DNA of 64,000 bases from an uncultured Pirellulaceae bacterium (GTDB lineage: Bacteria > Planctomycetota > Planctomycetia > Pirellulales > Pirellulaceae). The DNA lies in assembly GCA_937941455.1 (NCBI GenBank), contig CALDHM010000010.1:186001-250000 (forward strand), in the 5' to 3' direction. Positions within the stretch are counted from its first letter, which is position 1. Each line of letters begins with the position of its first letter. A program made the translations under genes and the position numbers. Under the pieces are notes generated by a model. That model made no database searches and was not told the DNA's origin. It saw nothing but the letters and a program-made list of their open reading frames with translations. This document shows positions 1 through 64,000 of the stretch, one piece after another.

Positions 1-509
1 AGCGGCAATTTGCACTGTGCCAGCAATTTGCATTCACCGCTACGAGAAAAGTGGCTTTGCATGATGATGATTTGGCGGGCACCATTGACCAGGTCCATCG
101 CGCCTCCCATGCCGGTTACTTTTTTCCCTGGGATCATCCAATTAGCAAGATTCCCTTGGACGTCGACTTCCATCCCACCCAAAACACAAAAATCGATATG
201 CCCGCCTCGAATCATCCCGAAGCTCAAGGCACTATCGAAAAAGCTCGCACCCGCTTGCACCGAAATGGTTTCTTTTCCGGCATTGATCAGTGTTGGCGAG
301 GCCTCGCCGCGCTTGGGCCGCCCCTTGACCCCCAGTACACCATTCTCGCTGTGAATCACGACGGCCTTGGCCGGGTCCATCCGTTCGGCGATCAACGTCG
401 GCATGCCGATCCCTAGGTTGAGGCTGGCGCCATCAGGAATCAACGCGATGATTTCATCGGCCATTTGTTCGCGGGTCCAGCCGATGGGACGTCCTCCGGG
501 TTCACTCAT
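1..509 (-). CDS. 3-oxoacid CoA-transferase, subunit B (C-terminus cut by window edge)
   Basis: Moves CoA from an acyl-CoA donor to a 3-keto acid, together with subunit A at 2460-3152. I read this frame by hand because it leaves the window without a stop; about 169 residues are visible of the roughly 215 usual for the subunit. The start carries the usual LNLGIGMPTLIAE stretch (about residues 30-42), followed by the S-E-N-G motif at residues 54-57. Glu55 is the residue expected to carry the acyl/CoA thioester in this family. A G-G-x-D/E-V block and a glycine/methionine-rich 'KKVTGMGGAMDLV' segment follow, also typical. The ATG overlaps the stop of the lysine 2,3-aminomutase (ATGA, 506-509), so the two are translationally coupled. 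Placing subunit B away from subunit A, behind kamA, is unusual. In context the likely substrate is 3-keto-6-acetamidohexanoate (inference). Confidence 0.93.
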   Translation of the reverse strand, partial: MSEPGGRPIGWTREQMADEIIALIPDGASLNLGIGMPTLIAERMDPAKAVVIHSENGVLGVKGRPKRGEASPTLINAGKETISVQAGASFFDSALSFGMIRGGHIDFCVLGGMEVDVQGNLANWMIPGKKVTGMGGAMDLVNGARQIIIMQSHFSRSGECKLLAQCKLP

Positions 510-1915
510 CGTTTTTCGCCACTGCGGGCCGCTCCTCCCTCTAGGCGTTCCGCAATTTTCGTGCGTGCCATGTCGGAAATTTCATAATTGCTACGGCGAA
601 TAGCCTCGTGGACCATCGCCAGGCGACTGTCGCCGTTTCCCCATCGCTCCTGGGCGTCGCGGCTGAGTCGATGCACCGGATCGAAATACAAGAACAGTTC
701 TCCCGGCTTGACGTTGGGACTGCTCCAGACCGAGATCCCATTCTCGCGATCGTAGTATTCATAGCTCGCCACATGCCGCTTCCCGCCGCCGCCCGGGGCA
801 TCGCAGACAAAGGTCGGCGTATTGAAGCCCGCGGTCGTGCCGCGAACACTCTTTTCCAACTGGACGGCCTCCCACAACGTGGTCCGCAGATGCTCGCAGC
901 CGGGGACCATGTCGTGGACGTAAACATAGTAGGGGCGGATGTTCATGTACGCCAGTTGCCGGGTCAACAACACCATGTCTTCGATCGAATTATTGACTCC
1001 CTCCTGCAAAACGGCTTGATTTCGCACAACGACCCCTTCATCGAAAAATCGTCTGGCAGCATCCATGCTGTACTGGGTGATTTCTCGCGGCGAAGAAAAG
1101 TGCGTATGGATCACGACTTGCTTCCCCATTTTCCGACCGCGTCGGTGAATGTCCAAAAAAGCGTCCATCCATTCGTTGTCGGTCAGGATCTTCATGGGCA
1201 GAATCGCCACCCCTTTGGTCGCGTACCGCAGGCGACGAATATGCGGAATTTCCAACAATGCTTCGCCGATCAAGCGAATGTAGCGAGGTGTCAGGTTGAA
1301 CGCATCCCCCCCCGAAATTACGACGTCTTCGACTTGCGGATGATTCCGCAAATACTCGAACGCCGGTTCCCAGTTGGCTGGGTTCGGGCCATAGGTGTCC
1401 TTGTCGACCGTTTCGGTCGAGCCGCCGATAATCCGACTGCGGGTGCAATACGAGCAGTACACCGGACAGGTCGTCAGCGGCAAGAACAGCACCTTGTCCG
1501 GATAGCGGTGCGTCAGCATCGGTACGGGCGAGTCCACGTCCTCATACAGTGAGTCGGCCATGTAATACGGATGGTCCGGCAACATTTGAGAGGCGATCGG
1601 CAAAAACTGTTTCCGCAGCGGATCGTCCGCGGGATTGTCCCAGTCGATAAGCGAAAACACATAAGGTGTAATCCGAATGTTCATCGGAGCGATTTTTAGC
1701 CCGGCAGCAATGTCGTCGATGAATGTCGGACAAATCCGCGAGCCGAGGACGCTTTGCACTTGATCCAACTTGCGAATCGAATGTTTAGACTGCCACAAAT
1801 GATTTCCGAACTCTTGCGGGGTGACGTCCCGCCAACCTGGAATCTCCCGCCAGAATTCATCATTGCGGAAGGTACGATGATCCAGTTCGCCAAGGTCGCG
1901 TGCTCGATCTAACAT
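506..1915 (-). CDS. kamA: L-lysine 2,3-aminomutase (radical SAM, PLP)
   Basis: Converts L-lysine to L-beta-lysine using a 4Fe-4S cluster, S-adenosylmethionine and PLP. The radical SAM cysteines are Cys150, Cys154 and Cys157 (CPVYCSYC). The PLP lysine is Lys379 in the PGGGGK motif. Two aspartates that bind the substrate epsilon-amino group in the clostridial enzyme lie 37 residues apart before the PLP lysine; here Asp335 and Asp372 keep that spacing, which favours lysine over glutamate as substrate. At 469 residues it is slightly longer than the Bacillus and Clostridium enzymes, with an extended N-terminus. It is preceded by a 544-base leader containing a perfect dyad (1938-1965) and overlaps the next gene by four bases. 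The cluster context (acetyltransferase, aminotransferase, CoA-transferase) matches beta-lysine catabolism. Osmolyte synthesis (N-acetyl-beta-lysine) is the alternative role for such a gene, less likely given the catabolic neighbours. Confidence 0.95.
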   Translation of the reverse strand: MLDRARDLGELDHRTFRNDEFWREIPGWRDVTPQEFGNHLWQSKHSIRKLDQVQSVLGSRICPTFIDDIAAGLKIAPMNIRITPYVFSLIDWDNPADDPLRKQFLPIASQMLPDHPYYMADSLYEDVDSPVPMLTHRYPDKVLFLPLTTCPVYCSYCTRSRIIGGSTETVDKDTYGPNPANWEPAFEYLRNHPQVEDVVISGGDAFNLTPRYIRLIGEALLEIPHIRRLRYATKGVAILPMKILTDNEWMDAFLDIHRRGRKMGKQVVIHTHFSSPREITQYSMDAARRFFDEGVVVRNQAVLQEGVNNSIEDMVLLTRQLAYMNIRPYYVYVHDMVPGCEHLRTTLWEAVQLEKSVRGTTAGFNTPTFVCDAPGGGGKRHVASYEYYDRENGISVWSSPNVKPGELFLYFDPVHRLSRDAQERWGNGDSRLAMVHEAIRRSNYEISDMARTKIAERLEGGAARSGEKR

Positions 1916-2459
1916 GGGGAGCTCCCAAAAATTAGTGGCGATAATACATAAAACTTTATTATCGCATATTTACGAGGAATTTCTCAACACGAGTATTGCC
2001 CCTGCGACAACGGCGACGCGGGAATTTGAGAACTGCGAGAATTCGCAAAACGCGATTTTGCCGCGGCAGATTTTGAATTTCGGGTCCCACGGCTGACGCG
2101 AGCCACGTCGAACCGACGCAAGCGGCCATCGGCTCATTTCGCGAACTCTGGACACTCAGCCTGATTAGGTGAGCGGCAGATATGTAGCTACCTTTGCCGG
2201 ATGGTAGATACCAAGCAAGACTACCGTCAGGCAACTGTAGCGACGGCGTGTTTTCACTTGCCGCTCGCCGGAGCCGCTAAGTCGATCGTTCCTCCCAGCG
2301 CGACACCGACAACGCGAGGGGATCGGAGGCACTTGGCAGCAGTCATCCGCCGCCGCTCGGGCAGGGAACATAGCCGAGTCTCCCGAATACTTCGGCTGAC
2401 GATCAATCGATGAACTTAACTATTGACTTTTTCCCGCATGTAACTGCCGATTCCGAGTG
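1916..2459. other. Intergenic leader between CoA-transferase A and kamA
   Basis: No convincing coding frame was found in this 544-base gap, which interrupts an otherwise tightly packed minus-strand cluster. Apart from the dyad at 1938-1965 and a weak CTACC/GGTAG hairpin near 2190-2211, nothing is recognisable. It probably carries a second promoter for kamA and subunit B. Confidence 0.6.
1938..1965. promoter_or_regulatory. Perfect 9-bp inverted repeat ahead of kamA (operator or 5' hairpin)
   Basis: GCGATAATA and TATTATCGC flank a 10-base spacer, 23-50 bases upstream of the kamA start codon. AT-rich dyads of this form suit a dimeric transcription factor. There is no U-tract on the kamA (minus) strand, so it does not look like a terminator. 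Whether it acts as DNA operator or RNA hairpin cannot be told from sequence. Confidence 0.5.
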
Positions 2460-3152
2460 TCAATCCGCGTAGACGGGGATCTCGATATCGTTGCGGTAGT
2501 TCGAGCCTTGGTAAATCCGCTGCACGAAAATCCCGGGGAGATGGACGTCTTCCGGTCGAATCCCACCAAGCGGCACCAATTCCTCGACTTCCGCGATCGT
2601 AATTTTAGCGGCCATCGCCATCAGCGGCGAAAAATTCCGCGCCGTTTCTTTGAACCACAAGTTGCCGAAGGTATCGCCGCGCTCCGCCTTGATGATCGCG
2701 AAATCAGCATGCAGCGGCATTTCCAAGATACAGGGTCGGTCGAATTCTTTGACTTCTTTCCCTTCGGCCACGAGAGTTCCGTAACCGGTCGGCGTGTAAA
2801 AACCGCGAATCCCCATTCCCGCAGCTCGAATCCGTTCGGAAAACGTTCCTTGAGGGACCAAGGCGACGTCGACCTCTCCTGCCAGCATTTGTTGCTCCAG
2901 ATCGGGATTGCCTCCAACGTAGGAGCAAGTGGCCCGTGTGATTTGTCGATTTTTCAAAAGTATGGCCAGGCCCCGCCCCGAATTGCCAATGTTGTTCGAG
3001 ATCGCATGAATGTTACGGATTCCGCGCTTGGCGATTTCGTCGATGCTATTTTCGGGAATTCCGCACAGACCGAAGCCGCCACTCATCAGCGTGATGCCAT
3101 CGGTCAGGTCGAAGAGTGCCTCACTAGGGCCGGGGTAAACTTTGTTTTTCAT
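2460..3152 (-). CDS. 3-oxoacid CoA-transferase, subunit A
   Basis: Partner of the subunit B encoded at 1-509; together they activate a 3-keto acid to its CoA thioester. The family motif GGFGLCGIPE is at residues 25-34, followed by the usual 'NNIGNSGRGL' segment and the conserved block 'EVDVALVPQGTFSERIRAAG'. At 230 residues it is close to full length for AtoD/ScoA-type subunits. It begins only six bases after the stop of the aminotransferase (3159), so they share a transcript, but it is separated by 544 bases and one gene from its partner subunit. Corresponds to YodS in the Bacillus yod operon (assignment by family and context, not by alignment). Confidence 0.95.
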   Translation of the reverse strand: MKNKVYPGPSEALFDLTDGITLMSGGFGLCGIPENSIDEIAKRGIRNIHAISNNIGNSGRGLAILLKNRQITRATCSYVGGNPDLEQQMLAGEVDVALVPQGTFSERIRAAGMGIRGFYTPTGYGTLVAEGKEVKEFDRPCILEMPLHADFAIIKAERGDTFGNLWFKETARNFSPLMAMAAKITIAEVEELVPLGGIRPEDVHLPGIFVQRIYQGSNYRNDIEIPVYAD

Positions 3153-3158
3153 GTTCGC

Positions 3159-4349
3159 TTACTCGAAGGAATGATCGAGGACTTCCTCAAGGGTTTCAAA
3201 GGCCCTCGTCAGTCGGCCGGGCGTTGTCACCAGTGGCGGGGCCAAAATCAGCATCGGGCCTTTGGTGTACACATAGAGTCCCGCATCGGTAAAGTGGCGC
3301 CAAGGCGGCAGGATGCGCGGCTCGAATTCGATCGCCGCCAACATCCCTTTGACCCGCAACGCGGTTGCGCTGAATCGTTGTCCGAGTCTTGCCATCCACT
3401 CGGCAAACAGCCGCTCAAGCTCGCGCAGCTGCTCCATAAATCCAGGGGCTGCAATTTGATTGAGGACACCTTGCAGCGCGGCCAAGCCCAACGGATGGGC
3501 GAGGCTCGTGAGGCCCCCCACCAAGACTTGTTCATCATAAAAACTGGCTAACTCGTCTTTGAGCCAGACCGCCCCGAATGGAATATAACCGCCGGAAATC
3601 GCCTTGCTCAGACACACCATGTCGGGCTTGACGCCAAAGTTTTGAAACGCCATGGCTGACCCGCAACGATGAAATCCGCACAGGACTTCGTCGCAAATCA
3701 GCAGGATACCGTATTCATCGCAGACACGGCGAAGCCCCGAAAACCACGCTCGCGGCGGGATCACGACACCGTTGGTACCCGAGATGGTTTCGACAATTAC
3801 GGCTGCAATCCGCTCGACACCGGTCTGCCGGACGATGTCGCGAAATCCACTCGCATCGGGGTCGGCCTCAGGCTCTGGAATGCGCACGGTCCCCTCGCGA
3901 AAGGTCAGATGTTCATCGCTCCGCCAGTCCCCCGATACGGACATAGCTCCCAGCGACGCGCCGTGATAGCTACGCTTCCGCGCGAGGATCACCGGTTTTC
4001 CTGTGATGCGACGAGCCATCTTCAACGCATTTTCAACCGACTCGGCTCCGCTGACCGTGTAAAAAACTTTGCCACCCCCCAGATCCAGCAAATCGATCAG
4101 TCTTTTCGATACTTCGGTCTTAAGCTTGAAGGCGGCCTTGGGCGAGGCAATCGGCATCACCTGCAACTGCCGCAGGATGGCATCGCGGATGAACTGATTC
4201 GAATGGCCGAATGAGGCCTGAAAACTGGTCGAAATGAAATCGTAGACGCGTGAACCGCCGGGCTGCACGAATTCGTCCTGTTCGGCCCGTTCCACATCGA
4301 GCGGGAGAAAGCCCCGCTGCTTCGTCCACGAATAGAAATAGGATGTCAT
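3159..4349 (-). CDS. Class III PLP-dependent aminotransferase (candidate N6-acetyl-beta-lysine transaminase)
   Basis: Fold-type I, class III aminotransferase of 396 residues. Visible landmarks: the 'SGAESVENALKMAR' phosphate-binding region (residues 100-113), the 'SYHGASLGAMSVSG' segment (127-140), Asp220 in ICDEV that contacts the pyridine nitrogen, and the PLP Schiff-base lysine Lys249 in CLSKAISGG. It is related to BioA and omega-amino acid aminotransferases. Its ATG overlaps the stop of the C45 hydrolase gene (ATGA, 4346-4349), and CoA-transferase A follows after six bases. In a beta-lysine route it would remove the 3-amino group of N6-acetyl-beta-lysine to give 3-keto-6-acetamidohexanoate, the role proposed for YodT. 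The substrate is inference from context; DAPA or GABA aminotransferase activity would be the sequence-only guess. Confidence 0.9.
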   Translation of the reverse strand: MTSYFYSWTKQRGFLPLDVERAEQDEFVQPGGSRVYDFISTSFQASFGHSNQFIRDAILRQLQVMPIASPKAAFKLKTEVSKRLIDLLDLGGGKVFYTVSGAESVENALKMARRITGKPVILARKRSYHGASLGAMSVSGDWRSDEHLTFREGTVRIPEPEADPDASGFRDIVRQTGVERIAAVIVETISGTNGVVIPPRAWFSGLRRVCDEYGILLICDEVLCGFHRCGSAMAFQNFGVKPDMVCLSKAISGGYIPFGAVWLKDELASFYDEQVLVGGLTSLAHPLGLAALQGVLNQIAAPGFMEQLRELERLFAEWMARLGQRFSATALRVKGMLAAIEFEPRILPPWRHFTDAGLYVYTKGPMLILAPPLVTTPGRLTRAFETLEEVLDHSFE

Positions 4350-5518
4350 CGTTTATCCGCTGCTCCACTCAACAAAAATTCATGTTGCACAAAATTAGCA
4401 TCATGCAAATAATCCCCACGCCACATCCGCACGCGGCCGGACTGCAAATCGCCAATCGCACCGCCACAGGTCACGGAGGGGTCTTGAGCATTGGTTTGAA
4501 AGTTCGAGCAAATCGAACGTGGATAGCCCTCGTGATCGTTCAGCAGTGCCCACCCCGACTCCAGATCGCGCACCGACTCAATTTTTTTTTTGATCAACTC
4601 ATAGCGCGTGTGCGTCGTCGAACTCATCGCTAGCCGATGTTCGCGCTCCTTCATCCGCTCCCCCAGACAATGGTTCGTATGGAATAGATGCCCTTCCTCG
4701 CCGACGGGCAAATTTGCGACGCGCTCCCGCAGGTCGGGCATGGCTTCCCAAAAATCAGCCCCAGCCGCGCGATCGGCCAACAAGAAAGATCTCCCGGACG
4801 TCAATGGTGCCGCGGCGAGGACCTCGCGTTGCCGTGCCAAGCTCCCAGCCATGAGCAACTTGCGCACGACAGCCGGCCACAAAACACCGGGGCGGGCACC
4901 CGACGTATTCAAGTTGTTCACGCCCACCATGGTGCCGTTGGCAGCGTAGCCGGTCATCCCCAGGCAGCCCACCAAGCTGAAAACGACCTGCTCAGCAACG
5001 GTATCACTCGGCGGGATTTTCAAGCAGCAAAGGTAGCGTTTCGCACTTCGGTGCATATCCCAGGTTTGCCCCGCAATTTGCTGGCCGCCGCGCTGGACTA
5101 AGATCGCACTGCACCCCTGATCGGGAACTTCGATATCGCGAAAGTCCGTGTAATTGTTGAGTACGACTAACTCCTCCCGCTTGATGCAGGCCCCCTCGGC
5201 GATCCCCAACAGTTCCTCCGTGAGGTCAGGATCGTAGTCCGCCGTGATACGCCATTGGACTTGGGCCAAGCTCTGAATCAACGAGTTCGTCAGACCAGGA
5301 TTCTTTTCGCGCATCAGTTGGGTCCGAATCGCGATCAATTCGACGATCCCATCGCGAAATTCTTCGCCATGTTGCCGCCCACGCTCCCTTGGCAAGTGGT
5401 CCGCTCGGTATTCGATGATCGGGAAGCCCAAATCGGTCATACTGGCTATCAGCAAGATGCAGGTACAGGGGATGATTGATCGAAAGATGACAAATTTTCT
5501 CTGGCTGGCACCAGACAT
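4346..5518 (-). CDS. C45-family autoproteolytic Ntn hydrolase (acyl-amide hydrolase/acyltransferase)
   Basis: Resembles the isopenicillin-N acyltransferase family (MEROPS C45), Ntn hydrolases that cleave themselves to expose a nucleophilic cysteine. The expected Gly-Cys cleavage site is seen at Gly135-Cys136 in 'DQGCSAI', preceded by the conserved 'VVLNNYTDF' stretch and followed by 'GQTWDMH', 'GMTGYAANGTMVGVNNL' and 'HLFHTNH'. Length 390 is normal. The first 26 residues are hydrophobic, but a second Met at residue 27 (start 5440) would remove them; no strong ribosome-binding site decides the start. It sits seven bases after the acetyltransferase and overlaps the aminotransferase. In context it may hydrolyse the acetyl group from 4-acetamidobutyrate, a job done in Bacillus by an unrelated M20-type enzyme. 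This role is inference. Confidence 0.85.
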   Translation of the reverse strand: MSGASQRKFVIFRSIIPCTCILLIASMTDLGFPIIEYRADHLPRERGRQHGEEFRDGIVELIAIRTQLMREKNPGLTNSLIQSLAQVQWRITADYDPDLTEELLGIAEGACIKREELVVLNNYTDFRDIEVPDQGCSAILVQRGGQQIAGQTWDMHRSAKRYLCCLKIPPSDTVAEQVVFSLVGCLGMTGYAANGTMVGVNNLNTSGARPGVLWPAVVRKLLMAGSLARQREVLAAAPLTSGRSFLLADRAAGADFWEAMPDLRERVANLPVGEEGHLFHTNHCLGERMKEREHRLAMSSTTHTRYELIKKKIESVRDLESGWALLNDHEGYPRSICSNFQTNAQDPSVTCGGAIGDLQSGRVRMWRGDYLHDANFVQHEFLLSGAADKR

Positions 5519-5525
5519 TTGCCCA

Positions 5526-6959
5526 TCAGGAATTGACCAAACGGGCCAAATGCTTCAGATCGATTGTGTCTAGCTCTGGAATCTTAAGCCGATCGACTCC
5601 GAGGCTCAACGGGCACCGATAGTAGATGCAGTCGCGAAAGGCTTCATTATCGGGGTAATCGTTGGGCAGATGACGCAACTCGTAACTCCCCAATCCCAAA
5701 TTGATGGCCCACATCGCTCCCGCCAGCCGATCGCGATTCCTGCCATGGATCGCCGTCGCCCCACGCTCAACAGCCAGCAACGTCAATCCCTGCTTGAGGA
5801 CTCTCCCGAGCTCGCCGCGATACTCTGGCGACACCGTTACATCCAAAACATACAAAATTCCGGGTTCGCCGCGGAATGGGTCCTCCAACGTCCCCCGCTC
5901 ATCGGGAAACAGCTCGAGCGGTCCGGCAAAGGCGATGCCAACGATCGTGCGGTCGATTTCGAGCACAAGCCCGAGACCACCAGGATCGCGGATCAACTTG
6001 TCAAATTTTTCGATCGGTGTTTGGCGAACTGGCTCATAAACTTCCCGTTGCAGTTTGGCGATGGAATCCCTGAACCGCGACCAATTGGCCGGCGACACCG
6101 AATACAGCCGCGCATTCCCTAGAACATCGGCAGGTAGCTGTTGACGAATGAATTCCAGCGTTTCCAACCCGTCCATTGAACTGTGGCCGTTCGCCTGCCA
6201 CTTAGCTTGAAGCAGTCTTTCTGCAAATTGATACTGCGCCGTGGCGTCACGCAAGTCGATGAACGCCACTGTCGGCACTGTGGCATTCCACGCGGCCAAG
6301 ATCATTTCGCACAGCACCTCGATATCCTTCCTGGTGACCGAAACAGGAATTTTGATCTCAGCCCGCGGTCCGCTCCCTGCGGCAAGAATGCCGACCTGCA
6401 TCAACCGCCCAGCCGCATCGTCAGCGCGCGAGCCAAAGTCGATCTTCAGCCGATTTTCATGGGCGGTTACCGCCGAAAGCAAATCGTGTAGGCCGCCGAC
6501 CACCTGTTGCAAACCTTGTCGAACTTGCTCTCCCAGCCCGCGATAACGCTCGTCAAGTTGGTCGATGACATTGGCAGCGATGTACCCCTGAACGACCCGC
6601 CGACATCGTACGTTGCTGGAGCGGTCCCAAGTTTGCTGGAAAGACGCGTCGGCGATTAATCTTGTGAGCCGCGGCCGTCGCTCAAACAACGCGTCACGTG
6701 CTTTGACCAGACTTACAAATTCCCGGTCGTCCTCATCCCCGCTCCACACCGACGCATGCTGCAGTACGCCCAGTAGGGCCGTTGCGTTGTAACCAATCTC
6801 GAAGCCACCGTGAAGTCCGTCAAAAACGGCTGCCCCGTCCGCGTGAATCAACCAAGCTCGCACCGAGCGCAAGTAATCGGCCGATTCCCAAAGTTGGCCA
6901 ATAGGAACAGCTCGATCGACCCCATTTCTACTCTCGATTCGTAGCGGAAATCGCGTCAC
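5526..6959 (-). CDS. GNAT acetyltransferase, candidate beta-lysine N6-acetyltransferase
   Basis: A 477-residue protein with a GNAT fold in its last third (about residues 290-460). The acetyl-CoA-binding segment is 'LDVTVSPEYRGELGRVL' and is followed by 'AIHGRNRDRLAGAMWAINLG'. The N-terminal two thirds have no motif I recognise, making it much longer than the roughly 270-residue YodP/AblB enzymes. The start is GTG, chosen because GAGG lies nine bases upstream. It is the first gene of a tightly packed minus-strand series (gaps of 7, -4 and 6 bases) leading to the aminotransferase and CoA-transferase A. The context with kamA supports acetylation of beta-lysine before transamination. The function is inferred from position and superfamily; the long N-terminus leaves room for another substrate. 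Confidence 0.75.
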   Translation of the reverse strand: MTRFPLRIESRNGVDRAVPIGQLWESADYLRSVRAWLIHADGAAVFDGLHGGFEIGYNATALLGVLQHASVWSGDEDDREFVSLVKARDALFERRPRLTRLIADASFQQTWDRSSNVRCRRVVQGYIAANVIDQLDERYRGLGEQVRQGLQQVVGGLHDLLSAVTAHENRLKIDFGSRADDAAGRLMQVGILAAGSGPRAEIKIPVSVTRKDIEVLCEMILAAWNATVPTVAFIDLRDATAQYQFAERLLQAKWQANGHSSMDGLETLEFIRQQLPADVLGNARLYSVSPANWSRFRDSIAKLQREVYEPVRQTPIEKFDKLIRDPGGLGLVLEIDRTIVGIAFAGPLELFPDERGTLEDPFRGEPGILYVLDVTVSPEYRGELGRVLKQGLTLLAVERGATAIHGRNRDRLAGAMWAINLGLGSYELRHLPNDYPDNEAFRDCIYYRCPLSLGVDRLKIPELDTIDLKHLARLVNS

Positions 6960-7076
6960 AACTTGTCGCCTCTTCGTAGTACCGATTCCCTTGTGGCAAA
7001 CCGTTAAAATCTAGCGATCTCACTTCCCGGAGTCAAAAGCCAACAAGGAGATGTGCTGATGGAGCACTGGTCTGTC

Positions 7077-7107
7077 AAAAAAAAAACCGTCGCCATCAAG
7101 GCGACGG
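7077..7107 (-). terminator. Rho-independent terminator for the PEP-CTERM gene
   Basis: A perfect 8-bp stem (CCGTCGCC/GGCGACGG, 7087-7107, 5-base loop) is followed on the minus strand by ten T (7086-7077). It lies about 30 bases after the stop of the gene at 7140-8018. Confidence 0.9.
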
Positions 7108-7139
7108 GCAGCGAACTGTTTACAAATATCGCCAAAAAA

Positions 7140-8018
7140 CTAAGCAGTTCGGCGTCGACGGAATGTCAAACCAAGGACTGAGACGCCAGCCAACGCTACG
7201 AACGAGCTCGGCTCAGGGACAACTTGGAACGAGAACGAGGTAAATTCGTTCGCGTTGTGGAATCCAGAGAACACGTTGCTGCCGTTCAGCTGAACGCTCA
7301 AATTCCCAGACGCAAGACCGGCAATTGCCAATGAATTGACGTATTGACTGTTGAAACCGCTCTGAATCAGGTAATACGTACCGATCGGCAAGGTGCCGGC
7401 GTTGATTCGGCTTTGCAGACCAAACCCGGGGGCATCGTCGTTGGTTGCGATCAGGGTGCCATCCGCCGCGTAGAGCCCCAATTCGGTGTCGAATGTCGAG
7501 CCACCTGTGTCGAAGTCGAAGGTGAAGCTGGGACCGAATACGCCCAAGAACGTCGGTGTGGCCGGCGTATTGAAATCGAAGTTAACGTTCGTCCAAATCG
7601 CATCCAACCCCGGATCGTTGAAACTTTCGAAAGCTTCAAAACGGAACTGATCCCCCGAATCAGTAAACATGAACAAGCCGACGCTGGCGGTGACGCTGAC
7701 GGTACCGCTCCAGACACCGCCGGTAGCAAACTGGAAGTTGGTGTTAGGCGTTGACCGCGTCGTGTTTTGAATGTTCCAGCGGGCTTCGCTGCGGAATGAA
7801 CCAACACCACCGCTGGTGAGTTCTCCATTGAAATTGAGTCGCGTGAGAATGTTGGTCGGACCAATATTGTTGGCGAAAAAGAAACCGTTGTTCGGATCGC
7901 CAACGGGACCGAATGAGTTGATCGGGCCAGCATTGGAGGCCACGAATTGGGCACTGGCAACACCCGACAGAGCAAACATCGCCAAGCCGGCGAGGGCCAT
8001 TGAAAAGAGATTCTTCAT
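7140..8018 (-). CDS. Secreted PEP-CTERM sorting-domain protein
   Basis: A 292-residue exported protein. It has a signal peptide (residues 1-23, MKNLF...GVASA) and ends in a PEP-CTERM tail: VPEPSS, a hydrophobic helix and RRRR. The PEP-CTERM tail targets proteins to an exosortase-type system that cuts and releases or anchors them at the envelope. The central region has a beta-rich pattern, 'FDTELGLYAADGTLIATNDD', like the pre-peptidase/DVUA0089-type domains common in such proteins. AGGA lies nine bases before the ATG. The gene stands alone, with its own terminator (7077-7107) and an AT-rich upstream region. No enzymatic function is visible. Confidence 0.9.
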   Translation of the reverse strand: MKNLFSMALAGLAMFALSGVASAQFVASNAGPINSFGPVGDPNNGFFFANNIGPTNILTRLNFNGELTSGGVGSFRSEARWNIQNTTRSTPNTNFQFATGGVWSGTVSVTASVGLFMFTDSGDQFRFEAFESFNDPGLDAIWTNVNFDFNTPATPTFLGVFGPSFTFDFDTGGSTFDTELGLYAADGTLIATNDDAPGFGLQSRINAGTLPIGTYYLIQSGFNSQYVNSLAIAGLASGNLSVQLNGSNVFSGFHNANEFTSFSFQVVPEPSSFVALAGVSVLGLTFRRRRTA

Positions 8019-8119
8019 AAATTGTTTCCTGACAAATTAAACAACGAAACGAAACGAAAAACGAGGAAAAATCGCTGATTCACGAACAGTTTTTCGCAAA
8101 CAGACTTTGTGAAAAATTA

Positions 8120-8147
8120 AATTTATTTAAAGTTAAAAAGAGTTCAA
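8120..8147 (-). promoter_or_regulatory. Possible sigma70-like promoter for the PEP-CTERM gene
   Basis: On the minus strand TTGAAC (8147-8142) and TAAATT (8125-8120) are 16 bases apart in a very AT-rich stretch, about 100 bases upstream of the start codon at 8018. Each box matches four of six consensus positions, so this is only a candidate. Confidence 0.3.
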
Positions 8148-8181
8148 CTAGGGAAAAAGTGAAAAACAGGAAATTTTTTAC

Positions 8182-8214
8182 AAAAAAAAAAAACTCGACA
8201 TCTGCTATAAGATG
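8182..8214 (-). terminator. Possible terminator of the S41 protease transcript
   Basis: On the minus strand a short hairpin (CATCT, 6-base loop, AGATG; 8214-8199) is followed after five bases by a run of twelve T (8193-8182). The stem is weak, and it would leave a 500-base 3' untranslated region after the S41 gene. Confidence 0.35.
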
Positions 8215-8305
8215 CAGAAACGCGATGTTCCACCGCGCACCACCCCCAAATCGGGGAGTGCCGTTACCGAAAGGAAAACGAAAAGGGACCCGAAAAAAAT
8301 GGACG

Positions 8306-8409
8306 GGGGCCAACAGCAGGCCCGAGCCCCCTAGGCTCGCAAGAGGCCCAACAGGGGCCCAACAGGACAGGCACAGGAGGCCCAGGGAGAGGCCCAAACG
8401 GGCCTAGGA
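8306..8409. repeat. GGCCCAACAG-type degenerate repeats
   Basis: The unit AGGCCC/GGGCCCAACAGG recurs several times in about 100 bases (for example 8343-8354 and 8356-8366), with a GAGCC/GGCTC hairpin at 8324-8338. No coding frame here has plausible protein composition. Confidence 0.6.
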
Positions 8410-8560
8410 CCAAATAGGACCAAAAGAACAGGCATAATTCGAGACTCGCCGTAGTTAGTGGCCTAGTTCCGTCAGGCAGGAAGAGGGAAAGCAGGGTGGA
8501 GCTGGGGGGGATCCAAAGAACAATTTCGGCGAAGCCCGTCCTGTCCGCGGGCTGTTTGAG

Positions 8561-8673
8561 CCTGTGCTTTTTGTCTGTGCTTTTTGTCTGTGTCTTGTCT
8601 GTGTCTGTTTTTGTCTGTTTCTTTTTTGTGTGTTTGTGTGCTTTTTGTCTTTTTGAGCCTTTGCTTTGCTTTT
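8561..8673. repeat. TGTCTGT / CTTTTTGT low-complexity tract
   Basis: About 110 bases made almost only of T, G and C on the plus strand (CTGTGCTTTTTGTCTGTG repeats). The S41 transcript would therefore carry an A/C-rich, U-poor tail. It lies directly downstream of the S41 protease stop codon. No coding meaning is apparent. Confidence 0.7.
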
Positions 8674-8709
8674 GAGGCGCCAGTTCAAATTCACGCTCGA
8701 GCCGTGCCT

Positions 8710-10395
8710 CTATTTTCCAACCACCGCTTCTCGCAGCAATCCTGAGTTGTTTTGCGCGAACCTGATGGCCGTCTTGAGGGCATGATCCTGCTCGGTCCCC
8801 AGCCATGGACTGTCGTAGTCGATTCTCGCTGCGGAACGCACCTCGACATCCGGCTTAACGCCGATTTGGTTGATCGACTCGCCTCTCGGGCCGTAGAATT
8901 TGGCGGTTGTCAGGCGGATTCCGCCCCCTGAAACGTTCAACGAGAAAATTCCCTGAACGCTCCCCTTCCCGTAGCTTTGGGTGCCGATGATCGTGCCGCG
9001 TCCTTGCTCGCTTATCGCCGCCGCAAAAATTTCGCTGGCACTCGCCGAGTTTTCATCGATCAGCACGTAGAGCGGCATCCGCCAGGTACCGGCGGCCTCG
9101 GCGCGATGGGTAAAGTCCTCCAGCGGATTTCGCCCTTTCGTGGAGACAATTACTCCGCTACCGAGAAACCGGTCGGCCAAATCGACAGCGGCCGACAGCA
9201 GGCCTCCAGGGTTTCCGCGCATATCGACGATCAACGATCGCATTCCTTGTTTTTGCAACGTCCACAAGGCCCCGTCGAAATCACGGACGGTGGTTTTCTG
9301 GAAATTGGCGACGCGGATGTAGCCGATGCCACTTTGCTGATCGACGATTTCCGCGGCTTCGATACTTGGGATTTCCACCCGGCGACGTCGCAGTTTGAGG
9401 GTTTGAGCCGCTTCGTTATGGCGGACGAAGGTCACGATCACTTCGCTACCTTCTTCGCCGCGCAGCATGTCGGCGCACCGTTCGCCGCCGTACTGAACCA
9501 CTGATTTGAAATCCACATGGGTGATTTGATCGCCGACTTGCAGGCCGCCTTGTTCGGCCGGGCCGCCGCGAATCACACTGACGATCGTCAGGTGATCTTT
9601 TTCCGCTTTTAGCTCGACCCCTAGGCCCACAAAATTGCCGTCGATCTGCGACATCGTCTCAGAGTACTGACTTTCCGACAGGTATGCTGAGTACGGATCG
9701 AGCACCGCAATCGCTCCGCAGATAAATTCCATGTAGGTCGCTTGTTCGGCCAGCCCGATCGAGTCTCGTAGCATTTTGGCCGATTGGTTGGCGACCCACG
9801 TGGCATCGACCCGTTTCTGCACCGAGACCTTTTTCAAGACTTCGGTCAGGGCGTTGAATCCATCCTTGATCCGGTCCAAGGCGACGCCCTGCAGGTGAAC
9901 GTCACGGAATTCCGGGGATTCGAGCGCAAACTTCAGTGCCGTCAAACCGTATCGGGCAATGTCGTTCCAGTTCGGCTCTTCTACATAATACGACTGAATT
10001 TTCAGTAAGATCTCCGCATAGGTTCCCTCCGCGATCTTCGGGGGCGTGCGTGTGAGTTGATGCAAAAAGTTGCTGTCCGCATAGCGCCGCTCCAGATCCA
10101 AGTGGATGCGAGCCAGCGAGCGCCGCTGGGTCAGCCGAGCATCGTTGGGGATCTTGCGCAGCGCCTGTTGGTATAGCGCCAGGGCATCCGACCATTGCCG
10201 ATCCCGTTCGAGTTGTTCACATTGGGCGAGAACTTGTTCGGGGCTCAATTCGCCCGTGACTACCGTACTGGCGACCTGGGCTGGCAACCACGGAGTGACG
10301 CAACCGCAGAACCAAACGAGCAGCAAAAGGCTCTGCCAACATGTGGACCAATCAGGGCGCAAAGAGTCTGTTCTCTTCCTGTTGAGAAATCGCAT
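8710..10395 (-). CDS. S41 carboxy-terminal processing protease (CtpA/Prc type) with N-terminal TPR-like region
   Basis: A periplasm-facing serine protease that cuts proteins near their C-terminus. Residues 1-40 form a signal peptide or membrane anchor. Residues 50-110 look like a short TPR-type helical region ('RDRQWSDALALYQQALRKIP'). A PDZ domain spans about 250-335 (GLGVEL...GGPAEQGGLQVGD), and the S41 catalytic domain follows. The Ser-Lys dyad is Ser452 (in NSASASEIF) and Lys477 (in SYGKGSV), 25 residues apart as in CtpA and Prc. 'DMRGNPGG' at 391-398 is the usual oxyanion-region motif. At 561 residues it is somewhat longer than CtpA because of the TPR part. No close operon partner; an odd low-complexity stretch follows it. 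Confidence 0.95.
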   Translation of the reverse strand: MRFLNRKRTDSLRPDWSTCWQSLLLLVWFCGCVTPWLPAQVASTVVTGELSPEQVLAQCEQLERDRQWSDALALYQQALRKIPNDARLTQRRSLARIHLDLERRYADSNFLHQLTRTPPKIAEGTYAEILLKIQSYYVEEPNWNDIARYGLTALKFALESPEFRDVHLQGVALDRIKDGFNALTEVLKKVSVQKRVDATWVANQSAKMLRDSIGLAEQATYMEFICGAIAVLDPYSAYLSESQYSETMSQIDGNFVGLGVELKAEKDHLTIVSVIRGGPAEQGGLQVGDQITHVDFKSVVQYGGERCADMLRGEEGSEVIVTFVRHNEAAQTLKLRRRRVEIPSIEAAEIVDQQSGIGYIRVANFQKTTVRDFDGALWTLQKQGMRSLIVDMRGNPGGLLSAAVDLADRFLGSGVIVSTKGRNPLEDFTHRAEAAGTWRMPLYVLIDENSASASEIFAAAISEQGRGTIIGTQSYGKGSVQGIFSLNVSGGGIRLTTAKFYGPRGESINQIGVKPDVEVRSAARIDYDSPWLGTEQDHALKTAIRFAQNNSGLLREAVVGK

Positions 10396-11035
10396 CTTCT
10401 ACCATCCGTAAGGACGACCGGCAGGGTCGCGGGCGACCAAAATTCGTTGGAGCGAAGTCGCCAAAGACTGCTCGGTCGAGTCAGGGCTGTCTCTCTTGAG
10501 TGAACGCGCGATGCCTTGAACGCTGAGAGACAACAATTGCAGGCGTCAAACCATAAATCACGTTTTTCCCACAGTCAAAAAAACAGAATCATTTTTTGAC
10601 TGCGTAGTCCTCACAACCCTTGTGAGCCTACACGCGAATCCTTGTTGTAGTGATGGCGAAAAATGTGACGCCATTGGGCGGTGCGAGGTGCGTCCCGGCT
10701 CAAGCGTTACGATCGCCGTCGGCGAAAGGTTCGGAAAATTTTTCCGGCAATACGCGACTACTCCCAGTGGAACAAAACTCGCTGGACACCCCGTATCAAG
10801 TTGCCCTGAAACTCCCTAATTTCGCCATCGGCGATTCGCAGACGGTGTGGCTCCTGTCGTGGTAATCCGCGAGTTTACGGCAGCATGGCTACCGCCTTCA
10901 ACAGGCGCAGCCGGGAGCCACCGTTTCCGTTTTGTCCCGCTTGGCGGCTTGCGGCTGATGCCAGGCGAGCTTCCGAAACTCTCGATCGCCGGGGAGCGGT
11001 CGCAGGTTGGAATGCCGAGCCCCAAGCAGCGGTCT
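10396..11035. other. Intergenic region, no supported gene
   Basis: About 640 bases upstream of the S41 gene. Short open frames exist on both strands but none has a ribosome-binding site or recognisable composition. It presumably holds the S41 promoter; no clear hairpin or repeat was seen. Confidence 0.5.
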
Positions 11036-11380
11036 TTAACCCGATGCGAAGTCCGCGTTGATAGCCAGCGGCATGTTGGGAAAGTGCGCAGGCGGGATGA
11101 TGGCTTTGGCGCGTCGTCGACGCGATTTGGCCATTGCCCACTCTTTGGTTAATACCTCGAAGACTCCAGGTGTCTCGTAACGCGCGATGTTACGGCCATC
11201 GGCCATCGGCCCGATCAACCCCCGAAACAACGGGAACCCCCGCAAGCTCAATTCGGTGTTGCAATCGTCAATTCCGATTTGTTCGTACTGCCGACAAAGT
11301 TCCGCGGTACACTCAAATTCTCGAATTCGCAATGACCCGTCCGATTCTCGCGAAACGACCCTAATGATTTTGGCTGACAT
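11036..11380 (-). CDS. Small hypothetical protein
   Basis: A 114-residue protein I do not recognise. I start it at MSAKIIRV (11380), where GGAG lies nine bases upstream, rather than at the longer frame beginning at 11440. The product has a mixed alpha/beta composition ('IIRVVSRESDGSLRIREFEC', 'RQYEQIGIDDCNTELSLRGF') and a basic patch KSRRRRAK near residues 85-92, with no signal peptide or membrane segment. It stands alone between the S41 protease and the DUF1571 protein, on the same strand as both but far from each. Probably a lineage-specific cytosolic protein; the good start signal is the main reason to accept it. Confidence 0.55.
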   Translation of the reverse strand: MSAKIIRVVSRESDGSLRIREFECTAELCRQYEQIGIDDCNTELSLRGFPLFRGLIGPMADGRNIARYETPGVFEVLTKEWAMAKSRRRRAKAIIPPAHFPNMPLAINADFASG

Positions 11381-11653
11381 ATCAAGCGTTCTCCGTTTGG
11401 CTATCAACTTAGGAAAAACGCCCAGAACCCCACATTCCATTGCAAGGGGATTAACGCTCCTTCGTCACGCTGGACATCTACACATTATCGACGCAAGGTT
11501 TTCCTAATCCGAAAAGTTTTCGCAGTGCAGAAATTTTCGGAATGACCGTTGCGATTGCCAGCGCGCAGGAGTACCGTCGCAGCAAAAATCATTCCATGCT
11601 GATCCGTTTATGCCGGAAACAACGATTGGCGAGGCAACGAGAATGAACGTCTG

Positions 11654-12706
11654 TCAAAAACGCGGAAATTTGTACTCGCGGTTGTTCGGATCCCAATCCT
11701 TGTCCGTAAAGCCGTTGTTGAACTCGATTTTCGAGTAGAAATAACGCTCGATCAGCTTTGGCTCCCCCCCCTCCTGATCGGGCCAGTCGAAGCCTTCATA
11801 ACCGATCGGAATCTGCCGTTCGATGTCGACATAGATTTTCGCTTGGTGAAAATCCAGCGGCGGTTGCGGCCGCGAGTGGCTGACCGTAATTTTCAGGCAG
11901 CGCACGTCGTTGACCGCGACATCGGCATCGAGCGTCACGTCACAAGTTCCCACCTCGCGGTCCCGTTCCCCCTTGGCAATGATCTGAGCCAGCAACCGCT
12001 CCAAACCCATCTCGTAGATCGGATGCCGATTGTCGCCCATGGCCAGCGGGCCGGTCGGATCCAGATAAAAACGTTTGACGTTGAATTTCGGGGGATGCGC
12101 AATCAATTGACCATCATTTTTTCCTTCGACCCAAATAACCTCCTGCCCAGCCAATTCTTTGGGTTCGAGAAATTTCGAGTAGACGCTGAACGGTATTTGC
12201 ACGCCACCCTCTTCCCGAGGATGACGGATTTTGATTTTCAGGAATTGTGGAGCCCGCAGTTGTCCGGCTGGAGTACGAATCTCATTCATCAGTACAGCCG
12301 AATAGTCGCGCACCTCGGTCAGCAGTTTCTCGCGGGCGAGTCGAGCAACATTGAGGAGCGGATCGAGCGGATGAGCCGCCGAACGAACTGCTTCCTCCGA
12401 AATTCCTGCGAGGATACCGGGCAGCGGCTCGTTCATTTCGCCGGTTGCCGTATCGCTATTTTCTTCGGGCTCTCGCCGGTCGTCCCCTTTGGTGATCTCA
12501 ACTGGATCGATCAGGTCCGGGTCGACTTGTTGCTCGGTCGAATCCGACCAAACGTACACAGCCATGAGCAACCCCGCGAGCAGCAGAAAGCCGACAAACA
12601 GGCGAGGCCAGATGCCCTTGCGCGGCGGTCGTTCTGAATGGGTGTTTTCATGCGTGCGGTTCAAGTGATTGCGTCCTCTCTTGATTTTAGACCTACACCG
12701 GACCAT
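11654..12706 (-). CDS. DUF1571 domain protein, membrane-anchored
   Basis: A 350-residue protein with one N-terminal transmembrane segment (about residues 35-52, LFVGFLLLAGLLMAVYVW) and a DUF1571 domain over the rest. The domain shows 'AREKLLTEVRDYSAVLMNEI', 'LKIKIRHP', 'FSVYSKFLEPKELAGQEVIWVEGKN' and 'GPLAMGDNRHPIYEMGLERLL', the usual pattern of this family in planctomycetes. Between them lies an acidic linker (about 60-95). The C-terminal part 'RQIPIGYEGFDWPDQEGGEPKLIERYFYS' is reminiscent of outer-membrane-lipoprotein-type beta strands. The protein is expected outside the cytoplasm. The start is uncertain: a purine-rich signal abuts the ATG, and downstream TTG codons are possible. Biochemical function is unknown. 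Confidence 0.9.
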   Translation of the reverse strand: MVRCRSKIKRGRNHLNRTHENTHSERPPRKGIWPRLFVGFLLLAGLLMAVYVWSDSTEQQVDPDLIDPVEITKGDDRREPEENSDTATGEMNEPLPGILAGISEEAVRSAAHPLDPLLNVARLAREKLLTEVRDYSAVLMNEIRTPAGQLRAPQFLKIKIRHPREEGGVQIPFSVYSKFLEPKELAGQEVIWVEGKNDGQLIAHPPKFNVKRFYLDPTGPLAMGDNRHPIYEMGLERLLAQIIAKGERDREVGTCDVTLDADVAVNDVRCLKITVSHSRPQPPLDFHQAKIYVDIERQIPIGYEGFDWPDQEGGEPKLIERYFYSKIEFNNGFTDKDWDPNNREYKFPRF

Positions 12707-13037
12707 CTCCCCGATCCCTTAGCGGCCAAGGGAGGGAAAGGACTGGGCAGGTGCGATAGGGCCCTCTACTCTGTGAACCAATGAAACAGTGTTCCGAGTC
12801 CGCAATATTTTAGACGTCTGCTGGCCGACAACAACACCAAAAGTTTCTTCCTTAAAAAAGTATTTGGTCACGGGCCGCCGTTTCGGAAAAAACTCTTGAT
12901 GCTATCGACTCGTTCCAGCGGCTTACTGTCGCCGGGCGTTGGTGAAGACGCGGGCTGAGACTCAACGGCCAAGCGCAGCGTGTGGGCAAAATCAAGTCGC
13001 TCCGCGATCGCGAGCCAATCGCTTAACTTTGTTTCAA
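12707..13037. other. Intergenic region, no supported gene
   Basis: About 330 bases between the DUF1559-like lipoprotein and the DUF1571 gene. A minus-strand frame (12868-13206) crosses it but overlaps the lipoprotein gene out of frame and has no start signal. Nothing else stands out. Confidence 0.5.
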
Positions 13038-14831
13038 CTAATCCAGTTGAGGAGGCGCTTGGGGTTTCGCGGGATCCGGCTCGGGGAGAACGATCAGATC
13101 GGCGCGATTGATGCGTTCCCGCCCGGCCACGGTGAGTACCGCCTCGATGTTGCTCGCTGTTTTTTTGATGCCTCGCAAGCGAAATTCCGCATCGATAAAC
13201 AGCCATCCGGCATCTGCACGCTGGCCATAATCCTTTTCGACTATCTCGTCAGGCAAATCGGAATCAGGAGCCATCCAGGGAACGGCCAACTCGCGAGACG
13301 TTTCGACGATGATGGCTGTCCGATTTTTAGGATCGGTAATCCGATCGAGTGAGGGCGGCTGGTCGCTGTCAGCGTTGTACAGTCTCCCCGGCCCGCGCGA
13401 CAAACGCCATGCCGTCTTGCCTGCTGGATCGAGAGCGGCGAACACCTCGGGGACGTCCTCGGCCACTTCTTGGTTGGTCGGACTATCCCAGGGCTGCAGA
13501 AAATCGATCCGGTCGTACAAATCCTGTCGACCGAGTTGCGGCAAGATGGCGACTCGCCAGCTGAACGGAGGGCCTTTTCCGTTTGGGTCGGGTGGCCCGT
13601 CCGTCGGCAACCGCCCCCGCTCCGCGTGGAAGCGAGCGACCGCGCTGGCGAGCTGCCGCCCGGCCTCGATCCTGCGGCTGAGTGTTGCGATTTGCTGGAG
13701 GTCGCTGACGGCGGTTTGGAGGAAAGGTTTGACTGCCTCGGACCGGCGAATCCGCAATTCGACTTGGTCTGCCGTTTTGGAAACCTCGGCTAGATCGCGC
13801 TGGACGATATCGTCGAACAAGGCCGTCGCTTGCGTGAGCACTTGCGGCTCGTACATCGTCGCGCTATTTCGGCGAGGTGCCAGGCCATTTCCCATGCCAG
13901 CCAGCGAATTTTGAGAAGGTTGCCGATTATCGTTGGCAAAAGCTTCGTTGAGGCTTTGGGCGATTTGGTCGGCGGCCCTTGGGTCTTGCAAGCTGATGGA
14001 AAGTTGTACCATTTCCGATTGCTCCGGGTCGATCGCCAGCGTCGCATGCTTGACGGCCGTGTAGATCTGGAAGGCCTCATCATTGCCGCCACCGAAGGAC
14101 CGCGCCATTTGAGCGATCGTGCTAAAAAATCCGGCAATCGGTTGCGGGTCGAAATAGGCCTGCAGCACGTGCGACGACTTGGTACTCTCCGCCAAGCGTT
14201 GCAGGTTTCCCGTTTCCCGCGGCCGGGTCAGCCGCAACGCCATTTCGCGCGAGGCGATGGCGAGGTGACGGCTATCGATTCGCGCAGCGAACAGACTGTC
14301 ACGTTTCAGGTCCACTAATTCGGAGACATCTCCCCCGCCACCGGACTGGGGGAACAAGGCCTGCCAAGACTCAAGCGGCTCATTCCATTCCAGAACAATG
14401 GCCAGCGGATTCGCGGATGCATCAGTGCCGCCCCCCAAAGCAGAGGTCAGCGACTGATCGACCAAGACCCAGAGCCGCCGGTAATTCGCCAGGTTCGCGG
14501 CGCGATCGCCGACCCAGTTTGCCAGCGCCCGTTGAACCTCCGACAAATCCATCCCCTCCAGCACATTCGATCCAAGCAGTTTGCGAACGTCGACCGAGAC
14601 GGCAAAGAAAAAGTCCTTGTGTAAAAAACCCTCGGCCGCGGCCTCGCCAGAGCTCGCGACGGTGGGGCCTTGCTCGTGAATCGTCGGTTGGTTCCGCTGT
14701 TCAAATGGTAAGGATTTGACTTGGGACGTTTCGCGGCAGCCCACGGTGCAGACGATAGTACACACTCCCAAACCGATAAAATAGATCAGCGTTTTCGTGA
14801 AACACGGCTGACGATTGCTGGGGTAAACCAT
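13038..14831 (-). CDS. DUF1559-like secreted lipoprotein
   Basis: A 597-residue exported protein. The N-terminus ends in a lipobox-like TVGC (Cys32 after 'GVCTIVCTVGC'), so it is probably a lipoprotein. Residues 80-400 have no named motif but contain alternating beta-like stretches ('HLAIASREMALRL', 'ATLAIDPEQSEMVQLSISLQD'). The C-terminal part ('GKGPPFSWRVAILPQLGRQDLYDRIDF', 'PTNQEV', 'DPKNRTAIIVETSRELAVPWMAPDSDL') matches the C-terminal half of the DUF1559 (pseudopilin-like) proteins that are abundant in planctomycetes, though the usual N-terminal pilin-like helix is missing. It stands alone, divergent from the QueC-like gene (133-base gap). Function unknown, probably a structural or surface protein. 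Confidence 0.85.
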   Translation of the reverse strand: MVYPSNRQPCFTKTLIYFIGLGVCTIVCTVGCRETSQVKSLPFEQRNQPTIHEQGPTVASSGEAAAEGFLHKDFFFAVSVDVRKLLGSNVLEGMDLSEVQRALANWVGDRAANLANYRRLWVLVDQSLTSALGGGTDASANPLAIVLEWNEPLESWQALFPQSGGGGDVSELVDLKRDSLFAARIDSRHLAIASREMALRLTRPRETGNLQRLAESTKSSHVLQAYFDPQPIAGFFSTIAQMARSFGGGNDEAFQIYTAVKHATLAIDPEQSEMVQLSISLQDPRAADQIAQSLNEAFANDNRQPSQNSLAGMGNGLAPRRNSATMYEPQVLTQATALFDDIVQRDLAEVSKTADQVELRIRRSEAVKPFLQTAVSDLQQIATLSRRIEAGRQLASAVARFHAERGRLPTDGPPDPNGKGPPFSWRVAILPQLGRQDLYDRIDFLQPWDSPTNQEVAEDVPEVFAALDPAGKTAWRLSRGPGRLYNADSDQPPSLDRITDPKNRTAIIVETSRELAVPWMAPDSDLPDEIVEKDYGQRADAGWLFIDAEFRLRGIKKTASNIEAVLTVAGRERINRADLIVLPEPDPAKPQAPPQLD

Positions 14832-14964
14832 TGGCGAAGGTACCAGAGTAGCTTACGATCAAAGCTAACCGCAGGGAGCGGGGGCCGAGGCGAAACACTC
14901 GGCTGCGAGGCGAACTGCGGACGCTTTCGATTGTATCCCGTTTTCTATCGGCAGGTTACCGTCA

Positions 14965-15756
14965 GTGAATCCCGGCCAAATCGCCGTATTGTCGGCAAGC
15001 GGAGGGCTCGACTCCACCAGTTTGTTGTTGCGTTTGTTGGCCGAGGGCGCTCGTCCCCATCTCCTGAGCTTTCGCTACGGACAAAAGCACGCTTTGGAAT
15101 TGGAGTTTCTTGGCCGCAACGTGACCCAGCTGCGCGCCCGCGGATTTGAGATCGTTTGGCGGACTGTCGATCTTTCGGATGTAGGTCCCCTCTTGGCCTC
15201 GTCCTTGATCGAAGGGGGCCCCCCTGTTCCCGAGGGTCATTATGAAGAGCCGAACATGCGGTCGACGGTGGTGCCGAACCGCAACGCCATTTTTGCGGCC
15301 GTCGCCTATGCTTGGGCCCTTTCGCTGGCCGAGCAATCTCGGCAGACCGTTCGCTTCGGATTGGGCGTCCACAGCGGTGACCACGCAATATACCCGGATT
15401 GCCGACCTGAGTTTTTCGAGCGGCTGCTCGGAGCGTTTGCGGTTGGCAATTGGGGTAGCGAGCGGGTCGAGGCCTTTTTGCCCTACCTCAACTGCGACAA
15501 GGCGGCGATCCTACGCGATGCGCTGGCATCATGCGCGAAACTGGACTTGGATTTTGACGAAATTTTTCGAAACACAGTGACCAGCTACGCGCCGGACGAG
15601 CACGGTCAATCAAGCGGCTTGACGGGGTCGGATTTGGAACGAATACTCGCCTTTGACGCGGTCGGTCGCGTCGACCCCTTGTCGTACCATCAGCCTTGGT
15701 CGCAAGTCGTGGCCCGCGCTCGGGAACTTCGCAACCAATACCTGACCAATCGATAG
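14965..15756 (+). CDS. queC: QueC-like 7-cyano-7-deazaguanine synthase lacking zinc cysteines
   Basis: QueC uses ATP to turn 7-carboxy-7-deazaguanine into preQ0, the precursor of queuosine. The PP-loop ATP pyrophosphatase motif SGGLDS is at residues 12-17. 'LSFRYGQKH', 'VPNRN', 'GVHSGDHAIYPDCRPEF' and 'DKAAILRDA' also match the family, and the length (263) is slightly above usual. The C-terminal zinc site, normally T-V-S-C-Y followed by C-G-x-C-x-x-C, is replaced by 'TVTSY' and 'SGLTGSD' in an otherwise well-aligned segment ending LERILAFDAVGRVDP. All four cysteines are gone (Ser, Ser, Thr, Asp). It could be an active zinc-independent form or a paralogue with another substrate. The other queuosine genes (queD, queE, queF) are not in the window. 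The start is supported by family length only. Confidence 0.88.
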   Translation: MNPGQIAVLSASGGLDSTSLLLRLLAEGARPHLLSFRYGQKHALELEFLGRNVTQLRARGFEIVWRTVDLSDVGPLLASSLIEGGPPVPEGHYEEPNMRSTVVPNRNAIFAAVAYAWALSLAEQSRQTVRFGLGVHSGDHAIYPDCRPEFFERLLGAFAVGNWGSERVEAFLPYLNCDKAAILRDALASCAKLDLDFDEIFRNTVTSYAPDEHGQSSGLTGSDLERILAFDAVGRVDPLSYHQPWSQVVARARELRNQYLTNR

Positions 15757-15906
15757 GCCAGATTTATCGAATCGCACGACCTGCGGCCGAATAGCGTCCC
15801 GTATACGCCATTTTGGGCGCAGGCTTTACACTTAAATGGCCTTGCCTTAAAACATTCGTATTTCTGCGTTCGGAGCTTGCCACGGCATGAACAACAAGCT
15901 CGGAGC

Positions 15907-16044
15907 ATGTCTGTCGCCACCATGGTCAGGACCTACGAGCACACAGCCGACTGGCGCGAGCTACTGGCCCCGGTGCGGCAGCGGCTCACCGACCCGCAGG
16001 ATACAACCAGCGGACAGCAGACGTCTCAGTTCGTTCCTCGTTAG
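15907..16044 (+). CDS. Possible 45-residue leader peptide
   Basis: A short frame (MSVATMVRTYEHTADWREL...) ends nine bases before the kinase start at 16054. Its composition is protein-like, but its only Shine-Dalgarno candidate (GGAG) is one base from the ATG. An overlapping frame from 15887 is worse. Listed as a possibility only. Confidence 0.25.
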   Translation: MSVATMVRTYEHTADWRELLAPVRQRLTDPQDTTSGQQTSQFVPR

Positions 16045-16053
16045 GACAACATC

Positions 16054-17259
16054 ATGATCGAAAAATCCGGCAAGACGAAAGACGTATCGGGAGCTGATGA
16101 TTTGGCAGCCAAGGAGGCCCACGTCATATTCGACTCGATTTGGGCCGAACTCGAGGCGGAATTCGGTCGACAAAACTTACGCTTTCCCAAATCGATCATT
16201 CTCCTTGGCGGAGCTCCCGGCGCGGGCAAAGGGACTCAAACCAAATTCATCATGCAAGCCCAGGGCTTCGCCGGTGAACCCATCGTCATCAGCTCGCTCC
16301 TCGATTCCCCTGAAATGAAAAAAATCAAAGACCAAGGGCTGATGGTCGGTGATCGCGAGGTTATCAAACTGCTGATGCGGAAATTGATCGATCCCAAATA
16401 CCGCGACGGTGTGCTGCTGGATGGATTTCCCCGGACGCGTGTCCAAGTCGAATTCCTGAAATTGCTGGTCGATCGGATCAATGATCTCCACGAGGAATTT
16501 CAAAACACCCCATTGGCTCTCGAATTTCGCCGCCCTGTCATCCATGTCATGGTTTTGTACGTCGAGGAAAAAGAAAGCATCGAACGCCAACTAAAACGCG
16601 GGCGTGAAATCGAACGGCACAACCAGGAAGTCGAGCAAACTGGGATCGGCGAGAAGCTGGAACTGCGTGTCACGGATCTGGACCCTGAGGCGGCTCGCAA
16701 GCGTTACCAGGTCTTTAAGGAGCAGACCTGGGACGCCCTGCAATCCCTCCGAGAAATCTACCACTATCATCTCGTCAACGCGCAAGGCTCGATCGCCGAG
16801 GTCGAGGCAAATATCTTGCGTGAATTGCAATACCAAAGCTCGCTCGAGCTGGAACCGCGGACTTACGATATGATCCGTGCGATTCCTCTGGCAACCGAGA
16901 TCGCTGAAAACGCTCGGATCGAACTGGTAAAACGACTGGATCGCTACGCTGTCGAGCACCAAGAAATGTTCCAGCAAGTCCTCGACATCATTCAGGAACG
17001 TTTTTTGCCGATCATCAAACGGCACGCGTTGACGGGCCATGCGATTGTCAACACCGAGCATCCGATTTTCGAACGCTCGACAGCCCTGGCGATGCTGATC
17101 GACGTTTTTGCCGAACGCGGTTTTCAAGCAGTCGTCGACAAAAACCGCTACGACTATGTCGAACGAATCGATCTCGAGACCGGCATCGTGGAGCGGCAAA
17201 CGAAGTACATCTTCCGCATCCAGATCAAGTTCAAGGGCTCAGAAATACGCCGCGGCTAA
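16054..17259 (+). CDS. Adenylate-kinase-like nucleoside monophosphate kinase with C-terminal extension
   Basis: A P-loop kinase that would move phosphate between nucleoside mono- and triphosphates. The Walker A motif GGAPGAGKGT is at residues 52-61, and 'GVLLDGFPRTRVQ' (about 119-131) is the adenylate-kinase NMP-binding signature. 'ILYVEEKESIERQLKRGRE'-like sequence follows where the LID begins, but there is no four-cysteine zinc LID. Ordinary adenylate kinases have about 215 residues; this has 401. An N-terminal stretch of 45 residues precedes the P-loop, and about 150 residues follow the kinase ('ILRELQYQSSLELEPRTYDM' onward), including a charged helical region and a beta-like end. The substrate nucleotide and the role of the extension are unknown. 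It lies 297 bases after the QueC-like gene on the same strand. Confidence 0.85.
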   Translation: MIEKSGKTKDVSGADDLAAKEAHVIFDSIWAELEAEFGRQNLRFPKSIILLGGAPGAGKGTQTKFIMQAQGFAGEPIVISSLLDSPEMKKIKDQGLMVGDREVIKLLMRKLIDPKYRDGVLLDGFPRTRVQVEFLKLLVDRINDLHEEFQNTPLALEFRRPVIHVMVLYVEEKESIERQLKRGREIERHNQEVEQTGIGEKLELRVTDLDPEAARKRYQVFKEQTWDALQSLREIYHYHLVNAQGSIAEVEANILRELQYQSSLELEPRTYDMIRAIPLATEIAENARIELVKRLDRYAVEHQEMFQQVLDIIQERFLPIIKRHALTGHAIVNTEHPIFERSTALAMLIDVFAERGFQAVVDKNRYDYVERIDLETGIVERQTKYIFRIQIKFKGSEIRRG

Positions 17260-17417
17260 TCTGGCGAATCTCTCGTTACTCGGCGTCACCGATTCGAGTT
17301 GCGCCGCAGCCCGATTCGCCCAATCCCGCCCCCAGCGAGCTTGTCTAAGCCAATGCGCGATTGGACCAATCTCACCGAGTATCGACCGCGCAACGTGTCG
17401 TGTTGCGGATCACTCTT

Positions 17418-17730
17418 TCAAGACAAAAAAGTGATGGACAGCGGATTCTTCCAAACTCCTCCCGCGTTGGCCTTGATCCCGCCAATGAGGGGGAGGACGA
17501 TCCCGAGAATCCCCAGCGCGATCAGAAGTGGAATGCCAAACATGACAAACGTCATCAAGAACGACAGAAAGCCGTAAATCGCCGCAGAGATCATCCAGTT
17601 CACGACGATTTTCCCAATGCTGATCAATTTCGGGAAATTCGGATTTCTTCTACTGCCATTTGATGACCGGAACGAGCAAGCCACCCAAAGGGATCAAGTA
17701 ACCAGCCAGCAAAGAGAAATGCAGGAACAT
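17418..17730 (-). pseudogene. DUF4870 membrane protein, disrupted
   Basis: Reading the minus strand from 17730 gives MFLHFSLLAGYLIPLGGLLV..., the first transmembrane part of DUF4870 proteins. An in-frame TAG follows VIKWQ, and then KKSEFPEIDQH. One base later in frame the remainder continues as GKIVVNWMISAAIYGFL...IGGIKANAGGVWKNPLSITF, the end of the same family. The join is at CATTGGGAAA, where removal of one T would restore DQHGKIVVNW. So one stop and one frameshift break a gene of about 105 residues, and the usual N-terminal 10-20 residues also lack a start (an upstream in-frame TGA). These may be real decay or sequencing errors; two lesions plus a missing start favour decay. Confidence 0.8.
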
Positions 17731-17878
17731 GCCCAAGACCGATAGTCCTTCCCAAACTCAGGCATTGCAGTATCTTTTGTCGCTGTTTAATTGATAGCCC
17801 ATGACGATAAGCTGTTCTCCGTCAAGCCACCCTGACCTTGCAAAGGCCTCGCCTCAATCGGTCCTAGTTGCCCGCGTG

Positions 17879-18340
17879 TCAGTCACCGCATTTTGTACGG
17901 CGCTTTCCTTCTCGCGAGATGGCCATCGCTTGGTTACGCGTCAAGGATTTAACATATTCTGCGCGGCGGAATCGCAATGCAGACCAATCGTCGTCGATTG
18001 CCACCTGTCGAACAGGCTCGAAGCCAGCGTCCCCCAGCACCGACCAATCGGTGTCGCGATTGAATTCACAGCGGTATTTTTTTGACGATTTCTTCGGATA
18101 AGCGAGCCAGACGATCGCATCCCCCTCGGTCGCTGATACCAGTGCCGACGAGATGCTATCCCGGTCAGCCTTAGTCACAGCAAAACCAATCGCGAATCGC
18201 GGTTTGACTCCAATCCTGATTGTTCTCAACACGGTGACGCCCGTCAGTTGAAGAAGTTCATGATCGAACGATTCAGGGGCGTTCAAGACCAGCAGCAAAT
18301 CGAAATTGCCAAAGTTTAGTTTCTTGAAAAGTGGCGTCAT
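17879..18340 (-). CDS. Conserved hypothetical protein (DUF3052-like)
   Basis: A 153-residue cytosolic protein. Its pattern is one I recognise from small conserved bacterial proteins: 'LLLVLNAPESFDHEL', 'FAIGFAVTKAD', 'ATEGDAIVWLAYPKKSSKKYRCEFNRDTDWSVLGDAGFEPVRQVAIDDDWSALRFRRAEYVKSLTR'. Such proteins are often annotated as DUF3052-type. The alternating hydrophobic and charged pattern suggests an alpha/beta fold, and no enzyme motif is seen. The start MTPLF is chosen because GGAG lies seven bases upstream. The last 15 residues beyond 'SLTR' are basic and atypical. It is isolated between a pseudogene and a repeat-rich region, so no functional hint comes from the neighbours. Confidence 0.75.
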   Translation of the reverse strand: MTPLFKKLNFGNFDLLLVLNAPESFDHELLQLTGVTVLRTIRIGVKPRFAIGFAVTKADRDSISSALVSATEGDAIVWLAYPKKSSKKYRCEFNRDTDWSVLGDAGFEPVRQVAIDDDWSALRFRRAEYVKSLTRNQAMAISREGKRRTKCGD

Positions 18341-18515
18341 TTCATTTCTCCCGTCTCCCAGCTGCCTTGATCCAGCACTGAATATAACGAAGCAACATTG
18401 AGCAGACCACTATCCCATGCCGCACTATTAAAGACAACGCACAGCAAAAGAAAACAAAAGGGATGCGAGAAGGCAGAGAAGGCAAATGGAAACTGCATTT
18501 CTGGATCCTTTTCCT

Positions 18516-18625
18516 CCTTCGTGCTCTTCGTGTCCTTCGCGGTTATTCCCATCCCCAGGGGCAACACGTCGACTTGAGGCTGATTTGTCTGATTACCACG
18601 AAGATCATGAAGGACACGAGGGGAG
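18516..18625. repeat. Imperfect inverted repeat of the CACGAAG/CTTCGTG type
   Basis: The left arm TTCGTGCTCTTCGTGTCCTT (from about 18520) is mirrored by the right arm ACCACGAAGATCATGAAGGA with GACACGA (about 18596-18620), around a 50-base spacer. Runs of 'CACGAAG(N)ACACGAAG' are common intergenic repeats in planctomycetes and related phyla (general knowledge; copy number here not tested). Confidence 0.6.
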
Positions 18626-18853
18626 CAGTGGTTAAAGAAAGAGGCTAAGAAACAGAAGCCGGCCTGGATTCGATCGGCGCTGTCTGTTGGATCCCGTCGT
18701 CGACCAGCTATTTGCCGACGAGCAGCTCACCACCCCCGCTGCTGGCGGTAACACCCTCTGGCCCCTGGCGAATCACCTCGGGTCGATCCGCGACATCGAC
18801 GACTTCAACCCCGTCATCAGAACACCACATGGTGCCAGCGAATTCAGTTTGCC

Positions 18854-18930
18854 TTTCTTTCTATCCCTCCTCTCCCCATGCCTCCCCGCGAGGGGGAGGG
18901 AGCCAGATGGAGTATCGATCGAGAAAGAAA
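18854..18930. repeat. 77-base inverted-repeat element
   Basis: TTTCTTTCT (18854-18862) and AGAAAGAAA (18922-18930) bound a region whose centre is CCTCCCC-GCGAG-GGGGAGG (18881-18899), a perfect 7-bp stem. The arrangement resembles small non-autonomous palindromic elements. Confidence 0.55.
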
Positions 18931-18935
18931 ATTAC

Positions 18936-19023
18936 GACAAGGTGCCAGCCATTTAAAAAACACGACAAAAACACGACAAGGTGCCAGCCATTTAAAAAAC
19001 ATGACAAGGTGCCAGCCATTTAA
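18936..19023. repeat. Three direct copies of GACAAGGTGCCAGCCATTTAA
   Basis: The 21-base core occurs exactly at 18936-18956, 18975-18995 and 19003-19023. Copies 1 and 2 are each followed by AAAAAC. The spacings are 39 and 28 bases, so it is not a regular array. Confidence 0.9.
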
Positions 19024-19102
19024 CAAGTCTTTCGCAAACGAGCTTAATTGGCTGCAGCATCGACGGCATGGAGGAGACACGCAGCGAAGCACAAAATCAT
19101 TT

Positions 19103-19134
19103 CCGGCTCCCACCCCCTCTCGGGGGAGGGCCGG
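19103..19134. repeat. GC-rich hairpin CCGG-CTCCC...CCCCC/GGGGG...GGG-CCGG
   Basis: Nested complementary blocks: CCGG at both ends, and CCCCC (19113-19117) with GGGGG (19122-19126) around TCTC. It resembles the palindrome at 18881-18899 and is probably the same repeat family. Confidence 0.5.
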
Positions 19135-19532
19135 GAAGGGGTGATGAAAAAAACAGGTAACGCGACCAGAAACAACGCGATTTTGCCCAAGAAGTGCGGA
19201 ACCAGCCAACCGAGGCCGAGGAAAGCAAAAACAAATCAAAAACAAAAAAGCAAGCCGCTTTTTGCGTCCGAGCAAAGGGACCACTGCCAACATGCTGCCG
19301 TCGGCCGCCGCTCTCGCTCACATCTTCTTTTTTCTCCCTGTTGGAAGTCGTCTGCCTACCCTCGCTGACGCTTTGGTTTACGATTTGCGGTGCGACAGCC
19401 GCAATAGCGCGACATCAAAAAATGTGGCGTCCCCTAAACTGCGGCTGCTTTAGGCGTCGCGGCCAGGAATGGGATTGGAAACACTGGACGGCAATCCCCA
19501 TCACCCGCTATCATATTGGAGATGTTGGAAAG

Positions 19533-19554
19533 CCTAGCGACTAGGGTGTTTTTT
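19533..19554 (+). terminator. Short hairpin with T-run upstream of infA
   Basis: CCTAG-CGA-CTAGG followed by GTG and six T (19549-19554), about 90 bases before the infA start. No gene upstream needs it; it could be a leader attenuator or chance. Confidence 0.3.
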
Positions 19555-19643
19555 CTTGCACCTCGCCAACTTCTGCCGAAGTTGCGGCCGTGTCGGACGG
19601 TTCCGTTAAGGCTTTTGTTGATCAAAATGCTCATGGAGATTTC

Positions 19644-19862
19644 ATGCCGAAAGACGAGTCGTACGAAGTAAGTGGTACGGTGACTCAGGCCTTGGCGAAC
19701 ACCCGATTCCGCGTCGAGCTGGACACGGGTGGCGAGGTCATGGCTCACGTTGCTGGTAAAATGCGAAAGAACTTTATTCGAATCGTTCCGGGCGACAAGG
19801 TACGAGTCGAGTTGTCGCCGTACGACTTGACCAAGGGCCGAATCGTGTTCCGCGAGCGTTGA
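19644..19862 (+). CDS. infA: Translation initiation factor IF-1
   Basis: A 72-residue S1/OB-fold protein that binds the A site of the 30S subunit during translation initiation. The sequence follows the family: '[21 protein letters not shown]', '[41 protein letters not shown]'. Several in-frame start codons lie upstream (from 19590), but the ATG at 19644 has GGAGAT six bases before it and gives the normal length. Residues MPKDESYEV are a typical short N-terminus. It is followed after 43 bases by a GTG-started membrane protein on the same strand, with no terminator between, so the two may be co-transcribed. The upstream region is repeat-rich and holds a small hairpin with a T-run. Confidence 0.97.
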
Positions 19863-19905
19863 TTCACCATTACTCAACGTTCCTGGATCGGGCTGAGGAA
19901 AAGCG

Positions 19906-20502
19906 GTGTACACGATTCTCGAATATTTCTTCATCGGCGGCTGTTGCCTGCTGGCCATCGCCGCTCTCTGGTTGATTGCGAACGGTTGGCGACGCCAGTG
20001 GCGCAACCAATGGTCGCCCGTGCTGGTAGGGTTGCTCGGCATAGCGGCCGTCGCTTTTCCCGCCGCGTATACCCGCATCGTCGAAAACATCGATCTGGGG
20101 CCACGCGAAAAATACGTCGATGGAGAGTTGCATCTGACGTTGACTGGTTGGGACCAGCACAACTACATGGTTCTTTCCCATCGTCCGCAAACCGTGGTCC
20201 TGCAAATGGCCAACCCCGATGTCACGGACGAGACGCTCAAGTTGTTGAACGGCATGACTAAACTGCGGGAACTCGACCTGAACGATACGCAAGTAACCGA
20301 TCGGGGATTGAGTGAACTCTCGAAGCTGCCAACCTTAGAAATCCTGCGGTTGCGGGGAACCAAAATCACCGATGCCGGGTTTCGTGAGCATCTGCTGGAA
20401 CACGCCGGACTGCAGCGATTGGAACTGAGTCAAACTGAAGTATCCAGCGATTTGATCGCTGACTGGAAGTCGCGAAAATCGGGGCGTCGTGTGATTCGTT
20501 AG
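19906..20502 (+). CDS. Small membrane protein with leucine-rich repeats
   Basis: A 198-residue protein. Two N-terminal transmembrane segments ('YFFIGGCCLLAIAALWLIAN' and 'PVLVGLLGIAAVAFPAAY', about residues 6-60) are followed by an extracytoplasmic or cytoplasmic part. That part carries three to four leucine-rich repeats ('LKLLNGMTKLRELDLNDTQVTDRG', 'SELSKLPTLEILRLRGTKITDAGF', 'HAGLQRLELSQTEV') of the ribonuclease-inhibitor-like GALA type common in planctomycetes. The start is GTG, supported by GAGGAAA about nine bases upstream. It sits 43 bases after infA. LRRs suggest protein-protein contact; the partner is unknown. Confidence 0.75.
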   Translation: MYTILEYFFIGGCCLLAIAALWLIANGWRRQWRNQWSPVLVGLLGIAAVAFPAAYTRIVENIDLGPREKYVDGELHLTLTGWDQHNYMVLSHRPQTVVLQMANPDVTDETLKLLNGMTKLRELDLNDTQVTDRGLSELSKLPTLEILRLRGTKITDAGFREHLLEHAGLQRLELSQTEVSSDLIADWKSRKSGRRVIR

Positions 20503-20714
20503 GCGGCAATTGTTCGGCAGGCGCTGTCGAATACGATTCGCAGCGTTGACCTTGATTGGCGACTCGCCGCCAACGAATGGGTTTGATGCCGGATGAGGCG
20601 TCGAACGACCGCATCGGAGAAGGCAGTGAGGGATTAGGCAGGTTACTGGACACGTCGCCGAGCTCGAATGGGGTGACGATCAAATATTTGAGATCTTAAA
20701 TTTGTTGCGAAACA

Positions 20715-21584
20715 ATGAACAGCGATACCCAAACGCGACCACTTTTAGATGGTCAGGCCGCGCACAACTCCAAAGAGGCGGCATTGCTTGGCCGGGCTTG
20801 TGAGCTCGCTTATTTGCCCGCCAATCAAGGGCATGAGGAGTTCCGGCTGCAACTTCGCCTCGATGCGGAACTGATCAGCGTGAACAACACGCAGGTTTAC
20901 GTCGCGCACGACGATCACAGCATTTTGATAGCTTTTCGCGGATCGGAATCTTTCGCGACGCTGGACGGATTCAAGGATTGGTTGCTGACGAATGCCCGCA
21001 ACTTTTTGGTGATCCCCGAAGGCCGGATTGGGACGGACTATTCGGCTGCCGGAGTTGGGGCGCGGTTTCACAGCGGATTCATGGGGGCGATTGCCGACAT
21101 TTGGAACCCGTTTTTTGAGCGTGTCGACGGTTTGTATTCCCAGCGAGAGCGGCCGGTCTGGATTACGGGGCACAGTTTGGGAGGCGCGTTGGCCTTACTG
21201 GCGGGCTGGCGTTTGGAGCGTCACTTCATTCCCGTGACGCGGATTTGCACCTTCGGCGCGCCGATGATCGGAAACGATGCCGCGGCGGCGTCCTTCAATA
21301 AGGCCTTCAAAGGGCGCATCTTCCGCTACGTGGACGATGGCGACATCGTCCCTAAGTTGCCAACAGTCAGCCTATTCAGCAATAGCTATCAGCATTGCGA
21401 GCAAGAAATTCCCGTGGCCGACCAAAACGTCAAATCGGCTGTGCAGGTCCTTACCAGCGCGGCAGCGCAGAGTGTTGACGGGGCGATCGACGCTGCGGTT
21501 TCCACGACTTTGTGGAATGAGCTGCGCAACGGGATGCCGTCCCACCTCATGGGTAATTACCTGAAGCGGATCAGCGAGGCGTGA
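20715..21584 (+). CDS. Class 3 lipase family protein (alpha/beta hydrolase)
   Basis: A 289-residue protein of the lipase_3 (triacylglycerol lipase) family. The nucleophile elbow GHSLGG places the catalytic serine at Ser154. 'FGAPMIGND' and 'RYVDDGDIVPKLP' (Asp210) are the typical acid region, and His277 in MPSHLMGNY is the likely catalytic histidine. The 'LIAFRGSE' oxyanion segment is at residues 71-78. There is no signal peptide at this start, so the enzyme is probably cytosolic or exported by another route. No Shine-Dalgarno sequence is obvious. It has no close neighbours. The true substrate (lipid or another ester) cannot be told. Confidence 0.9.
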   Translation: MNSDTQTRPLLDGQAAHNSKEAALLGRACELAYLPANQGHEEFRLQLRLDAELISVNNTQVYVAHDDHSILIAFRGSESFATLDGFKDWLLTNARNFLVIPEGRIGTDYSAAGVGARFHSGFMGAIADIWNPFFERVDGLYSQRERPVWITGHSLGGALALLAGWRLERHFIPVTRICTFGAPMIGNDAAAASFNKAFKGRIFRYVDDGDIVPKLPTVSLFSNSYQHCEQEIPVADQNVKSAVQVLTSAAAQSVDGAIDAAVSTTLWNELRNGMPSHLMGNYLKRISEA

Positions 21585-21929
21585 TTGGTGACGCTGAGTG
21601 TTGCCTTTCGCCCATGGCCCACAGCGTGATCATTCCCCTTCGGCAACCTAGGAATCAATGCTTACTTGATAGACGATCGTTGATGAAGAGAAGCGGGGCT
21701 GGCCAAGTCGTCTGGCACTGCAAGATCGCCGTTGCGGCCACCGATCTCTTTCTTGCGAAATTGACCATCACGCTATGGTCGCGGTGATTTCGAGTGTCAA
21801 GGATGTCCTGCATTGTGCCGCTAACAGCCTATCCCAAACCTGTCCGCGCTTACGCTTCGGGTTAGGGATGCTGTCGGTTCCGGAATAGGCTTTAAGCCAT
21901 CCACCAGTGCTCGATCGCTCCCAAGTTTC
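21585..21929. other. Intergenic region between convergent lipase and subtilase genes
   Basis: 345 bases with no supported gene. No perfect hairpin with a T-run was found, although convergent termination is expected here. Confidence 0.5.
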
Positions 21930-24833
21930 CTAGCTGCGGCGTTGCCAGCGACCGTCGAGCATAAACAAATAGTCGACAGTGGTCGCCTCATATTGAGCGA
22001 TGTTACCGAGACGCGCGGCGGCCGACAAAAAGTCGAATCCCTGCGCTTCGATCGCGGTGTTTCCGACCTTGGCGGCCACCGATTCCGGACGCAGCACCAA
22101 ATCGTCTTCCTCTGAAAAATCGGCGAACACGATCTGTCCGATGGCATCCTGACCTTGATACTGGACTTGTTCGAAGTCTTGCAGGCGGATCGACCGATCG
22201 GCTTGGCTGATGCGGACTTCTTGGCGATTGGCGAACAGTGTTTTACCGTTGCCGCGAGCGACGATGCTCGCCGAATCTTCGCCGCCTCCGGCATCGACCA
22301 CGATATCAGAGAAGCCGACCGCACGGTTGATGGCGCCACTGGCCAGCGTCATCGTGGTGGTGGCATGGTGTACCTGCAGACGATCAGCCCGTTGGCTTCC
22401 CATCATCAGCACTCGGTCTTGACCACCGAATTGGCGGTGCAGTTGGACCCGGTCGAAGCCTTGAACGAAGACCCTTTCCGCTTGATTCACGATCCGCGTT
22501 TGCGCGGCGTTCATCGTGATTTGGTCGTCGTGGGCGGAATCGGTGAGGATTGCCAAGTCGGTGCCGCCCCGCGAAACGACCTCGACTCGAAAGAAGCCTT
22601 GAGCGGTGGTCAAGAATGCTGGCCCGGCTAAGCGGAGTCGATCGCCGGACTTGCTCAAGCGGTCGTCGCCGAGCGAATCGAGCACGGTCAAGCGGTCTTG
22701 GCCTCCCCCCCCTTCCGCATGCAGGCGAGCGACTTGAACTAAGTTGACTTGCCGCTGGCCCAGCGTTGCTGTCAAGTGGCCCGGACTGATCTCGAAAGCA
22801 TCGTTGCCAGCGCTGCCGAACATGAACCCAGAATCAGTTCCCCCCCCACCGCGAACTTGAAGCGACTCGAAGGAGCCGCCGTGAATCGTGTACGAATTGG
22901 AGGTAATTGCGAAATGGTCGGGGCGGACCACGATGCGGTCGTCAGCTTCTGAGAGCGTGAGTTGCAGACTATCGTTGCCACCGCGTCCGTTCAGGACGAT
23001 CTGTTGCACTTGTGACAAAGCGTAGTCATAGCGGACACCATTGACGCGTATCGACCAGCGATCGGAGCCGCTGAGGTCGACCAGATCGTCACCCGCAGTC
23101 CCCTGTATGGTTAACTTACCCTCGTGCAGGGAGACGAGATTGCTGATGCACAAGTCGGTGACGCCCTGACCGCGCACGACGAGCAAAAATTCCCGTCCGC
23201 CTTGGGTGCTGATGTCCAAGCGTTGAACTCCTTGGGCCAGTCGTTGTCCAGTCGCCGCATCGAAGACTTCGATCGACGTTTGGCCTTGGCCGCACTGGTT
23301 CAAGATCGTCAGGAGGCCGTCGCTGGCGTTGCGGAAGCGGAAATACCGCTCGCCGTTGATTGCTTGTTGCCATCGTTCTGAATGCAGAATCGTTCCCAGG
23401 TCTTCGGCGGCAATCGCCTTGAGCTGAACCTCGACTTGGTAGTGGTGCCGTGCACCGTTGGCGGCCGCGATCGAGAATTTATAGGTTTGACCGGCCTGCA
23501 CCTGGAAGGTCAATTCTTGCCCGTTCCAACGAGCGGCGCCGTCTTTGGTCTGCCCGGTGGCGAGCATTCCTGTGGACGACGTCAGGCGGAGGGTAACGAT
23601 TCCCGATTTGTCGGCTTGGAAGGAAAAGACGTCCTGGTCGCCAAGGGACGTCATGGTGCCCCGGATGCTCGCGCTGGACGAGAGCCGCCCGATGTCGAAG
23701 GCCGAATTCCAATCGCTGCCATAGTCATCGACAAGGATCGACGCCAGCGCGCGGGGCAGGTTCAAGTGGCTGTACCAACCGCCGGTGATTTGGTCGAAAA
23801 CGCGATCGGCATTATCCAGCATCCGCTGCAAAATGGTGGCTTGATTGATTTCCTTCATCCCCATGAAATCGAGGGCCTCGCGGATCAAGGTGCTGGCTCC
23901 GGCAACATAGGGAGCTGCCATGCTGGTACCGCTCGCTGTAAGAAAACGGTCGGTGGCTGTCCCGCGGAACAGATGATTCGGCACGGCACTGCGAATGTCC
24001 TCACCGGGAGCCGCAATGGCCCGATCGTGTCGCTGGCTGAAATCGCTCAGTTTGCCCGCGCCGTTGGAACTAGCCACCGGCACGATCCAGGGGCTGGCTG
24101 CGGGATAACTTAGCCCCGGCGTCTGATACTTTTGAAACGAATTGCCGGCCGACACGCTGATGAATATTCCAGCCTCGTTAAGTTTGCGGAACTCGTTTTC
24201 CAGGTTCGCCCAGTTGGGCAGTTGGCTACTATTCCAGTCGCCGCCCAGCGAAAGGTTGACGGTGGTGATCGGATTGGCGAATGCGAAGCGGTTTTCGTGG
24301 ATCCACCGCAAGGCTTGTTCGACCCATTCGAGACGGCCGAACCCGGAATCGTCGAAGACGCGCAGGGCGACCAGGTCGACCCCAGGAGCCACACCCAGAT
24401 TCTGCGCAGCTCGCGAGCCGACGATACCCGCCACATGCGTCCCGTGATATCCGGCAGGACCGCTGTCGTAGGGCAAGGCATCGCCTTGGGCGAAGTCCCA
24501 ACCGCCCACCACCTGATAGCCGGCTCCGAACCCTTTGCCGAATGCCAAGTGATCCCAAGCGATTCCCGAATCGATGATGGCCACGGTTTGGCCGCGCCCC
24601 TCGAGACCATATTGCTCCCTCAACGAGGCCAGGCCGAATTGGTCGCCGGCCTGCGTGGATGCCACTTGCATGGTCTGCCCGGCGTGGACACTGATCTCCC
24701 CGGCAGCTTCGGCTACCATCCCCAAGGGGTGGCCAGCCAAGACGACGCGCGGTTCAAAATTCTCGAACGAACAATGGCGAAGATGCGGATCGGGACGATG
24801 TTGGCTTGTCATGGATTGGCGCGAGCGAATCAC
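21930..24833 (-). CDS. Large secreted subtilisin-like serine protease (S8) with beta-roll-like C-terminus
   Basis: A 967-residue exported protease. The N-terminus carries 'FENFEPRVVLAG' (residues 23-34), a LEPR-XLL-type motif found at the start of giant secreted planctomycete proteins in place of a normal signal peptide. The S8 catalytic triad is Asp88 (AIIDSG), His133 (GTHVAG) and Ser304 (GTSMAAP), with oxyanion Asn231 (SAGNS). Residues 380-560 have a pre-peptidase-like beta domain ('DVFSFQADKSGIVTLRL'). Beyond 570 there are repeated G-G-x-G-x-D stretches (GRGGNDSL, GSAGNDAF, GGGGQDRL), a degenerate RTX-like calcium beta-roll. The start may be GTG (24833) or ATG (24812). Likely extracellular protein degradation. 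Confidence 0.93.
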   Translation of the reverse strand: MIRSRQSMTSQHRPDPHLRHCSFENFEPRVVLAGHPLGMVAEAAGEISVHAGQTMQVASTQAGDQFGLASLREQYGLEGRGQTVAIIDSGIAWDHLAFGKGFGAGYQVVGGWDFAQGDALPYDSGPAGYHGTHVAGIVGSRAAQNLGVAPGVDLVALRVFDDSGFGRLEWVEQALRWIHENRFAFANPITTVNLSLGGDWNSSQLPNWANLENEFRKLNEAGIFISVSAGNSFQKYQTPGLSYPAASPWIVPVASSNGAGKLSDFSQRHDRAIAAPGEDIRSAVPNHLFRGTATDRFLTASGTSMAAPYVAGASTLIREALDFMGMKEINQATILQRMLDNADRVFDQITGGWYSHLNLPRALASILVDDYGSDWNSAFDIGRLSSSASIRGTMTSLGDQDVFSFQADKSGIVTLRLTSSTGMLATGQTKDGAARWNGQELTFQVQAGQTYKFSIAAANGARHHYQVEVQLKAIAAEDLGTILHSERWQQAINGERYFRFRNASDGLLTILNQCGQGQTSIEVFDAATGQRLAQGVQRLDISTQGGREFLLVVRGQGVTDLCISNLVSLHEGKLTIQGTAGDDLVDLSGSDRWSIRVNGVRYDYALSQVQQIVLNGRGGNDSLQLTLSEADDRIVVRPDHFAITSNSYTIHGGSFESLQVRGGGGTDSGFMFGSAGNDAFEISPGHLTATLGQRQVNLVQVARLHAEGGGGQDRLTVLDSLGDDRLSKSGDRLRLAGPAFLTTAQGFFRVEVVSRGGTDLAILTDSAHDDQITMNAAQTRIVNQAERVFVQGFDRVQLHRQFGGQDRVLMMGSQRADRLQVHHATTTMTLASGAINRAVGFSDIVVDAGGGEDSASIVARGNGKTLFANRQEVRISQADRSIRLQDFEQVQYQGQDAIGQIVFADFSEEDDLVLRPESVAAKVGNTAIEAQGFDFLSAAARLGNIAQYEATTVDYLFMLDGRWQRRS

Positions 24834-25159
24834 TTACGCCATCGATGGCAACTCAACGCGACCGTCCCGTGTCGCGTAATCAGAAGAACAGGCAGAGGTC
24901 ACACGGACCGCCCAACAGTACGTCGCAGGAGAGAAAATAGATCGATTCCGCGCCGCATCGCCTCAGTTTTTTTGAAAAACAGGACGAATAGGCAAAATTT
25001 GCGGGCTCGATTCCGCGCAGTCGCCGACTGAAAAAGCTTGGTGGGGCTGCGGGCTCCGTCCCTACTATCGGCAAGACCGTTATTTTTGAATTTCTCTGAC
25101 TAGATCGCCGATTAACAGCAAGGTGGTAACCTTTGTCCCACCGAGTGATTTGAGCGAGT
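24834..25159. other. Divergent intergenic region
   Basis: 326 bases between the divergent subtilase and the gene at 25160; it must hold both promoters. No clear boxes, repeats or hairpins were recognised. Confidence 0.5.
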
Positions 25160-25714
25160 TTGGCGGTGAACAAAATTTCACTTTGGCGTTATTGGCTGCT
25201 GGTCCATTTCTCGAAACCGGTCGCGGACCGCGCCCTCTATCGATTCATCTCGACGCACGCGCCGCGGTCGATTTTGGAAATAGGACTGGCCAGCCTGGAG
25301 CGAACGTGCAATCTGTTGCGGCTCGCTCAGCGGGCGGCGAAGTCCGAGGAAATTCGCTATTGCGGGATCGATTTGTTCGAGGCTCGCCCGGCAGGAAATC
25401 GACTCCGCCTCAAGGATACGCATTGCCAAGTCCGCAAATGCAGCAGCGTCAGTCGGCTGATTCCTGGTGAACTCGGCTCGATCCATCCGGGGCTGGCGAA
25501 TCAGCTTGGTCAACATGACTTGATCGTGTTGAGCCTTTCCAGTCGCCTGGATCCTACAGTCTCATCTGTCGCGCTCTTGAGTCGCATGCTAACGGAGCGG
25601 GGGCATCTGCTCCTGCGCGAAGGGAACGATCCGCAGGATGCCTACCGCGTATTGACCAAAGCCGATGTCGAGCGCCTGGCTGGCGATCAGTCGGCGGTGG
25701 CCCGCGCGGCCTGA
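25160..25714 (+). CDS. Methyltransferase-like hypothetical protein
   Basis: A 184-residue protein whose layout suggests a Rossmann-type, SAM-dependent methyltransferase fold. 'SILEIGLASLERTCNLL' (about residues 37-53) resembles motif I (E/D-I-G-x-x-x-G) but lacks the second glycine. 'IRYCGIDLFEARP' resembles motif II with an acidic residue after the strand, and 'HDLIVLSL' and 'RGHLLLRE' resemble later strands. The glycine-poor motif I makes activity doubtful. The start is TTG at 25160, with GTG at 25166 as alternative; a GAGCGAG stretch lies shortly upstream. It is not close enough to glgC (317 bases) to be clearly co-transcribed. I cannot name a function. Confidence 0.6.
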   Translation: MAVNKISLWRYWLLVHFSKPVADRALYRFISTHAPRSILEIGLASLERTCNLLRLAQRAAKSEEIRYCGIDLFEARPAGNRLRLKDTHCQVRKCSSVSRLIPGELGSIHPGLANQLGQHDLIVLSLSSRLDPTVSSVALLSRMLTERGHLLLREGNDPQDAYRVLTKADVERLAGDQSAVARAA

Positions 25715-26031
25715 CCCAACCGTAAACATCAACCGGCAACATTCCGCGCATGCTCGCCTGCAATGGCAATCGACTGGCAGAGGCGTCTCCCCGAAAAATT
25801 TTGCTTTCCTTGTTCGGCGGCGAATGTTAGAATCGGCGGCGAAGTTCAACGCCCCTGGGGCGACGTTTGGTATTCTCGCATCAACAGCGCAGCCAAGCGT
25901 CTCTAGGGCGGGGCCATTAACGGCAAAACCACAACCGAGTGGCCTGAGTTATCTGGCAAAGCGAAGCACCGCAACGACAACTCGACGAGATCACCACGGG
26001 GGTTTGCTTTCGCGTACGCTGAGAGGCAACG
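25715..26031. other. Leader region of glgC
   Basis: 317 bases without a supported gene. A TAGAAT hexamer near 25828-25833 could be a -10 box, but no well-spaced -35 is seen. GAGAGGCAACG just before the ATG is the glgC ribosome-binding site. Confidence 0.4.
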
Positions 26032-27294
26032 ATGAATGATGTACTGACCGTCATTTTGGCGGGTGGTCGCGGTTCTCGTTTGGAGCCGTTGACCCGAGAT
26101 CGGGCAAAACCGGCCGTTCCCTTCGGGGGCGTCTATCGCATTATCGATTTTGCGATGTCCAACTGTCTGAATAGTGGGCTCCGCAAGATTCTGGTCCTGA
26201 CGCAGTACAAAGCCGCCAGTCTCGACCGCCATCTGAATTTGGGTTGGCAATCGTTTTTCTGCCGCGAATTGGGCGAGTATGTCGACCTGATCCCGCCGCA
26301 ACAGCGGGTGGACGAAAATTGGTATCAAGGCACGGCCGACGCAGTCTATCAAAACATTTATTCACTCGAAAAAGAACGGCATCGCTTCGTGGTGATCCTG
26401 GCCGGCGACCACATCTACAAGATGAATTACCGCCAGATGGTTGAATACCACGAGGCGATGAAAGCCGACTTGACGATCGGCGCCTTGCGGGTCGGCATCG
26501 CCGAGGCGCGGCAATTCGGAGTGATGCAAATTGATCAGAGCCACCGCATCATCGGCTTCGAGGAAAAACCGGCTCAGCCGCGACCGATTCCCGGCCAACC
26601 TGACCAGTGCCTCGCCAGCATGGGCATCTACGTGTTTTCCTCGCGGTTTCTCTACGAGCAGTTGCTCGCCGACGCCAATGATCCGGCCAGCCAACACGAC
26701 TTCGGCAAGAATATCATCCCGAAGGTAATCCGCGGCAACCGGGTCTTTGCATTTCCCTTCCGCGACGAAAATCGCAAATCGCAGGCTTACTGGCGCGACG
26801 TGGGGACCCTCGATTCGTACTATGAAGCCAATATGGACCTCATCAGCGTCGATCCCTTGTTGAACATGTACGACGATCAATGGCCGATTCGCACCTACCA
26901 GCGGAATCTGCCTCCGCCGAAATTCGTCTTCGACGATCGCACGAAGGGGGACTACGAGCGCGTGGGTTGCGCCGTCGACAGCATGGTCTGCAGCGGAACC
27001 ATCGTTTCCGGTGGACGAGTCGAGCGGAGCGTTGTCGGTCGCAACGTGCGTATCAACAGCTATTCGCGAATATCAGAATCGATCATCTTCGACAATGTGA
27101 TCATCGGTCGACATGCCAAAATCCGCCGGGCGATCATCGACAAAAATGTCGTGATTCCCGAACACTGCGAGGTTGGTTACGATCTGGAACTCGATCGGCA
27201 ACGGGGATTCACGGTCACCGCGTCGGGGGTCGTGGTCATCGGCAAGTCGGAAGTCGTGAGCGATTTGCAGCAACCGATCATGACACAAGTCTGA
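26032..27294 (+). CDS. glgC: Glucose-1-phosphate adenylyltransferase
   Basis: Makes ADP-glucose from glucose-1-phosphate and ATP, the committed step of bacterial glycogen synthesis. The nucleotidyltransferase start 'ILAGGRGSRLEPLTRDRAKPAVPFGGVYRIIDF' (residues 7-39) holds the GGxGxRL...K signature. 'GTADAVYQN' and 'VVILAGDHIYKMNYRQM' (the catalytic Asp is in GDH) follow. 'IIGFEEKPAQP' is the glucose-1-phosphate-binding motif, and 'YWRDVGTLDSYYEAN' is also typical. A left-handed beta-helix spans about 290-400 ('RVERSVVGRNVRINSYSRISESIIFDNVIIG'). Length 420 is normal. A purine-rich GAGAGG lies eight bases before the ATG. No other glycogen genes are in the window. Confidence 0.97.
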   Translation: MNDVLTVILAGGRGSRLEPLTRDRAKPAVPFGGVYRIIDFAMSNCLNSGLRKILVLTQYKAASLDRHLNLGWQSFFCRELGEYVDLIPPQQRVDENWYQGTADAVYQNIYSLEKERHRFVVILAGDHIYKMNYRQMVEYHEAMKADLTIGALRVGIAEARQFGVMQIDQSHRIIGFEEKPAQPRPIPGQPDQCLASMGIYVFSSRFLYEQLLADANDPASQHDFGKNIIPKVIRGNRVFAFPFRDENRKSQAYWRDVGTLDSYYEANMDLISVDPLLNMYDDQWPIRTYQRNLPPPKFVFDDRTKGDYERVGCAVDSMVCSGTIVSGGRVERSVVGRNVRINSYSRISESIIFDNVIIGRHAKIRRAIIDKNVVIPEHCEVGYDLELDRQRGFTVTASGVVVIGKSEVVSDLQQPIMTQV

Positions 27295-27357
27295 TGGCGA
27301 CCGTCATACCACTTCGCAACCGTGTCACTTCGCAACTAGTTATGTCGCAAAACTTTT

Positions 27358-27381
27358 AGCCGGAACGCGTTAGCGCCCGGT
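27358..27381. repeat. Hairpin AGCCGGAACGCGTTAGCGCCCGGT downstream of glgC (24 bp)
   Basis: CCGG/CCGG and CGC/GCG pair around GTTA with an internal mismatch (27360-27380). Similar 'CCGG-ACGCGTTAGCG-CCGG' hairpins recur between genes in Pirellulaceae genomes as far as I remember; only one copy is seen here. Confidence 0.4.
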
Positions 27382-27511
27382 ATTCGCGCGAGCTGCGGAC
27401 TAGTGCTCCTCGGCCAGGGGGGATGGCACAGCGTCTTGCCGCCAGCTTGTGCTGGCGACAATCCTCCACTGCGCCCCAACCGGTTTCATCACACGGCCGA
27501 ACGATGCCGAA

Positions 27512-27730
27512 TCAGGCGTAGGCCATGGTGCTCTCGGCCATGTCCCTGACGATCGCGCCTGGAGGCGGCAGGCGAACGGAATCATGCCGGTACTGGGCCA
27601 CTAGATCCTCAAGCTCCTCGCTGACCAGGTAGCTGAATTTCAAAAATGATTCCAAGCGGACGCGCATCGGTCCGTGAACTAGATTCGTTTCCAAATCAAT
27701 ACGTCCCAAACGGGTATGTAGCAAATTCAT
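27512..27730 (-). CDS. Small hypothetical protein
   Basis: A 72-residue protein I cannot name (MNLLHTRLGRIDLETNLVHG...). I start it at the third Met of the frame (27730), because GAGGAG lies seven bases before it; starts at 27736 and 27751 are too close to that signal or lack one. The middle, 'VRLESFLKFSYLVSEELEDLVAQY', is likely an amphipathic helix, and there is no membrane segment. Gene orientation is convergent with glgC and divergent from the large protein at 28162. A good ribosome-binding site and protein-like composition are the evidence. Confidence 0.6.
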   Translation of the reverse strand: MNLLHTRLGRIDLETNLVHGPMRVRLESFLKFSYLVSEELEDLVAQYRHDSVRLPPPGAIVRDMAESTMAYA

Positions 27731-28161
27731 CGTCATGCTCCTCGAAGACAAGTGGGCCCAATTTCGGTAGGCAGCGAAGCGTTTGCCGCGTACCGAGTCT
27801 GGCCCCTTCAGGCGGCTCGGGTATTCCTCACCCTGCAGCCCTCACGGACAACTGGATCTCCCTCTCCAGGAACATGGCTGCCTACAGTGAATCCATCCCC
27901 TGCGAACCAGCGTCGGGCCTACTCGATGGGCCGCGACAATTGCGGTTTCACTGATGACAGTTCTCAGGGCAATAATCTGTCGTGCCTGTAAACGATCCGG
28001 CAGCTGGTTTGGTTCGCTAATGCAGTTGAATCTCCCCCCGCAAACGCTCACCCGTGCTAGCAACGTCACGGCCCCTGAGTGATCTAGGTAATTTGGCTCG
28101 ATCAAGTTAAATTTTGAATGACCGCAATGATTGTCGCGTCCAATGGACAACGGAGTAAGCC
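27731..28161. other. Divergent intergenic region
   Basis: 431 bases between the small gene at 27512 and the 1200-residue gene at 28162. Several short frames exist without signals. GGAG lies six bases before the ATG at 28162. Confidence 0.5.
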
Positions 28162-31100
28162 ATGAAGCTAACCGACTTGAACCTTAATGCCACCGCGCAG
28201 GAGATGGGAGTTTCGCTCAATCACTTGCACTCCGGACTGAACCTTATTTTCGCGGATCGGCGTGAGATTCTCGAGTCGTTGGGAAATCTGATCGAACATA
28301 CGCTGGCGGCTACCGCGACAGGACGTTACTGGTCGACGGACCTGGGTTGGTTACAGGCCACGAGCGGCCAAGGGAGTTTTCGGTTGCAACGCTCGGTCGA
28401 CACGGTGCGGAGATTGGACGTTCAACGTCTTCCGGGATCGCTCGGCGGCGGCGGCGCGACGGATGTGCACATCAACGCACTGCTGCCAAGCAATGGCGGG
28501 CGGATCCGCTGGAGTGGTATGCATCCAACCAACAGTCTGCTCGAGGCGATTCAAGCGGCCGCTCCCACTTGGTTGGACTATTCTCGCCAACAGCGTTTTC
28601 GGTCCGAACGAGAATACCGGGATTGGAAGTTAGCCGCTGACGGCCGCCTGCAACGCCTCGAGGCCCTGCGCGGCGAACGATCGGCTCTCGAGGCCGAGCG
28701 AAGCAGGCTCCTTGCCGAGATCGACGCGTTGACACGCGACGACGCGAGGCAACGCGAGCGTTGCGATCAGGAAATCGCACGCTTGGATGCGGCGATCGCA
28801 GCTGCCGACAGAGAGGTTCAGCAGCGCCGTCAGACCTTGGCCGAACTCGAGGCAGAAATCTTGCGTCTTCAACGCGAATCGCGGCCGCTGCCGCCCCGAC
28901 CGGCTGTCAAGACGGAATGGTCGCGCGATCTGCTCGCGACGCTGTACGCCCGGATCGATGACCTGGAGGAGCAAGTCGTCCGCTGGACCGAATTGCTGGA
29001 GGATGTTCATGGGGAACGAATTCGTTTGCGCGACGAGATGGTCCGCTGGAATGAATTGACCGTCAAGGATCCTGAACATCCCTACCATCGAGCGCAAGCC
29101 ATCATCTCGAACATCAATGCGACCGTCGACGAAGCCGATCGGACAGCGTTGCAACATGTCGAGGACGCGAGCGTCGAAGCCCGTCAGGCGGCCCGCAAGG
29201 TCAGTGGCCATTGCGACCATATCCACAACCAACTCAATCAACTCTCCGTTGAGTTGGGAGCTCAATTCAAGGAGTTGCGGCACCGCGTGGCCGTGAACGA
29301 ATTGAAACTGCTGCGCGGCTATTACCATCGAATCGGCGACCACCTGCAGCGTTTGCAACAATTGCTACAGGCTGCGATTCAAGCCTTGCGAATTTACGAC
29401 GAGGTCGGGGCTCAAGCCATTGAGGGCCGGCTCCCTGAATTCCTCGCGACGGCACGACAAGTCGGCTTCCTCCAAGCGCGGCGCCAATTCCATGGCCCAG
29501 AACCGGTGATCTTCGCGACCGACACCGTTCCGCAAGACACTTCGCTCGCCGACCAAACGCGGCTACGTTTGGTGCAGGTCACCGGGCAGCGGGACACCTG
29601 CGTTGACGAATTGGAGCGAGCTGTCGCCCTGATCGCCTCGCTGAACGAGGAACGCGAAAAATGGATCGCGCAGCGGCGTCTGCTTGCCGGTGTTAATCCT
29701 GCTCCGCAGCGGCTGCGCCTGGAGCAGATCGCTGGCTTGCTCAGCCGTTTGCTGGACGAAGAGGCCAGCTTACTGCGGCAAATCGAAGTGGATCGGCAAC
29801 AACCCGCATTCGTCCCGAACCCGATCGAGCAGGCCGCTAGTCGCTACCTAACCCAACTGACGGGAACACCGAGCCACTTAACCCTCTGGCGTGGCGAACC
29901 GTCGACGATCGCAGCCCTCGACGCACTCAGCGTCGCGTTCAATCATCAAGAATCGCGACCGGCGAACTTGTTATCGGCCAACGAACAACGTCTAGTTGCT
30001 CTGGCGTTGCAGCTCGCCCTGCTTTCCTTTCAAAACCCGCAGGGATACGAGTGGCCGATCGTCTTGGAACACTGGGCTGAGTATTTGGATGAAGGCCAAG
30101 TCCAACGGATGGTCAAACTGCTCGAGGAACTCGGACAATCGGGGCTGCAATCGCTCCTCCTGTGGGAAGGCGACGGGCGCACCCACTCCTGGCTGCAGAA
30201 CTTCGGCTCGGGAAAATTCGGCGAGTTCCAAATCGCCACCGTCTCGACGACTCGCCGTATCGTGACCTCACCACGCGAGCCAGTTTCTGTCCCGGTTGTT
30301 GCACCACCGATCAGCATCATGCGACCGACGGTTCCCACGAGCATGGATCCGGAGCCTCGGCTGCCCGATTGGACTCACTACAATCTGCAAACAGCCTTCA
30401 CGGCTCCCGAAACACCGCATGTCTACGTTGACCGCGGGATCGAAGTGCCTTCGTTACCTCGCGCGACGGTTGCACACGAGCCGGCAGCAGCCATTTCTGA
30501 ATCGACCTCGCTCGGCGATGTCGATTTGCTGGATCACGTTCACTTGCGGAATCTCGCCCTCTGCGGTATCCACAATTTCGGTCAACTCCTCGAACTCGAC
30601 CCCGAATCCTTGCCAGACTTGTTGCTGAGCAAGGGATTCACGCCGGCTCAAATCGATCGTTGGCAGGCTCAAGCCTGGCTCCTCCTCTGCGTCCCCGGAC
30701 TCGTGTCCAGCGAATCGCGTCTGCTAGTCGCCTGCGGTATTGTTGAACCGGAACAACTCGATGCGACCCAAGCCGACCAGCTACTGGCTCGTATCAATCG
30801 CTACTTGATTAGCCCCGATGGCCAGCGGATGTCCTACGGCGCCGAACGCTTCGACCGCAATCGGATTCAAAGCTGGTACGACGGCCTTCGCTCGACGCGA
30901 TCACGGTGGCGCCGCGAGGGAGGTTACAGCCGACGACTGGGACGCCGTGCGAGTACCGTCCAAGCCAACCCGCGGCGAAATGTTGACGAACGACCAGCCA
31001 GGAATTCGTACACGCCGGGCCGCCATTTTGAGCGCGTGGCCCAGCGAAAATACCAGCCGGGTCATCACTTTTCGAGTTTCCCGCGGGCCTATGTCGAACG

Positions 31101-31764
31101 GACCGTCGACGAGGAATTAGAAGACCAAGACGATACCGACGACATCGTCTCGGCTTTGCTGCCGCAACCCGCCAATGACAGCCAGCCGATCTCGAACTCT
31201 TCAGCATTCGCCCGATCGCGGCCCAGCATCAATGCCGCGCCGCGCGGCCCGCTCGCCAGAAATTCATCCGAGGCAACCGCCGACCTGCGAAAACGGCCAG
31301 AATCATCTAGTGAAACCCTCGCGAATCACAAGTTCTACCTCAATCTCTCCGATCCCGTCGAGGCAGCTCCTTCGATTGGGCCGAAAACGGCTGAACGATT
31401 CATCGCGATTGGCGTGCATACGATTCATGATTTTCTCGCCACGACCGCGGAGTTCATGGCCGAACGGATCGACTTCAAGCGGATCTCGGCCGACGTGATC
31501 CGAGCATGGCAGGCCCAAGCGAGACTTGTCTGTTGCGTGCCCAATTTGCGAGGGCACGACGCCCAGTTGCTGGTCGCCTGCGGCGTGAAGGAGGCCGAGC
31601 AACTCGCTCAAATGAATCCCCGCAAACTGTTCAGCCTCGTGGGGCCGTTTGCGGATACCAAGGAAGGGCTCAAAATCATCCGTTCGGGAAAAAAGCCAGA
31701 CCTCGACGAGGTTACCGATTGGATCGAGTGGGCACATCACACGCGCCCGTTACAAGCGGCCTGA
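28162..31764 (+). CDS. Degenerate SMC/YhaN-like coiled-coil protein with two DUF4332 modules
   Basis: A 1200-residue cytosolic protein. The start ('LNLNATAQEMGVSLNHLHSGLNLIFADRREILESL') has the layout of YhaN/RecF-type ATPases, but where the P-loop G-x-N-x-x-G-K-S/T should be it has ADRREILES (about residues 31-39), so ATP binding is probably lost. Long coiled-coil stretches follow (about 160-250 and 300-560). A head-like part then has 'LLSANEQRLVALALQLALL' (about 603-621), where ABC ATPases have LSxGxxxxLxLALRLAL. 'WPIVLEHWAEYLDEGQ' (about 631-646) stands where Walker B (PLVLDD) and the D-loop would be. The rest is a disordered arginine-rich linker and two DUF4332 helix-hairpin-helix modules (about 788-880 and 1061-1165). 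Such modules bind DNA or protein. Function unknown; a structural chromosome or repair role is a guess. Confidence 0.8.
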   Translation: MKLTDLNLNATAQEMGVSLNHLHSGLNLIFADRREILESLGNLIEHTLAATATGRYWSTDLGWLQATSGQGSFRLQRSVDTVRRLDVQRLPGSLGGGGATDVHINALLPSNGGRIRWSGMHPTNSLLEAIQAAAPTWLDYSRQQRFRSEREYRDWKLAADGRLQRLEALRGERSALEAERSRLLAEIDALTRDDARQRERCDQEIARLDAAIAAADREVQQRRQTLAELEAEILRLQRESRPLPPRPAVKTEWSRDLLATLYARIDDLEEQVVRWTELLEDVHGERIRLRDEMVRWNELTVKDPEHPYHRAQAIISNINATVDEADRTALQHVEDASVEARQAARKVSGHCDHIHNQLNQLSVELGAQFKELRHRVAVNELKLLRGYYHRIGDHLQRLQQLLQAAIQALRIYDEVGAQAIEGRLPEFLATARQVGFLQARRQFHGPEPVIFATDTVPQDTSLADQTRLRLVQVTGQRDTCVDELERAVALIASLNEEREKWIAQRRLLAGVNPAPQRLRLEQIAGLLSRLLDEEASLLRQIEVDRQQPAFVPNPIEQAASRYLTQLTGTPSHLTLWRGEPSTIAALDALSVAFNHQESRPANLLSANEQRLVALALQLALLSFQNPQGYEWPIVLEHWAEYLDEGQVQRMVKLLEELGQSGLQSLLLWEGDGRTHSWLQNFGSGKFGEFQIATVSTTRRIVTSPREPVSVPVVAPPISIMRPTVPTSMDPEPRLPDWTHYNLQTAFTAPETPHVYVDRGIEVPSLPRATVAHEPAAAISESTSLGDVDLLDHVHLRNLALCGIHNFGQLLELDPESLPDLLLSKGFTPAQIDRWQAQAWLLLCVPGLVSSESRLLVACGIVEPEQLDATQADQLLARINRYLISPDGQRMSYGAERFDRNRIQSWYDGLRSTRSRWRREGGYSRRLGRRASTVQANPRRNVDERPARNSYTPGRHFERVAQRKYQPGHHFSSFPRAYVERTVDEELEDQDDTDDIVSALLPQPANDSQPISNSSAFARSRPSINAAPRGPLARNSSEATADLRKRPESSSETLANHKFYLNLSDPVEAAPSIGPKTAERFIAIGVHTIHDFLATTAEFMAERIDFKRISADVIRAWQAQARLVCCVPNLRGHDAQLLVACGVKEAEQLAQMNPRKLFSLVGPFADTKEGLKIIRSGKKPDLDEVTDWIEWAHHTRPLQAA

Positions 31765-31775
31765 CCGACCTAACA

Positions 31776-31805
31776 GCCTTGGCAGTCAGCATCGATTGCC
31801 AAGGC
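31776..31805. terminator. 9-bp hairpin between convergent genes
   Basis: GCCTTGGCA and TGCCAAGGC form a perfect stem around 12 bases, just after the stop at 31764. No T-run follows directly; a run of nine T lies further on (31864-31872). Likely a transcription end for the plus-strand gene. Confidence 0.5.
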
Positions 31806-31915
31806 CCTTGCTGAAACCTACCGAAGCAGGGGCGATGAGAGGATAAGCCTGCCAAGAAGCATATTTTTTTTTGCCTGCAGAGCTGCTCTCTGTAGCCACT
31901 TTTCCGCGTGCGATC

Positions 31916-32773
31916 TTACGGACAGCCGTCGGCGACGAGTAACTCCCCCAGCCCCAATTGCAGATGATCGCCGGAGTAATAGTTCCAACGACGCTCCAAT
32001 CGACTCAAAAAATCGAGATCGTGATCTTGCGACAGCTCCGGCAGCCGCTGCTGCAGATCCATCCGCAGCAGACGCGCCAACACGTTCAAATACCCTCCGC
32101 CGACTTGCCGCACGAAATGGAAACGCGGTGGTGCAACCGCTGCAGGATCGAGCTGTCCAACGAAAACCGTTCCCCGCTTCATCTCGTAAGCGACTCCAGC
32201 TCCGGCTCGCCCGGCCACCAAGATCGTGCCAGCAATCATTTGGAACCCGGCATAATCGCCGGCTTCACCACGCACGATGATCGTCCCCCGCCGCTGCCGC
32301 AACCCTAACCCCTCCCCGGCAGCCCCCCCCACAAAGATCAGGCCCCCTGCCATGCCGCGAACTCCGCCAGAGCCACAACCGCCAGCCCGAACGCCGACCG
32401 ACTGAGAGACCATGATCGTCCCCCCCGTCATTTCACAGCCCAGATCATCGGCCGCTGATCCGTCGATGATCATGGTTCCCCCCGTCAGCTGATAACCTGC
32501 CCGGTGACCCACATTCCCGCAGACGTGGATGACGCCGTCCTTCAGTCCTGTCCCCAGCCCGGTCAACAGCCGCAAATCTCCCTGCCAAGCGGAGCGCAAG
32601 TCGCGGTAGTCGCCGCGAATGTGAAACAAATCGGCGACGTCATGTCGCTCTGAACCGACAGTCACCATCTGTCTGCCGACCTCATCGCTTGTCGTAGCTG
32701 GCGTCCACGATCGGACGAGTTCGCTAACGTCCACGGACGACTGCAAAGGCTGCCGCAAAACGAGTTCGAGCAT
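31916..32773 (-). CDS. fhcC: Formyltransferase/hydrolase complex subunit C (FwdC/FhcC family)
   Basis: Belongs to the GXGXG-repeat family of formylmethanofuran dehydrogenase subunit C. In bacteria with the tetrahydromethanopterin pathway this subunit sits in the Fhc complex that releases formate from formyl-H4MPT. Planctomycetes are among the bacteria carrying this pathway. The parallel beta-helix repeats are plain: 'AGYQLTGGTMIIDGSAADDLGCEMTGGTIMVSQSVG', 'GGLIFVGGAAGEGLGLRQRRGTIIVRGEAGDYAGFQMIAGTILVAGRAG'. Length 285 is normal. It starts 40 bases after the RDD kinase gene on the same strand, so it may be its operon partner. Genes for the other Fhc subunits (A, B, D) are not in the window, which is unusual. 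Confidence 0.9.
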   Translation of the reverse strand: MLELVLRQPLQSSVDVSELVRSWTPATTSDEVGRQMVTVGSERHDVADLFHIRGDYRDLRSAWQGDLRLLTGLGTGLKDGVIHVCGNVGHRAGYQLTGGTMIIDGSAADDLGCEMTGGTIMVSQSVGVRAGGCGSGGVRGMAGGLIFVGGAAGEGLGLRQRRGTIIVRGEAGDYAGFQMIAGTILVAGRAGAGVAYEMKRGTVFVGQLDPAAVAPPRFHFVRQVGGGYLNVLARLLRMDLQQRLPELSQDHDLDFLSRLERRWNYYSGDHLQLGLGELLVADGCP

Positions 32774-32813
32774 GACGGTACGTTTCCAAAATTGCGCTAA
32801 TGACCAGAGGTTC

Positions 32814-35744
32814 TCAGCGAGGAACTAATTGCGTGCCGAGAATCCAATCGGGAATTCCCCGCCGCGGCGAGTAGATCGCGAAGGCTGCTCCGACCAAGGT
32901 AACGAAAGTACCGACGATCACGACGGCAATCATCACCAGAACTTGAGTCGTTTCCTTGTCCGAAAGCCCGTTGACGTCGGCGCTATCCCCGGAAGCCGCT
33001 GTTTCACTTGCCGCTGGCGTCATGGAATCAGCAGCTGCTGACATGGCCACACTCTGCCGTTGTGGCCCCTGCAACCGATCGTTACCGAGCTCGAAGAAGA
33101 AGGTCGAGGCGACGGCCGTGGTACAAATTCCCATCCAACTCAAGACGTTGCGTAGCCCGCATTGCGATGCGGAGGCCAGTTCCCCCTTGTTTCCGCGGAT
33201 TTCAACCCCCATCAGCTTAAATGCGGGCCCACCGCGGGTTACTCCGCCGATGATGTAAATACCTAGAAGGGCAACCAACCAGCACCACATCGGCTTCCAT
33301 AACGGAAAATACCCGATGTAAGACAAAACAAACCAACTCAACAGCGAGGTCAACCCCGCGATCACCGTCCACTCGATCGCCGTGGAGAAGGCCAAGGCTC
33401 CCAAACGCGAGTCCCAAGTCATTTCCGATACGCGGCGATTTTCCTGGTCGAGCCGGTCGCGCAACCATTTCAGTGTTTCCATGCTGTTATCGCGGACGCG
33501 AAACTCGTTCACCATTTCGTTCGCCGTATTGGGCATCAACAGGTGGACATAGGCCCAGTCCAGTACATCGCGCAGGAATTTCATGCTGCGGGTCAGGTCG
33601 TCTTGATCAGGCTGTTTGGATACCGTGATGAACCGAGTCGGATCGAAAACGTTGACTGGCAAGTCGATCAATCGCCCGCGCCCTTCGCGGGTCACCATGA
33701 AATTGTCGAACGTCAGTTGCTTGGGCAGCGTTTTATCCTGCAGCGTTGCCAAGATCTCACGAACCAAATCGAAGATCGCCGACTTGATCATCCCCCAACT
33801 CAAATTGGTCACACGATTGGTCAGGTAGGAAAACGGGACGCCGCCAAAACTCTCGAAAGCGTCCCACCGCATGTCACCATCATTCCCACCTTGCAACCAG
33901 CGGCTGCGCGTCGGGCGATTGACTTGAAAGCCGACGATATTGGACGCCGAGTGTTCGCGACTGCAAAACACCAGCGCCCGGCGGTCGAGTACTTCATCAT
34001 GCCCCAAGAAAATTCCCGTGCCATCGCGATTGGTCGGCAACCGGCCGATGATCTTGAATCGCCCGAGGAAATACGGCTCGGCCAGCGTCTCAAAAGGCAG
34101 CCCCTTGATCGCGGGATGATATTGTTTGCGGGCGATCGGCAAAGCGATCGTTTGCGTGTCGCTCAACCACTCATGGATTCCACGCAGCTTGTTCGACTCC
34201 CGCATCGTCAGCATGCCGATCAGACCCACCAGGGCCAGCGGCAAGATATTGAAGATCCACACTTGAAATTCGTAGTCATCGATGTGGAACTCCTGCGGCA
34301 CGGTCCAGAAATGGCTCGACAGCATCGACACCAGGGGCAAACCGAAGGCGCCGGGAATCACAATGGCTCGCAGCAACCCGCGCCACAGGCCGGGATGTTC
34401 TCCTTGCAAATTGACCACGCGGAGCGACATCAGCCATTTTCCCGGCGTGCGACCCCAAAGCCCGTCCCCGACAGCAAACAATCCCAGCGAGGCTAGCCAA
34501 CCCACCAGATTCTGCCACATGGTCAAGATCGCCAAGTGTCGCATGAGCTGATCGCCCTTCTCCGAGCTTCCCTGCATATTCCCCAAGGTCACCCACAGCA
34601 GGGCGATCAGCAACACGAGGGTCTGTACGACGACCTGCACTGCACCGAAATCGATCATGAACGCCGCCACGCGACGGCCGATTTCGGCTAATGAGGTGCC
34701 CCGCGATGCAAACGGCAGCAAGGCCATCCGCATCGTATCCATGCTTGGGTAGCGGTCCTCGGGACGCTTCTCCATCGCTCGCAACACGATTTCCTCGAGT
34801 TGCTTGGGGACGTTGGGCGACAACTTGCGCAACGGCGGCGGAGGATCAGACACGATTTGTGCAGCGACGGCAATCGAATCACCCGTAAACGGCGGCCGTC
34901 CAGCCAACAACGTGTACAACGTCGCCCCCAGTGAATAAATGTCGGTTCGCTCATCGACTCGCTCCCCGCGAATCTGCTCGGGGGAGGCGAAGCACGGCGT
35001 GCCCATGAACGAACCCATTTGCGTCGTTTCGACATCTCCCAGCAGACTTTTAGATAGACCGAAATCACCGATCTTGACCCGCCCACCAGGCTCGACAAAG
35101 CAATTCGCAGGTTTCACGTCCCGATGCACCACGCCCAGTTCATGAGCCGCAGCCAAGCCATCGATGATATCCAGCGTCACATCCACCGCACGCTGGATCG
35201 TCAGCTTGCCCGCTTCGTTCAACTCATCCTTCAGCGTTCGGCCGGGCATGAGCTCCATCACGATGTAAGGGCGTTGCCGGTCGAATCCGGCCTCGTAGAC
35301 GAACGTCGAACGGGGGTGCGAGATGCGAGCTGCCAAGCGGCCTTCTTGCAGGAACCGCTGCAACGCCTCAGGCTCTCGATGCGAAAGCGGATCGGACAGA
35401 ATCTTGAGGGCGACCATCCGGCCCAATTGTTGGTCGCGGGCCTCGAACACCCGGCCCATTCCGCCACTGCCGATTTCACGAATGATGTCGTAACCGGTGA
35501 TCGTCGGCAATTCGGTATCGGCCACATAGGCAATGCCGCGCGGAGGAATCGTCGTATCGGCGTCCACCTCGCTGCGGTCCGGTCGGTTCGGTGGCCCGGG
35601 CAACCCCAAGGGTTCGCCGCAGTGGCGGCACAGCCCCGGATTCGCTCCCGGCGATTCCGCCAGAATTCCGCACTGGGAACATTTGAATTGCAAAACGTCG
35701 TTCACTCGCTGCGACACGATGAAGTACCCTAGCACCGTCGGCAA
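32814..35744 (-). CDS. Serine/threonine kinase with zinc ribbon, two RDD domains and an internal pseudokinase
   Basis: A 976-residue membrane kinase. A zinc ribbon comes first (Cys22, Cys25, Cys39, Cys42). The kinase domain spans about 85-350 with Gly-loop GSGGMG, Lys114 (ALKI), the catalytic loop HRDVKPAN (Asp209) and DFG (Asp227), so it should be active. An RDD membrane domain follows (about 350-540; 'RRVAAFMIDFG', 'GRTPGKWLMSLRVV'). Next is a kinase-like segment without key residues (about 560-760; 'FKIIGRLPTNRDGTGIFLGHD', then 'LPKQLTFDNFMVTREGRGRLIDL' where HRDxKPxN and DFG would lie). A second RDD domain ends the protein (about 790-890, 'TRGGPAFKLMGVEI') with two more hydrophobic segments. 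The start is TTG, uncertain; GTG codons at residues 4, 10 and 14 also fit. fhcC follows 40 bases downstream; the FHA-pseudokinase gene is divergent. Confidence 0.9.
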   Translation of the reverse strand: MPTVLGYFIVSQRVNDVLQFKCSQCGILAESPGANPGLCRHCGEPLGLPGPPNRPDRSEVDADTTIPPRGIAYVADTELPTITGYDIIREIGSGGMGRVFEARDQQLGRMVALKILSDPLSHREPEALQRFLQEGRLAARISHPRSTFVYEAGFDRQRPYIVMELMPGRTLKDELNEAGKLTIQRAVDVTLDIIDGLAAAHELGVVHRDVKPANCFVEPGGRVKIGDFGLSKSLLGDVETTQMGSFMGTPCFASPEQIRGERVDERTDIYSLGATLYTLLAGRPPFTGDSIAVAAQIVSDPPPPLRKLSPNVPKQLEEIVLRAMEKRPEDRYPSMDTMRMALLPFASRGTSLAEIGRRVAAFMIDFGAVQVVVQTLVLLIALLWVTLGNMQGSSEKGDQLMRHLAILTMWQNLVGWLASLGLFAVGDGLWGRTPGKWLMSLRVVNLQGEHPGLWRGLLRAIVIPGAFGLPLVSMLSSHFWTVPQEFHIDDYEFQVWIFNILPLALVGLIGMLTMRESNKLRGIHEWLSDTQTIALPIARKQYHPAIKGLPFETLAEPYFLGRFKIIGRLPTNRDGTGIFLGHDEVLDRRALVFCSREHSASNIVGFQVNRPTRSRWLQGGNDGDMRWDAFESFGGVPFSYLTNRVTNLSWGMIKSAIFDLVREILATLQDKTLPKQLTFDNFMVTREGRGRLIDLPVNVFDPTRFITVSKQPDQDDLTRSMKFLRDVLDWAYVHLLMPNTANEMVNEFRVRDNSMETLKWLRDRLDQENRRVSEMTWDSRLGALAFSTAIEWTVIAGLTSLLSWFVLSYIGYFPLWKPMWCWLVALLGIYIIGGVTRGGPAFKLMGVEIRGNKGELASASQCGLRNVLSWMGICTTAVASTFFFELGNDRLQGPQRQSVAMSAAADSMTPAASETAASGDSADVNGLSDKETTQVLVMIAVVIVGTFVTLVGAAFAIYSPRRGIPDWILGTQLVPR

Positions 35745-35872
35745 CGCCCCGCGAGTGTTTTCGCTGGCTCAGCCGATTTATCGATTCTAAATCGAGTCAA
35801 GTAGAAAAATCCCCCGCAGCTGTTATCTTAGTGGAAAACCGCCATCCGAGAAATCGTGAGGAATCGCGCATC

Positions 35873-37078
35873 ATGCTGCTTACGCTGAAGGTTCTACAAG
35901 GCCCCGACAAAAACAAGGAATGCCAAATCAAGGAAGGGGATTGCTTGATCGTCGGCCGCGGGGAAAAAAGCGATTTTCGCCTGTCCGATCCGGCCACATC
36001 GCGTGTTCACTTCGAACTCAGCTGCCAGGACGCTGCTGTTACCCTCCGCGATCTCGGCAGCTCGAGCGGCACGCAGATCGATGGCGCACCCGTCCACGTC
36101 GCCCAAGTTCCGATCGGTGGCAAGATTCAGGTGGGCGACACGATTCTGACGCTGGTGGCTCAAGGCGACAGCGAGTCCACCAAATTCGTCGGCAGCATGG
36201 CCGGCGAAAAAACACTCGATGACCTTGTCGGCTCGCGGATCGCCCATTACCGGCTGGATGAGGTCATTGGGCGCGGCGCCAGCGGCGTCGTCTTCCGGGC
36301 CTTCGATGAGGAAAAACAACGAGTGGCCGCCATGAAAGTCCTCACGCCGCAGCATTCTCGGCTCCCCCAGCAGCGAGAACGCTTCGTTCGAGCCATGAAG
36401 ACGATGATCCCCATCCGCTGCGAGAACATCGTTAGAATCTTCAATGCGGGAATCACCGGCCCCTATCTCTGGACCGCTATGGAGTATATCGAGGGCGAAA
36501 ATTTGGCGCAGCTGATCCAGAGAATCGGCATCGAAGGGATGCTGGATTGGCGTAAGGTTTGGAAGGTTGCCAAGGACATCGGCAACGCACTCCATACGGC
36601 TCACCAGCACAACATCGTCCACCGAAATGTCACCCCGACGAATATCTTGCGACGGTCCGCCGATCAGAAATGTTTGCTGGGCGATTTGATGCTCGCCAAG
36701 GCTCTGGAGGGTGAGCTCGCCGTGCAAATCACGCAACCCGGGCAGTTGATCGGCGAGATCGAATACCTGGCACCAGAACGGACGATGGCCGAAGGGGTCA
36801 TCGACATTCGTTCCGACCTGTACGGCTTGGGCGCCACTTGTTATGCCCTGCTCACCGGACATTCACCCGCCGAGGGGAAAAACTTGACCGAAATCTTGCA
36901 AAGGATTCGCCGTGACATCCCCCGGCCTCCCCGCGAATTCCAGCTGGCCGTCAACGAGTGGTTCCAAGACCTGATCGTGATGCGACTGCTCGCGAAGAAT
37001 CCTGCAGAGCGATTCCAAACCCCCGAGGCCCTGCTGGAAGAACTCGATCGCATCGGACGCTACAACTCTTTGGTGTAA
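35873..37078 (+). CDS. FHA domain protein fused to a probable pseudokinase
   Basis: A 401-residue protein; I start it at MLLTLKVLQG (35873), with GAGGAA about nine bases upstream. An FHA domain occupies about residues 20-95 ('LIVGRGEKSDFRLSDPATSRVHFEL', 'LRDLGSSSGTQIDG'), which binds phosphothreonine peptides. A Ser/Thr kinase-like domain follows: Gly-loop GRGASG and Lys155 in AAMKVL are kept. The catalytic loop reads HRNVTPTN (250-257) instead of HRDxKPxN, so the catalytic aspartate is Asn and the lysine is Thr. DFG reads DLM, keeping only the metal-binding Asp. It is therefore likely inactive and a reader or scaffold. The active RDD kinase is divergent from it, 128 bases away, making a regulator pair plausible (inference). 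Confidence 0.88.
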   Translation: MLLTLKVLQGPDKNKECQIKEGDCLIVGRGEKSDFRLSDPATSRVHFELSCQDAAVTLRDLGSSSGTQIDGAPVHVAQVPIGGKIQVGDTILTLVAQGDSESTKFVGSMAGEKTLDDLVGSRIAHYRLDEVIGRGASGVVFRAFDEEKQRVAAMKVLTPQHSRLPQQRERFVRAMKTMIPIRCENIVRIFNAGITGPYLWTAMEYIEGENLAQLIQRIGIEGMLDWRKVWKVAKDIGNALHTAHQHNIVHRNVTPTNILRRSADQKCLLGDLMLAKALEGELAVQITQPGQLIGEIEYLAPERTMAEGVIDIRSDLYGLGATCYALLTGHSPAEGKNLTEILQRIRRDIPRPPREFQLAVNEWFQDLIVMRLLAKNPAERFQTPEALLEELDRIGRYNSLV

Positions 37079-37232
37079 GTGCCCATCACGAAAGTTGCGA
37101 ACCTCGTCCCTGGCGGTGCCGGCGCGCGACCGACGACGCTCTTTGATCGAGTCGTCGGCGGTCAAAATTTTAGCGCTTGTGCTTGTCGGCGTCGGCGCTA
37201 CAAACATTGTTTCATTAATCTTGTTGCCAACC

Positions 37233-38324
37233 ATGAAAAACACCCAACGCGTCGAACGACTCCGCGCAGTTCTCAAGAAACGAAAATTGCCCGCGGCCCT
37301 GATCACCTGCCCAGTCAACGTAGGCTACCTCACTGGTTTCTCCGGCGATTCGACTTATCTGGTGGTGACTCCGAAGGTGGCGACGCTGGTCAGCGACTCA
37401 CGCTTCGCGACACAGCTCGAACTGGAATGCCCCGGATTCGAGCAGATCATCAAGGGGGATAGTGGCACGACGTGGCAGGCCCTGGCAGACTATGTCAACG
37501 GACTCCACTTGCCTGGGCTGGCCATCGAATCGCATGTCATGACCAAGGCGACCTTCGATCAATTGTCGGCCTTGCTGACGGTCCCGCTGACCGACGTGCA
37601 GCGAGCGGTCGAGGAATTACGGATGATCAAAGATGACGGCGAACTAGCCGAAATTCGGCAGGCAATCGAAATCAACGAGCGCGTCTTTCTGGCCATGCGC
37701 AGCCAATTGCACGGCGAACAAACCGAACGGGATCTGGGCCATCAACTGGAGCAAGCGATGCGGAATTTGGGAGCCGAGGGTTGCGCGTTTCCAGCGATCG
37801 TCGGCGTCGGCACCCGCTCGGCCTTGCCCCACGCCGGAATTTCACGCCAACCGGTGGACGCCAGCCCTCTGATGCTCGTCGACTGGGGCACGCGATTCGG
37901 CAATTATGTCAGCGATATGACTCGGATCATCACGACCGGCAAGGTGCCGGCGAAATATGCCAAAATTTATGCGGTGGTGCTGGCGGCTCAACTCAAGGCG
38001 ATCCGCGAAATTCGCCACGGGGCAGACTGCCAAGTCGTCGACCGCGCCGCACGGGGGCATATCGAAGCTGCAGGCTACGGTAAGTTTTTTGGTCACGGCT
38101 TGGGACACGGTATCGGCCGCCAAGTCCACGAAGCGCCCGGATTTTCACCTTCTCGCCAGGGAACATTAGCCGCCGGTATGGTCGTAACCGTCGAGCCAGG
38201 AATCTATCTCCCCGAACTCGGCGGCGTGCGGATTGAGGACGACGTACTCGTCACCAAGGACGGCTGCGAAGTTCTCAGCACGCTCCCCAAAGATTTCGAA
38301 TCGACGTTCGTCAAGTTGTTATAA
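37233..38324 (+). CDS. Xaa-Pro aminopeptidase-like M24 metallopeptidase
   Basis: Removes an N-terminal residue next to proline, using two metal ions. 'LMLVDWGTRFGNYVSDMTRII' supplies the two Asp ligands, 'GHGLGHGIGRQVHE' the His, and 'VVTVEPGIYLPELGGVRIEDDVLV' the two Glu, in the pita-bread fold order of M24B. The N-terminal creatinase-like domain begins 'TQRVERLRAVLKKRKLPAALIT'. I choose Met at 37233 (363 residues) because the family begins there and the extra 46 residues from 37095 are hydrophobic and out of family; no Shine-Dalgarno sequence is visible. Cytosolic, peptide turnover. It follows the FHA-pseudokinase on the same strand by 154 bases. Confidence 0.92.
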   Translation: MKNTQRVERLRAVLKKRKLPAALITCPVNVGYLTGFSGDSTYLVVTPKVATLVSDSRFATQLELECPGFEQIIKGDSGTTWQALADYVNGLHLPGLAIESHVMTKATFDQLSALLTVPLTDVQRAVEELRMIKDDGELAEIRQAIEINERVFLAMRSQLHGEQTERDLGHQLEQAMRNLGAEGCAFPAIVGVGTRSALPHAGISRQPVDASPLMLVDWGTRFGNYVSDMTRIITTGKVPAKYAKIYAVVLAAQLKAIREIRHGADCQVVDRAARGHIEAAGYGKFFGHGLGHGIGRQVHEAPGFSPSRQGTLAAGMVVTVEPGIYLPELGGVRIEDDVLVTKDGCEVLSTLPKDFESTFVKLL

Positions 38325-38629
38325 AGCTACGTCTGTTCGCCGATCATCTTTTACGCCGTTAATCCTGCATTCGTGTGTGAGAACTGTGCGTTCTTGATCG
38401 AGTGGCACTGAATGTTCGGTCACTCGTAGTTGAGAATTGATTCTGCGAGTAAACGCTCTAGTCGAGGACGAGTAGGATTGGAAGACCTGCCGCATCGATT
38501 GCGTGTACCAATGCTCTGACGGATTCCCCAGTCCGACCAGCGTACCGTCCCTGTCGGCCTTCAACTATTTGTTAACATACGTCGTTGGTGATCAAGGCCT
38601 TTCAAATTCGGCGAAACGGGGTTCTGGCG
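38325..38629. other. Intergenic region upstream of the SMP-30 gene
   Basis: 305 bases without a supported gene or terminator hairpin. An in-frame TTG at 38585 could extend the downstream gene by 15 residues. Confidence 0.4.
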
Positions 38630-39571
38630 ATGATTGCAATTCGTGGATGGTGGTTGGCGTTGGTGCTGGCTGTTGGTCTCAATACTGGGGCCGCTTGGGG
38701 GCAAGCGGTGTTTGAACCGTCGGCCAGCCTGCAGAAACTCGGCACGGGCATGGGGTTTACTGAAGGCCCGGTCTGGATACCTAGCCGAGAAATTCTCGTG
38801 TTTTCCGACATCCCCAACAGCAAGCTGATGCAGTGGTCGCCGCGCGAAGGTGTCTCCGAGTTTCGCAAGGTGGAGCAAGCGAATGGAAATCTACTCGATC
38901 TGGACGGGGCCTTGATCTCTTGCCAGCATGGAGCGAGGAATCTCGTGCGTTGGAATGACCAGGGGGAGGCGGTCGTACTGGTCGATCGGTTTGAGGGGAA
39001 GCGTTTCAATTCGCCGAACGATGTGGCAGTACGCTCGGACGGGACGCTTTGGTTTACGGATCCGCCGTGGGGACTGCAAGGGCCCCATGAACTCCCCGGA
39101 CATTGGGTCTTTCGTTTTGATCCAGCGACCGGGGACGTGCAGGCGGTGATTCGCGATCTAGCCATGCCCAACGGTATCAACTTCTCGCCGGACGAACGCC
39201 GCCTGTATGTGGCCGATACGGGAGGGAGTTCGCGGCATCCGGATCCGGCTTACCACCGAACACCGCCGGGAATCCATTGCTACGAGGTGACGTCGGCCGG
39301 AGAGCTTGGCGCACGACTATTCACGATTCCACACGGCAGCGACGGGATGGCAGTCGACGTCGATGGGAATCTGTACACAACGACAGGGGACAAAGTCGCG
39401 GTTTACAACTCGGACGGCCAGCGGATCGACGAGCTCACGATCCCGGAAAATCCTGCGAACGTTGCGTTTGGTGGCGAGGACGGGCGAACGCTCTTCATCA
39501 CGGCCAGAACTTCGCTGTACTCGATCCGCGCGAAGCGGCCGGGAGCCAAGCCGCCAGGGGCTCGTTGGTAA
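38630..39571 (+). CDS. Secreted SMP-30/gluconolactonase-like beta-propeller protein
   Basis: A calcium-dependent lactonase-type beta-propeller, 313 residues from the ATG at 38630. The signal peptide is residues 1-25 (MIAIRGWWLALVLAVGL... GAAWG), so the enzyme acts outside the cytoplasm. Family motifs: 'GFTEGPVWIPSREILVFSDIPNSKLMQW', 'DGALISCQHGARNL', 'FNSPNDVAVRSDGTLWFTDPPWG', 'MPNGINFSPDERRLYVADTG', 'SDGMAVDVDGNLYTT'. The Asn and Asp that bind the metal (SPNDV, GSDGMAVD) are present. The likely reaction is hydrolysis of a sugar lactone; planctomycetes carry many such paralogues and the substrate cannot be told. The Na/phosphate transporter gene begins 22 bases later, so the two may be co-transcribed. 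Confidence 0.92.
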   Translation: MIAIRGWWLALVLAVGLNTGAAWGQAVFEPSASLQKLGTGMGFTEGPVWIPSREILVFSDIPNSKLMQWSPREGVSEFRKVEQANGNLLDLDGALISCQHGARNLVRWNDQGEAVVLVDRFEGKRFNSPNDVAVRSDGTLWFTDPPWGLQGPHELPGHWVFRFDPATGDVQAVIRDLAMPNGINFSPDERRLYVADTGGSSRHPDPAYHRTPPGIHCYEVTSAGELGARLFTIPHGSDGMAVDVDGNLYTTTGDKVAVYNSDGQRIDELTIPENPANVAFGGEDGRTLFITARTSLYSIRAKRPGAKPPGARW

Positions 39572-39593
39572 CGGCAGTCGATAGGAAACGGAC

Positions 39594-41252
39594 TTGGACA
39601 CGAGCATCAAAATCATTGGCGGAATCGGCTTGTTCCTACTGGGCATGAGTCTCCTAACCGACGGCCTGAAGGAAGTCGCCGGTGACTCGCTGCGCCGACG
39701 TCTGTTACAAGCGACGCGGACGCCCCTCAAAGCATTCCTGTCAGGGGCCTTGGTGACGATGCTCGTGCAGTCGTCCAGTGCGACGACGATCGCCGTGATC
39801 GGCTTCGTCAGCGCGGGTTTACTGACTTTCCCGCAGGCTCTGGGGTTGGTCTTCGGCGCGAGTTTGGGAACAACGGGAACCAGTTGGATCGTGGCCTGGA
39901 TCGGACTAAAGATCCGGGTCGGCCTGTATGCTCTGCCGTTTGTTGGGATTGGTGCATTGATCCGACTGTTGGGGCGTGGCCGTTGGCCAGCCACGGGAAC
40001 GAGTCTGGCGGGATTCGGCTTGATCTTCCTGGGCATCAACACTCTGCAGATGGGCATGCAAGACTTAGCGGCGTTCATCGACCTGGCTGCGTTGCCCAAT
40101 CGAGGCGTGTTGGGCGTGCTGGTGGCGTTGATCCTCGGCCTGGTGATGACGGTGATTCTACAAAGCTCCAGTGCGGCGGTGGCGACGACATTGACCGCCC
40201 TCGATGCTCAGGCGATCAACCTCCATCAGGCCGCCGCGATCGTGATCGGCGCCTCGGTCGGGACAACGATCACCGGCGCGCTCGCGGCACTGGGCGCAAG
40301 TAGTTCGGCAAAGCGAACGGCGTTGTCGCAGGTCACCTTCAATGTAGCGACCGGCGCGATCGCGTTGGTACTATTGCCTTGGTTCATCCGCTTCATGCTT
40401 TGGACGGAAGATCATTGGCACTTTGGCAATGCGGCGGCCCTGGCCGCCTTTCATACGGTTTTTGTCGGTTTGGGGGCGATGATTTTTCTCCCGTTCGTCG
40501 GCCGATTCTCGCGAATCATTGAAAGGATGATTCCGGATCATGGTCCGCGATTGACCCGGCACCTGAATCGTCATTTGCTCGAAACTCCAGCGTTCGCGCT
40601 CGTGGCAACGCGATTGGCCCTGAGGGACACGGCCATCGAAACGTTGCGGGGACTCGCGCGGGGATTGCGTTTCAATCACTGGGACGCTGAACGTGGCGAA
40701 ATCGATCAGGCGGTGGCGCAGATCCAAGCCTATCTCGAATCGCTGCCTGTTACCGCCCACGACCCGACGTTGACACATTCCCGGCTCGACCAATTGCACG
40801 CGATCGATCATTTACGGCGGCTGAGTAGTCGACTCATTCCGCCGGCTCGGGTGCGTGTGGTGCTGAGCAGTCGCCCCCTTGCCGACCTGGCCGATTTGTG
40901 CCGGGAGTCACTCGAACTCGGCCAGAAAGTACTCGAACAACAGGCGGTTCCGGGATGGGAAGCGAAGATGCTCGACGTTTCACAAAAGCTGGCGACGATC
41001 CGCCAGGAAAAACGCCCCGCACTTATCGAAGAAGCAGCCGTGGGCTCGCGCGGTCCGGTCGAGACCTTGAACGCGATCGATGCCTACCGCTGGCTCGATC
41101 GAGTCAGCCACCATGCGTGGCGGGTGTGTGCTTACTTATCGACGGCCAATAGCGACTCGGCAGCTACCCGTCCCCTGTCCAGGTCGATTCCGACGGCTGC
41201 GCCGTCAGGCAAGACCGACGACGACGCCGTCGTACCTTCCTCTACTGACTGA
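39594..41252 (+). CDS. Na+/phosphate cotransporter (NptA/PNaS family)
   Basis: A 552-residue inner-membrane transporter. The two inverted halves each carry the signature QSSSA: 'ALVTMLVQSSSATTIAVIGFVSAG' (about residues 46-70) and 'VILQSSSAAVATTLTALDAQA' (about 180-205). 'VFGASLGTTGTSWI' and 'VIGASVGTTITGALAALG' are also found in the family. Eight or so transmembrane helices are followed by a C-terminal helical PhoU-like cytosolic region (about 310-520). The start is TTG (39594), with AGGA seven bases before it; no better start was seen. It takes up phosphate with sodium. It is close behind the SMP-30 gene and ends convergently, overlapping the next gene by 11 bases. Confidence 0.93.
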   Translation: MDTSIKIIGGIGLFLLGMSLLTDGLKEVAGDSLRRRLLQATRTPLKAFLSGALVTMLVQSSSATTIAVIGFVSAGLLTFPQALGLVFGASLGTTGTSWIVAWIGLKIRVGLYALPFVGIGALIRLLGRGRWPATGTSLAGFGLIFLGINTLQMGMQDLAAFIDLAALPNRGVLGVLVALILGLVMTVILQSSSAAVATTLTALDAQAINLHQAAAIVIGASVGTTITGALAALGASSSAKRTALSQVTFNVATGAIALVLLPWFIRFMLWTEDHWHFGNAAALAAFHTVFVGLGAMIFLPFVGRFSRIIERMIPDHGPRLTRHLNRHLLETPAFALVATRLALRDTAIETLRGLARGLRFNHWDAERGEIDQAVAQIQAYLESLPVTAHDPTLTHSRLDQLHAIDHLRRLSSRLIPPARVRVVLSSRPLADLADLCRESLELGQKVLEQQAVPGWEAKMLDVSQKLATIRQEKRPALIEEAAVGSRGPVETLNAIDAYRWLDRVSHHAWRVCAYLSTANSDSAATRPLSRSIPTAAPSGKTDDDAVVPSSTD

Positions 41253-43554
41253 GGATCGACAAGCGTACGTTCCGCAGATCGATCAACCAGCCTCCGCGGC
41301 CATGCGTCGCGATCACGGCGATCGGTTCGGTGTTGTGGAAGGCGATGTCGTGAACGTATACCATGGGTAGTCCGAGCCCGAGGACTTTCCAGGTAGCTCC
41401 GGAATCCAAGCTCACGTAGACACCACAGTCGGTCCCCACATAGAGGATGTTGGGAACGACGGGGTCTTGTTTGATGACATTGGCGATGCCGCCCGGTAGG
41501 CCGCTCGCGATCGATTCCCAAGTCTGTCCGCGATCGGTCGAGCGGTAGACGTACGTGTTGAAATCGTTGAGTGATTTGCCGTTGGCGACCAAGTAAACCG
41601 TATTGACATCTTGGCGACATGCCTCGAGCGAGGCGATGAAGGTATCGCGTGGCAATCCCTTGTCGACACGCGTCCAAGTCTGTTCGTCCTCAGTAACATG
41701 GACAAGGCCATCGTCGGAGCCGGCGTAGATCAACCCTTTCTTCAATGGCGATTCCGCAAGTGAAAACAGCGTCGCGTAGGCGATGTTCCCTTGTTTTTGC
41801 GGATCATAGTTCGTGAGGTCATCGCTGATACGCTGCCACGATTCTCCGCCGTCATTGCTCAAGAACACGTACTGAGCGCCGTACAGCAGGCGTTTCGGGT
41901 CATGGGGTGAAATGATCAACGGCGAGACCCATTGGGCGCGGCGGGTTTCCTTGCCGAAGTCCGGGGAGATTTCCTTGCGTTTCGCCCGCGCTTCGGTGGC
42001 CGTCAGATCGTAACGAAATGGTCCCGAGCCGTAGCGATTGACCGCATACACCACGTTGGGGTTTTCTTGATCAACGGCATGACGCCCCGACTCGTCGCCG
42101 TACCCAGGCTCCCAGGGGCTCCATTTGGCTTTGTGCGGACCCTCACTGACATCAATCAGGCCACGCCACCCCATGTTGTCTTGGATGCACGTGTAGGCAT
42201 GGAATTGACCGGGAGTTTGGCTGATCGCGATGTTATACATTTGCACGATCGGTAAGGTCCGTGGCGAATCGTAGGTTTTCAATCCATCTTCGGTATACAT
42301 CAACCCGCCGTCGTTACCGACCAGCATCTGCTGGGAGTTGTTCGGATTGATCCACATGGCATGGTAATCAGCATGGTTGCCCCGGATGTTTGCAAAGGTC
42401 TTGCCGCCGTCCTGGCTCCGCATGAAGCTGACTCCTTGAACGTAAACCGTTTCGGGGTCGTTGGGATCAACCCGCACCTGCCCGAAGAACCACCCGTAAG
42501 AGGCATAAATCCGCCCGATCGATGGCGAGCCCTCGCAACGCCGCCACGTCATGCCGCGATCGTCGGATCGAAAAAGATTCGCACCGACGACACCGCGACC
42601 TTCCGGGTTGGGGGACAAGTCATTGATCAAGGCGTAGACGACATTCGGCTGCGAGCGACAAACATCCAAACCGATCCGCTCGCAGTCGGCCATTTCCGGC
42701 AAGCCATTGCCGATGAGGAACCAAGTTTCGCCGCCATCGGTCGATTTCCACAACGCCGTTTGCGGGCCGGGCTTCGGGTCGTTCCAGCGATAGCGCAGGC
42801 GTTCGCAGGTCGCCATGTAGAGGATGTTGGGATCGCTGGGGTCGATGGCTAAATCGATGCTTCCCGTCGAGCGATTTTTATAAAAGACATGTCGCCATGT
42901 TTTGCCGCCATCGACGCTTTTGAAAACTCCGCGCTCGCGATTATGCGTATACTCGTGCCCCGGAGCCGCCACCCAAATGATGTCCGAATTTTGCGGGTGG
43001 ATGATGATGCGGGCGATGTGATGCGTGTCCCCCAGTCCCATGTATTCAAAGGTCTGACCGCCGTCGGTGGATTTGAAAATTCCGATCCCAGCCATGGTGC
43101 TGCGCAGAATGTTCGCCTCGCCGGTACCGACCCAAATCGTTTGCGGATTCTGCGGATCGATTTCGATATCGCCGATGGATGCGGTGGGGTAGTCCTCGAA
43201 GATGCCTTGCCAAGTCGCCCCCTTGTCGGTCGACTTGAACACGCCTCCCGAAGCCCCGGCGACATACCAAACCAGCGGTTCGTTGGGATGGACCGCAATA
43301 TCGGTGATGCGGCCGGTCATGCGGACCGGACCGATGAATTGCCAATTTTGAGTAAACGGGGTTTCCGCTCGGAGAGCTTGATGGGCTCGAAACGTTTCCA
43401 AACGGCGAACCGTTTCTTCGGAATCGGTAGCCAGCGGCGCCGCTGATTGTCCCCAAACGGGCTGGACCAGGCCGGGGATCCCCAGAAAACCGATCAGGCA
43501 CCAGCCCAAAACGGCCAGCCCCCATTTTTTCATAATCGCATGATGCAAGCTCAT
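41242..43554 (-). CDS. Secreted VPS10/sialidase-like (BNR repeat) beta-propeller protein
   Basis: A 770-residue exported protein. The N-terminus has a signal peptide ending near residue 36 (after GLVQPVWGQ). The body is built of repeats with the Asp-box-like S-x-D-x-G-x-T-W motif (TDKGATWQ, VDGGKTWRH, STDGGETWFL, SDDRGMTWRR, SNDGGESWQR, STDRGQTWES, SLDSGATWK), typical of VPS10/BNR propellers. It probably binds or cuts glycans or peptides; no catalytic residue can be assigned. The start is supported by AAAGGTAAC eight bases upstream. It follows the S9 peptidase (gap 109 bases) on the same strand, a possible operon. It overlaps the convergent Na/phosphate transporter by 11 bases. Confidence 0.9.
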   Translation of the reverse strand: MSLHHAIMKKWGLAVLGWCLIGFLGIPGLVQPVWGQSAAPLATDSEETVRRLETFRAHQALRAETPFTQNWQFIGPVRMTGRITDIAVHPNEPLVWYVAGASGGVFKSTDKGATWQGIFEDYPTASIGDIEIDPQNPQTIWVGTGEANILRSTMAGIGIFKSTDGGQTFEYMGLGDTHHIARIIIHPQNSDIIWVAAPGHEYTHNRERGVFKSVDGGKTWRHVFYKNRSTGSIDLAIDPSDPNILYMATCERLRYRWNDPKPGPQTALWKSTDGGETWFLIGNGLPEMADCERIGLDVCRSQPNVVYALINDLSPNPEGRGVVGANLFRSDDRGMTWRRCEGSPSIGRIYASYGWFFGQVRVDPNDPETVYVQGVSFMRSQDGGKTFANIRGNHADYHAMWINPNNSQQMLVGNDGGLMYTEDGLKTYDSPRTLPIVQMYNIAISQTPGQFHAYTCIQDNMGWRGLIDVSEGPHKAKWSPWEPGYGDESGRHAVDQENPNVVYAVNRYGSGPFRYDLTATEARAKRKEISPDFGKETRRAQWVSPLIISPHDPKRLLYGAQYVFLSNDGGESWQRISDDLTNYDPQKQGNIAYATLFSLAESPLKKGLIYAGSDDGLVHVTEDEQTWTRVDKGLPRDTFIASLEACRQDVNTVYLVANGKSLNDFNTYVYRSTDRGQTWESIASGLPGGIANVIKQDPVVPNILYVGTDCGVYVSLDSGATWKVLGLGLPMVYVHDIAFHNTEPIAVIATHGRGGWLIDLRNVRLSILSQ

Positions 43555-43663
43555 GATTCGTTACCTTTCAAAGAATTCGATGTCGCGGGTGGCAACTGCC
43601 AGCGGCACTATCGCGGCATGCCACGTTCCCATCGTTGCCGGACCAAGTCTGACCCCAGCGAGA

Positions 43664-46600
43664 TCAGCGATTGTACTTCATGTCGGCCCCGGACTGATAA
43701 TCGCTCAGCAGTCGCTGGGCGAAGAATTCGAACATCCGTTGCGTGACGTAGGGCTGGTAGTTGCCGAATCCGTGCCGCGTTCCCGGTAGATACAGCATTT
43801 CAAACCGCTTATTCGCCTTGATCAGCGCATCGACCAAACGCAAGGTATTGGCCGGATGCACGTTGTTATCCAGTTCGCCGTGAACCAGAAACAGATGATG
43901 TTTGAGATTCGCGGCCAACTCGGCGTTGGTGGGGACGCGGATTTCGAAGCGGGTTTGCTGTTCGGTTTGTTGCGTGTTGCCCTGGCCGGTTTGCCCTTGA
44001 GTTTGGTCTTGTTGCTGGCCCTCCTGCCTTTGCTGGTCGGTTTGCCCGTTTTCTCGTTGGCGATTCTCGTCGGTTTGCTGGCCTTCTTGCTGATCTTGAT
44101 TGTTCTGAGTGGAGTCGCGGAGTCCGCGCCCGCGGCGTCCCGCGCGGCTGCCGCGGTTTTCACCGTTTTCGCCTTGCGTCTGTTGATCCCCCTGTTGTTC
44201 CTGAGTTTGTTGCAGCTGTTGAGATTCTTGCGTGGGACCGTTTTCCTCGAAGGGGATGCCCAAGTCTTGCTCGCGGAGTCGGCTGTCGAATTCCCACGGG
44301 TCTTCGTCGTTGAGGACCTCGTAGTCGTAGAAGAAATCTTCCGGGTCAACCTGGAGTTTCAATGAATTCGCCGGATCAGAGCCGCCGCGAGATTCCGCAT
44401 TGTCACCAGGTCCGACTTGATTCTGACGTTGCTGACGCGAGTCGACAGCGACTTCTTTCATGCCATGCCAACGCTCCGACCAGACATTGTTGTAGATGTT
44501 GTTGTCGTGGTTGCCGGCGGTTGAAAAACCGGCCTTGAAAAATTCATTGTACGGCGGCACCATCAAAGCGGCGGCTGTCATGAATCCACCACCGGAATGC
44601 CCATAGATACCGACGCGTTCGACATCGATGAAGGGATAGCGTTGGGCCAATTGCTCGATTGCTGTTTTTTTGTCGGCCAGGCCATAGTCGCGGAGGTTGA
44701 AATAGCCGTAGCTCGCGTAGGCCTTGGACCGACGCGGCGTGCCGCCGCGATGGCCGACCTGGATCACGATGAATCCAATTTGAGCGAGTTGTTGTTCCCC
44801 TGTGGTCGCGGCGAAGGTATGCCGCGTTCCTTCCTGCTGCGGTCCCGGGTAAACATAAGTGATGACCGGATAACGGCGGGACGGATCGAAATCGAACGGC
44901 TTGTACATGTTGCCGAAGAGGTCGGTCACGCCATCGGCCGCCTTGACGACGAAGGTCTCGGGCATTTTCCACCCAGTTTGATACAGCCGACTCAAATCCG
45001 TTTTTTCCAAAGGCATCACTTCAGTGCCATCGGCCCGACGCAAAACCGATTCCGGTGCTAAATCGACTCGCGAATAGTTGTCGATCAGGAACTTTTTCGA
45101 CGGAGACAAAATCGAGGTGTGGTTGGCATTCCCCGGATCAAGCAATTTCATGTCGCCGCCGTCAAGGCGGATTGAATAAAGGTGTTGATAGTTCAAGTTT
45201 TCACCCGGCTCGCGACCGTTGCCGTAAAAGTAGAGTATGCGATTCGTCTCATCGACATCCACGATGCGAGCCGCAACGAATGGTCCCGAGGTGATCTGAT
45301 TTTTCAGCTTGCCGTCGTTGCCGAACAAGTAGAAATGTCCCCAACCGTCCCGTTCCGACCACCAGATGAATTCCTCGCTGTCCTTGAGATAGCGTGGCGG
45401 CTGCGGAGAAATGCTGGCCTGCTCGAATCCTTCCTCGAACAAGCAAGCGACGTCGCCGCTGGCCAAATCGAGCGAACAGAGTTCGATGTTGCGCAGCAAC
45501 CGATCGCGGCGGAGGAATTGCAACCGCGTTTGGTCTTTGGTATAGCGGATGTTGGAGTAAGACTCGTCTTTCCATTTCTTTTGGAGCATTTGCAGCTTGT
45601 TGGTTTCAAACGAAAACCAGTACAACTCCGATTTGCGAATGTTCTCTTCGCCCGGCATCGGGTAGGGATAGGATTCGAGGGTGGGGCGGGGAGTGGCCAA
45701 GGAGTTGATCACCCACAGTTCTTTCACGCCGCGTGAATCGCGGCGGACGATATGGAAGGATTTTGAATCATCGGCCCATACCACACTCGGACGAGTCTTG
45801 GTGTCGTCCTTGATGTCACTCATGCCAGTTGCCGTTCCCGCCCGAGTTTGGTTCGTTTGCTGCGTTTCTCCGCGAGGTCGGATGACGCGACCGGCAAAGC
45901 TGTAATCTGGTTGGCCATCGATGGACAATTGAACAGCCAGATCGTCCCAGGCAGGGTCGATTTCCGGAATCGAGCCGGGGGTAATGTCCGCGGGCTTGGC
46001 TGCGGCATCGTTGTTTTGCTGGGTAGCTGAATCACCCGTTTGCTGTGTGGTTTGCTCGGTGTTTTGAGTGGTTTGTTCGGTTTTCGAAATCTCACCAGTC
46101 TGCTGGGTTTGCGTTTGTGTCGACTCGGTTTTTTGAGACTCTTGGCCTCCCTGCCCCCCTTGTTGCTGGCCTTCCTGCTGGTTTTGTCCGCCAGTTTGTT
46201 GCTGCTGTTGCTGCTGTTGCTGCTGTTGTTGCTGGTCGTGCTGGCCGCTCAGGTTTTCCTGCAGGTCCGTTTGTTTGTCGTGGTCCCCTTGATGGTCCTG
46301 CTGTTGCTGATGTTGGTCGTGCTGATGTTGGTCGTGCTGATGACCTTGGTTTGATGAATCGGACTTGGTTTCCTGTTGTTGGTGCACTTGCTCATCTTGC
46401 TTGCCATCCCGTTGATCGGTCTGCTGCGACTGCTCTTGAGCGGCTTGGTTGTCGCCGCTGGCGGGTTGATCACCGGGGAGCGGGGCATTCTCGGCAGGTT
46501 TGGGAGGAATGGTCACCAAGTACAAATTGTGCCCCTTGGCAAACACGTAATGTTTACGGTCCGGCGAGAAGACCCGATAACCGCTGCGATCGGTGTTGGC

Positions 46601-47278
46601 TTGGATGCTGTTCTCGGTGTCGCCATCAAGGCCATCGCGGCGTTGGAATTGGCGATTATCGCGTTGCTGTTGTTGGTCTTGGTCTTGCTGCTGTTGCTGT
46701 TGATCTTGCCGCTGTTGGTCTTGCTGGTCGTCGCGGCGTTCTTGCTGCTCCTCACGTTGCTCGCCGCGGGTTGGCGGACCCTGCGGACGGGAGGGCCGGG
46801 GCGCTGGGCCGACCTTTGTCAACGTTTCCGTTTTGAGCGAGTATTCGAACAATGCTTCATCGACGACGAATTTGAGCAAATCCTTTTCGTTATCCAATTC
46901 GACACGAGTCAATTGCAGGTTGACCGGTTCGACCGGCTTGCGAGTCAACACCGACAGTTGTCCGGCGAGTTTGAGATGATCGAAGAGCGGCAGCCGAGTT
47001 TCCTTTTCAGGATTGACGCGCCAGTAGCGTGTCCCCTCCGACGTGCGAAAGGCGTACCAAAATTCGTCCGATTTGCCGATCCAGTTAGGGGCAACTGCCG
47101 TGCTGTAAACGAACTGCCGGAGATACGCCGAACTGTACTGTTCCGCTTGGCGAAAGTTCGGCGTCACGACTCGATCATCTGTCGATTGAAATCCCCAGAC
47201 CGACCAACTTGGCACGCTCGCCACAGCCAATATCACCAACCATCGAACCGGATCGAGAGCGCATACTCGTCGCAACAT
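43664..47278 (-). CDS. Prolyl oligopeptidase family (S9, DPP IV-like) with glutamine-rich inserts
   Basis: A 1204-residue secreted serine peptidase. A signal peptide (residues 1-30) is followed by the DPP IV beta-propeller and then the alpha/beta hydrolase domain. The catalytic triad is Ser895 (GHSGGGF), Asp1137 (HGELDNNVHP) and His1169 (TRHGFGNY). Normal members have about 700-800 residues. The extra length comes from low-complexity, Q/D/H/E/R-rich inserts at about 172-213 and 278-425 (including a run of 13 Gln at 349-361), and from about 1015-1110 within an extended insert (945-1110) between the nucleophile and the acid. A purine-rich GAGGTG lies six bases before the ATG. The beta-propeller gene follows it. 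Whether the inserts are tolerated or functional is unknown. Confidence 0.92.
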   Translation of the reverse strand: MLRRVCALDPVRWLVILAVASVPSWSVWGFQSTDDRVVTPNFRQAEQYSSAYLRQFVYSTAVAPNWIGKSDEFWYAFRTSEGTRYWRVNPEKETRLPLFDHLKLAGQLSVLTRKPVEPVNLQLTRVELDNEKDLLKFVVDEALFEYSLKTETLTKVGPAPRPSRPQGPPTRGEQREEQQERRDDQQDQQRQDQQQQQQDQDQQQQRDNRQFQRRDGLDGDTENSIQANTDRSGYRVFSPDRKHYVFAKGHNLYLVTIPPKPAENAPLPGDQPASGDNQAAQEQSQQTDQRDGKQDEQVHQQQETKSDSSNQGHQHDQHQHDQHQQQQDHQGDHDKQTDLQENLSGQHDQQQQQQQQQQQQQTGGQNQQEGQQQGGQGGQESQKTESTQTQTQQTGEISKTEQTTQNTEQTTQQTGDSATQQNNDAAAKPADITPGSIPEIDPAWDDLAVQLSIDGQPDYSFAGRVIRPRGETQQTNQTRAGTATGMSDIKDDTKTRPSVVWADDSKSFHIVRRDSRGVKELWVINSLATPRPTLESYPYPMPGEENIRKSELYWFSFETNKLQMLQKKWKDESYSNIRYTKDQTRLQFLRRDRLLRNIELCSLDLASGDVACLFEEGFEQASISPQPPRYLKDSEEFIWWSERDGWGHFYLFGNDGKLKNQITSGPFVAARIVDVDETNRILYFYGNGREPGENLNYQHLYSIRLDGGDMKLLDPGNANHTSILSPSKKFLIDNYSRVDLAPESVLRRADGTEVMPLEKTDLSRLYQTGWKMPETFVVKAADGVTDLFGNMYKPFDFDPSRRYPVITYVYPGPQQEGTRHTFAATTGEQQLAQIGFIVIQVGHRGGTPRRSKAYASYGYFNLRDYGLADKKTAIEQLAQRYPFIDVERVGIYGHSGGGFMTAAALMVPPYNEFFKAGFSTAGNHDNNIYNNVWSERWHGMKEVAVDSRQQRQNQVGPGDNAESRGGSDPANSLKLQVDPEDFFYDYEVLNDEDPWEFDSRLREQDLGIPFEENGPTQESQQLQQTQEQQGDQQTQGENGENRGSRAGRRGRGLRDSTQNNQDQQEGQQTDENRQRENGQTDQQRQEGQQQDQTQGQTGQGNTQQTEQQTRFEIRVPTNAELAANLKHHLFLVHGELDNNVHPANTLRLVDALIKANKRFEMLYLPGTRHGFGNYQPYVTQRMFEFFAQRLLSDYQSGADMKYNR
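46196..46234 (-). repeat. Polyglutamine-coding CAG/CAA tract
   Basis: Thirteen consecutive Gln codons (CAG and CAA mixed) in the S9 peptidase gene. The mixed codons suggest the run is old or selected rather than a fresh slippage tract. Confidence 0.9.
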
Positions 47279-47526
47279 TGGGGCACCTCAGCATGAATCA
47301 ATTCAAAAAAATCTCCCTGCCCCGTCCGCGATCCCCAGGGGCAGGGTCTCCCCTCGGACCCCCTCTTTAGACTATCTGCGCGCGATCGGTTTGGCAATTA
47401 TTTTTGCGCTTGCGAACGGATGTTTTCACCGAACATTCGCGTCTGGCGATCTTGGCCAGCGCGGAGATGAGAACACCTCGCATCGTTGAGCGATGCCTTC
47501 TGGGAAGCGAGTTCGGCCCGAGCCAG

Positions 47527-48732
47527 TCAACCTTCGGCGGCGAGACTGAGGAGTACCAGGGCCGTCAAGCGGGCCTTGCGGATCAGGCTGGGAATGTACA
47601 GGAATTCCGCCGCGCTGTGAATTTCGCCACCTTCGGGACCAAGCGAATCGATATTCGGAAGCCCCGCGGCTGCGAATTTGTTGCCATCACTCGCGCCGCC
47701 AGAGCCTTGCCAACGTATCGTCTCGCCGAGCCAACTTCCACACGTCTCGATGCGGTGCATCAATTGTTGAGTTCGCTCGTCAACGACTTTCGGCGGCGAT
47801 GTGAATTGGCCATGCATCTTGATACGTATGCCTTCCCAGCGAGCCTGGAACTCTTCGACCAGTTGCGCGAGACGCTGTTCGACAATCGCTTGTTGCTCGA
47901 GTGTGCGCACGCGAACATTGACCCGGCCGATGGCTAGATCGGGCACAATATTCAGGGCGCCACCGCCGGAAACCCGCCCTACGTTGTAGGTGACCTCTGG
48001 ATCGCCATTGAGCTCGTCGATGGCTACCATCAGGCGACTCATCGCCGTCACGGCGTTGCGGCCTTTGGTAAACTCTCGACCGGAATGCGCCGCGCGGCCA
48101 TGCACGACAAAGGTAAAATTGCCGGTGCCGCGCCGCCATGAGACAAGCTCGCCGCTGGGGAGTGCGGGTTCGAAGAGCAGCGCAAGTCCCGCCGTCTGCG
48201 CCAACTGTCGTATGTAAGCACCGGAACCCGGTGAACCGATTTCTTCGTCGGGATTGATGAAGACTTGCCAGCCCAACCGATCGGCGAGCGGCGAAGCCTC
48301 GAAGCAGCGGAGAGCGTAGAGCATGACCGCCAAGCCCCCTTTCGCGTCGATCACCCCCGGCCCATTGAGGCGATCATTGTCGAGACGTCGACACCGTTGA
48401 AAGGAATGCTCGCTGCCGTACACCGTATCCAGGTGAATGCAAAGGATCACTTGCCGTGGCGCTGCAGGACGTTTCACGAGATGGATGGCCGGGCCTAGTG
48501 GCGTGCTGACGATTCGCCCGTAATCATCAACCGTTATTTGAGCCTCGATTTCGACTGGCCGCGATTCGGCATCGAGGGGCGCGAACGCCGCGCAGACTTG
48601 GGCCGCCATCTGCTCGAGCCCCGCGAGGTTGTAAGTGCCAGAATTTTGATCGCACCAGCGGACCAGGAGATTCAACATTTCGTCGTCGCGGCCGGTAAGC
48701 CAATTCAGGGGCTTAAGCAATTCGTTGTTCAT
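47527..48732 (-). CDS. M20-family metallopeptidase (carboxypeptidase G2/ArgE-like)
   Basis: A zinc-dependent amide or peptide hydrolase of 401 residues. Ligands: His in 'LCIHLDTVYG' (about residue 98), Asp in 'GVIDAKGG', Glu in 'FINPDEEIGSPGS' (the catalytic EE pair), Glu in 'LLFEPALP', and the C-terminal His in 'GEIHSAAEF'. The central dimerisation domain runs from 'RRGTGNFTFVVHGRAAHSG'. It is most like carboxypeptidase G2 and related glutamate carboxypeptidases, though deacylases also belong here. It has no signal peptide and is likely cytosolic. It stands alone, 249 bases upstream of the S9 gene on the same strand. It could in principle supply the deacetylase of the lysine cluster, but nothing links the two. 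Confidence 0.93.
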   Translation of the reverse strand: MNNELLKPLNWLTGRDDEMLNLLVRWCDQNSGTYNLAGLEQMAAQVCAAFAPLDAESRPVEIEAQITVDDYGRIVSTPLGPAIHLVKRPAAPRQVILCIHLDTVYGSEHSFQRCRRLDNDRLNGPGVIDAKGGLAVMLYALRCFEASPLADRLGWQVFINPDEEIGSPGSGAYIRQLAQTAGLALLFEPALPSGELVSWRRGTGNFTFVVHGRAAHSGREFTKGRNAVTAMSRLMVAIDELNGDPEVTYNVGRVSGGGALNIVPDLAIGRVNVRVRTLEQQAIVEQRLAQLVEEFQARWEGIRIKMHGQFTSPPKVVDERTQQLMHRIETCGSWLGETIRWQGSGGASDGNKFAAAGLPNIDSLGPEGGEIHSAAEFLYIPSLIRKARLTALVLLSLAAEG

Positions 48733-49008
48733 GTCGTGCAGACTCGGTGGAAAATTTTGAAGGGTCTATTGTGCTATCGAGTTTGGAAAATCGGTAGACG
48801 AGATTGGCTTTTCCGGATCTAAACCTCGTAACGGATTGCCCTGGGGGATGAAAGCGAGTGTCCTCCTCTTGATCTTATCGCAAACTGTAGCGATTGCAGA
48901 ATTTTGATCGTCTCGCGACCGCGGACTTTGCCGGAATTGTGCGAATTGTCGATATTTCGGAAGGCGTTGATACGATCGAAGCTTGACATCATTCCCACCA
49001 TTGCCGTT

Positions 49009-49899
49009 ATGTTTCATTCATCCACGTTCGTTGTCGCGATCAGTTCTTTGGCTCTGACGGTGTTTGCCGTGAGTGCTATCGAGTTGTCAGCACAGGAAAT
49101 CCGTACCGTCGCCAGACCGAGCTCCGAGGCAACGCGACGCGCTGCACCCGTGGCACGTGCGGAAAAGTCAGGGGCTCGTGCGGAGAAGCTGAAAATATCT
49201 GCGCCGGTCGAGCGCCGCGAGCTTTCGAGTCTTTCCGACACGTTCCTCGCACCGCGCCCAGCGTTCGAGCCATTGGAGAATGAGGGGATCGCGTCTGCGT
49301 TCCGTCCGGTGCCGCGAACGCCGCGCATGCCGCCTCAAGTTTCGTTTGCCGACCAAGACCTTGACTTAGATCTACCCTTGGATAACGCACCCCAAAGCGA
49401 CTGGTCAAGGAAACAAGCGACCGCGCAAGATCAAGATAAAGTTCAGAGTGAGACTGCCCCCAGCAAAACACCGCAAGGCCAAAATCGCCCCCCGCTGACG
49501 ATGGGGCGTCGTTCCATCAAACGGCCGATCTCTGACATCGGCATCGACATCGCGACGGCCGACAAGCGGCTGCCCCGCGACCGCTCTGTTTCGGATATTG
49601 CACCGGACTCCGTTCCGTGGGATTCGATCGTCTTCGCTCCCAGAGTCTACGAGTGGGACTCCCCTAATATTTACTATCGCAAGCTCTATTTCGAGGACGT
49701 CGCGGTCGAACGCTACGGCCAGGTCCCGCCAGGGCTGTTGCGCCAAGGTTTCCGAGTGACTGTTCACTGGGGAGGCACCCTGTTGGCGTTGCCGCTCAAC
49801 ATGCGGCTCGATCCTTACTACGATTGCGATACGCCCTTGGGCTACTGTCGCCCAGGCGATTGCGTGCCTCCGACCTATCAAAAATATTTGCGTCGGTGA
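49009..49899 (+). CDS. Secreted planctomycete-type hypothetical protein
   Basis: A 296-residue protein from the ATG at 49009. The signal peptide 'MFHSSTFVVAISSLALTVFAVSAIELSA' is the reason to choose this start over the longer frame at 48904. The middle (about residues 30-190) is low-complexity, rich in Pro, Arg and Ser. The C-terminal 70 residues form a conserved pattern I know from planctomycete surface proteins: 'NIYYRKLYFEDVAVERYG', 'GFRVTVHWGGTLLALPLNMRLDP', then Cys-rich 'YYDCDTPLGYCRPGDCVPP'. Its function is unknown; the cysteines suggest disulfides outside the cell. It stands alone, divergent from the M20 gene (276 bases). Confidence 0.8.
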   Translation: MFHSSTFVVAISSLALTVFAVSAIELSAQEIRTVARPSSEATRRAAPVARAEKSGARAEKLKISAPVERRELSSLSDTFLAPRPAFEPLENEGIASAFRPVPRTPRMPPQVSFADQDLDLDLPLDNAPQSDWSRKQATAQDQDKVQSETAPSKTPQGQNRPPLTMGRRSIKRPISDIGIDIATADKRLPRDRSVSDIAPDSVPWDSIVFAPRVYEWDSPNIYYRKLYFEDVAVERYGQVPPGLLRQGFRVTVHWGGTLLALPLNMRLDPYYDCDTPLGYCRPGDCVPPTYQKYLRR

Positions 49900-50383
49900 T
49901 TCTAGACTAAGCAGCGTCCTCGCTCGGCCTCGCAACTTGGAGACTCATCAGCAAGTCAGCGGTGGTGATCGACTCCACGGTGAACGTAAGCATGGTGCTG
50001 ATCGATTGCGGCACCGCTTGAGTGGGTGGGGCTGGCGGATTCCTTCATAGCGTTCGTCGGACGGCAGCTTTGTTTGTCCATCTCGATCCTGCCGAGACGG
50101 GCCAGTAGCCATGGCGAAGCCTCACCAAAGCGTACGTTTCGTCTATTCGCCGAGACAACTTGATCGCAGGCAAAGGCTATCCGCAGTTAAATCTGCCACG
50201 CTTTGCTTCTTCTGCTGTTGCCCAGAACACACCGCACGAGCTTGGAGGGAGTCGGAGGCGTTTAGTGAAAGTTTATCGGCTCTGACGATTGCAACGAACG
50301 TATTCGATTTGTTGCAAATCCCAATTGTGCCGGGTCGATGAATACGCTGTTCATCTCCATTGTCAACGGGGAACCCGCGGCAC
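49900..50383. other. Intergenic region, no supported gene
   Basis: 484 bases before the TolC-family gene. A 76-codon frame (50111-50341) has no ribosome-binding site or familiar composition. No hairpin with a T-run was found. Confidence 0.5.
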
Positions 50384-52318
50384 ATGCGCTCGAAAACTTC
50401 TCGAAAACTTCGACAAGCTACCGTCGTCGGCCTTGTCGCCCTCAGCGCCTTGTTTTTCATAGGATGTCGCGTGCGGCATAAGCCACCCGTCGATTCCGGC
50501 GCATCGCGATGTTCGGAGACGCTGCAGAAAATCTACTATCCGGACACCGATACCGACCTGTACGGTGAAAACTTGGATTTAATGTCCTCCGCCCCCATGT
50601 CGCTGAACAATTATTTGTCGATGCAGCAATGGGAGCTGTCCCTCGAGGAAGCGGTGCAATTAGCTCTGGCCAACAGCAAAGTCCTCCAGCGGCTTGGCGG
50701 CACGGTCGTCAACGCGCCGCAAGCCGTACAAACGACCTACGACCCGGCCTTATTTGAAACGAATCCGCAGCTCGGTGTGGAGGCCGCGCTCAGCGCGTTC
50801 GATGCCCAAGTCGCCAGCAGCCTGTTCTTCAATCATGCCGAACGCAAATTCAACAACAACTTCCAAGCCCTGTTCGCCACCAATCGCACCGACACCGCCA
50901 ATTTCAATTTCGAACTTTCGAAGCAAACCGCTGTCGGTACCCGCCTCGCGGTTCGCAACATCACCGATTACCAAAACAACCACATCGATCCGGCAATCTT
51001 GCCCTTCACGCCGTTTCGCTTCAATTCGCTGTACAACACCGTCAACCAATTCGAGGTGCGTCAGCCGCTGTTGCGAGGAGCGGGGTCGTCGGTCAATCGT
51101 ATCGCTGGTCCGAACGCCTTTCCCGGACAATACAACGGCGTGCTGATCGCCCGCATCCGCGGGGATGTCTCGATCGCCGATTTCGAGGCCGCGGTGATCA
51201 ATCTGGTCCGCGACGTCGAACGAAATTATTGGGAACTGCTCTTTGCCTACCGAGATTTGGACGCCAAAATCGCCGCTCGCGACGCAGCCCGCGAAACCTG
51301 GGAGAATCGGCAAATTCGCTTCGAGCAAGGTCTAGGCCGCCCCGACGAAGAGGCTCAGGCACGGCAACAGTTCTACTCCTTCGAAGCCCAAGTTCAAAAC
51401 GCGCTAACGGGGCTGGCCAACGGCCTTGGCCAAGGTGGCGTGTTGGGTTCGGAACGGAATTTGCGGCGGTTGCTCGGTTTGCCTGTGAACGACGGACGCT
51501 TGATCCGCCCCACCTCCGAGCCGACCGTGGCGCCGGTGGCCTTCGATTGGAACTATGCTCAACAACAAGCTATCGAGCATCGCGTCGAACTCCGCCGCCA
51601 GAAGTGGATCGTCAAACAGCGCGAGCTCGAGTTGCTCGCCGCACGACAACTCAATATCTGGCGGCTCGATATGGTCGGGCAGTACGGCTTTCGCGGCTTC
51701 GGCGACAATCTGTTCGGTAGCCGCGACCGGCCCGAGGGAAGTGCCGTGGCCGACTTGTTCCGCGGCGATCTGGATGATTGGGCGGTTGGTTTCGAACTCC
51801 AAGGCCCTCTGGGCATGCGACAAGGCCACCTTGCCGTCCGCAATGCGGAGTTGCAACTGGTGCGTGAGAAAGCCGTCCTGCGCGAACAGCAACGGCAAAT
51901 CCTCCACGATCTCGGCAGCGCCTTCGTCGAGGTTGATCGAGCGCTGGCGAACATTCGAATTTCTTACAACTCGCTGGTCGCTGCCAACGAAGAATTGGAA
52001 CCCAAACGCTTGCGCGTGGAGGAAGGCAAGGACCAGGTCTTCTTTTTGCTCGACGCGCAGTTGCGTACCGCTAACGCGGAGAGTGCCTTCTACCGGTCGG
52101 TGATCGACTACAACCAAGCTCTCTTGAATTTCGCCTTCACTCAAGGGGCCTTATTAAAACGGTACAACATTTGCCTGGATGAGGGCGGCTGGGATGAACG
52201 ACTCGATGCCATCTCGCGCGACAAGGCCGGACAATTCGTCCAAAATAGCCCCTTCGCCGAAGATACGGTCGATCTCAAACCAGTCACCAGTGGCGTTGTC
52301 GATCAAACGGCACGTTAG
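50384..52318 (+). CDS. TolC-family outer-membrane efflux lipoprotein
   Basis: A 644-residue protein from the ATG at 50384 (GGGGAA about ten bases upstream). The N-terminal signal ends in FIGC (lipobox, about residue 28), so it is a lipoprotein. The mature part shows the TolC/OEP pattern of long helices with periodic small residues: 'LSLEEAVQLALANSKVLQRLGG' early, then 'VINLVRDVERNYWELLFAYRDLDAKIAARDAARETWENR', 'GRPDEEAQARQQFYSFEAQVQNAL', and the second half 'QQAIEHRVELRRQKWIVKQRELELLAARQ' and 'TANAESAFYRSVIDYNQALLNFAFTQGALL'. It would form the outer-membrane channel of an efflux or secretion system. No partner (membrane-fusion protein or pump) is nearby. It is longer than TolC mainly in the N-terminus. 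Confidence 0.92.
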   Translation: MRSKTSRKLRQATVVGLVALSALFFIGCRVRHKPPVDSGASRCSETLQKIYYPDTDTDLYGENLDLMSSAPMSLNNYLSMQQWELSLEEAVQLALANSKVLQRLGGTVVNAPQAVQTTYDPALFETNPQLGVEAALSAFDAQVASSLFFNHAERKFNNNFQALFATNRTDTANFNFELSKQTAVGTRLAVRNITDYQNNHIDPAILPFTPFRFNSLYNTVNQFEVRQPLLRGAGSSVNRIAGPNAFPGQYNGVLIARIRGDVSIADFEAAVINLVRDVERNYWELLFAYRDLDAKIAARDAARETWENRQIRFEQGLGRPDEEAQARQQFYSFEAQVQNALTGLANGLGQGGVLGSERNLRRLLGLPVNDGRLIRPTSEPTVAPVAFDWNYAQQQAIEHRVELRRQKWIVKQRELELLAARQLNIWRLDMVGQYGFRGFGDNLFGSRDRPEGSAVADLFRGDLDDWAVGFELQGPLGMRQGHLAVRNAELQLVREKAVLREQQRQILHDLGSAFVEVDRALANIRISYNSLVAANEELEPKRLRVEEGKDQVFFLLDAQLRTANAESAFYRSVIDYNQALLNFAFTQGALLKRYNICLDEGGWDERLDAISRDKAGQFVQNSPFAEDTVDLKPVTSGVVDQTAR

Positions 52319-52418
52319 CAACCACTTGAGGCGACGGGGGGATGACGGTCGACGTTCCCGAAAACGAGACGTTGCACCGCATCCGATCGTTGTTCATATT
52401 CCTCGAAAACCTTACACG

Positions 52419-52850
52419 ATGACCGGCGGTGCGACGAACGTCTACGACGCGGCCAATAACTTGATTTTGGGCATCAGCTTCGGCATCGTCAGCTTGGTGA
52501 ATACCAACGGAACTAGTACCAACTCCTGCGTAAATTTGGGAACCGTCCGGATCACCGGCAAACCTACTGGTATTGGCTACTTTGACAATTTCTTCGTCGC
52601 AATTCCCGAACCCCCTGGACTCGGCGTTCTCGCCTTGGCTATGATTGGATCATGGTACTGCCGTCGGCTGATCCAGTCGCGAATTGGCAAAGATCAGTTC
52701 CAAAAATTGGACGATCAATTGCACCGGTTAGGCTTTCTAGCCGGTGTTTTTTTCGCTGGTCGGCTCCATTGCCCTCCACTTGCGACCAACCAACATGGCA
52801 TGCTCTTGAACTCCGAGCCGAAAATCTCACAGCTCGCCCGCTCGCTATAA
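52419..52850 (+). pseudogene. PEP-CTERM protein remnant
   Basis: From an ATG at 52419 the frame reads MTGGATNVYDAANNLILG..., then 'GYFDNFFVAIPEPPGLGVLALAMIGSWYCRR' (about residues 50-80), a complete PEP-CTERM tail (IPEPP, hydrophobic helix, basic end). The tail should end the protein, but the frame runs on for another 60 residues over the terminator at 52722-52753, and no signal peptide precedes it. It looks like the 3' end of a PEP-CTERM gene whose start and stop were lost. A short real protein cannot be excluded. Confidence 0.55.
52722..52753 (+). terminator. Rho-independent terminator after the TolC/PEP-CTERM region
   Basis: CACCGGTTAG and CTAGCCGGTG (10 bp with one G-T pair) around a 5-base loop, then seven T (52747-52753). 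It ends the plus-strand transcript before the M3 peptidase gene. Confidence 0.92.
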
Positions 52851-52936
52851 TGAGGACGCGAATATTTCGACAATTTTTGAAACCGAATTTCCTTTGTAAG
52901 CCGACCTAATTTCGAAATAGTTCGAGGAGCAAACTG

Positions 52937-55144
52937 ATGAGATACTCGCTAAAATCGAGCGGACGAATTCGTACCCGCATTGTGACGGGATTGGCGACGC
53001 TGGTCTTTGCCACTTCGAATGGAGTCATCTTTTTCATGGTTTCCAGTTACCTCACCCTCGCCATCGCTCAACCGACGAATCAAGCCGACGAAAATCCACT
53101 GATGCGGCCGAGTACGTTGCCGCTAGAGGCCCCGGACTTTTCGGCGATCAAGGATGAGCATTTTCTGCCCGCGTTCGAAGCGGGGATGGCCGAACAGAAG
53201 AAAGAAATCGAGGCCATTGCCAACAACCCGGCCGTACCGACCTTCGAAAATACGATGGAAGCAATGGAGCGGACGGGGGAATTGTTGACCCGTGTTCAAC
53301 GCATTTTTTTCAATTTGAGCTCGGCCCACACCAATCCTGAAATCCAAAGAATTCAAGTCATCCTATCTCCCAAACTTGCCGCGCATAGCGATGACATCTA
53401 CCTGAATCCCAAATTATTTCAGCGAATCGAAAACCTTCACCAACGCATCGACTCCCTCTACCTCGATGCGGAACAGCAGCAACTATTGCGGGAGACGTAC
53501 AAGAGTTTTGTGCGTGCGGGAGCCAAGCTGAACGTCGAGCAACAGCGCCGGATTCGGGAAATCAATGAACGTCTGTCGTCCCTATCGACCGAATTTCAAA
53601 ACAACTTGTTGGCAATCACGCAGGAACGGGCGGTGCTGGCCGAGGATGTCAACGAGTTGGAGGGGCTGAGCGAGATCGACATCGCAGCGGCAGCCAAGGC
53701 GGCCACCGACCAGGGGCATGCCGGCAAATACTTGCTGAACATTACCAACACGACGCGGCAACCCGTACTCGTTCAACTGCGCAATCGAGCCTTGCGTCAA
53801 CGCATTTGGGAGGCGTCGGCCTATCGTGGTCTGGGAAGGGATGGCGGCATCGATAATCGACCACTCGTCCTCGAGATGGCAAAACTGCGGGCCGAGAAGG
53901 CGCAGATTCTCGGCTACGACAGTCACGCGGCCTATGCACTCGAGCCGCAAATGGCCAAGCAACCCGATGCGGCAATCAGCATGTTGTCGAATCTTGTTCC
54001 GGACGTCGTCGCCAAGGCGCGGCGCGAGGCGGCCGATATTCAGGCCAAAATGAAAGCCGATGGGATCGACGACGAGGTGCGTCCGTGGGATTGGGAGTAC
54101 TATGCCGAGAAAGTCCGCCAAGAACGGTTTGGGATCGATGAGTCCGAGGTCAAACAATACCTGGAACTGGATTCCGTGCTGAAAAATGGCGTGTTTTATA
54201 CGATGAATCGCTTGTTCGGCGTGAGTTTTGTCGAGCGTCACGATTTGCCGGTTTACCATCCTGACGTACGGGTTTTCGATGTGCTCGATGGTGACGGCAG
54301 CCAGATCGGCTTGTTCTACGCCGACTATTTCGCTCGACCCAGCAAACGGGGAGGGGCCTGGATGAGCAGCTTCGTGGGCCAATCGCGGCTGCTCGGGAAA
54401 AAGCCGGTCGTGGTCAACGTGATGAATATTCCGAAACCGGTCGAGGGGGCTCCAGCCCTGATTAGCTTCGACCACGCCGTCACGATGTTTCACGAAATGG
54501 GACACGGCGTGCATGGCCTGTTTTCGGATGTAAACTATCCCTCGCTGGCGGGCACCGCTGTGCCGCGCGACTTCGTCGAGTTTCCGTCTACATTCCAAGA
54601 GGATTGGGCCATCCACCCGGAGGTCCTCAACAACTACGCACGGCATTACCAAACCGGCGAGGTGATGTCCAAGGCTCTGCTCGATCAGATCGTGGCGGCC
54701 AAGACCTTCAATCAAGGCTACGACACCCTCGAATATTTGGCATCGGCCTTGCTGGATTTGCGCTGGCATGCGTTGAAACCTCACGAAGTTCCCAGTGACG
54801 TGGAAGCGTTCGAGGCCCATACGCTGGCCGACCTTGGGGTCAACCTCACTGCCGTGCCACCTCGGTACAAGACCCCATTTTTTGCTCATATCTGGCCCGG
54901 CGGTTATGCAGCCAGCTATTACGCCTACATGTGGAGCGAAGTGTTGGCGGCCGACAGTTTTGACTACGTGCGCCAGCGGGGCGGCTTGACTGCAGAAAAC
55001 GGCGACCGCTTCCGCCGTACCGTGCTCTCGAAGGGAAATAGTCAAGAACCGGAGCAGATGTACGTCGACTTCACTGGCGGCCAACCGAAGGTTGATAGCC
55101 TACTGATTCGCCGCGGTTTGAAATCGCCGATCAAAACGGATTGA
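52937..55144 (+). CDS. M3-family peptidase (peptidyl-dipeptidase Dcp/oligopeptidase A-like), secreted
   Basis: A zinc oligopeptidase of 735 residues. The HExxH motif is His519-Glu520-Met-Gly-His523 (FHEMGHG), and the third ligand is Glu548 in VEFPS. The N-terminal helical domain ('APDFSAIKDEHFLPAFEAGMAEQKKEIEAI') and 'DPLYFA..'-like C-terminal region match Dcp. An N-terminal hydrophobic segment (residues 15-45) suggests export, so it would act outside the cytoplasm on peptides up to about 15 residues. GAGGAG lies seven bases before the ATG. The sulfatase gene follows after only seven bases, so the two share a transcript. The substrate is likely short peptides; no specificity can be read. Confidence 0.96.
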   Translation: MRYSLKSSGRIRTRIVTGLATLVFATSNGVIFFMVSSYLTLAIAQPTNQADENPLMRPSTLPLEAPDFSAIKDEHFLPAFEAGMAEQKKEIEAIANNPAVPTFENTMEAMERTGELLTRVQRIFFNLSSAHTNPEIQRIQVILSPKLAAHSDDIYLNPKLFQRIENLHQRIDSLYLDAEQQQLLRETYKSFVRAGAKLNVEQQRRIREINERLSSLSTEFQNNLLAITQERAVLAEDVNELEGLSEIDIAAAAKAATDQGHAGKYLLNITNTTRQPVLVQLRNRALRQRIWEASAYRGLGRDGGIDNRPLVLEMAKLRAEKAQILGYDSHAAYALEPQMAKQPDAAISMLSNLVPDVVAKARREAADIQAKMKADGIDDEVRPWDWEYYAEKVRQERFGIDESEVKQYLELDSVLKNGVFYTMNRLFGVSFVERHDLPVYHPDVRVFDVLDGDGSQIGLFYADYFARPSKRGGAWMSSFVGQSRLLGKKPVVVNVMNIPKPVEGAPALISFDHAVTMFHEMGHGVHGLFSDVNYPSLAGTAVPRDFVEFPSTFQEDWAIHPEVLNNYARHYQTGEVMSKALLDQIVAAKTFNQGYDTLEYLASALLDLRWHALKPHEVPSDVEAFEAHTLADLGVNLTAVPPRYKTPFFAHIWPGGYAASYYAYMWSEVLAADSFDYVRQRGGLTAENGDRFRRTVLSKGNSQEPEQMYVDFTGGQPKVDSLLIRRGLKSPIKTD

Positions 55145-55151
55145 TCAAATC

Positions 55152-56642
55152 ATGAATCGGGTTGTTCATGGGATGTTCTTGCTGCTTTGCCTACTCGGCG
55201 CGCTGCCGAGTGTCATGGCTCAGCATCCGAACATCGTGCTGATTCTGGCAGACGATTTAGGTTACGGCGAGCTTGGCTGCTACGGACAGCAGAAAATCCT
55301 CACTCCCCACCTGGATGAACTGGCTCGCCGAGGAATGAGATTCACGCAGCACTACAGTGGTGCACCGGTCTGCGCACCGTCCCGCTGCGTGCTGCTCACC
55401 GGGCGCCATGCGGCGCATGCGGAAATCCGCGGCAATCGCGACTCGGGTAATGGCGGCGAATTTCCCGGGCAATGGCCGCTGTCGGCGGAGATCGATACGA
55501 TCGCCAAAATTCTGAAACGAGCCGGCTACCGCACAGGCGGGTTCGGCAAATGGGGCTTGGGGCCGACCAATTCGACCGGGTCTCCCTTGCGACAAGGATT
55601 CGATCGCTTTTTCGGTTACAACTGCCAGCGAAACGCACACAGCTATTATCCTCCGTACCTCGATGACGATGCAGGCCGACGAACTATCAACCCGCGTCCG
55701 GTTCCCGCTCATCAGCAGCAAGTTACCGGCGACGTCCATGCCGATCATTATCGCGGCGAGCAACACGCGTCCGAACTGATTGTCGATGAAGCGCTGAAGT
55801 TCATCGACGAACATCACCAACATCCATTCTTTTTGTATTTGCCCTTCCTCGAGCCGCATGTCGCGATGCAGCCACCGCAGCGGTGGATCGATCACTACCC
55901 GGAGTCTTGGGATGACGAGCACGGTCCCTATCGTGGCGAAAACGGATACTTGCCGCATCCGCGTCCCCGAGCCGCCTATGCAGCCATGATATCGCACCTC
56001 GATGAGCATGTCGGGAAAATTTTAGAGCGGCTTGAGAAACATGGCATCGATCGCAACACGGTGGTGATCTTTACATCGGACAATGGGCCGACTCATCGGG
56101 GACGTGATCCCCGCTGGCATGTCGGTGGGGCGGGTTGCGACTTCTTCGATTCCACCGCCGGACTCAGAGGCTACAAAGGCAGCTGCTACGAGGGGGGAAT
56201 TCGCGTCCCGTGCATCGTCAAATGGCCGGGTGTCGTTGCGGCCGATTCGACGTCGGATTTCGTCTCCTATTTTCCCGATTGGCTACCGACTATCGCGAGA
56301 ATCGGCCACGCTAAAGCGGGCGAGCAACGAGATGGTGTCGATCTGATGCCTGTGCTACGCGGAGCGAAAGCTGTCGACCGCCGTGATCCGCTGGTGTGGG
56401 AGTTTCCCGAATACGGCGGCATCCTAGCACTCCGTGAGGGCCGCTGGAAATTGATACGGCGGCAATTGCGGACCGCTAAGCCGGAGGGGTGGGAACTGTA
56501 CGACTTGAGTGTCGATCCGGCGGAAACTCACAATTTAGCCGAAGCCCACCCGGAAATCGTGCAGCGGCTGGAGCGATTCTTCTTGGGGACGCGACTTCCC
56601 AATCCGAACTTCCCATTCGCTGCGCTCGACGATCGGCAGTAG
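55152..56642 (+). CDS. Secreted type I sulfatase (arylsulfatase family)
   Basis: A 496-residue sulfatase. The signal peptide is residues 1-23 (MNRVVHGMFLLLCLLGALPSVMA). The metal-binding pair Asp34-Asp35 is in ILADDLGYGELG. The modification motif C-x-P-S-R begins at Cys74 (CAPSR); it needs conversion to formylglycine by a maturase. 'GRHAAHAEIRGN', 'TGGFGKWGLG', 'VVIFTSDNGPTHRG' and 'GLRGYKGSCYEGGIRVPCIVKWPG' are also typical. Planctomycetes carry many sulfatases, used for sulfated algal polysaccharides. It follows the M3 peptidase by seven bases. The substrate cannot be told. No sulfatase-maturing enzyme is in the window. It ends convergently with the serpin gene. Confidence 0.97.
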   Translation: MNRVVHGMFLLLCLLGALPSVMAQHPNIVLILADDLGYGELGCYGQQKILTPHLDELARRGMRFTQHYSGAPVCAPSRCVLLTGRHAAHAEIRGNRDSGNGGEFPGQWPLSAEIDTIAKILKRAGYRTGGFGKWGLGPTNSTGSPLRQGFDRFFGYNCQRNAHSYYPPYLDDDAGRRTINPRPVPAHQQQVTGDVHADHYRGEQHASELIVDEALKFIDEHHQHPFFLYLPFLEPHVAMQPPQRWIDHYPESWDDEHGPYRGENGYLPHPRPRAAYAAMISHLDEHVGKILERLEKHGIDRNTVVIFTSDNGPTHRGRDPRWHVGGAGCDFFDSTAGLRGYKGSCYEGGIRVPCIVKWPGVVAADSTSDFVSYFPDWLPTIARIGHAKAGEQRDGVDLMPVLRGAKAVDRRDPLVWEFPEYGGILALREGRWKLIRRQLRTAKPEGWELYDLSVDPAETHNLAEAHPEIVQRLERFFLGTRLPNPNFPFAALDDRQ

Positions 56643-56698
56643 TTGGCGGAGCCTCCAGACGGAGACCCCCGGAAGTTGATTTCTGCCGCAATATCTTC

Positions 56699-57982
56699 TT
56701 ATTTAGCTTGCGGATTCACGACACGCCCCGCGAACAAGACGGCGCCGCTAGGCTCGTGGCGGATGAAGAACAAAAAGGGTTGGTCGACGATAAACTCGAC
56801 CGGACTGTCATCGATCGGTGCGGCCGTGGCTCTGATGGCGATTCCCGTAGCCGCAGCGGCTTCGGTCCCCTCTTCGTTGACGTCGATAAACGCCTTGTGC
56901 ACGACAGCGCTGATCTGCAGCGGTTCCTCGCTTGAAATCCGCCCAAATTGGGCTGACGACTGAAATGCACGCTGGATTCCCAACGAGCGCAAGGCATCGT
57001 CAAGGCGAAATTCCGATTCGATTTTGAATCGCGGCAACTGCAACGTGACCTCGCGGGATGACGACATCACATTCATGATTTGCGAGTCAGGGTCGAGCCA
57101 GTCGCTCTCAAGTTGTTTGAGCTGACCAAAGGTTTTCGACAAAACAACCGTCATCGTCAGTTCGGGATTCTCATAGGGGATCCTCACCAGGCGGCCGTGG
57201 TCGGTTTCTCCGTACATCAACCGGCCCGTATGCTGCATCATCGGCACTTGGACCGATTGCGACGCGTCGATACGGAACGATTGGTTTTGCGTCAACTCTT
57301 TTTTGAAAGCCGATTTCCACTTGGCCTTGAAGTAGATCGCGTTGACCAAAACCAACCGCGTGTCGGGGTCCAAGATTCCAGGTTTGAAGAGGTCCTTGAT
57401 TCGTTGGTTGGTTTGCAGAGCGACCCATTGATTGATTTGTTGACGGCTCTTTTCGGTTTCGCCGCGAAAATCGGCCAGTGCCAGGGGTGCGCGATAGTCT
57501 TGCTGCAAAGCCTCCAAAAAATCCTGTCGAAAATTGAATCCAGTCTGCCCCCACAAGCGGTTGGCTAGTCGCAATTCGAAGCCTTTGCCTTGTGCATTCA
57601 ACACCCGAATCATTTCGCCAATCGCCGCATGGTGCTGGCCCTCCGGCAATTCGATTTGTAATGACGATTTGATTTCATCGGCGGTTTCCGCCTCCGCTCC
57701 TCGCCAGGCCATCGACAACGCTGTGTTAATGCTGGCGGGCGAAAAGAACAGATTCCGCCCATTATCGAATAAGTTTCTGGCGAGCTGGTTGCCGAAGCGA
57801 TTGCTGGACACAGCCGCTTGCTTTACATCGTCATTGATCGCGGCTGGCCGATCGTTGATCATCATGTAAGCTGCGGCGGAACAACCGCCGGACACCATGA
57901 TGAACACAAGAACCAAACAGCAGAAATTTGCCGGACGCGCGACGATCGCCAGGCGAGTACTGAAAATAGTAGATCGGGCCAT
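56699..57982 (-). CDS. Serpin (serine protease inhibitor), exported
   Basis: A 427-residue serpin. The N-terminal segment ends in SGGC (Cys34), a lipobox-like site, so it is probably a lipoprotein. Serpin landmarks: 'SPASINTALSMAWRGAEAETADEI' (helix B), 'FELRLANRLWGQTGFNF', 'LVLVNAIYFKAKWKSAF', 'MTVVLSKTFGQL', the hinge 'AFIDVNEEGTEAAAATGIAI', and the C-terminal 'FLFFIRHEPSGAVLFAGRVVNP'. The hinge is small-residue-rich as in inhibitory serpins. The reactive-centre loop continues RATAAPIDDSP, so the P1 residue is not certain. AAAGG lies eight bases before the ATG. It may protect the envelope from its own or foreign proteases; the window has several secreted ones. It is divergent from the DUF3127 gene. 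Confidence 0.95.
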   Translation of the reverse strand: MARSTIFSTRLAIVARPANFCCLVLVFIMVSGGCSAAAYMMINDRPAAINDDVKQAAVSSNRFGNQLARNLFDNGRNLFFSPASINTALSMAWRGAEAETADEIKSSLQIELPEGQHHAAIGEMIRVLNAQGKGFELRLANRLWGQTGFNFRQDFLEALQQDYRAPLALADFRGETEKSRQQINQWVALQTNQRIKDLFKPGILDPDTRLVLVNAIYFKAKWKSAFKKELTQNQSFRIDASQSVQVPMMQHTGRLMYGETDHGRLVRIPYENPELTMTVVLSKTFGQLKQLESDWLDPDSQIMNVMSSSREVTLQLPRFKIESEFRLDDALRSLGIQRAFQSSAQFGRISSEEPLQISAVVHKAFIDVNEEGTEAAAATGIAIRATAAPIDDSPVEFIVDQPFLFFIRHEPSGAVLFAGRVVNPQAK

Positions 57983-58111
57983 GGAATTTGCCTTTCAAAT
58001 GATAATTAGCTCCCCGGTGTGCGAGGCCGCGACTATAGAATGTTTGCCAGTGCTGGGCTATAATCGGACTCTTCCGTTTATTATACCGAGGGACCACCCA
58101 GAGACCTGTTC

Positions 58112-58489
58112 ATGAGTGAATCAACCGTCAGCGGCGTCGTCCATGTGATCGAGGAAACCAAGACATTTGGTGCGAAAGGATTTCGCAAGCGGCTCGTTGT
58201 CTTGGAGCAGGACACGGGCCGATTCGTCAATTACATTCCGCTCGAGTTCATTCAAGAAGGTTGTGATGCGGTCGATCAAATCAAGGTGGGCGACGAGATC
58301 GAAGTGACGTATCGCTTGAGCGGCCGTAAATGGCAGAAGGATCCGGGGAGCGAGGTCAAATTCTTCTTGAGTGCCGAGGCGCTGCGTTTCCACAAAGTCG
58401 GCGGTGGAAAGAAATCGCCACCAGCAGCCGATCCGAATCGGGCCTTGCAAGAGCAAGCCAGCGATGACGATGCGGATGTGCCCTTCTAA
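58112..58489 (+). CDS. DUF3127-like OB-fold protein with SSB-like C-terminal tip
   Basis: A 125-residue protein. The body ('SGVVHVIEETKTFGAKGFRKRLVVLEQDTGRFVNYIPLEFIQEGCDAVDQIKVGDEIEVTYRLSGRKWQKD') matches the DUF3127 domain seen in Bacteroidetes and planctomycetes, which looks like a beta-barrel OB-type fold. The C-terminal 25 residues are disordered and end in DDDADVPF. This acidic tail with a final Pro-Phe is the layout of the SSB C-terminal peptide that recruits DNA-metabolism proteins. It lacks the usual SSB core motifs. The start ATG (58112) has only a weak upstream signal. The TlpA-like gene begins 43 bases later, so they may be co-transcribed. A DNA- or RNA-binding role is inference. 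Confidence 0.8.
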   Translation: MSESTVSGVVHVIEETKTFGAKGFRKRLVVLEQDTGRFVNYIPLEFIQEGCDAVDQIKVGDEIEVTYRLSGRKWQKDPGSEVKFFLSAEALRFHKVGGGKKSPPAADPNRALQEQASDDDADVPF

Positions 58490-58532
58490 ATTCGATTGGT
58501 CGGCCGAGCCCTTTATCTCTGTGAGGTCCGTT

Positions 58533-59621
58533 ATGTTCAGCCATCGCTCGAAAATTTTTTGGTGGTGGGTTGCTGCCGCGTTGGTGATCACCGGTACTGT
58601 CGCGTCGACTGGCAGGTTAATGGCCCAGGATGATCGCGGCGACGGTAGCGCAGCGGAAACTCAAGATGATGATCCTGCCATTCGCGAGGAATTGGCGAAA
58701 ATCGATCAAATCTGGAACGACGGCAAGAAGAAAAAGGCGACCGATATGGTCCGCGAATTGTACGAGAGGACGGGGAGCCTGCGAGCTGGATACGCGCTCT
58801 GGCAAGTCTTGCAGAAGCAAGGCGAGGAGCAGTTGAAACGGACCCCGAAGAAGGCTAATCCGTTTGTGACTGAGGCTGCCGAATTATCGCGCCGCTTACT
58901 GACCCATCCGCGCTTCCCCGCAGCCCTCCGCGCCGAAGTTCGCGGCGCGCTCTTGAATGAAGCCCAAGCCTTCTCCAGTCGCGGTGACCAAGAGCAAGCC
59001 CTCCAGTCACTGCGGGATCTCGCGGGCTTCGGGTTTGCCGATCTTGACAGTTTGGAAGCGGACCGCCTGCTCAAGAACCTAACGAAAACCGAGGCGTTTC
59101 AGGATTGGATCGCCGAGGTGCGCCGCGAGCGACTGGAGAGAAATCTGCGATGGGCGCGGAGTGAACTGAAAAATTTTCAGAGTTTTTCCTTCGACTTCAA
59201 CCAATCCGATGTGCGTGAACAACCGATCTCCCTGAATATGCTCCAGGGGAAAATCGTTATCGTCGACTTCTGGGGCACGTGGTGCCCGCCCTGCCGCAAG
59301 GAGGTGCCATCTTATGTCGCGCTCAAACAAAAGTTCGCGAACGATCTCGAAATCGTCGGACTGGCATACGAGAAGCAAGTGTCGGACGAGGAAAAAATCA
59401 AGTCGGTGCTGGACTTCGCCAAGCAGAACAAAATCAATTACATCTGTGCCTTGGGGCAGGAGCATACGCGCGAGATGGTTCCCAATTTCCGCGGCTATCC
59501 GACCACGCTCTTCATCGATCGACGTGGCAAGGTCCGCATGATGAAGGTAGGAGCCTACTCCCTCGAACAACTCGAGGCCATTATCTTGGCGATCCTCGAA
59601 GAGCAACCACCCATCGGTTGA
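58533..59621 (+). CDS. TlpA-family thioredoxin-like protein, membrane-anchored
   Basis: A 362-residue protein from the ATG at 58533 (a longer frame from 58371 overlaps the upstream gene and is rejected). The N-terminal hydrophobic segment 'IFWWWVAAALVITGTVAST' is a signal or anchor. Residues 40-200 are helical and charged with no known motif. The TlpA/AhpC-type thioredoxin domain begins near 225 ('DVREQPISLNMLQGKIVIVDFWGTWCPPCRKEVPSYVAL'), with the redox pair Cys251-x-x-Cys254 and the cis-Pro in GYPTT. 'FIDRRGKVRMMKVGAYS' follows. It would reduce disulfides outside the cytoplasm, for example for cytochrome c assembly. The partner reductase is not visible. It is 43 bases after the DUF3127 gene. 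Confidence 0.92.
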   Translation: MFSHRSKIFWWWVAAALVITGTVASTGRLMAQDDRGDGSAAETQDDDPAIREELAKIDQIWNDGKKKKATDMVRELYERTGSLRAGYALWQVLQKQGEEQLKRTPKKANPFVTEAAELSRRLLTHPRFPAALRAEVRGALLNEAQAFSSRGDQEQALQSLRDLAGFGFADLDSLEADRLLKNLTKTEAFQDWIAEVRRERLERNLRWARSELKNFQSFSFDFNQSDVREQPISLNMLQGKIVIVDFWGTWCPPCRKEVPSYVALKQKFANDLEIVGLAYEKQVSDEEKIKSVLDFAKQNKINYICALGQEHTREMVPNFRGYPTTLFIDRRGKVRMMKVGAYSLEQLEAIILAILEEQPPIG

Positions 59622-60284
59622 GCAGGACGCTTTTCAATTGGGAACTCGCTGCCGATCGGAATTCGAGAATCTGCAGCGAGTGGGGCCGACCTACAAGGCA
59701 TACTTTTCAACTGGGAACCCGCTGCCGATCACGGTAGTGGCGTCGATCGGTGATCCAGCACCGACGCGCTTCTCAGCAACCGCCACTCCATCTGTCTCGC
59801 CACATTCGCTCGGTCACTAGTTTTCTCAAGAGTTTGTCTCGATATATGCGGGAGAAGTGCCGTCGACATGTTTGACCATGAACTGCAAGACAACATCGGA
59901 GTTGACAAGCACAACAAAGTTGCCAGCTTTGCCCTTGGGCGGCCCTTAATGGAGACATTCCAATCCGTTCACAAAAATCCGACTCCGGCGTTCATGTTTT
60001 CCACCGGCGCGGACAGGCGGGCCGCGTGAATTTCGACCGCCGGAAAAACAGAGATTTCGTCCACAAAATCGCAAACGAACTCTAGTATCGGATCGTCAAA
60101 ACCGTGTAAGCTTGACTTGAAAGGTTTTCTAAAACGACCAACAATAGGCCACCTGCGATTGATCGAAAATCAATGGACTGCTCGCCGGTCAACAATACTC
60201 CGCGAACCAAGGAACGCTGGGGAGCGTGCCCCGCGATTTTTGGGAAACCGATCTCCGCAGTTCTCTTTCTGACGGACCGAACTG
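59622..60284. other. Intergenic region, no supported gene
   Basis: 663 bases between the TlpA-like gene and the PAS-GAF-REC gene. Besides the direct repeat at 59631-59730, nothing recognisable was seen. A minus-strand frame (60189-60446) overlaps the next gene and has no support. Confidence 0.5.
59631..59730. repeat. 27-base direct repeat, two copies 73 bases apart
   Basis: TTTTCAATTGGGAACTCGCT (from 59631, 27 bases in total) recurs at 59704-59730 with two mismatches (25 of 27 identical). It lies just after the TlpA-like stop codon. Confidence 0.9.
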
Positions 60285-62021
60285 ATGACTCCCGAGACGA
60301 AGACCCTCATCTATGCGACTGATCGAGTTCGTGCCGAGGCAAACCAATCGGCCACCGGGGAAACTGTTGACGTTGTCACCGATCCGCTGAAATTTCTCGA
60401 CAGACTCACCACAGGCGACTACCAGCGCGTGATTGTGGACCTGCAACTACCGCAAGCCGCGGCTTCGCCAAATTTGAGCTTATTGGTCAATCTCGCCACG
60501 ACTCACTCGATTCTTGACCGTGCCCCAGACGGCATCGCGCTCTTGAATAAAAAGAGTCAGATCTTGTGGGCCAACCAGCGAATGGCGCAGTGGTTCGACA
60601 ATCCGCAGATGATCGGACAATCGTTCTACGATGCTTTGGGCAAGCCCGAGAACGAAGGCCCTGAGGACCACCCGCTCATCACGGCGATCAACAAGCAGTC
60701 GATCACGTACACGTTGCTTGCGAAAAACGATCGCCACTATCGCCTGCAAGTGGCACCGATCCTCGAGAACACCGGACAGGTCGAGTATCTGATCGTATGC
60801 CTGGCCGACGTGACCGAATCAACGAGACAGCATAAGAAAATGATGGCGCTGCATGAGGCCGAGTTGGCGCTGAATACCTTGACGACACAAGAAATTTTCG
60901 ACATGGATGTCGAATCGCGGATCGAATTGCTGAAGCAAAATATACTCAAGTACACCAAGGATCTGCTGAATTTCGATGTGATCGAAATTCGTTTGCTCGA
61001 CTCGAAGACAGGCCGCTTGGTCCCGCTCCTGTCCGAGGGGATCGATTCGGAAGTTTCCAAGCGGGATCTTTACCCGCGGGCCGAGGGGAACGGAGTCACG
61101 GGCTATGTGGTGGCCACGGGAAACACTTACAAGTGCGAAGACACCCGCAATGACCCCCTGTACCTCGATGGGTTGGTCGGGGCCCGCAGTTCTTTGACAG
61201 TCCCGCTAATTTTCAACGAGCAGATCATCGGGTCCTTCAATGTAGAAAGCCCCGAAGTCAATGCGTTCACCGACAGCGATTTGGAGTTTCTTGCCAGCTT
61301 CGCCCGCGGCGTCGCGGCCTCCTTGAACACTTTGGAACTGCTCGACGCCCAACGGACCAACACAGCCCACCAGAGTATCGAACAAATCCACGCTGCGGTA
61401 GCGATCCCCATCGATCAGATCCTCAGCGACACGGCACTGGTTATCGAGAATTACATCGGCCATGACATGGAGGTCACGAAGCGGTTGCAGCGTGTCTTGA
61501 AACACGCTCGCGACATCAAAAGCTCGATTCAAAAAGTCGGCGAAAAATTGGCTCCGGACGAAAATATTCCTCGCGCAGTCAAGTCGCGGCAAAGCGCCTT
61601 GCTCAAGGGGGCCCGTGTCCTCGTGATCGACACCGATGACCAGGTCCGTACCGCGGCCCACCAATTGCTTGAGCGTCAAGGTTGCATTGTCGAGACGGCC
61701 CATCTGGGGCTTGAAGCGATTTCGATGATCAAAAACTTGGACCCCGACCTGAGCTACGATGCCATCATTGCCGATATCCGGCTCCCCGATATCTCAGGCT
61801 ACGAGATGCTAATGAAACTCCGCGAGTTGCTGGAAAAACCGCCGCTGATCCTGATGACCGGTTTCGGCTACGATCCGAAGCATTCGATCGTGAATGCTCG
61901 CAAGGCAGGCTTGCGAGCCGATGCGATCCTGTACAAACCGTTTCGCTTGGACCAATTGATCGAAACCATCGAGCAAACGATCAAGGCCCATCGCGCGAAC
62001 ACTGCTGACACCCTCGGGTAA
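60285..62021 (+). CDS. Signalling protein: receiver-like, PAS, GAF, degenerate DHp and REC domains
   Basis: A 578-residue cytosolic sensor. The first 60 residues ('YATDRVRAEANQSATGETVDVVTDPLKFLDRLTTGDYQRVIVDLQLPQ') look like a shortened receiver domain with Asp52. A PAS domain follows (about 75-175; 'ILDRAPDGIALLNKKSQILWANQRMAQWF'), then a GAF domain (about 205-350; 'LLNFDVIEIRLLDSKTGRL', 'VTGYVVATGNTYKCEDTRNDPLYLDG', 'SSLTVPLIFNEQIIGSFNVES'). Residues 360-420 form a two-helix segment resembling a histidine-kinase DHp without the phospho-His motif, and no HATPase domain follows. The C-terminal REC domain has Asp497 (phosphorylation site, IIADIRLPD), Thr525 and Lys551. So it is a phosphorylation target, not a kinase. 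The cognate kinase is not nearby. Confidence 0.9.
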   Translation: MTPETKTLIYATDRVRAEANQSATGETVDVVTDPLKFLDRLTTGDYQRVIVDLQLPQAAASPNLSLLVNLATTHSILDRAPDGIALLNKKSQILWANQRMAQWFDNPQMIGQSFYDALGKPENEGPEDHPLITAINKQSITYTLLAKNDRHYRLQVAPILENTGQVEYLIVCLADVTESTRQHKKMMALHEAELALNTLTTQEIFDMDVESRIELLKQNILKYTKDLLNFDVIEIRLLDSKTGRLVPLLSEGIDSEVSKRDLYPRAEGNGVTGYVVATGNTYKCEDTRNDPLYLDGLVGARSSLTVPLIFNEQIIGSFNVESPEVNAFTDSDLEFLASFARGVAASLNTLELLDAQRTNTAHQSIEQIHAAVAIPIDQILSDTALVIENYIGHDMEVTKRLQRVLKHARDIKSSIQKVGEKLAPDENIPRAVKSRQSALLKGARVLVIDTDDQVRTAAHQLLERQGCIVETAHLGLEAISMIKNLDPDLSYDAIIADIRLPDISGYEMLMKLRELLEKPPLILMTGFGYDPKHSIVNARKAGLRADAILYKPFRLDQLIETIEQTIKAHRANTADTLG

Positions 62022-62076
62022 GCTCCCCATTCCTCAGCCGCTGGTCACGTCCATTCTTGCCGGACGCGTAAAACTT

Positions 62077-63234
62077 ATGGATTGCCTGTTGTGGATTCCC
62101 GCCCTTGCCGGTCACATCGGGCTGTGCTCCTTTCTGTTCAATCGGACGCATGCGACCGCCTGGCCCCATGTCTGGCGGAAGTTGATCGAAAAGTTCGTCG
62201 TGTTCGGGTCTGTGTTGCCCTTGGTCTTGCTGCCTGGGTGGCTGTGGCAGCAAGGCTCGCTTTCCTTCCGCAATTCACTGGATGCCTCGCCGTGGTTGGC
62301 CGCATATCTGGCCCTCAGCTTGATCGCCAGCGGGTATTTTTTCGCGGCATGGACGTATCGCCTGCTCACGCGAACCAAACCCGCTAACTGGCAAAATCCT
62401 CAACGCGACTATTTCAACGGCGAAGAGATCTTACACCAAAGACTGACGCACGGCATCGTGGCCAAGTTGCTGAGCTGGGTGCCGGGAAACCAAGCCACTG
62501 CGATCGCACTTGAACATTACCGAATCGCCGTGCCGAAGTTACCAGCCGGGACAACCTTAAAAATCTGCCAACTCACCGACCTGCATCTAACGGGGCAGAT
62601 CGATATCGCCTACTACAAATTGATTATCGAGCAAGTGAATCGATGGGAACCGGATCTCGTGCTCATCACCGGGGATTTGGTCGATCAGCATCATTGCCTG
62701 AATTGGCTTGACCGAATTTTCAAACCGCTGCAGGCTCACTACGGGAAGTTCTATATTCTCGGCAACCACGATCGTCGGATCCGCCCCGAGTCGGAACTGC
62801 GAACTAGACTGGAGGAGGCGCAGTTGCAGCGGGTTGGCGGAGCATGGTTGGCCGTTGAGACCGGTGAGATAGGGACCTTGCTGCTCGCCGGCAATGAACT
62901 CCCGTGGTTCCCCGGTGCAGAATCGTTGAGGCCGCTTCCTGCCGAGGATCAAAGATTGAGAATATTGCTGTCCCATTCACCGGACCAGATTGATTGGGCC
63001 CGCTCGTTCAATTTCGACTTGATCTTCTGCGGGCACACGCATGGGGGGCAAGTGCGATTCCCCGTGATCGGGCCGATCCTCTGCCCCAGCCGTTACGGAG
63101 TTCGCTACGCATGCGGCCCGTTTCAAGTCGGGTCGGCCCTGATGCACGTCAGTCGCGGGATCAGCGGCGATCGGCCGATTCGGATCAACTGCCCGCCGGA
63201 AGTAGGATTGTTTACCTTGGTTGGGACAGCATAA
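62077..63234 (+). CDS. Membrane-bound calcineurin-like metallophosphoesterase
   Basis: A 385-residue protein with two to three N-terminal hydrophobic segments ('IPALAGHIGLCSFLFN', 'VFGSVLPLVLLPGWLW', 'WLAAYLALSLIASGYFFAAW') and a C-terminal metallophosphoesterase domain. Metal ligands: 'LTDLHLTG' (D-x-H), 'LITGDLVDQ' (GD), 'ILGNHDRR' (GNHD), 'LLSHSPDQ' (H) and 'FCGHTHGGQV' (GHTH). These resemble the YkoQ/YaeI group of membrane phosphodiesterases thought to act on lipid or pyrophosphate substrates. Length is typical. No Shine-Dalgarno sequence is clear; the start at 62077 fits the first membrane segment. It lies 55 bases after the PAS-GAF-REC gene and may be co-transcribed. Confidence 0.9.
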   Translation: MDCLLWIPALAGHIGLCSFLFNRTHATAWPHVWRKLIEKFVVFGSVLPLVLLPGWLWQQGSLSFRNSLDASPWLAAYLALSLIASGYFFAAWTYRLLTRTKPANWQNPQRDYFNGEEILHQRLTHGIVAKLLSWVPGNQATAIALEHYRIAVPKLPAGTTLKICQLTDLHLTGQIDIAYYKLIIEQVNRWEPDLVLITGDLVDQHHCLNWLDRIFKPLQAHYGKFYILGNHDRRIRPESELRTRLEEAQLQRVGGAWLAVETGEIGTLLLAGNELPWFPGAESLRPLPAEDQRLRILLSHSPDQIDWARSFNFDLIFCGHTHGGQVRFPVIGPILCPSRYGVRYACGPFQVGSALMHVSRGISGDRPIRINCPPEVGLFTLVGTA

Positions 63235-63285
63235 TCTTTGTGCCAAGCCCCTTCAGCCACGCGGCTCTAGCCCACGGCTCTCGCG

Positions 63286-63343
63286 AGAACCGGACACTAA
63301 CCCGTGTTCCGCTCCCGGTTCTGGAACAACGGCCTAGTCGGCC
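63286..63343. terminator. Two hairpins between convergent genes
   Basis: AGAACCGG (63286-63293) pairs with CCGGTTCT (63315-63322), and GGCC-TAGTC-GGCC follows at 63331-63343. Neither has a T-run. Probably the ends of both transcripts. Confidence 0.4.
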
Positions 63344-63344
63344 G

Positions 63345-63878
63345 CTAAGTTTCGTGTACTCGGCCATTGTTGGAACTGTGCTCTAAATCCATAAAGAAAA
63401 AATACTCCCAATAGGGCTGGATGCTGTCTTGCATTTCGCGCACGGCTCCCGTTTTTTGAAAGCCGCGTCGGGAGAAAAACTGGTGGGCCGTCTGAAATCG
63501 TGTGTCTGACCAAAACTCGATGCGTTGGAACCGCTGACTCTGTGCCCAGGTAATCGCTTGATTCATCAACCGGTACCCCCAGCCTTGCCCTCGCAGCTCC
63601 GCCTGCAGATACAACCGGCGAAAGGTGCAGACGCCGGTCCGATCGGCCAGGGGATACGCCGCGTGGCACCCCACAATCTTTTCAACCAGTAAATCGTCAA
63701 TAACCCAAAACGCCCCGCCGCGCTTGAAGTAGCCAGTCTCGATGTCCAGCAAATCGCGATCCCCTTTGTCGAGGCACATGGTTTCGCCGTATTCGGCATA
63801 CACATCCGTGATCAATCGGATCACCTGCGGGGAATCCGCGTTTTTGCCAAGCCGCAAGAGCAGGTTTGCATTGTTCAT
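63345..63878 (-). CDS. GNAT family N-acetyltransferase
   Basis: A 177-residue acetyltransferase from the Met at 63878 (MNNANLLLRL). The acetyl-CoA-binding motif is R-G-Q-G-W-G ('LYLQAELRGQGWGYRLMNQAI'), with the later motif 'IEFWSDTRFQTAHQFFSRRGFQKTG'. This is the usual pattern of small-molecule or peptide GNATs ('FRRLYLQAEL' includes the strand before the loop). The longer start at 63926 would add 16 residues reading through a hairpin and has no ribosome-binding site; neither start has a strong one. The gene is convergent with the metallophosphoesterase. The hairpin at 63898-63920 lies 20 bases upstream. The substrate is unknown. Confidence 0.88.
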   Translation of the reverse strand: MNNANLLLRLGKNADSPQVIRLITDVYAEYGETMCLDKGDRDLLDIETGYFKRGGAFWVIDDLLVEKIVGCHAAYPLADRTGVCTFRRLYLQAELRGQGWGYRLMNQAITWAQSQRFQRIEFWSDTRFQTAHQFFSRRGFQKTGAVREMQDSIQPYWEYFFFMDLEHSSNNGRVHET

Positions 63879-63897
63879 GAATCCGCACCAATAAAAA

Positions 63898-63920
63898 CAC
63901 CGGCGGTACTCTCGCCGGTG
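63898..63920. terminator. 8-bp hairpin with T-runs on both sides
   Basis: CACCGGCG and CGCCGGTG around GTACTCT. On the minus strand TTTTTATT follows; on the plus strand a T6 run follows after five bases (63925-63930). It could be a terminator for a minus-strand gene beyond the window, or a leader hairpin for the GNAT gene. Confidence 0.55.
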
Positions 63921-64000
63921 AATCATTTTTTAATGCTGGGCCAAGCGACGGCCGCGCACCACTTGAGGCGGCCGTCTCCATCTACCACTCCGCGCGATGC

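Follow-up and report, generated by a model that had tools for sequence, protein, structure and literature searches.

ATP-driven head engagement is regarded as central to SMC and Rad50 proteins, and a planctomycete open reading frame (ORF) that encodes a protein of this general layout with no recognizable ATPase motif raises the question of what such a protein may do. The ORF is located in a 64,000-nucleotide stretch of contig CALDHM010000010.1 from an uncultured Pirellulaceae bacterium (hereafter the window). A preliminary description, made from the sequence alone, regarded the product as a dead YhaN/SMC-type ATPase of 1200 residues with DUF4332 modules. The ORF itself stands as described; it starts with ATG, is preceded by GGAG at -10 to -7, and contains no interruption (Table 1). 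The source genome has a size of 4.04 Mb and is 96% complete, and the product is the only DUF4332 protein found in it. The neighboring genes that were scanned encode GlgC-like, GXGXG, FHA-kinase, and M24 peptidase proteins. Strong matches to these neighbors occur only at the same-genus locus L067, with weak kinase-type matches elsewhere, and recurrence of the other neighbor genes of relatives is confined to single sub-lineages (up to nine loci).

Table 1. Features of the 1200-residue ORF, with positions in the window.
Feature	Residues	Positions	Strand	Basis or remark
Whole ORF	1200 aa	28162..31764	+	Decayed YhaN/Rad50-type head, helical coil region, two DUF4332
Degenerate Walker A site, ADRREILE	31-38	28252..28275	+	Aligned to relatives' motif, e.g., GPNGSGKT
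Long helices	149-545	28606..29796	+	AlphaFold2 model; coiled coil presumed
Head C-terminal lobe	554-698	29821..30255	+	Alignment, model, profiles
Degenerate signature, LSANEQRL	604-611	29971..29994	+	Aligned to relatives' motif, e.g., LSRGTLDQ
Degenerate Walker B, WPIVLEHW	631-638	30052..30075	+	Aligned to relatives' motif, e.g., LPLVLDDV
First DUF4332 (PF14229)		30544..30870	+	Pfam 43.6 bits, cut-off 23.2
Arg-rich linker, low model confidence	928-1052	30943..31317	+	AlphaFold2 and composition
Second DUF4332 (PF14229)		31369..31737	+	Pfam 74.8 bits, cut-off 23.2

For the head, a Pfam scan of the window protein gives no match above the cut-off, AAA_27 (YhaN, PF13514) is absent among the matches up to an E-value of 1, and a phmmer search against PDB sequences returns no match. 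Among the relatives with Walker A that were scanned, seven of eight have AAA_27 above the Pfam cut-off. When compared to profiles that exclude its own clade, the window protein scores 61.3 bits for the C-lobe (best of 999 shuffles, 9.3) and 26.2 bits for the N-lobe (best shuffle, 8.6). With profiles built from the intact members and the paralog only, the C-lobe is recognized at 48.9 bits (best of 999 shuffles, 8.2) and the N-lobe is not (5.7 bits; best shuffle, 10.2). These scores indicate common descent of the window head with YhaN-like heads. In the AlphaFold2 model (mean pLDDT 76.6, pTM 0.39), the lobes and coil are predicted with fair to good confidence, with head core blocks mostly at 80-92 and a range of 54-74 over residues 91-140; low-confidence stretches cover residues 694-773 and 928-1052. 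The predicted fold is an ABC-type Rad50/SMC head with a long helical coil between its lobes. It is best matched by Rad50, SMC, and cohesin heads (e.g., Z 18.8 over 264 residues, 3.9 A, and 17% identity for Pyrococcus furiosus Rad50, 4ncj_D). A fold other than an ABC head, which the preliminary description named as a refuting outcome, is thus not what the model shows. The AlphaFold alignment included intact relatives, so the model is no independent proof for the window sequence. Their presence may bias the predicted window head toward a standard shape.

The missing P-loop and aberrant Walker B that had been reported are both confirmed at the aligned sites. A signature-like motif had also been claimed; the site can be located by alignment, but the residues found there form no recognizable signature. 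Judging from these sequences, ATPase chemistry has very probably been lost in the window protein.

The C-terminal part was said to carry two helix-hairpin-helix (HhH)-type DUF4332 units with an arginine-rich linker. Both units are above the Pfam cut-off, a short Cdd1/HhH-type match that also exceeds its cut-off overlaps the DUF4332 place, and the 141 residues between the two units include 24 arginines and two lysines, with a net charge of +8. The second DUF4332 region modeled alone (residues 1048-1200) has a pLDDT of 94.6. The first half of DUF4332 resembles the HhH domains of RAD51/RadA, Y-family polymerases, and NusA, with Z of 7.6-9.6 over about 60 residues, a range in which a match may reflect no more than a shared arrangement. 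These structural matches span only model residues 13-81, so the second half of the domain is barely tested. Foldseek alone found no match to the DUF4332 model with an E-value below 0.001, and the best PDB match of the DUF4332 profile is DNA polymerase IV (0.003). The net charge of DUF4332 is zero or negative (-5 and -1 for the window copies). Beyond the two copies in the window protein, DUF4332 is present alone in ORFs of 137-194 aa, in ORFs of 500-750 aa, and in distant control genomes. In the open-licence literature searched, the term DUF4332 was found only in a figure legend of one paper.

The same domain order, which the preliminary description proposed to look for in planctomycetes, is widespread. 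Among 60 related genomes, 32 have matches to the window protein, many through DUF4332 alone. An open frame of at least 840 aa with a DUF4332 match at its C-terminal end was counted in at least 42 of 60 genomes from the same family. From 80 named loci plus unnamed regions, 86 full-length members with N-lobe, C-lobe, and DUF4332 were compiled (67 of them named and 19 unnamed, a count that includes the window protein); loci with truncated or split genes, or with DUF4332 attached to a different type of protein, were omitted. One full-length relative from the same genus is 58% identical to the window protein, and together with the 86 family members this led us to reject an artefact or an isolated degeneration. 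Based on the criteria of GK[ST] for the Walker A core, D[DE] for Walker B, and S.G for the signature, these motifs are present in 53, 35, and 17 of the 86 members, respectively. All three are found in 11 members and none in 23, window included; the Walker A lysine by itself is retained in 58. The losses take several forms. The Rhodopirellula/Stieleria type keeps Walker A and has a LETH-like Walker B; in the Pirellula type, Walker A is gone and Walker B is partly retained. The window clade has lost both, and L036, its companion in the DUF4332 tree, retains both. The head tree places L036 elsewhere and has many long branches, making its position unsure.

The distribution of motifs across the trees suggests repeated loss. 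In a tree based on DUF4332 only (head columns unused; rooted on an intact clade chosen by the analyst), parsimony requires 11 changes for Walker A, 17 for Walker B, and seven for the signature. Counted as losses from an intact ancestor on the full trees, there are 13-14 for Walker A and 17-18 for Walker B. With branches below 80 collapsed, 11 (head tree) or 10 (DUF4332 tree) losses of Walker A and 16 or 13 of Walker B are left; with branches below 95 collapsed, the corresponding numbers are at least 8 or 7 and 10 or 12. These counts are rough, since re-rooting can shift support labels. With weak branches collapsed, Walker A appears to have been lost at least seven times among the 86 members. 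When the head tree is rooted on eight heads of a paralogous group (P2), 12 members are separated from 74. The 12-member side, which is weakly supported (83/47), has all three motifs in 11 members, and the 74-member side, supported at 96/95, has all three in none. A class-wide search found DUF4332 in 58 of 148 genomes, and a subset of 20 loci with long ORFs was retrieved, including 16 from another order and four from the window's order. In the former, Walker A, Walker B, and the signature are present in 16, 15, and 15 of the 16 loci; in the latter, Walker A is present in one of four and all three motifs in none. A quick class-wide head tree (one type of support value; both larger groups at 89) places groups of 6 and 22 members at the base. 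Walker A, Walker B, and the signature are found in 28, 27, and 26 of these 28 members, respectively, and in 42, 25, and 6 of the remaining 78, none of which has all three.

Presence of a YhaO/Mre11-type gene upstream has a similar distribution. Ten named loci whose heads have both Walker motifs carry a same-strand ORF of 378-443 codons (stop to stop) 45-105 bases upstream. L097 is an eleventh locus with a YhaO-like upstream gene, and all 11 genes adjoin heads with both Walker motifs. In blastp comparisons with the YhaO of the window's genome, the upstream ORFs are recognized as homologs at L091 (1.8e-22) and L072 (8e-18) and in six further cases (4.8e-8 to 7.1e-5); L074 gives only 0.36 and L107 nothing below 1, and these two were grouped through a profile that itself contains them. 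None of four such proteins scanned has a Pfam match. Metallophosphoesterase motifs I, III, and V are non-canonical in all 24 aligned partners (10 from this family and 14 from the other order), with some doubt about how motifs III and V align in the most divergent rows. The motif II GD is retained only in L163. A YhaO-like neighbor was found at none of the 51 remaining named loci that have at least 1.5 kb of upstream sequence, nor in the retrieved flanks of unnamed members. At L079, L086, L100, and L144, and at L073 in the intact group, the upstream sequence is too short to judge. In the class-wide sample, 14 of the 16 loci from the other order have the neighbor (exceptions, L166 and L167) and none of the four loci from the window's order does. 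Overall, 24 of the 28 basal near-intact members have a YhaO-like gene directly upstream, and the other 78 have none wherever flanks were checkable. All three motifs occur without a neighboring partner in L077, L166, and L167. Few independent events underlie the association of the partner with the ATPase motifs.

For the window gene, no adjoining metallophosphoesterase-type gene was found (window 14001-48000 searched), and the partner query matches only the P2 partner and the canonical YhaO in its whole genome. Across the family, this query has matches in 59 of 60 genomes, canonical YhaO included, with 54 below 1e-30. In each of the eight regions examined, including that of the window's genome, the strong match corresponds to the leading gene of another YhaO/YhaN-like pair (P2). 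By score, this pair is closer to the DUF4332 family than is the canonical YhaO-YhaN pair. In the window's genome, which also encodes a canonical YhaO-YhaN pair, P2 is located at L150; its YhaO-like protein keeps DFH and GD and is altered in the third and fifth motifs. The P2 SMC-like protein has intact motifs, and a strongly hydrophobic stretch is present in all eight examined.

Homology, architecture, and motif loss in the window protein, the altered partner of its relatives, and the lack of a partner gene found in its genome, all established at the sequence level, may be accommodated by the following scenario. The ancestor would have been a YhaN/Rad50-type ATPase of the kind that acts together with a YhaO/Mre11-type subunit. 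The YhaN-like subunit of these planctomycetes carries two C-terminal DUF4332 (HhH) units, and the metal-binding motifs of its partner have departed from the canonical form. We infer that decay of the YhaO-like subunit came first, followed by its loss and then by erosion of the ATPase motifs, which would have been repeated in the large partner-less branch, with the window protein as a far-gone case. The window protein may dimerize through its coil, may hold DNA by the HhH tails and the Arg-rich linker, and would work without ATP. The most likely reading, slightly more probable than not, is that a YhaN/Rad50-type coiled-coil protein has turned into an ATP-independent DNA tether or scaffold here, with an even chance that it does tether DNA. 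The wider reading is plausible but falls short of even chances: a nuclease-type subunit that was already dead served as a mere partner of the ATPase, and once it was gone, the SMC-like subunit repeatedly and independently became an ATP-free, HhH-tailed DNA scaffold.

Several alternatives concern the state of the head, for which evolutionary rates provide information. Between the window protein and L067, identity is 47% in the N-lobe (residues 1-110), 40% in the C-lobe, 42% in the whole head, 41% in the linker, 62% in the coil, and 84% in DUF4332. The second DUF4332 copy is 81% identical, with a dN/dS of 0.055 at a near-saturated dS of 2.5, and the sequences indicate that DUF4332 is under constraint. 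The head/DUF ratio of this pair (5.56) exceeds that of every other pair among the 25 sister pairs compared (0.42 to 2.73 for the remaining 24). It is rather unlikely, yet in line with this ratio, that the window lineage retains the head as a non-functional relic and that only the coil and the DUF4332 tail matter. Against this, the head is full-length without stops in the window protein, L067, and L032, and the model gives its core elements fair confidence over most of their length; the saturated synonymous sites of the window pair also preclude a clean neutrality test. A general rule that lost motifs mean a relaxed head is not borne out, as motif loss does not predict head rate over the 25 pairs (rho 0.02, p 0.92). 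For the five pairs in which neither member retains any of the motifs, the ratios are 0.42, 0.55, 0.60, 2.73 (L093/L042), and 5.56. Given this spread and the lack of correlation, dead heads may be either fast or conserved. Among 11 pairs selected for codon comparison, three close pairs without Walker A (L143/L144, L088/L096, and L086/L094) have N-lobe dN/dS of 0.03-0.12. The three ratios below one, in which the head is more conserved than DUF4332, would also suit a dead head that pairs with an active one (canonical YhaN or the P2 SMC-like protein) in a complex that still uses ATP, in the manner of ABC dimers that have a single degenerate site, and the genome does encode both candidate pairs. 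However, neither pair adjoins the window gene, and a conserved dimer interface would resist the fast change observed in the window pair and in L093/L042, making this arrangement quite unlikely.

Two further explanations have lower probability. An anti-phage or anti-plasmid sensor resembling Lamassu LmuB is very unlikely. Low or no hydrolysis has been suggested for the Rad50-like LmuB of Vibrio (PMC10586767), which offers a precedent, and the motif-intact L091 matches a PADLOC LmuB profile at 3.4e-18. However, the window protein matches LmuB only at 0.0033 and through residues 166-410 in the coil rather than the head, its scanned neighbors are those listed above, and the family is widespread rather than sporadic. 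A defence-system reading has little support. A decaying pseudogene or an annotation artefact might also show a fast head and lack the three motifs, but 1200 uninterrupted codons, the full-length same-genus relative, and the strongly conserved DUF4332 make this scarcely credible. For the ATP-independent tether or scaffold, the fast evolution of the head in the window lineage implies that "scaffold" may describe the coil and tail more aptly than it does the head.

Compared to known systems, the window protein shares the lobe arrangement and coil of YhaN, and its relatives share the upstream YhaO-type gene. Unlike YhaN/YhaO, it lacks the three ATPase motifs, an AAA_27 match, and an adjoining partner, and it carries two DUF4332; the partner of its relatives has altered metal motifs. 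Similarly, the predicted head fold and the two-gene arrangement of relatives resemble Rad50/SbcC-Mre11/SbcD, whereas the lack of a PDB sequence match and of Walker motifs, the altered or absent partner, and the HhH-type tail do not. Compared with LmuB, for which PMC10586767 describes a single Glu-to-Gln change, the window protein has lost all three motifs. No description of a planctomycete DUF4332-YhaN-type family was recognized in the open-licence literature searched.

Planctomycete chromosomes are said to be unusual, and the family of the window protein provides a widespread candidate for a DNA-associated protein in these bacteria. Its graded intermediates (Walker A kept and Walker B lost, Walker A lost and Walker B kept, and all lost), together with a near-intact sister group, allow one to ask which functions of SMC/Rad50-type proteins persist in the absence of ATP and what maintains selection on the ATPase, with the partner subunit as a candidate. 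If the proposed scenario is true, these planctomycetes would contain a natural series of stages by which SMC-like proteins abandon ATP.

The genome that contains the window also carries, on the same contig, a second YhaO/YhaN-like pair (P2). In all eight of the regions examined, the SMC-like subunit of P2 has a strongly hydrophobic stretch, and the third and fifth phosphoesterase motifs of its YhaO-like subunit are altered. When the related partner (the YhaO/Mre11-type homologue directly upstream of motif-intact family members, a query that also matches canonical YhaO) is searched against the 60 family genomes, 54 of them yield a match with an E-value under 1e-30.

Coordinates of additional and neighboring features
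Feature	Location	Strand	Source or context
Second YhaO/YhaN-like pair (P2)	L150:1933-6644	-	own genome, window's contig
Small ORF (~120 codons) after family gene	L112:9475-9843	+	
GXGXG-repeat protein, stand-alone (PF01493)	window 31916-32773	-	Pfam
976-aa ORF and FHA-plus-kinase ORF, divergent neighbors	window 32814-37078	-/+	Pfam (FHA-plus-kinase)

Among the relatives, L049 has three DUF4332 profile matches and has lost the P-loop site, ahead of which the alignment places a long insertion. DUF4332 also forms the C-terminal part of open frames of 697–749 aa in L046, L048, and L061, where the unrelated N-terminal region, with a THHK/THHR stretch, may resemble a zinc-dependent phospholipase C. 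The small ORF following the family gene in L112 is likewise present in L116, L123, and L140; we take its C-terminal part to resemble the RNA polymerase alpha C-terminal domain.

The motifs of the 976-aa ORF are, we assume, protein-kinase-like. Downstream in L067, a locus from the same genus, close matches to this ORF and to the FHA-plus-kinase ORF occur in the same order as in the window.
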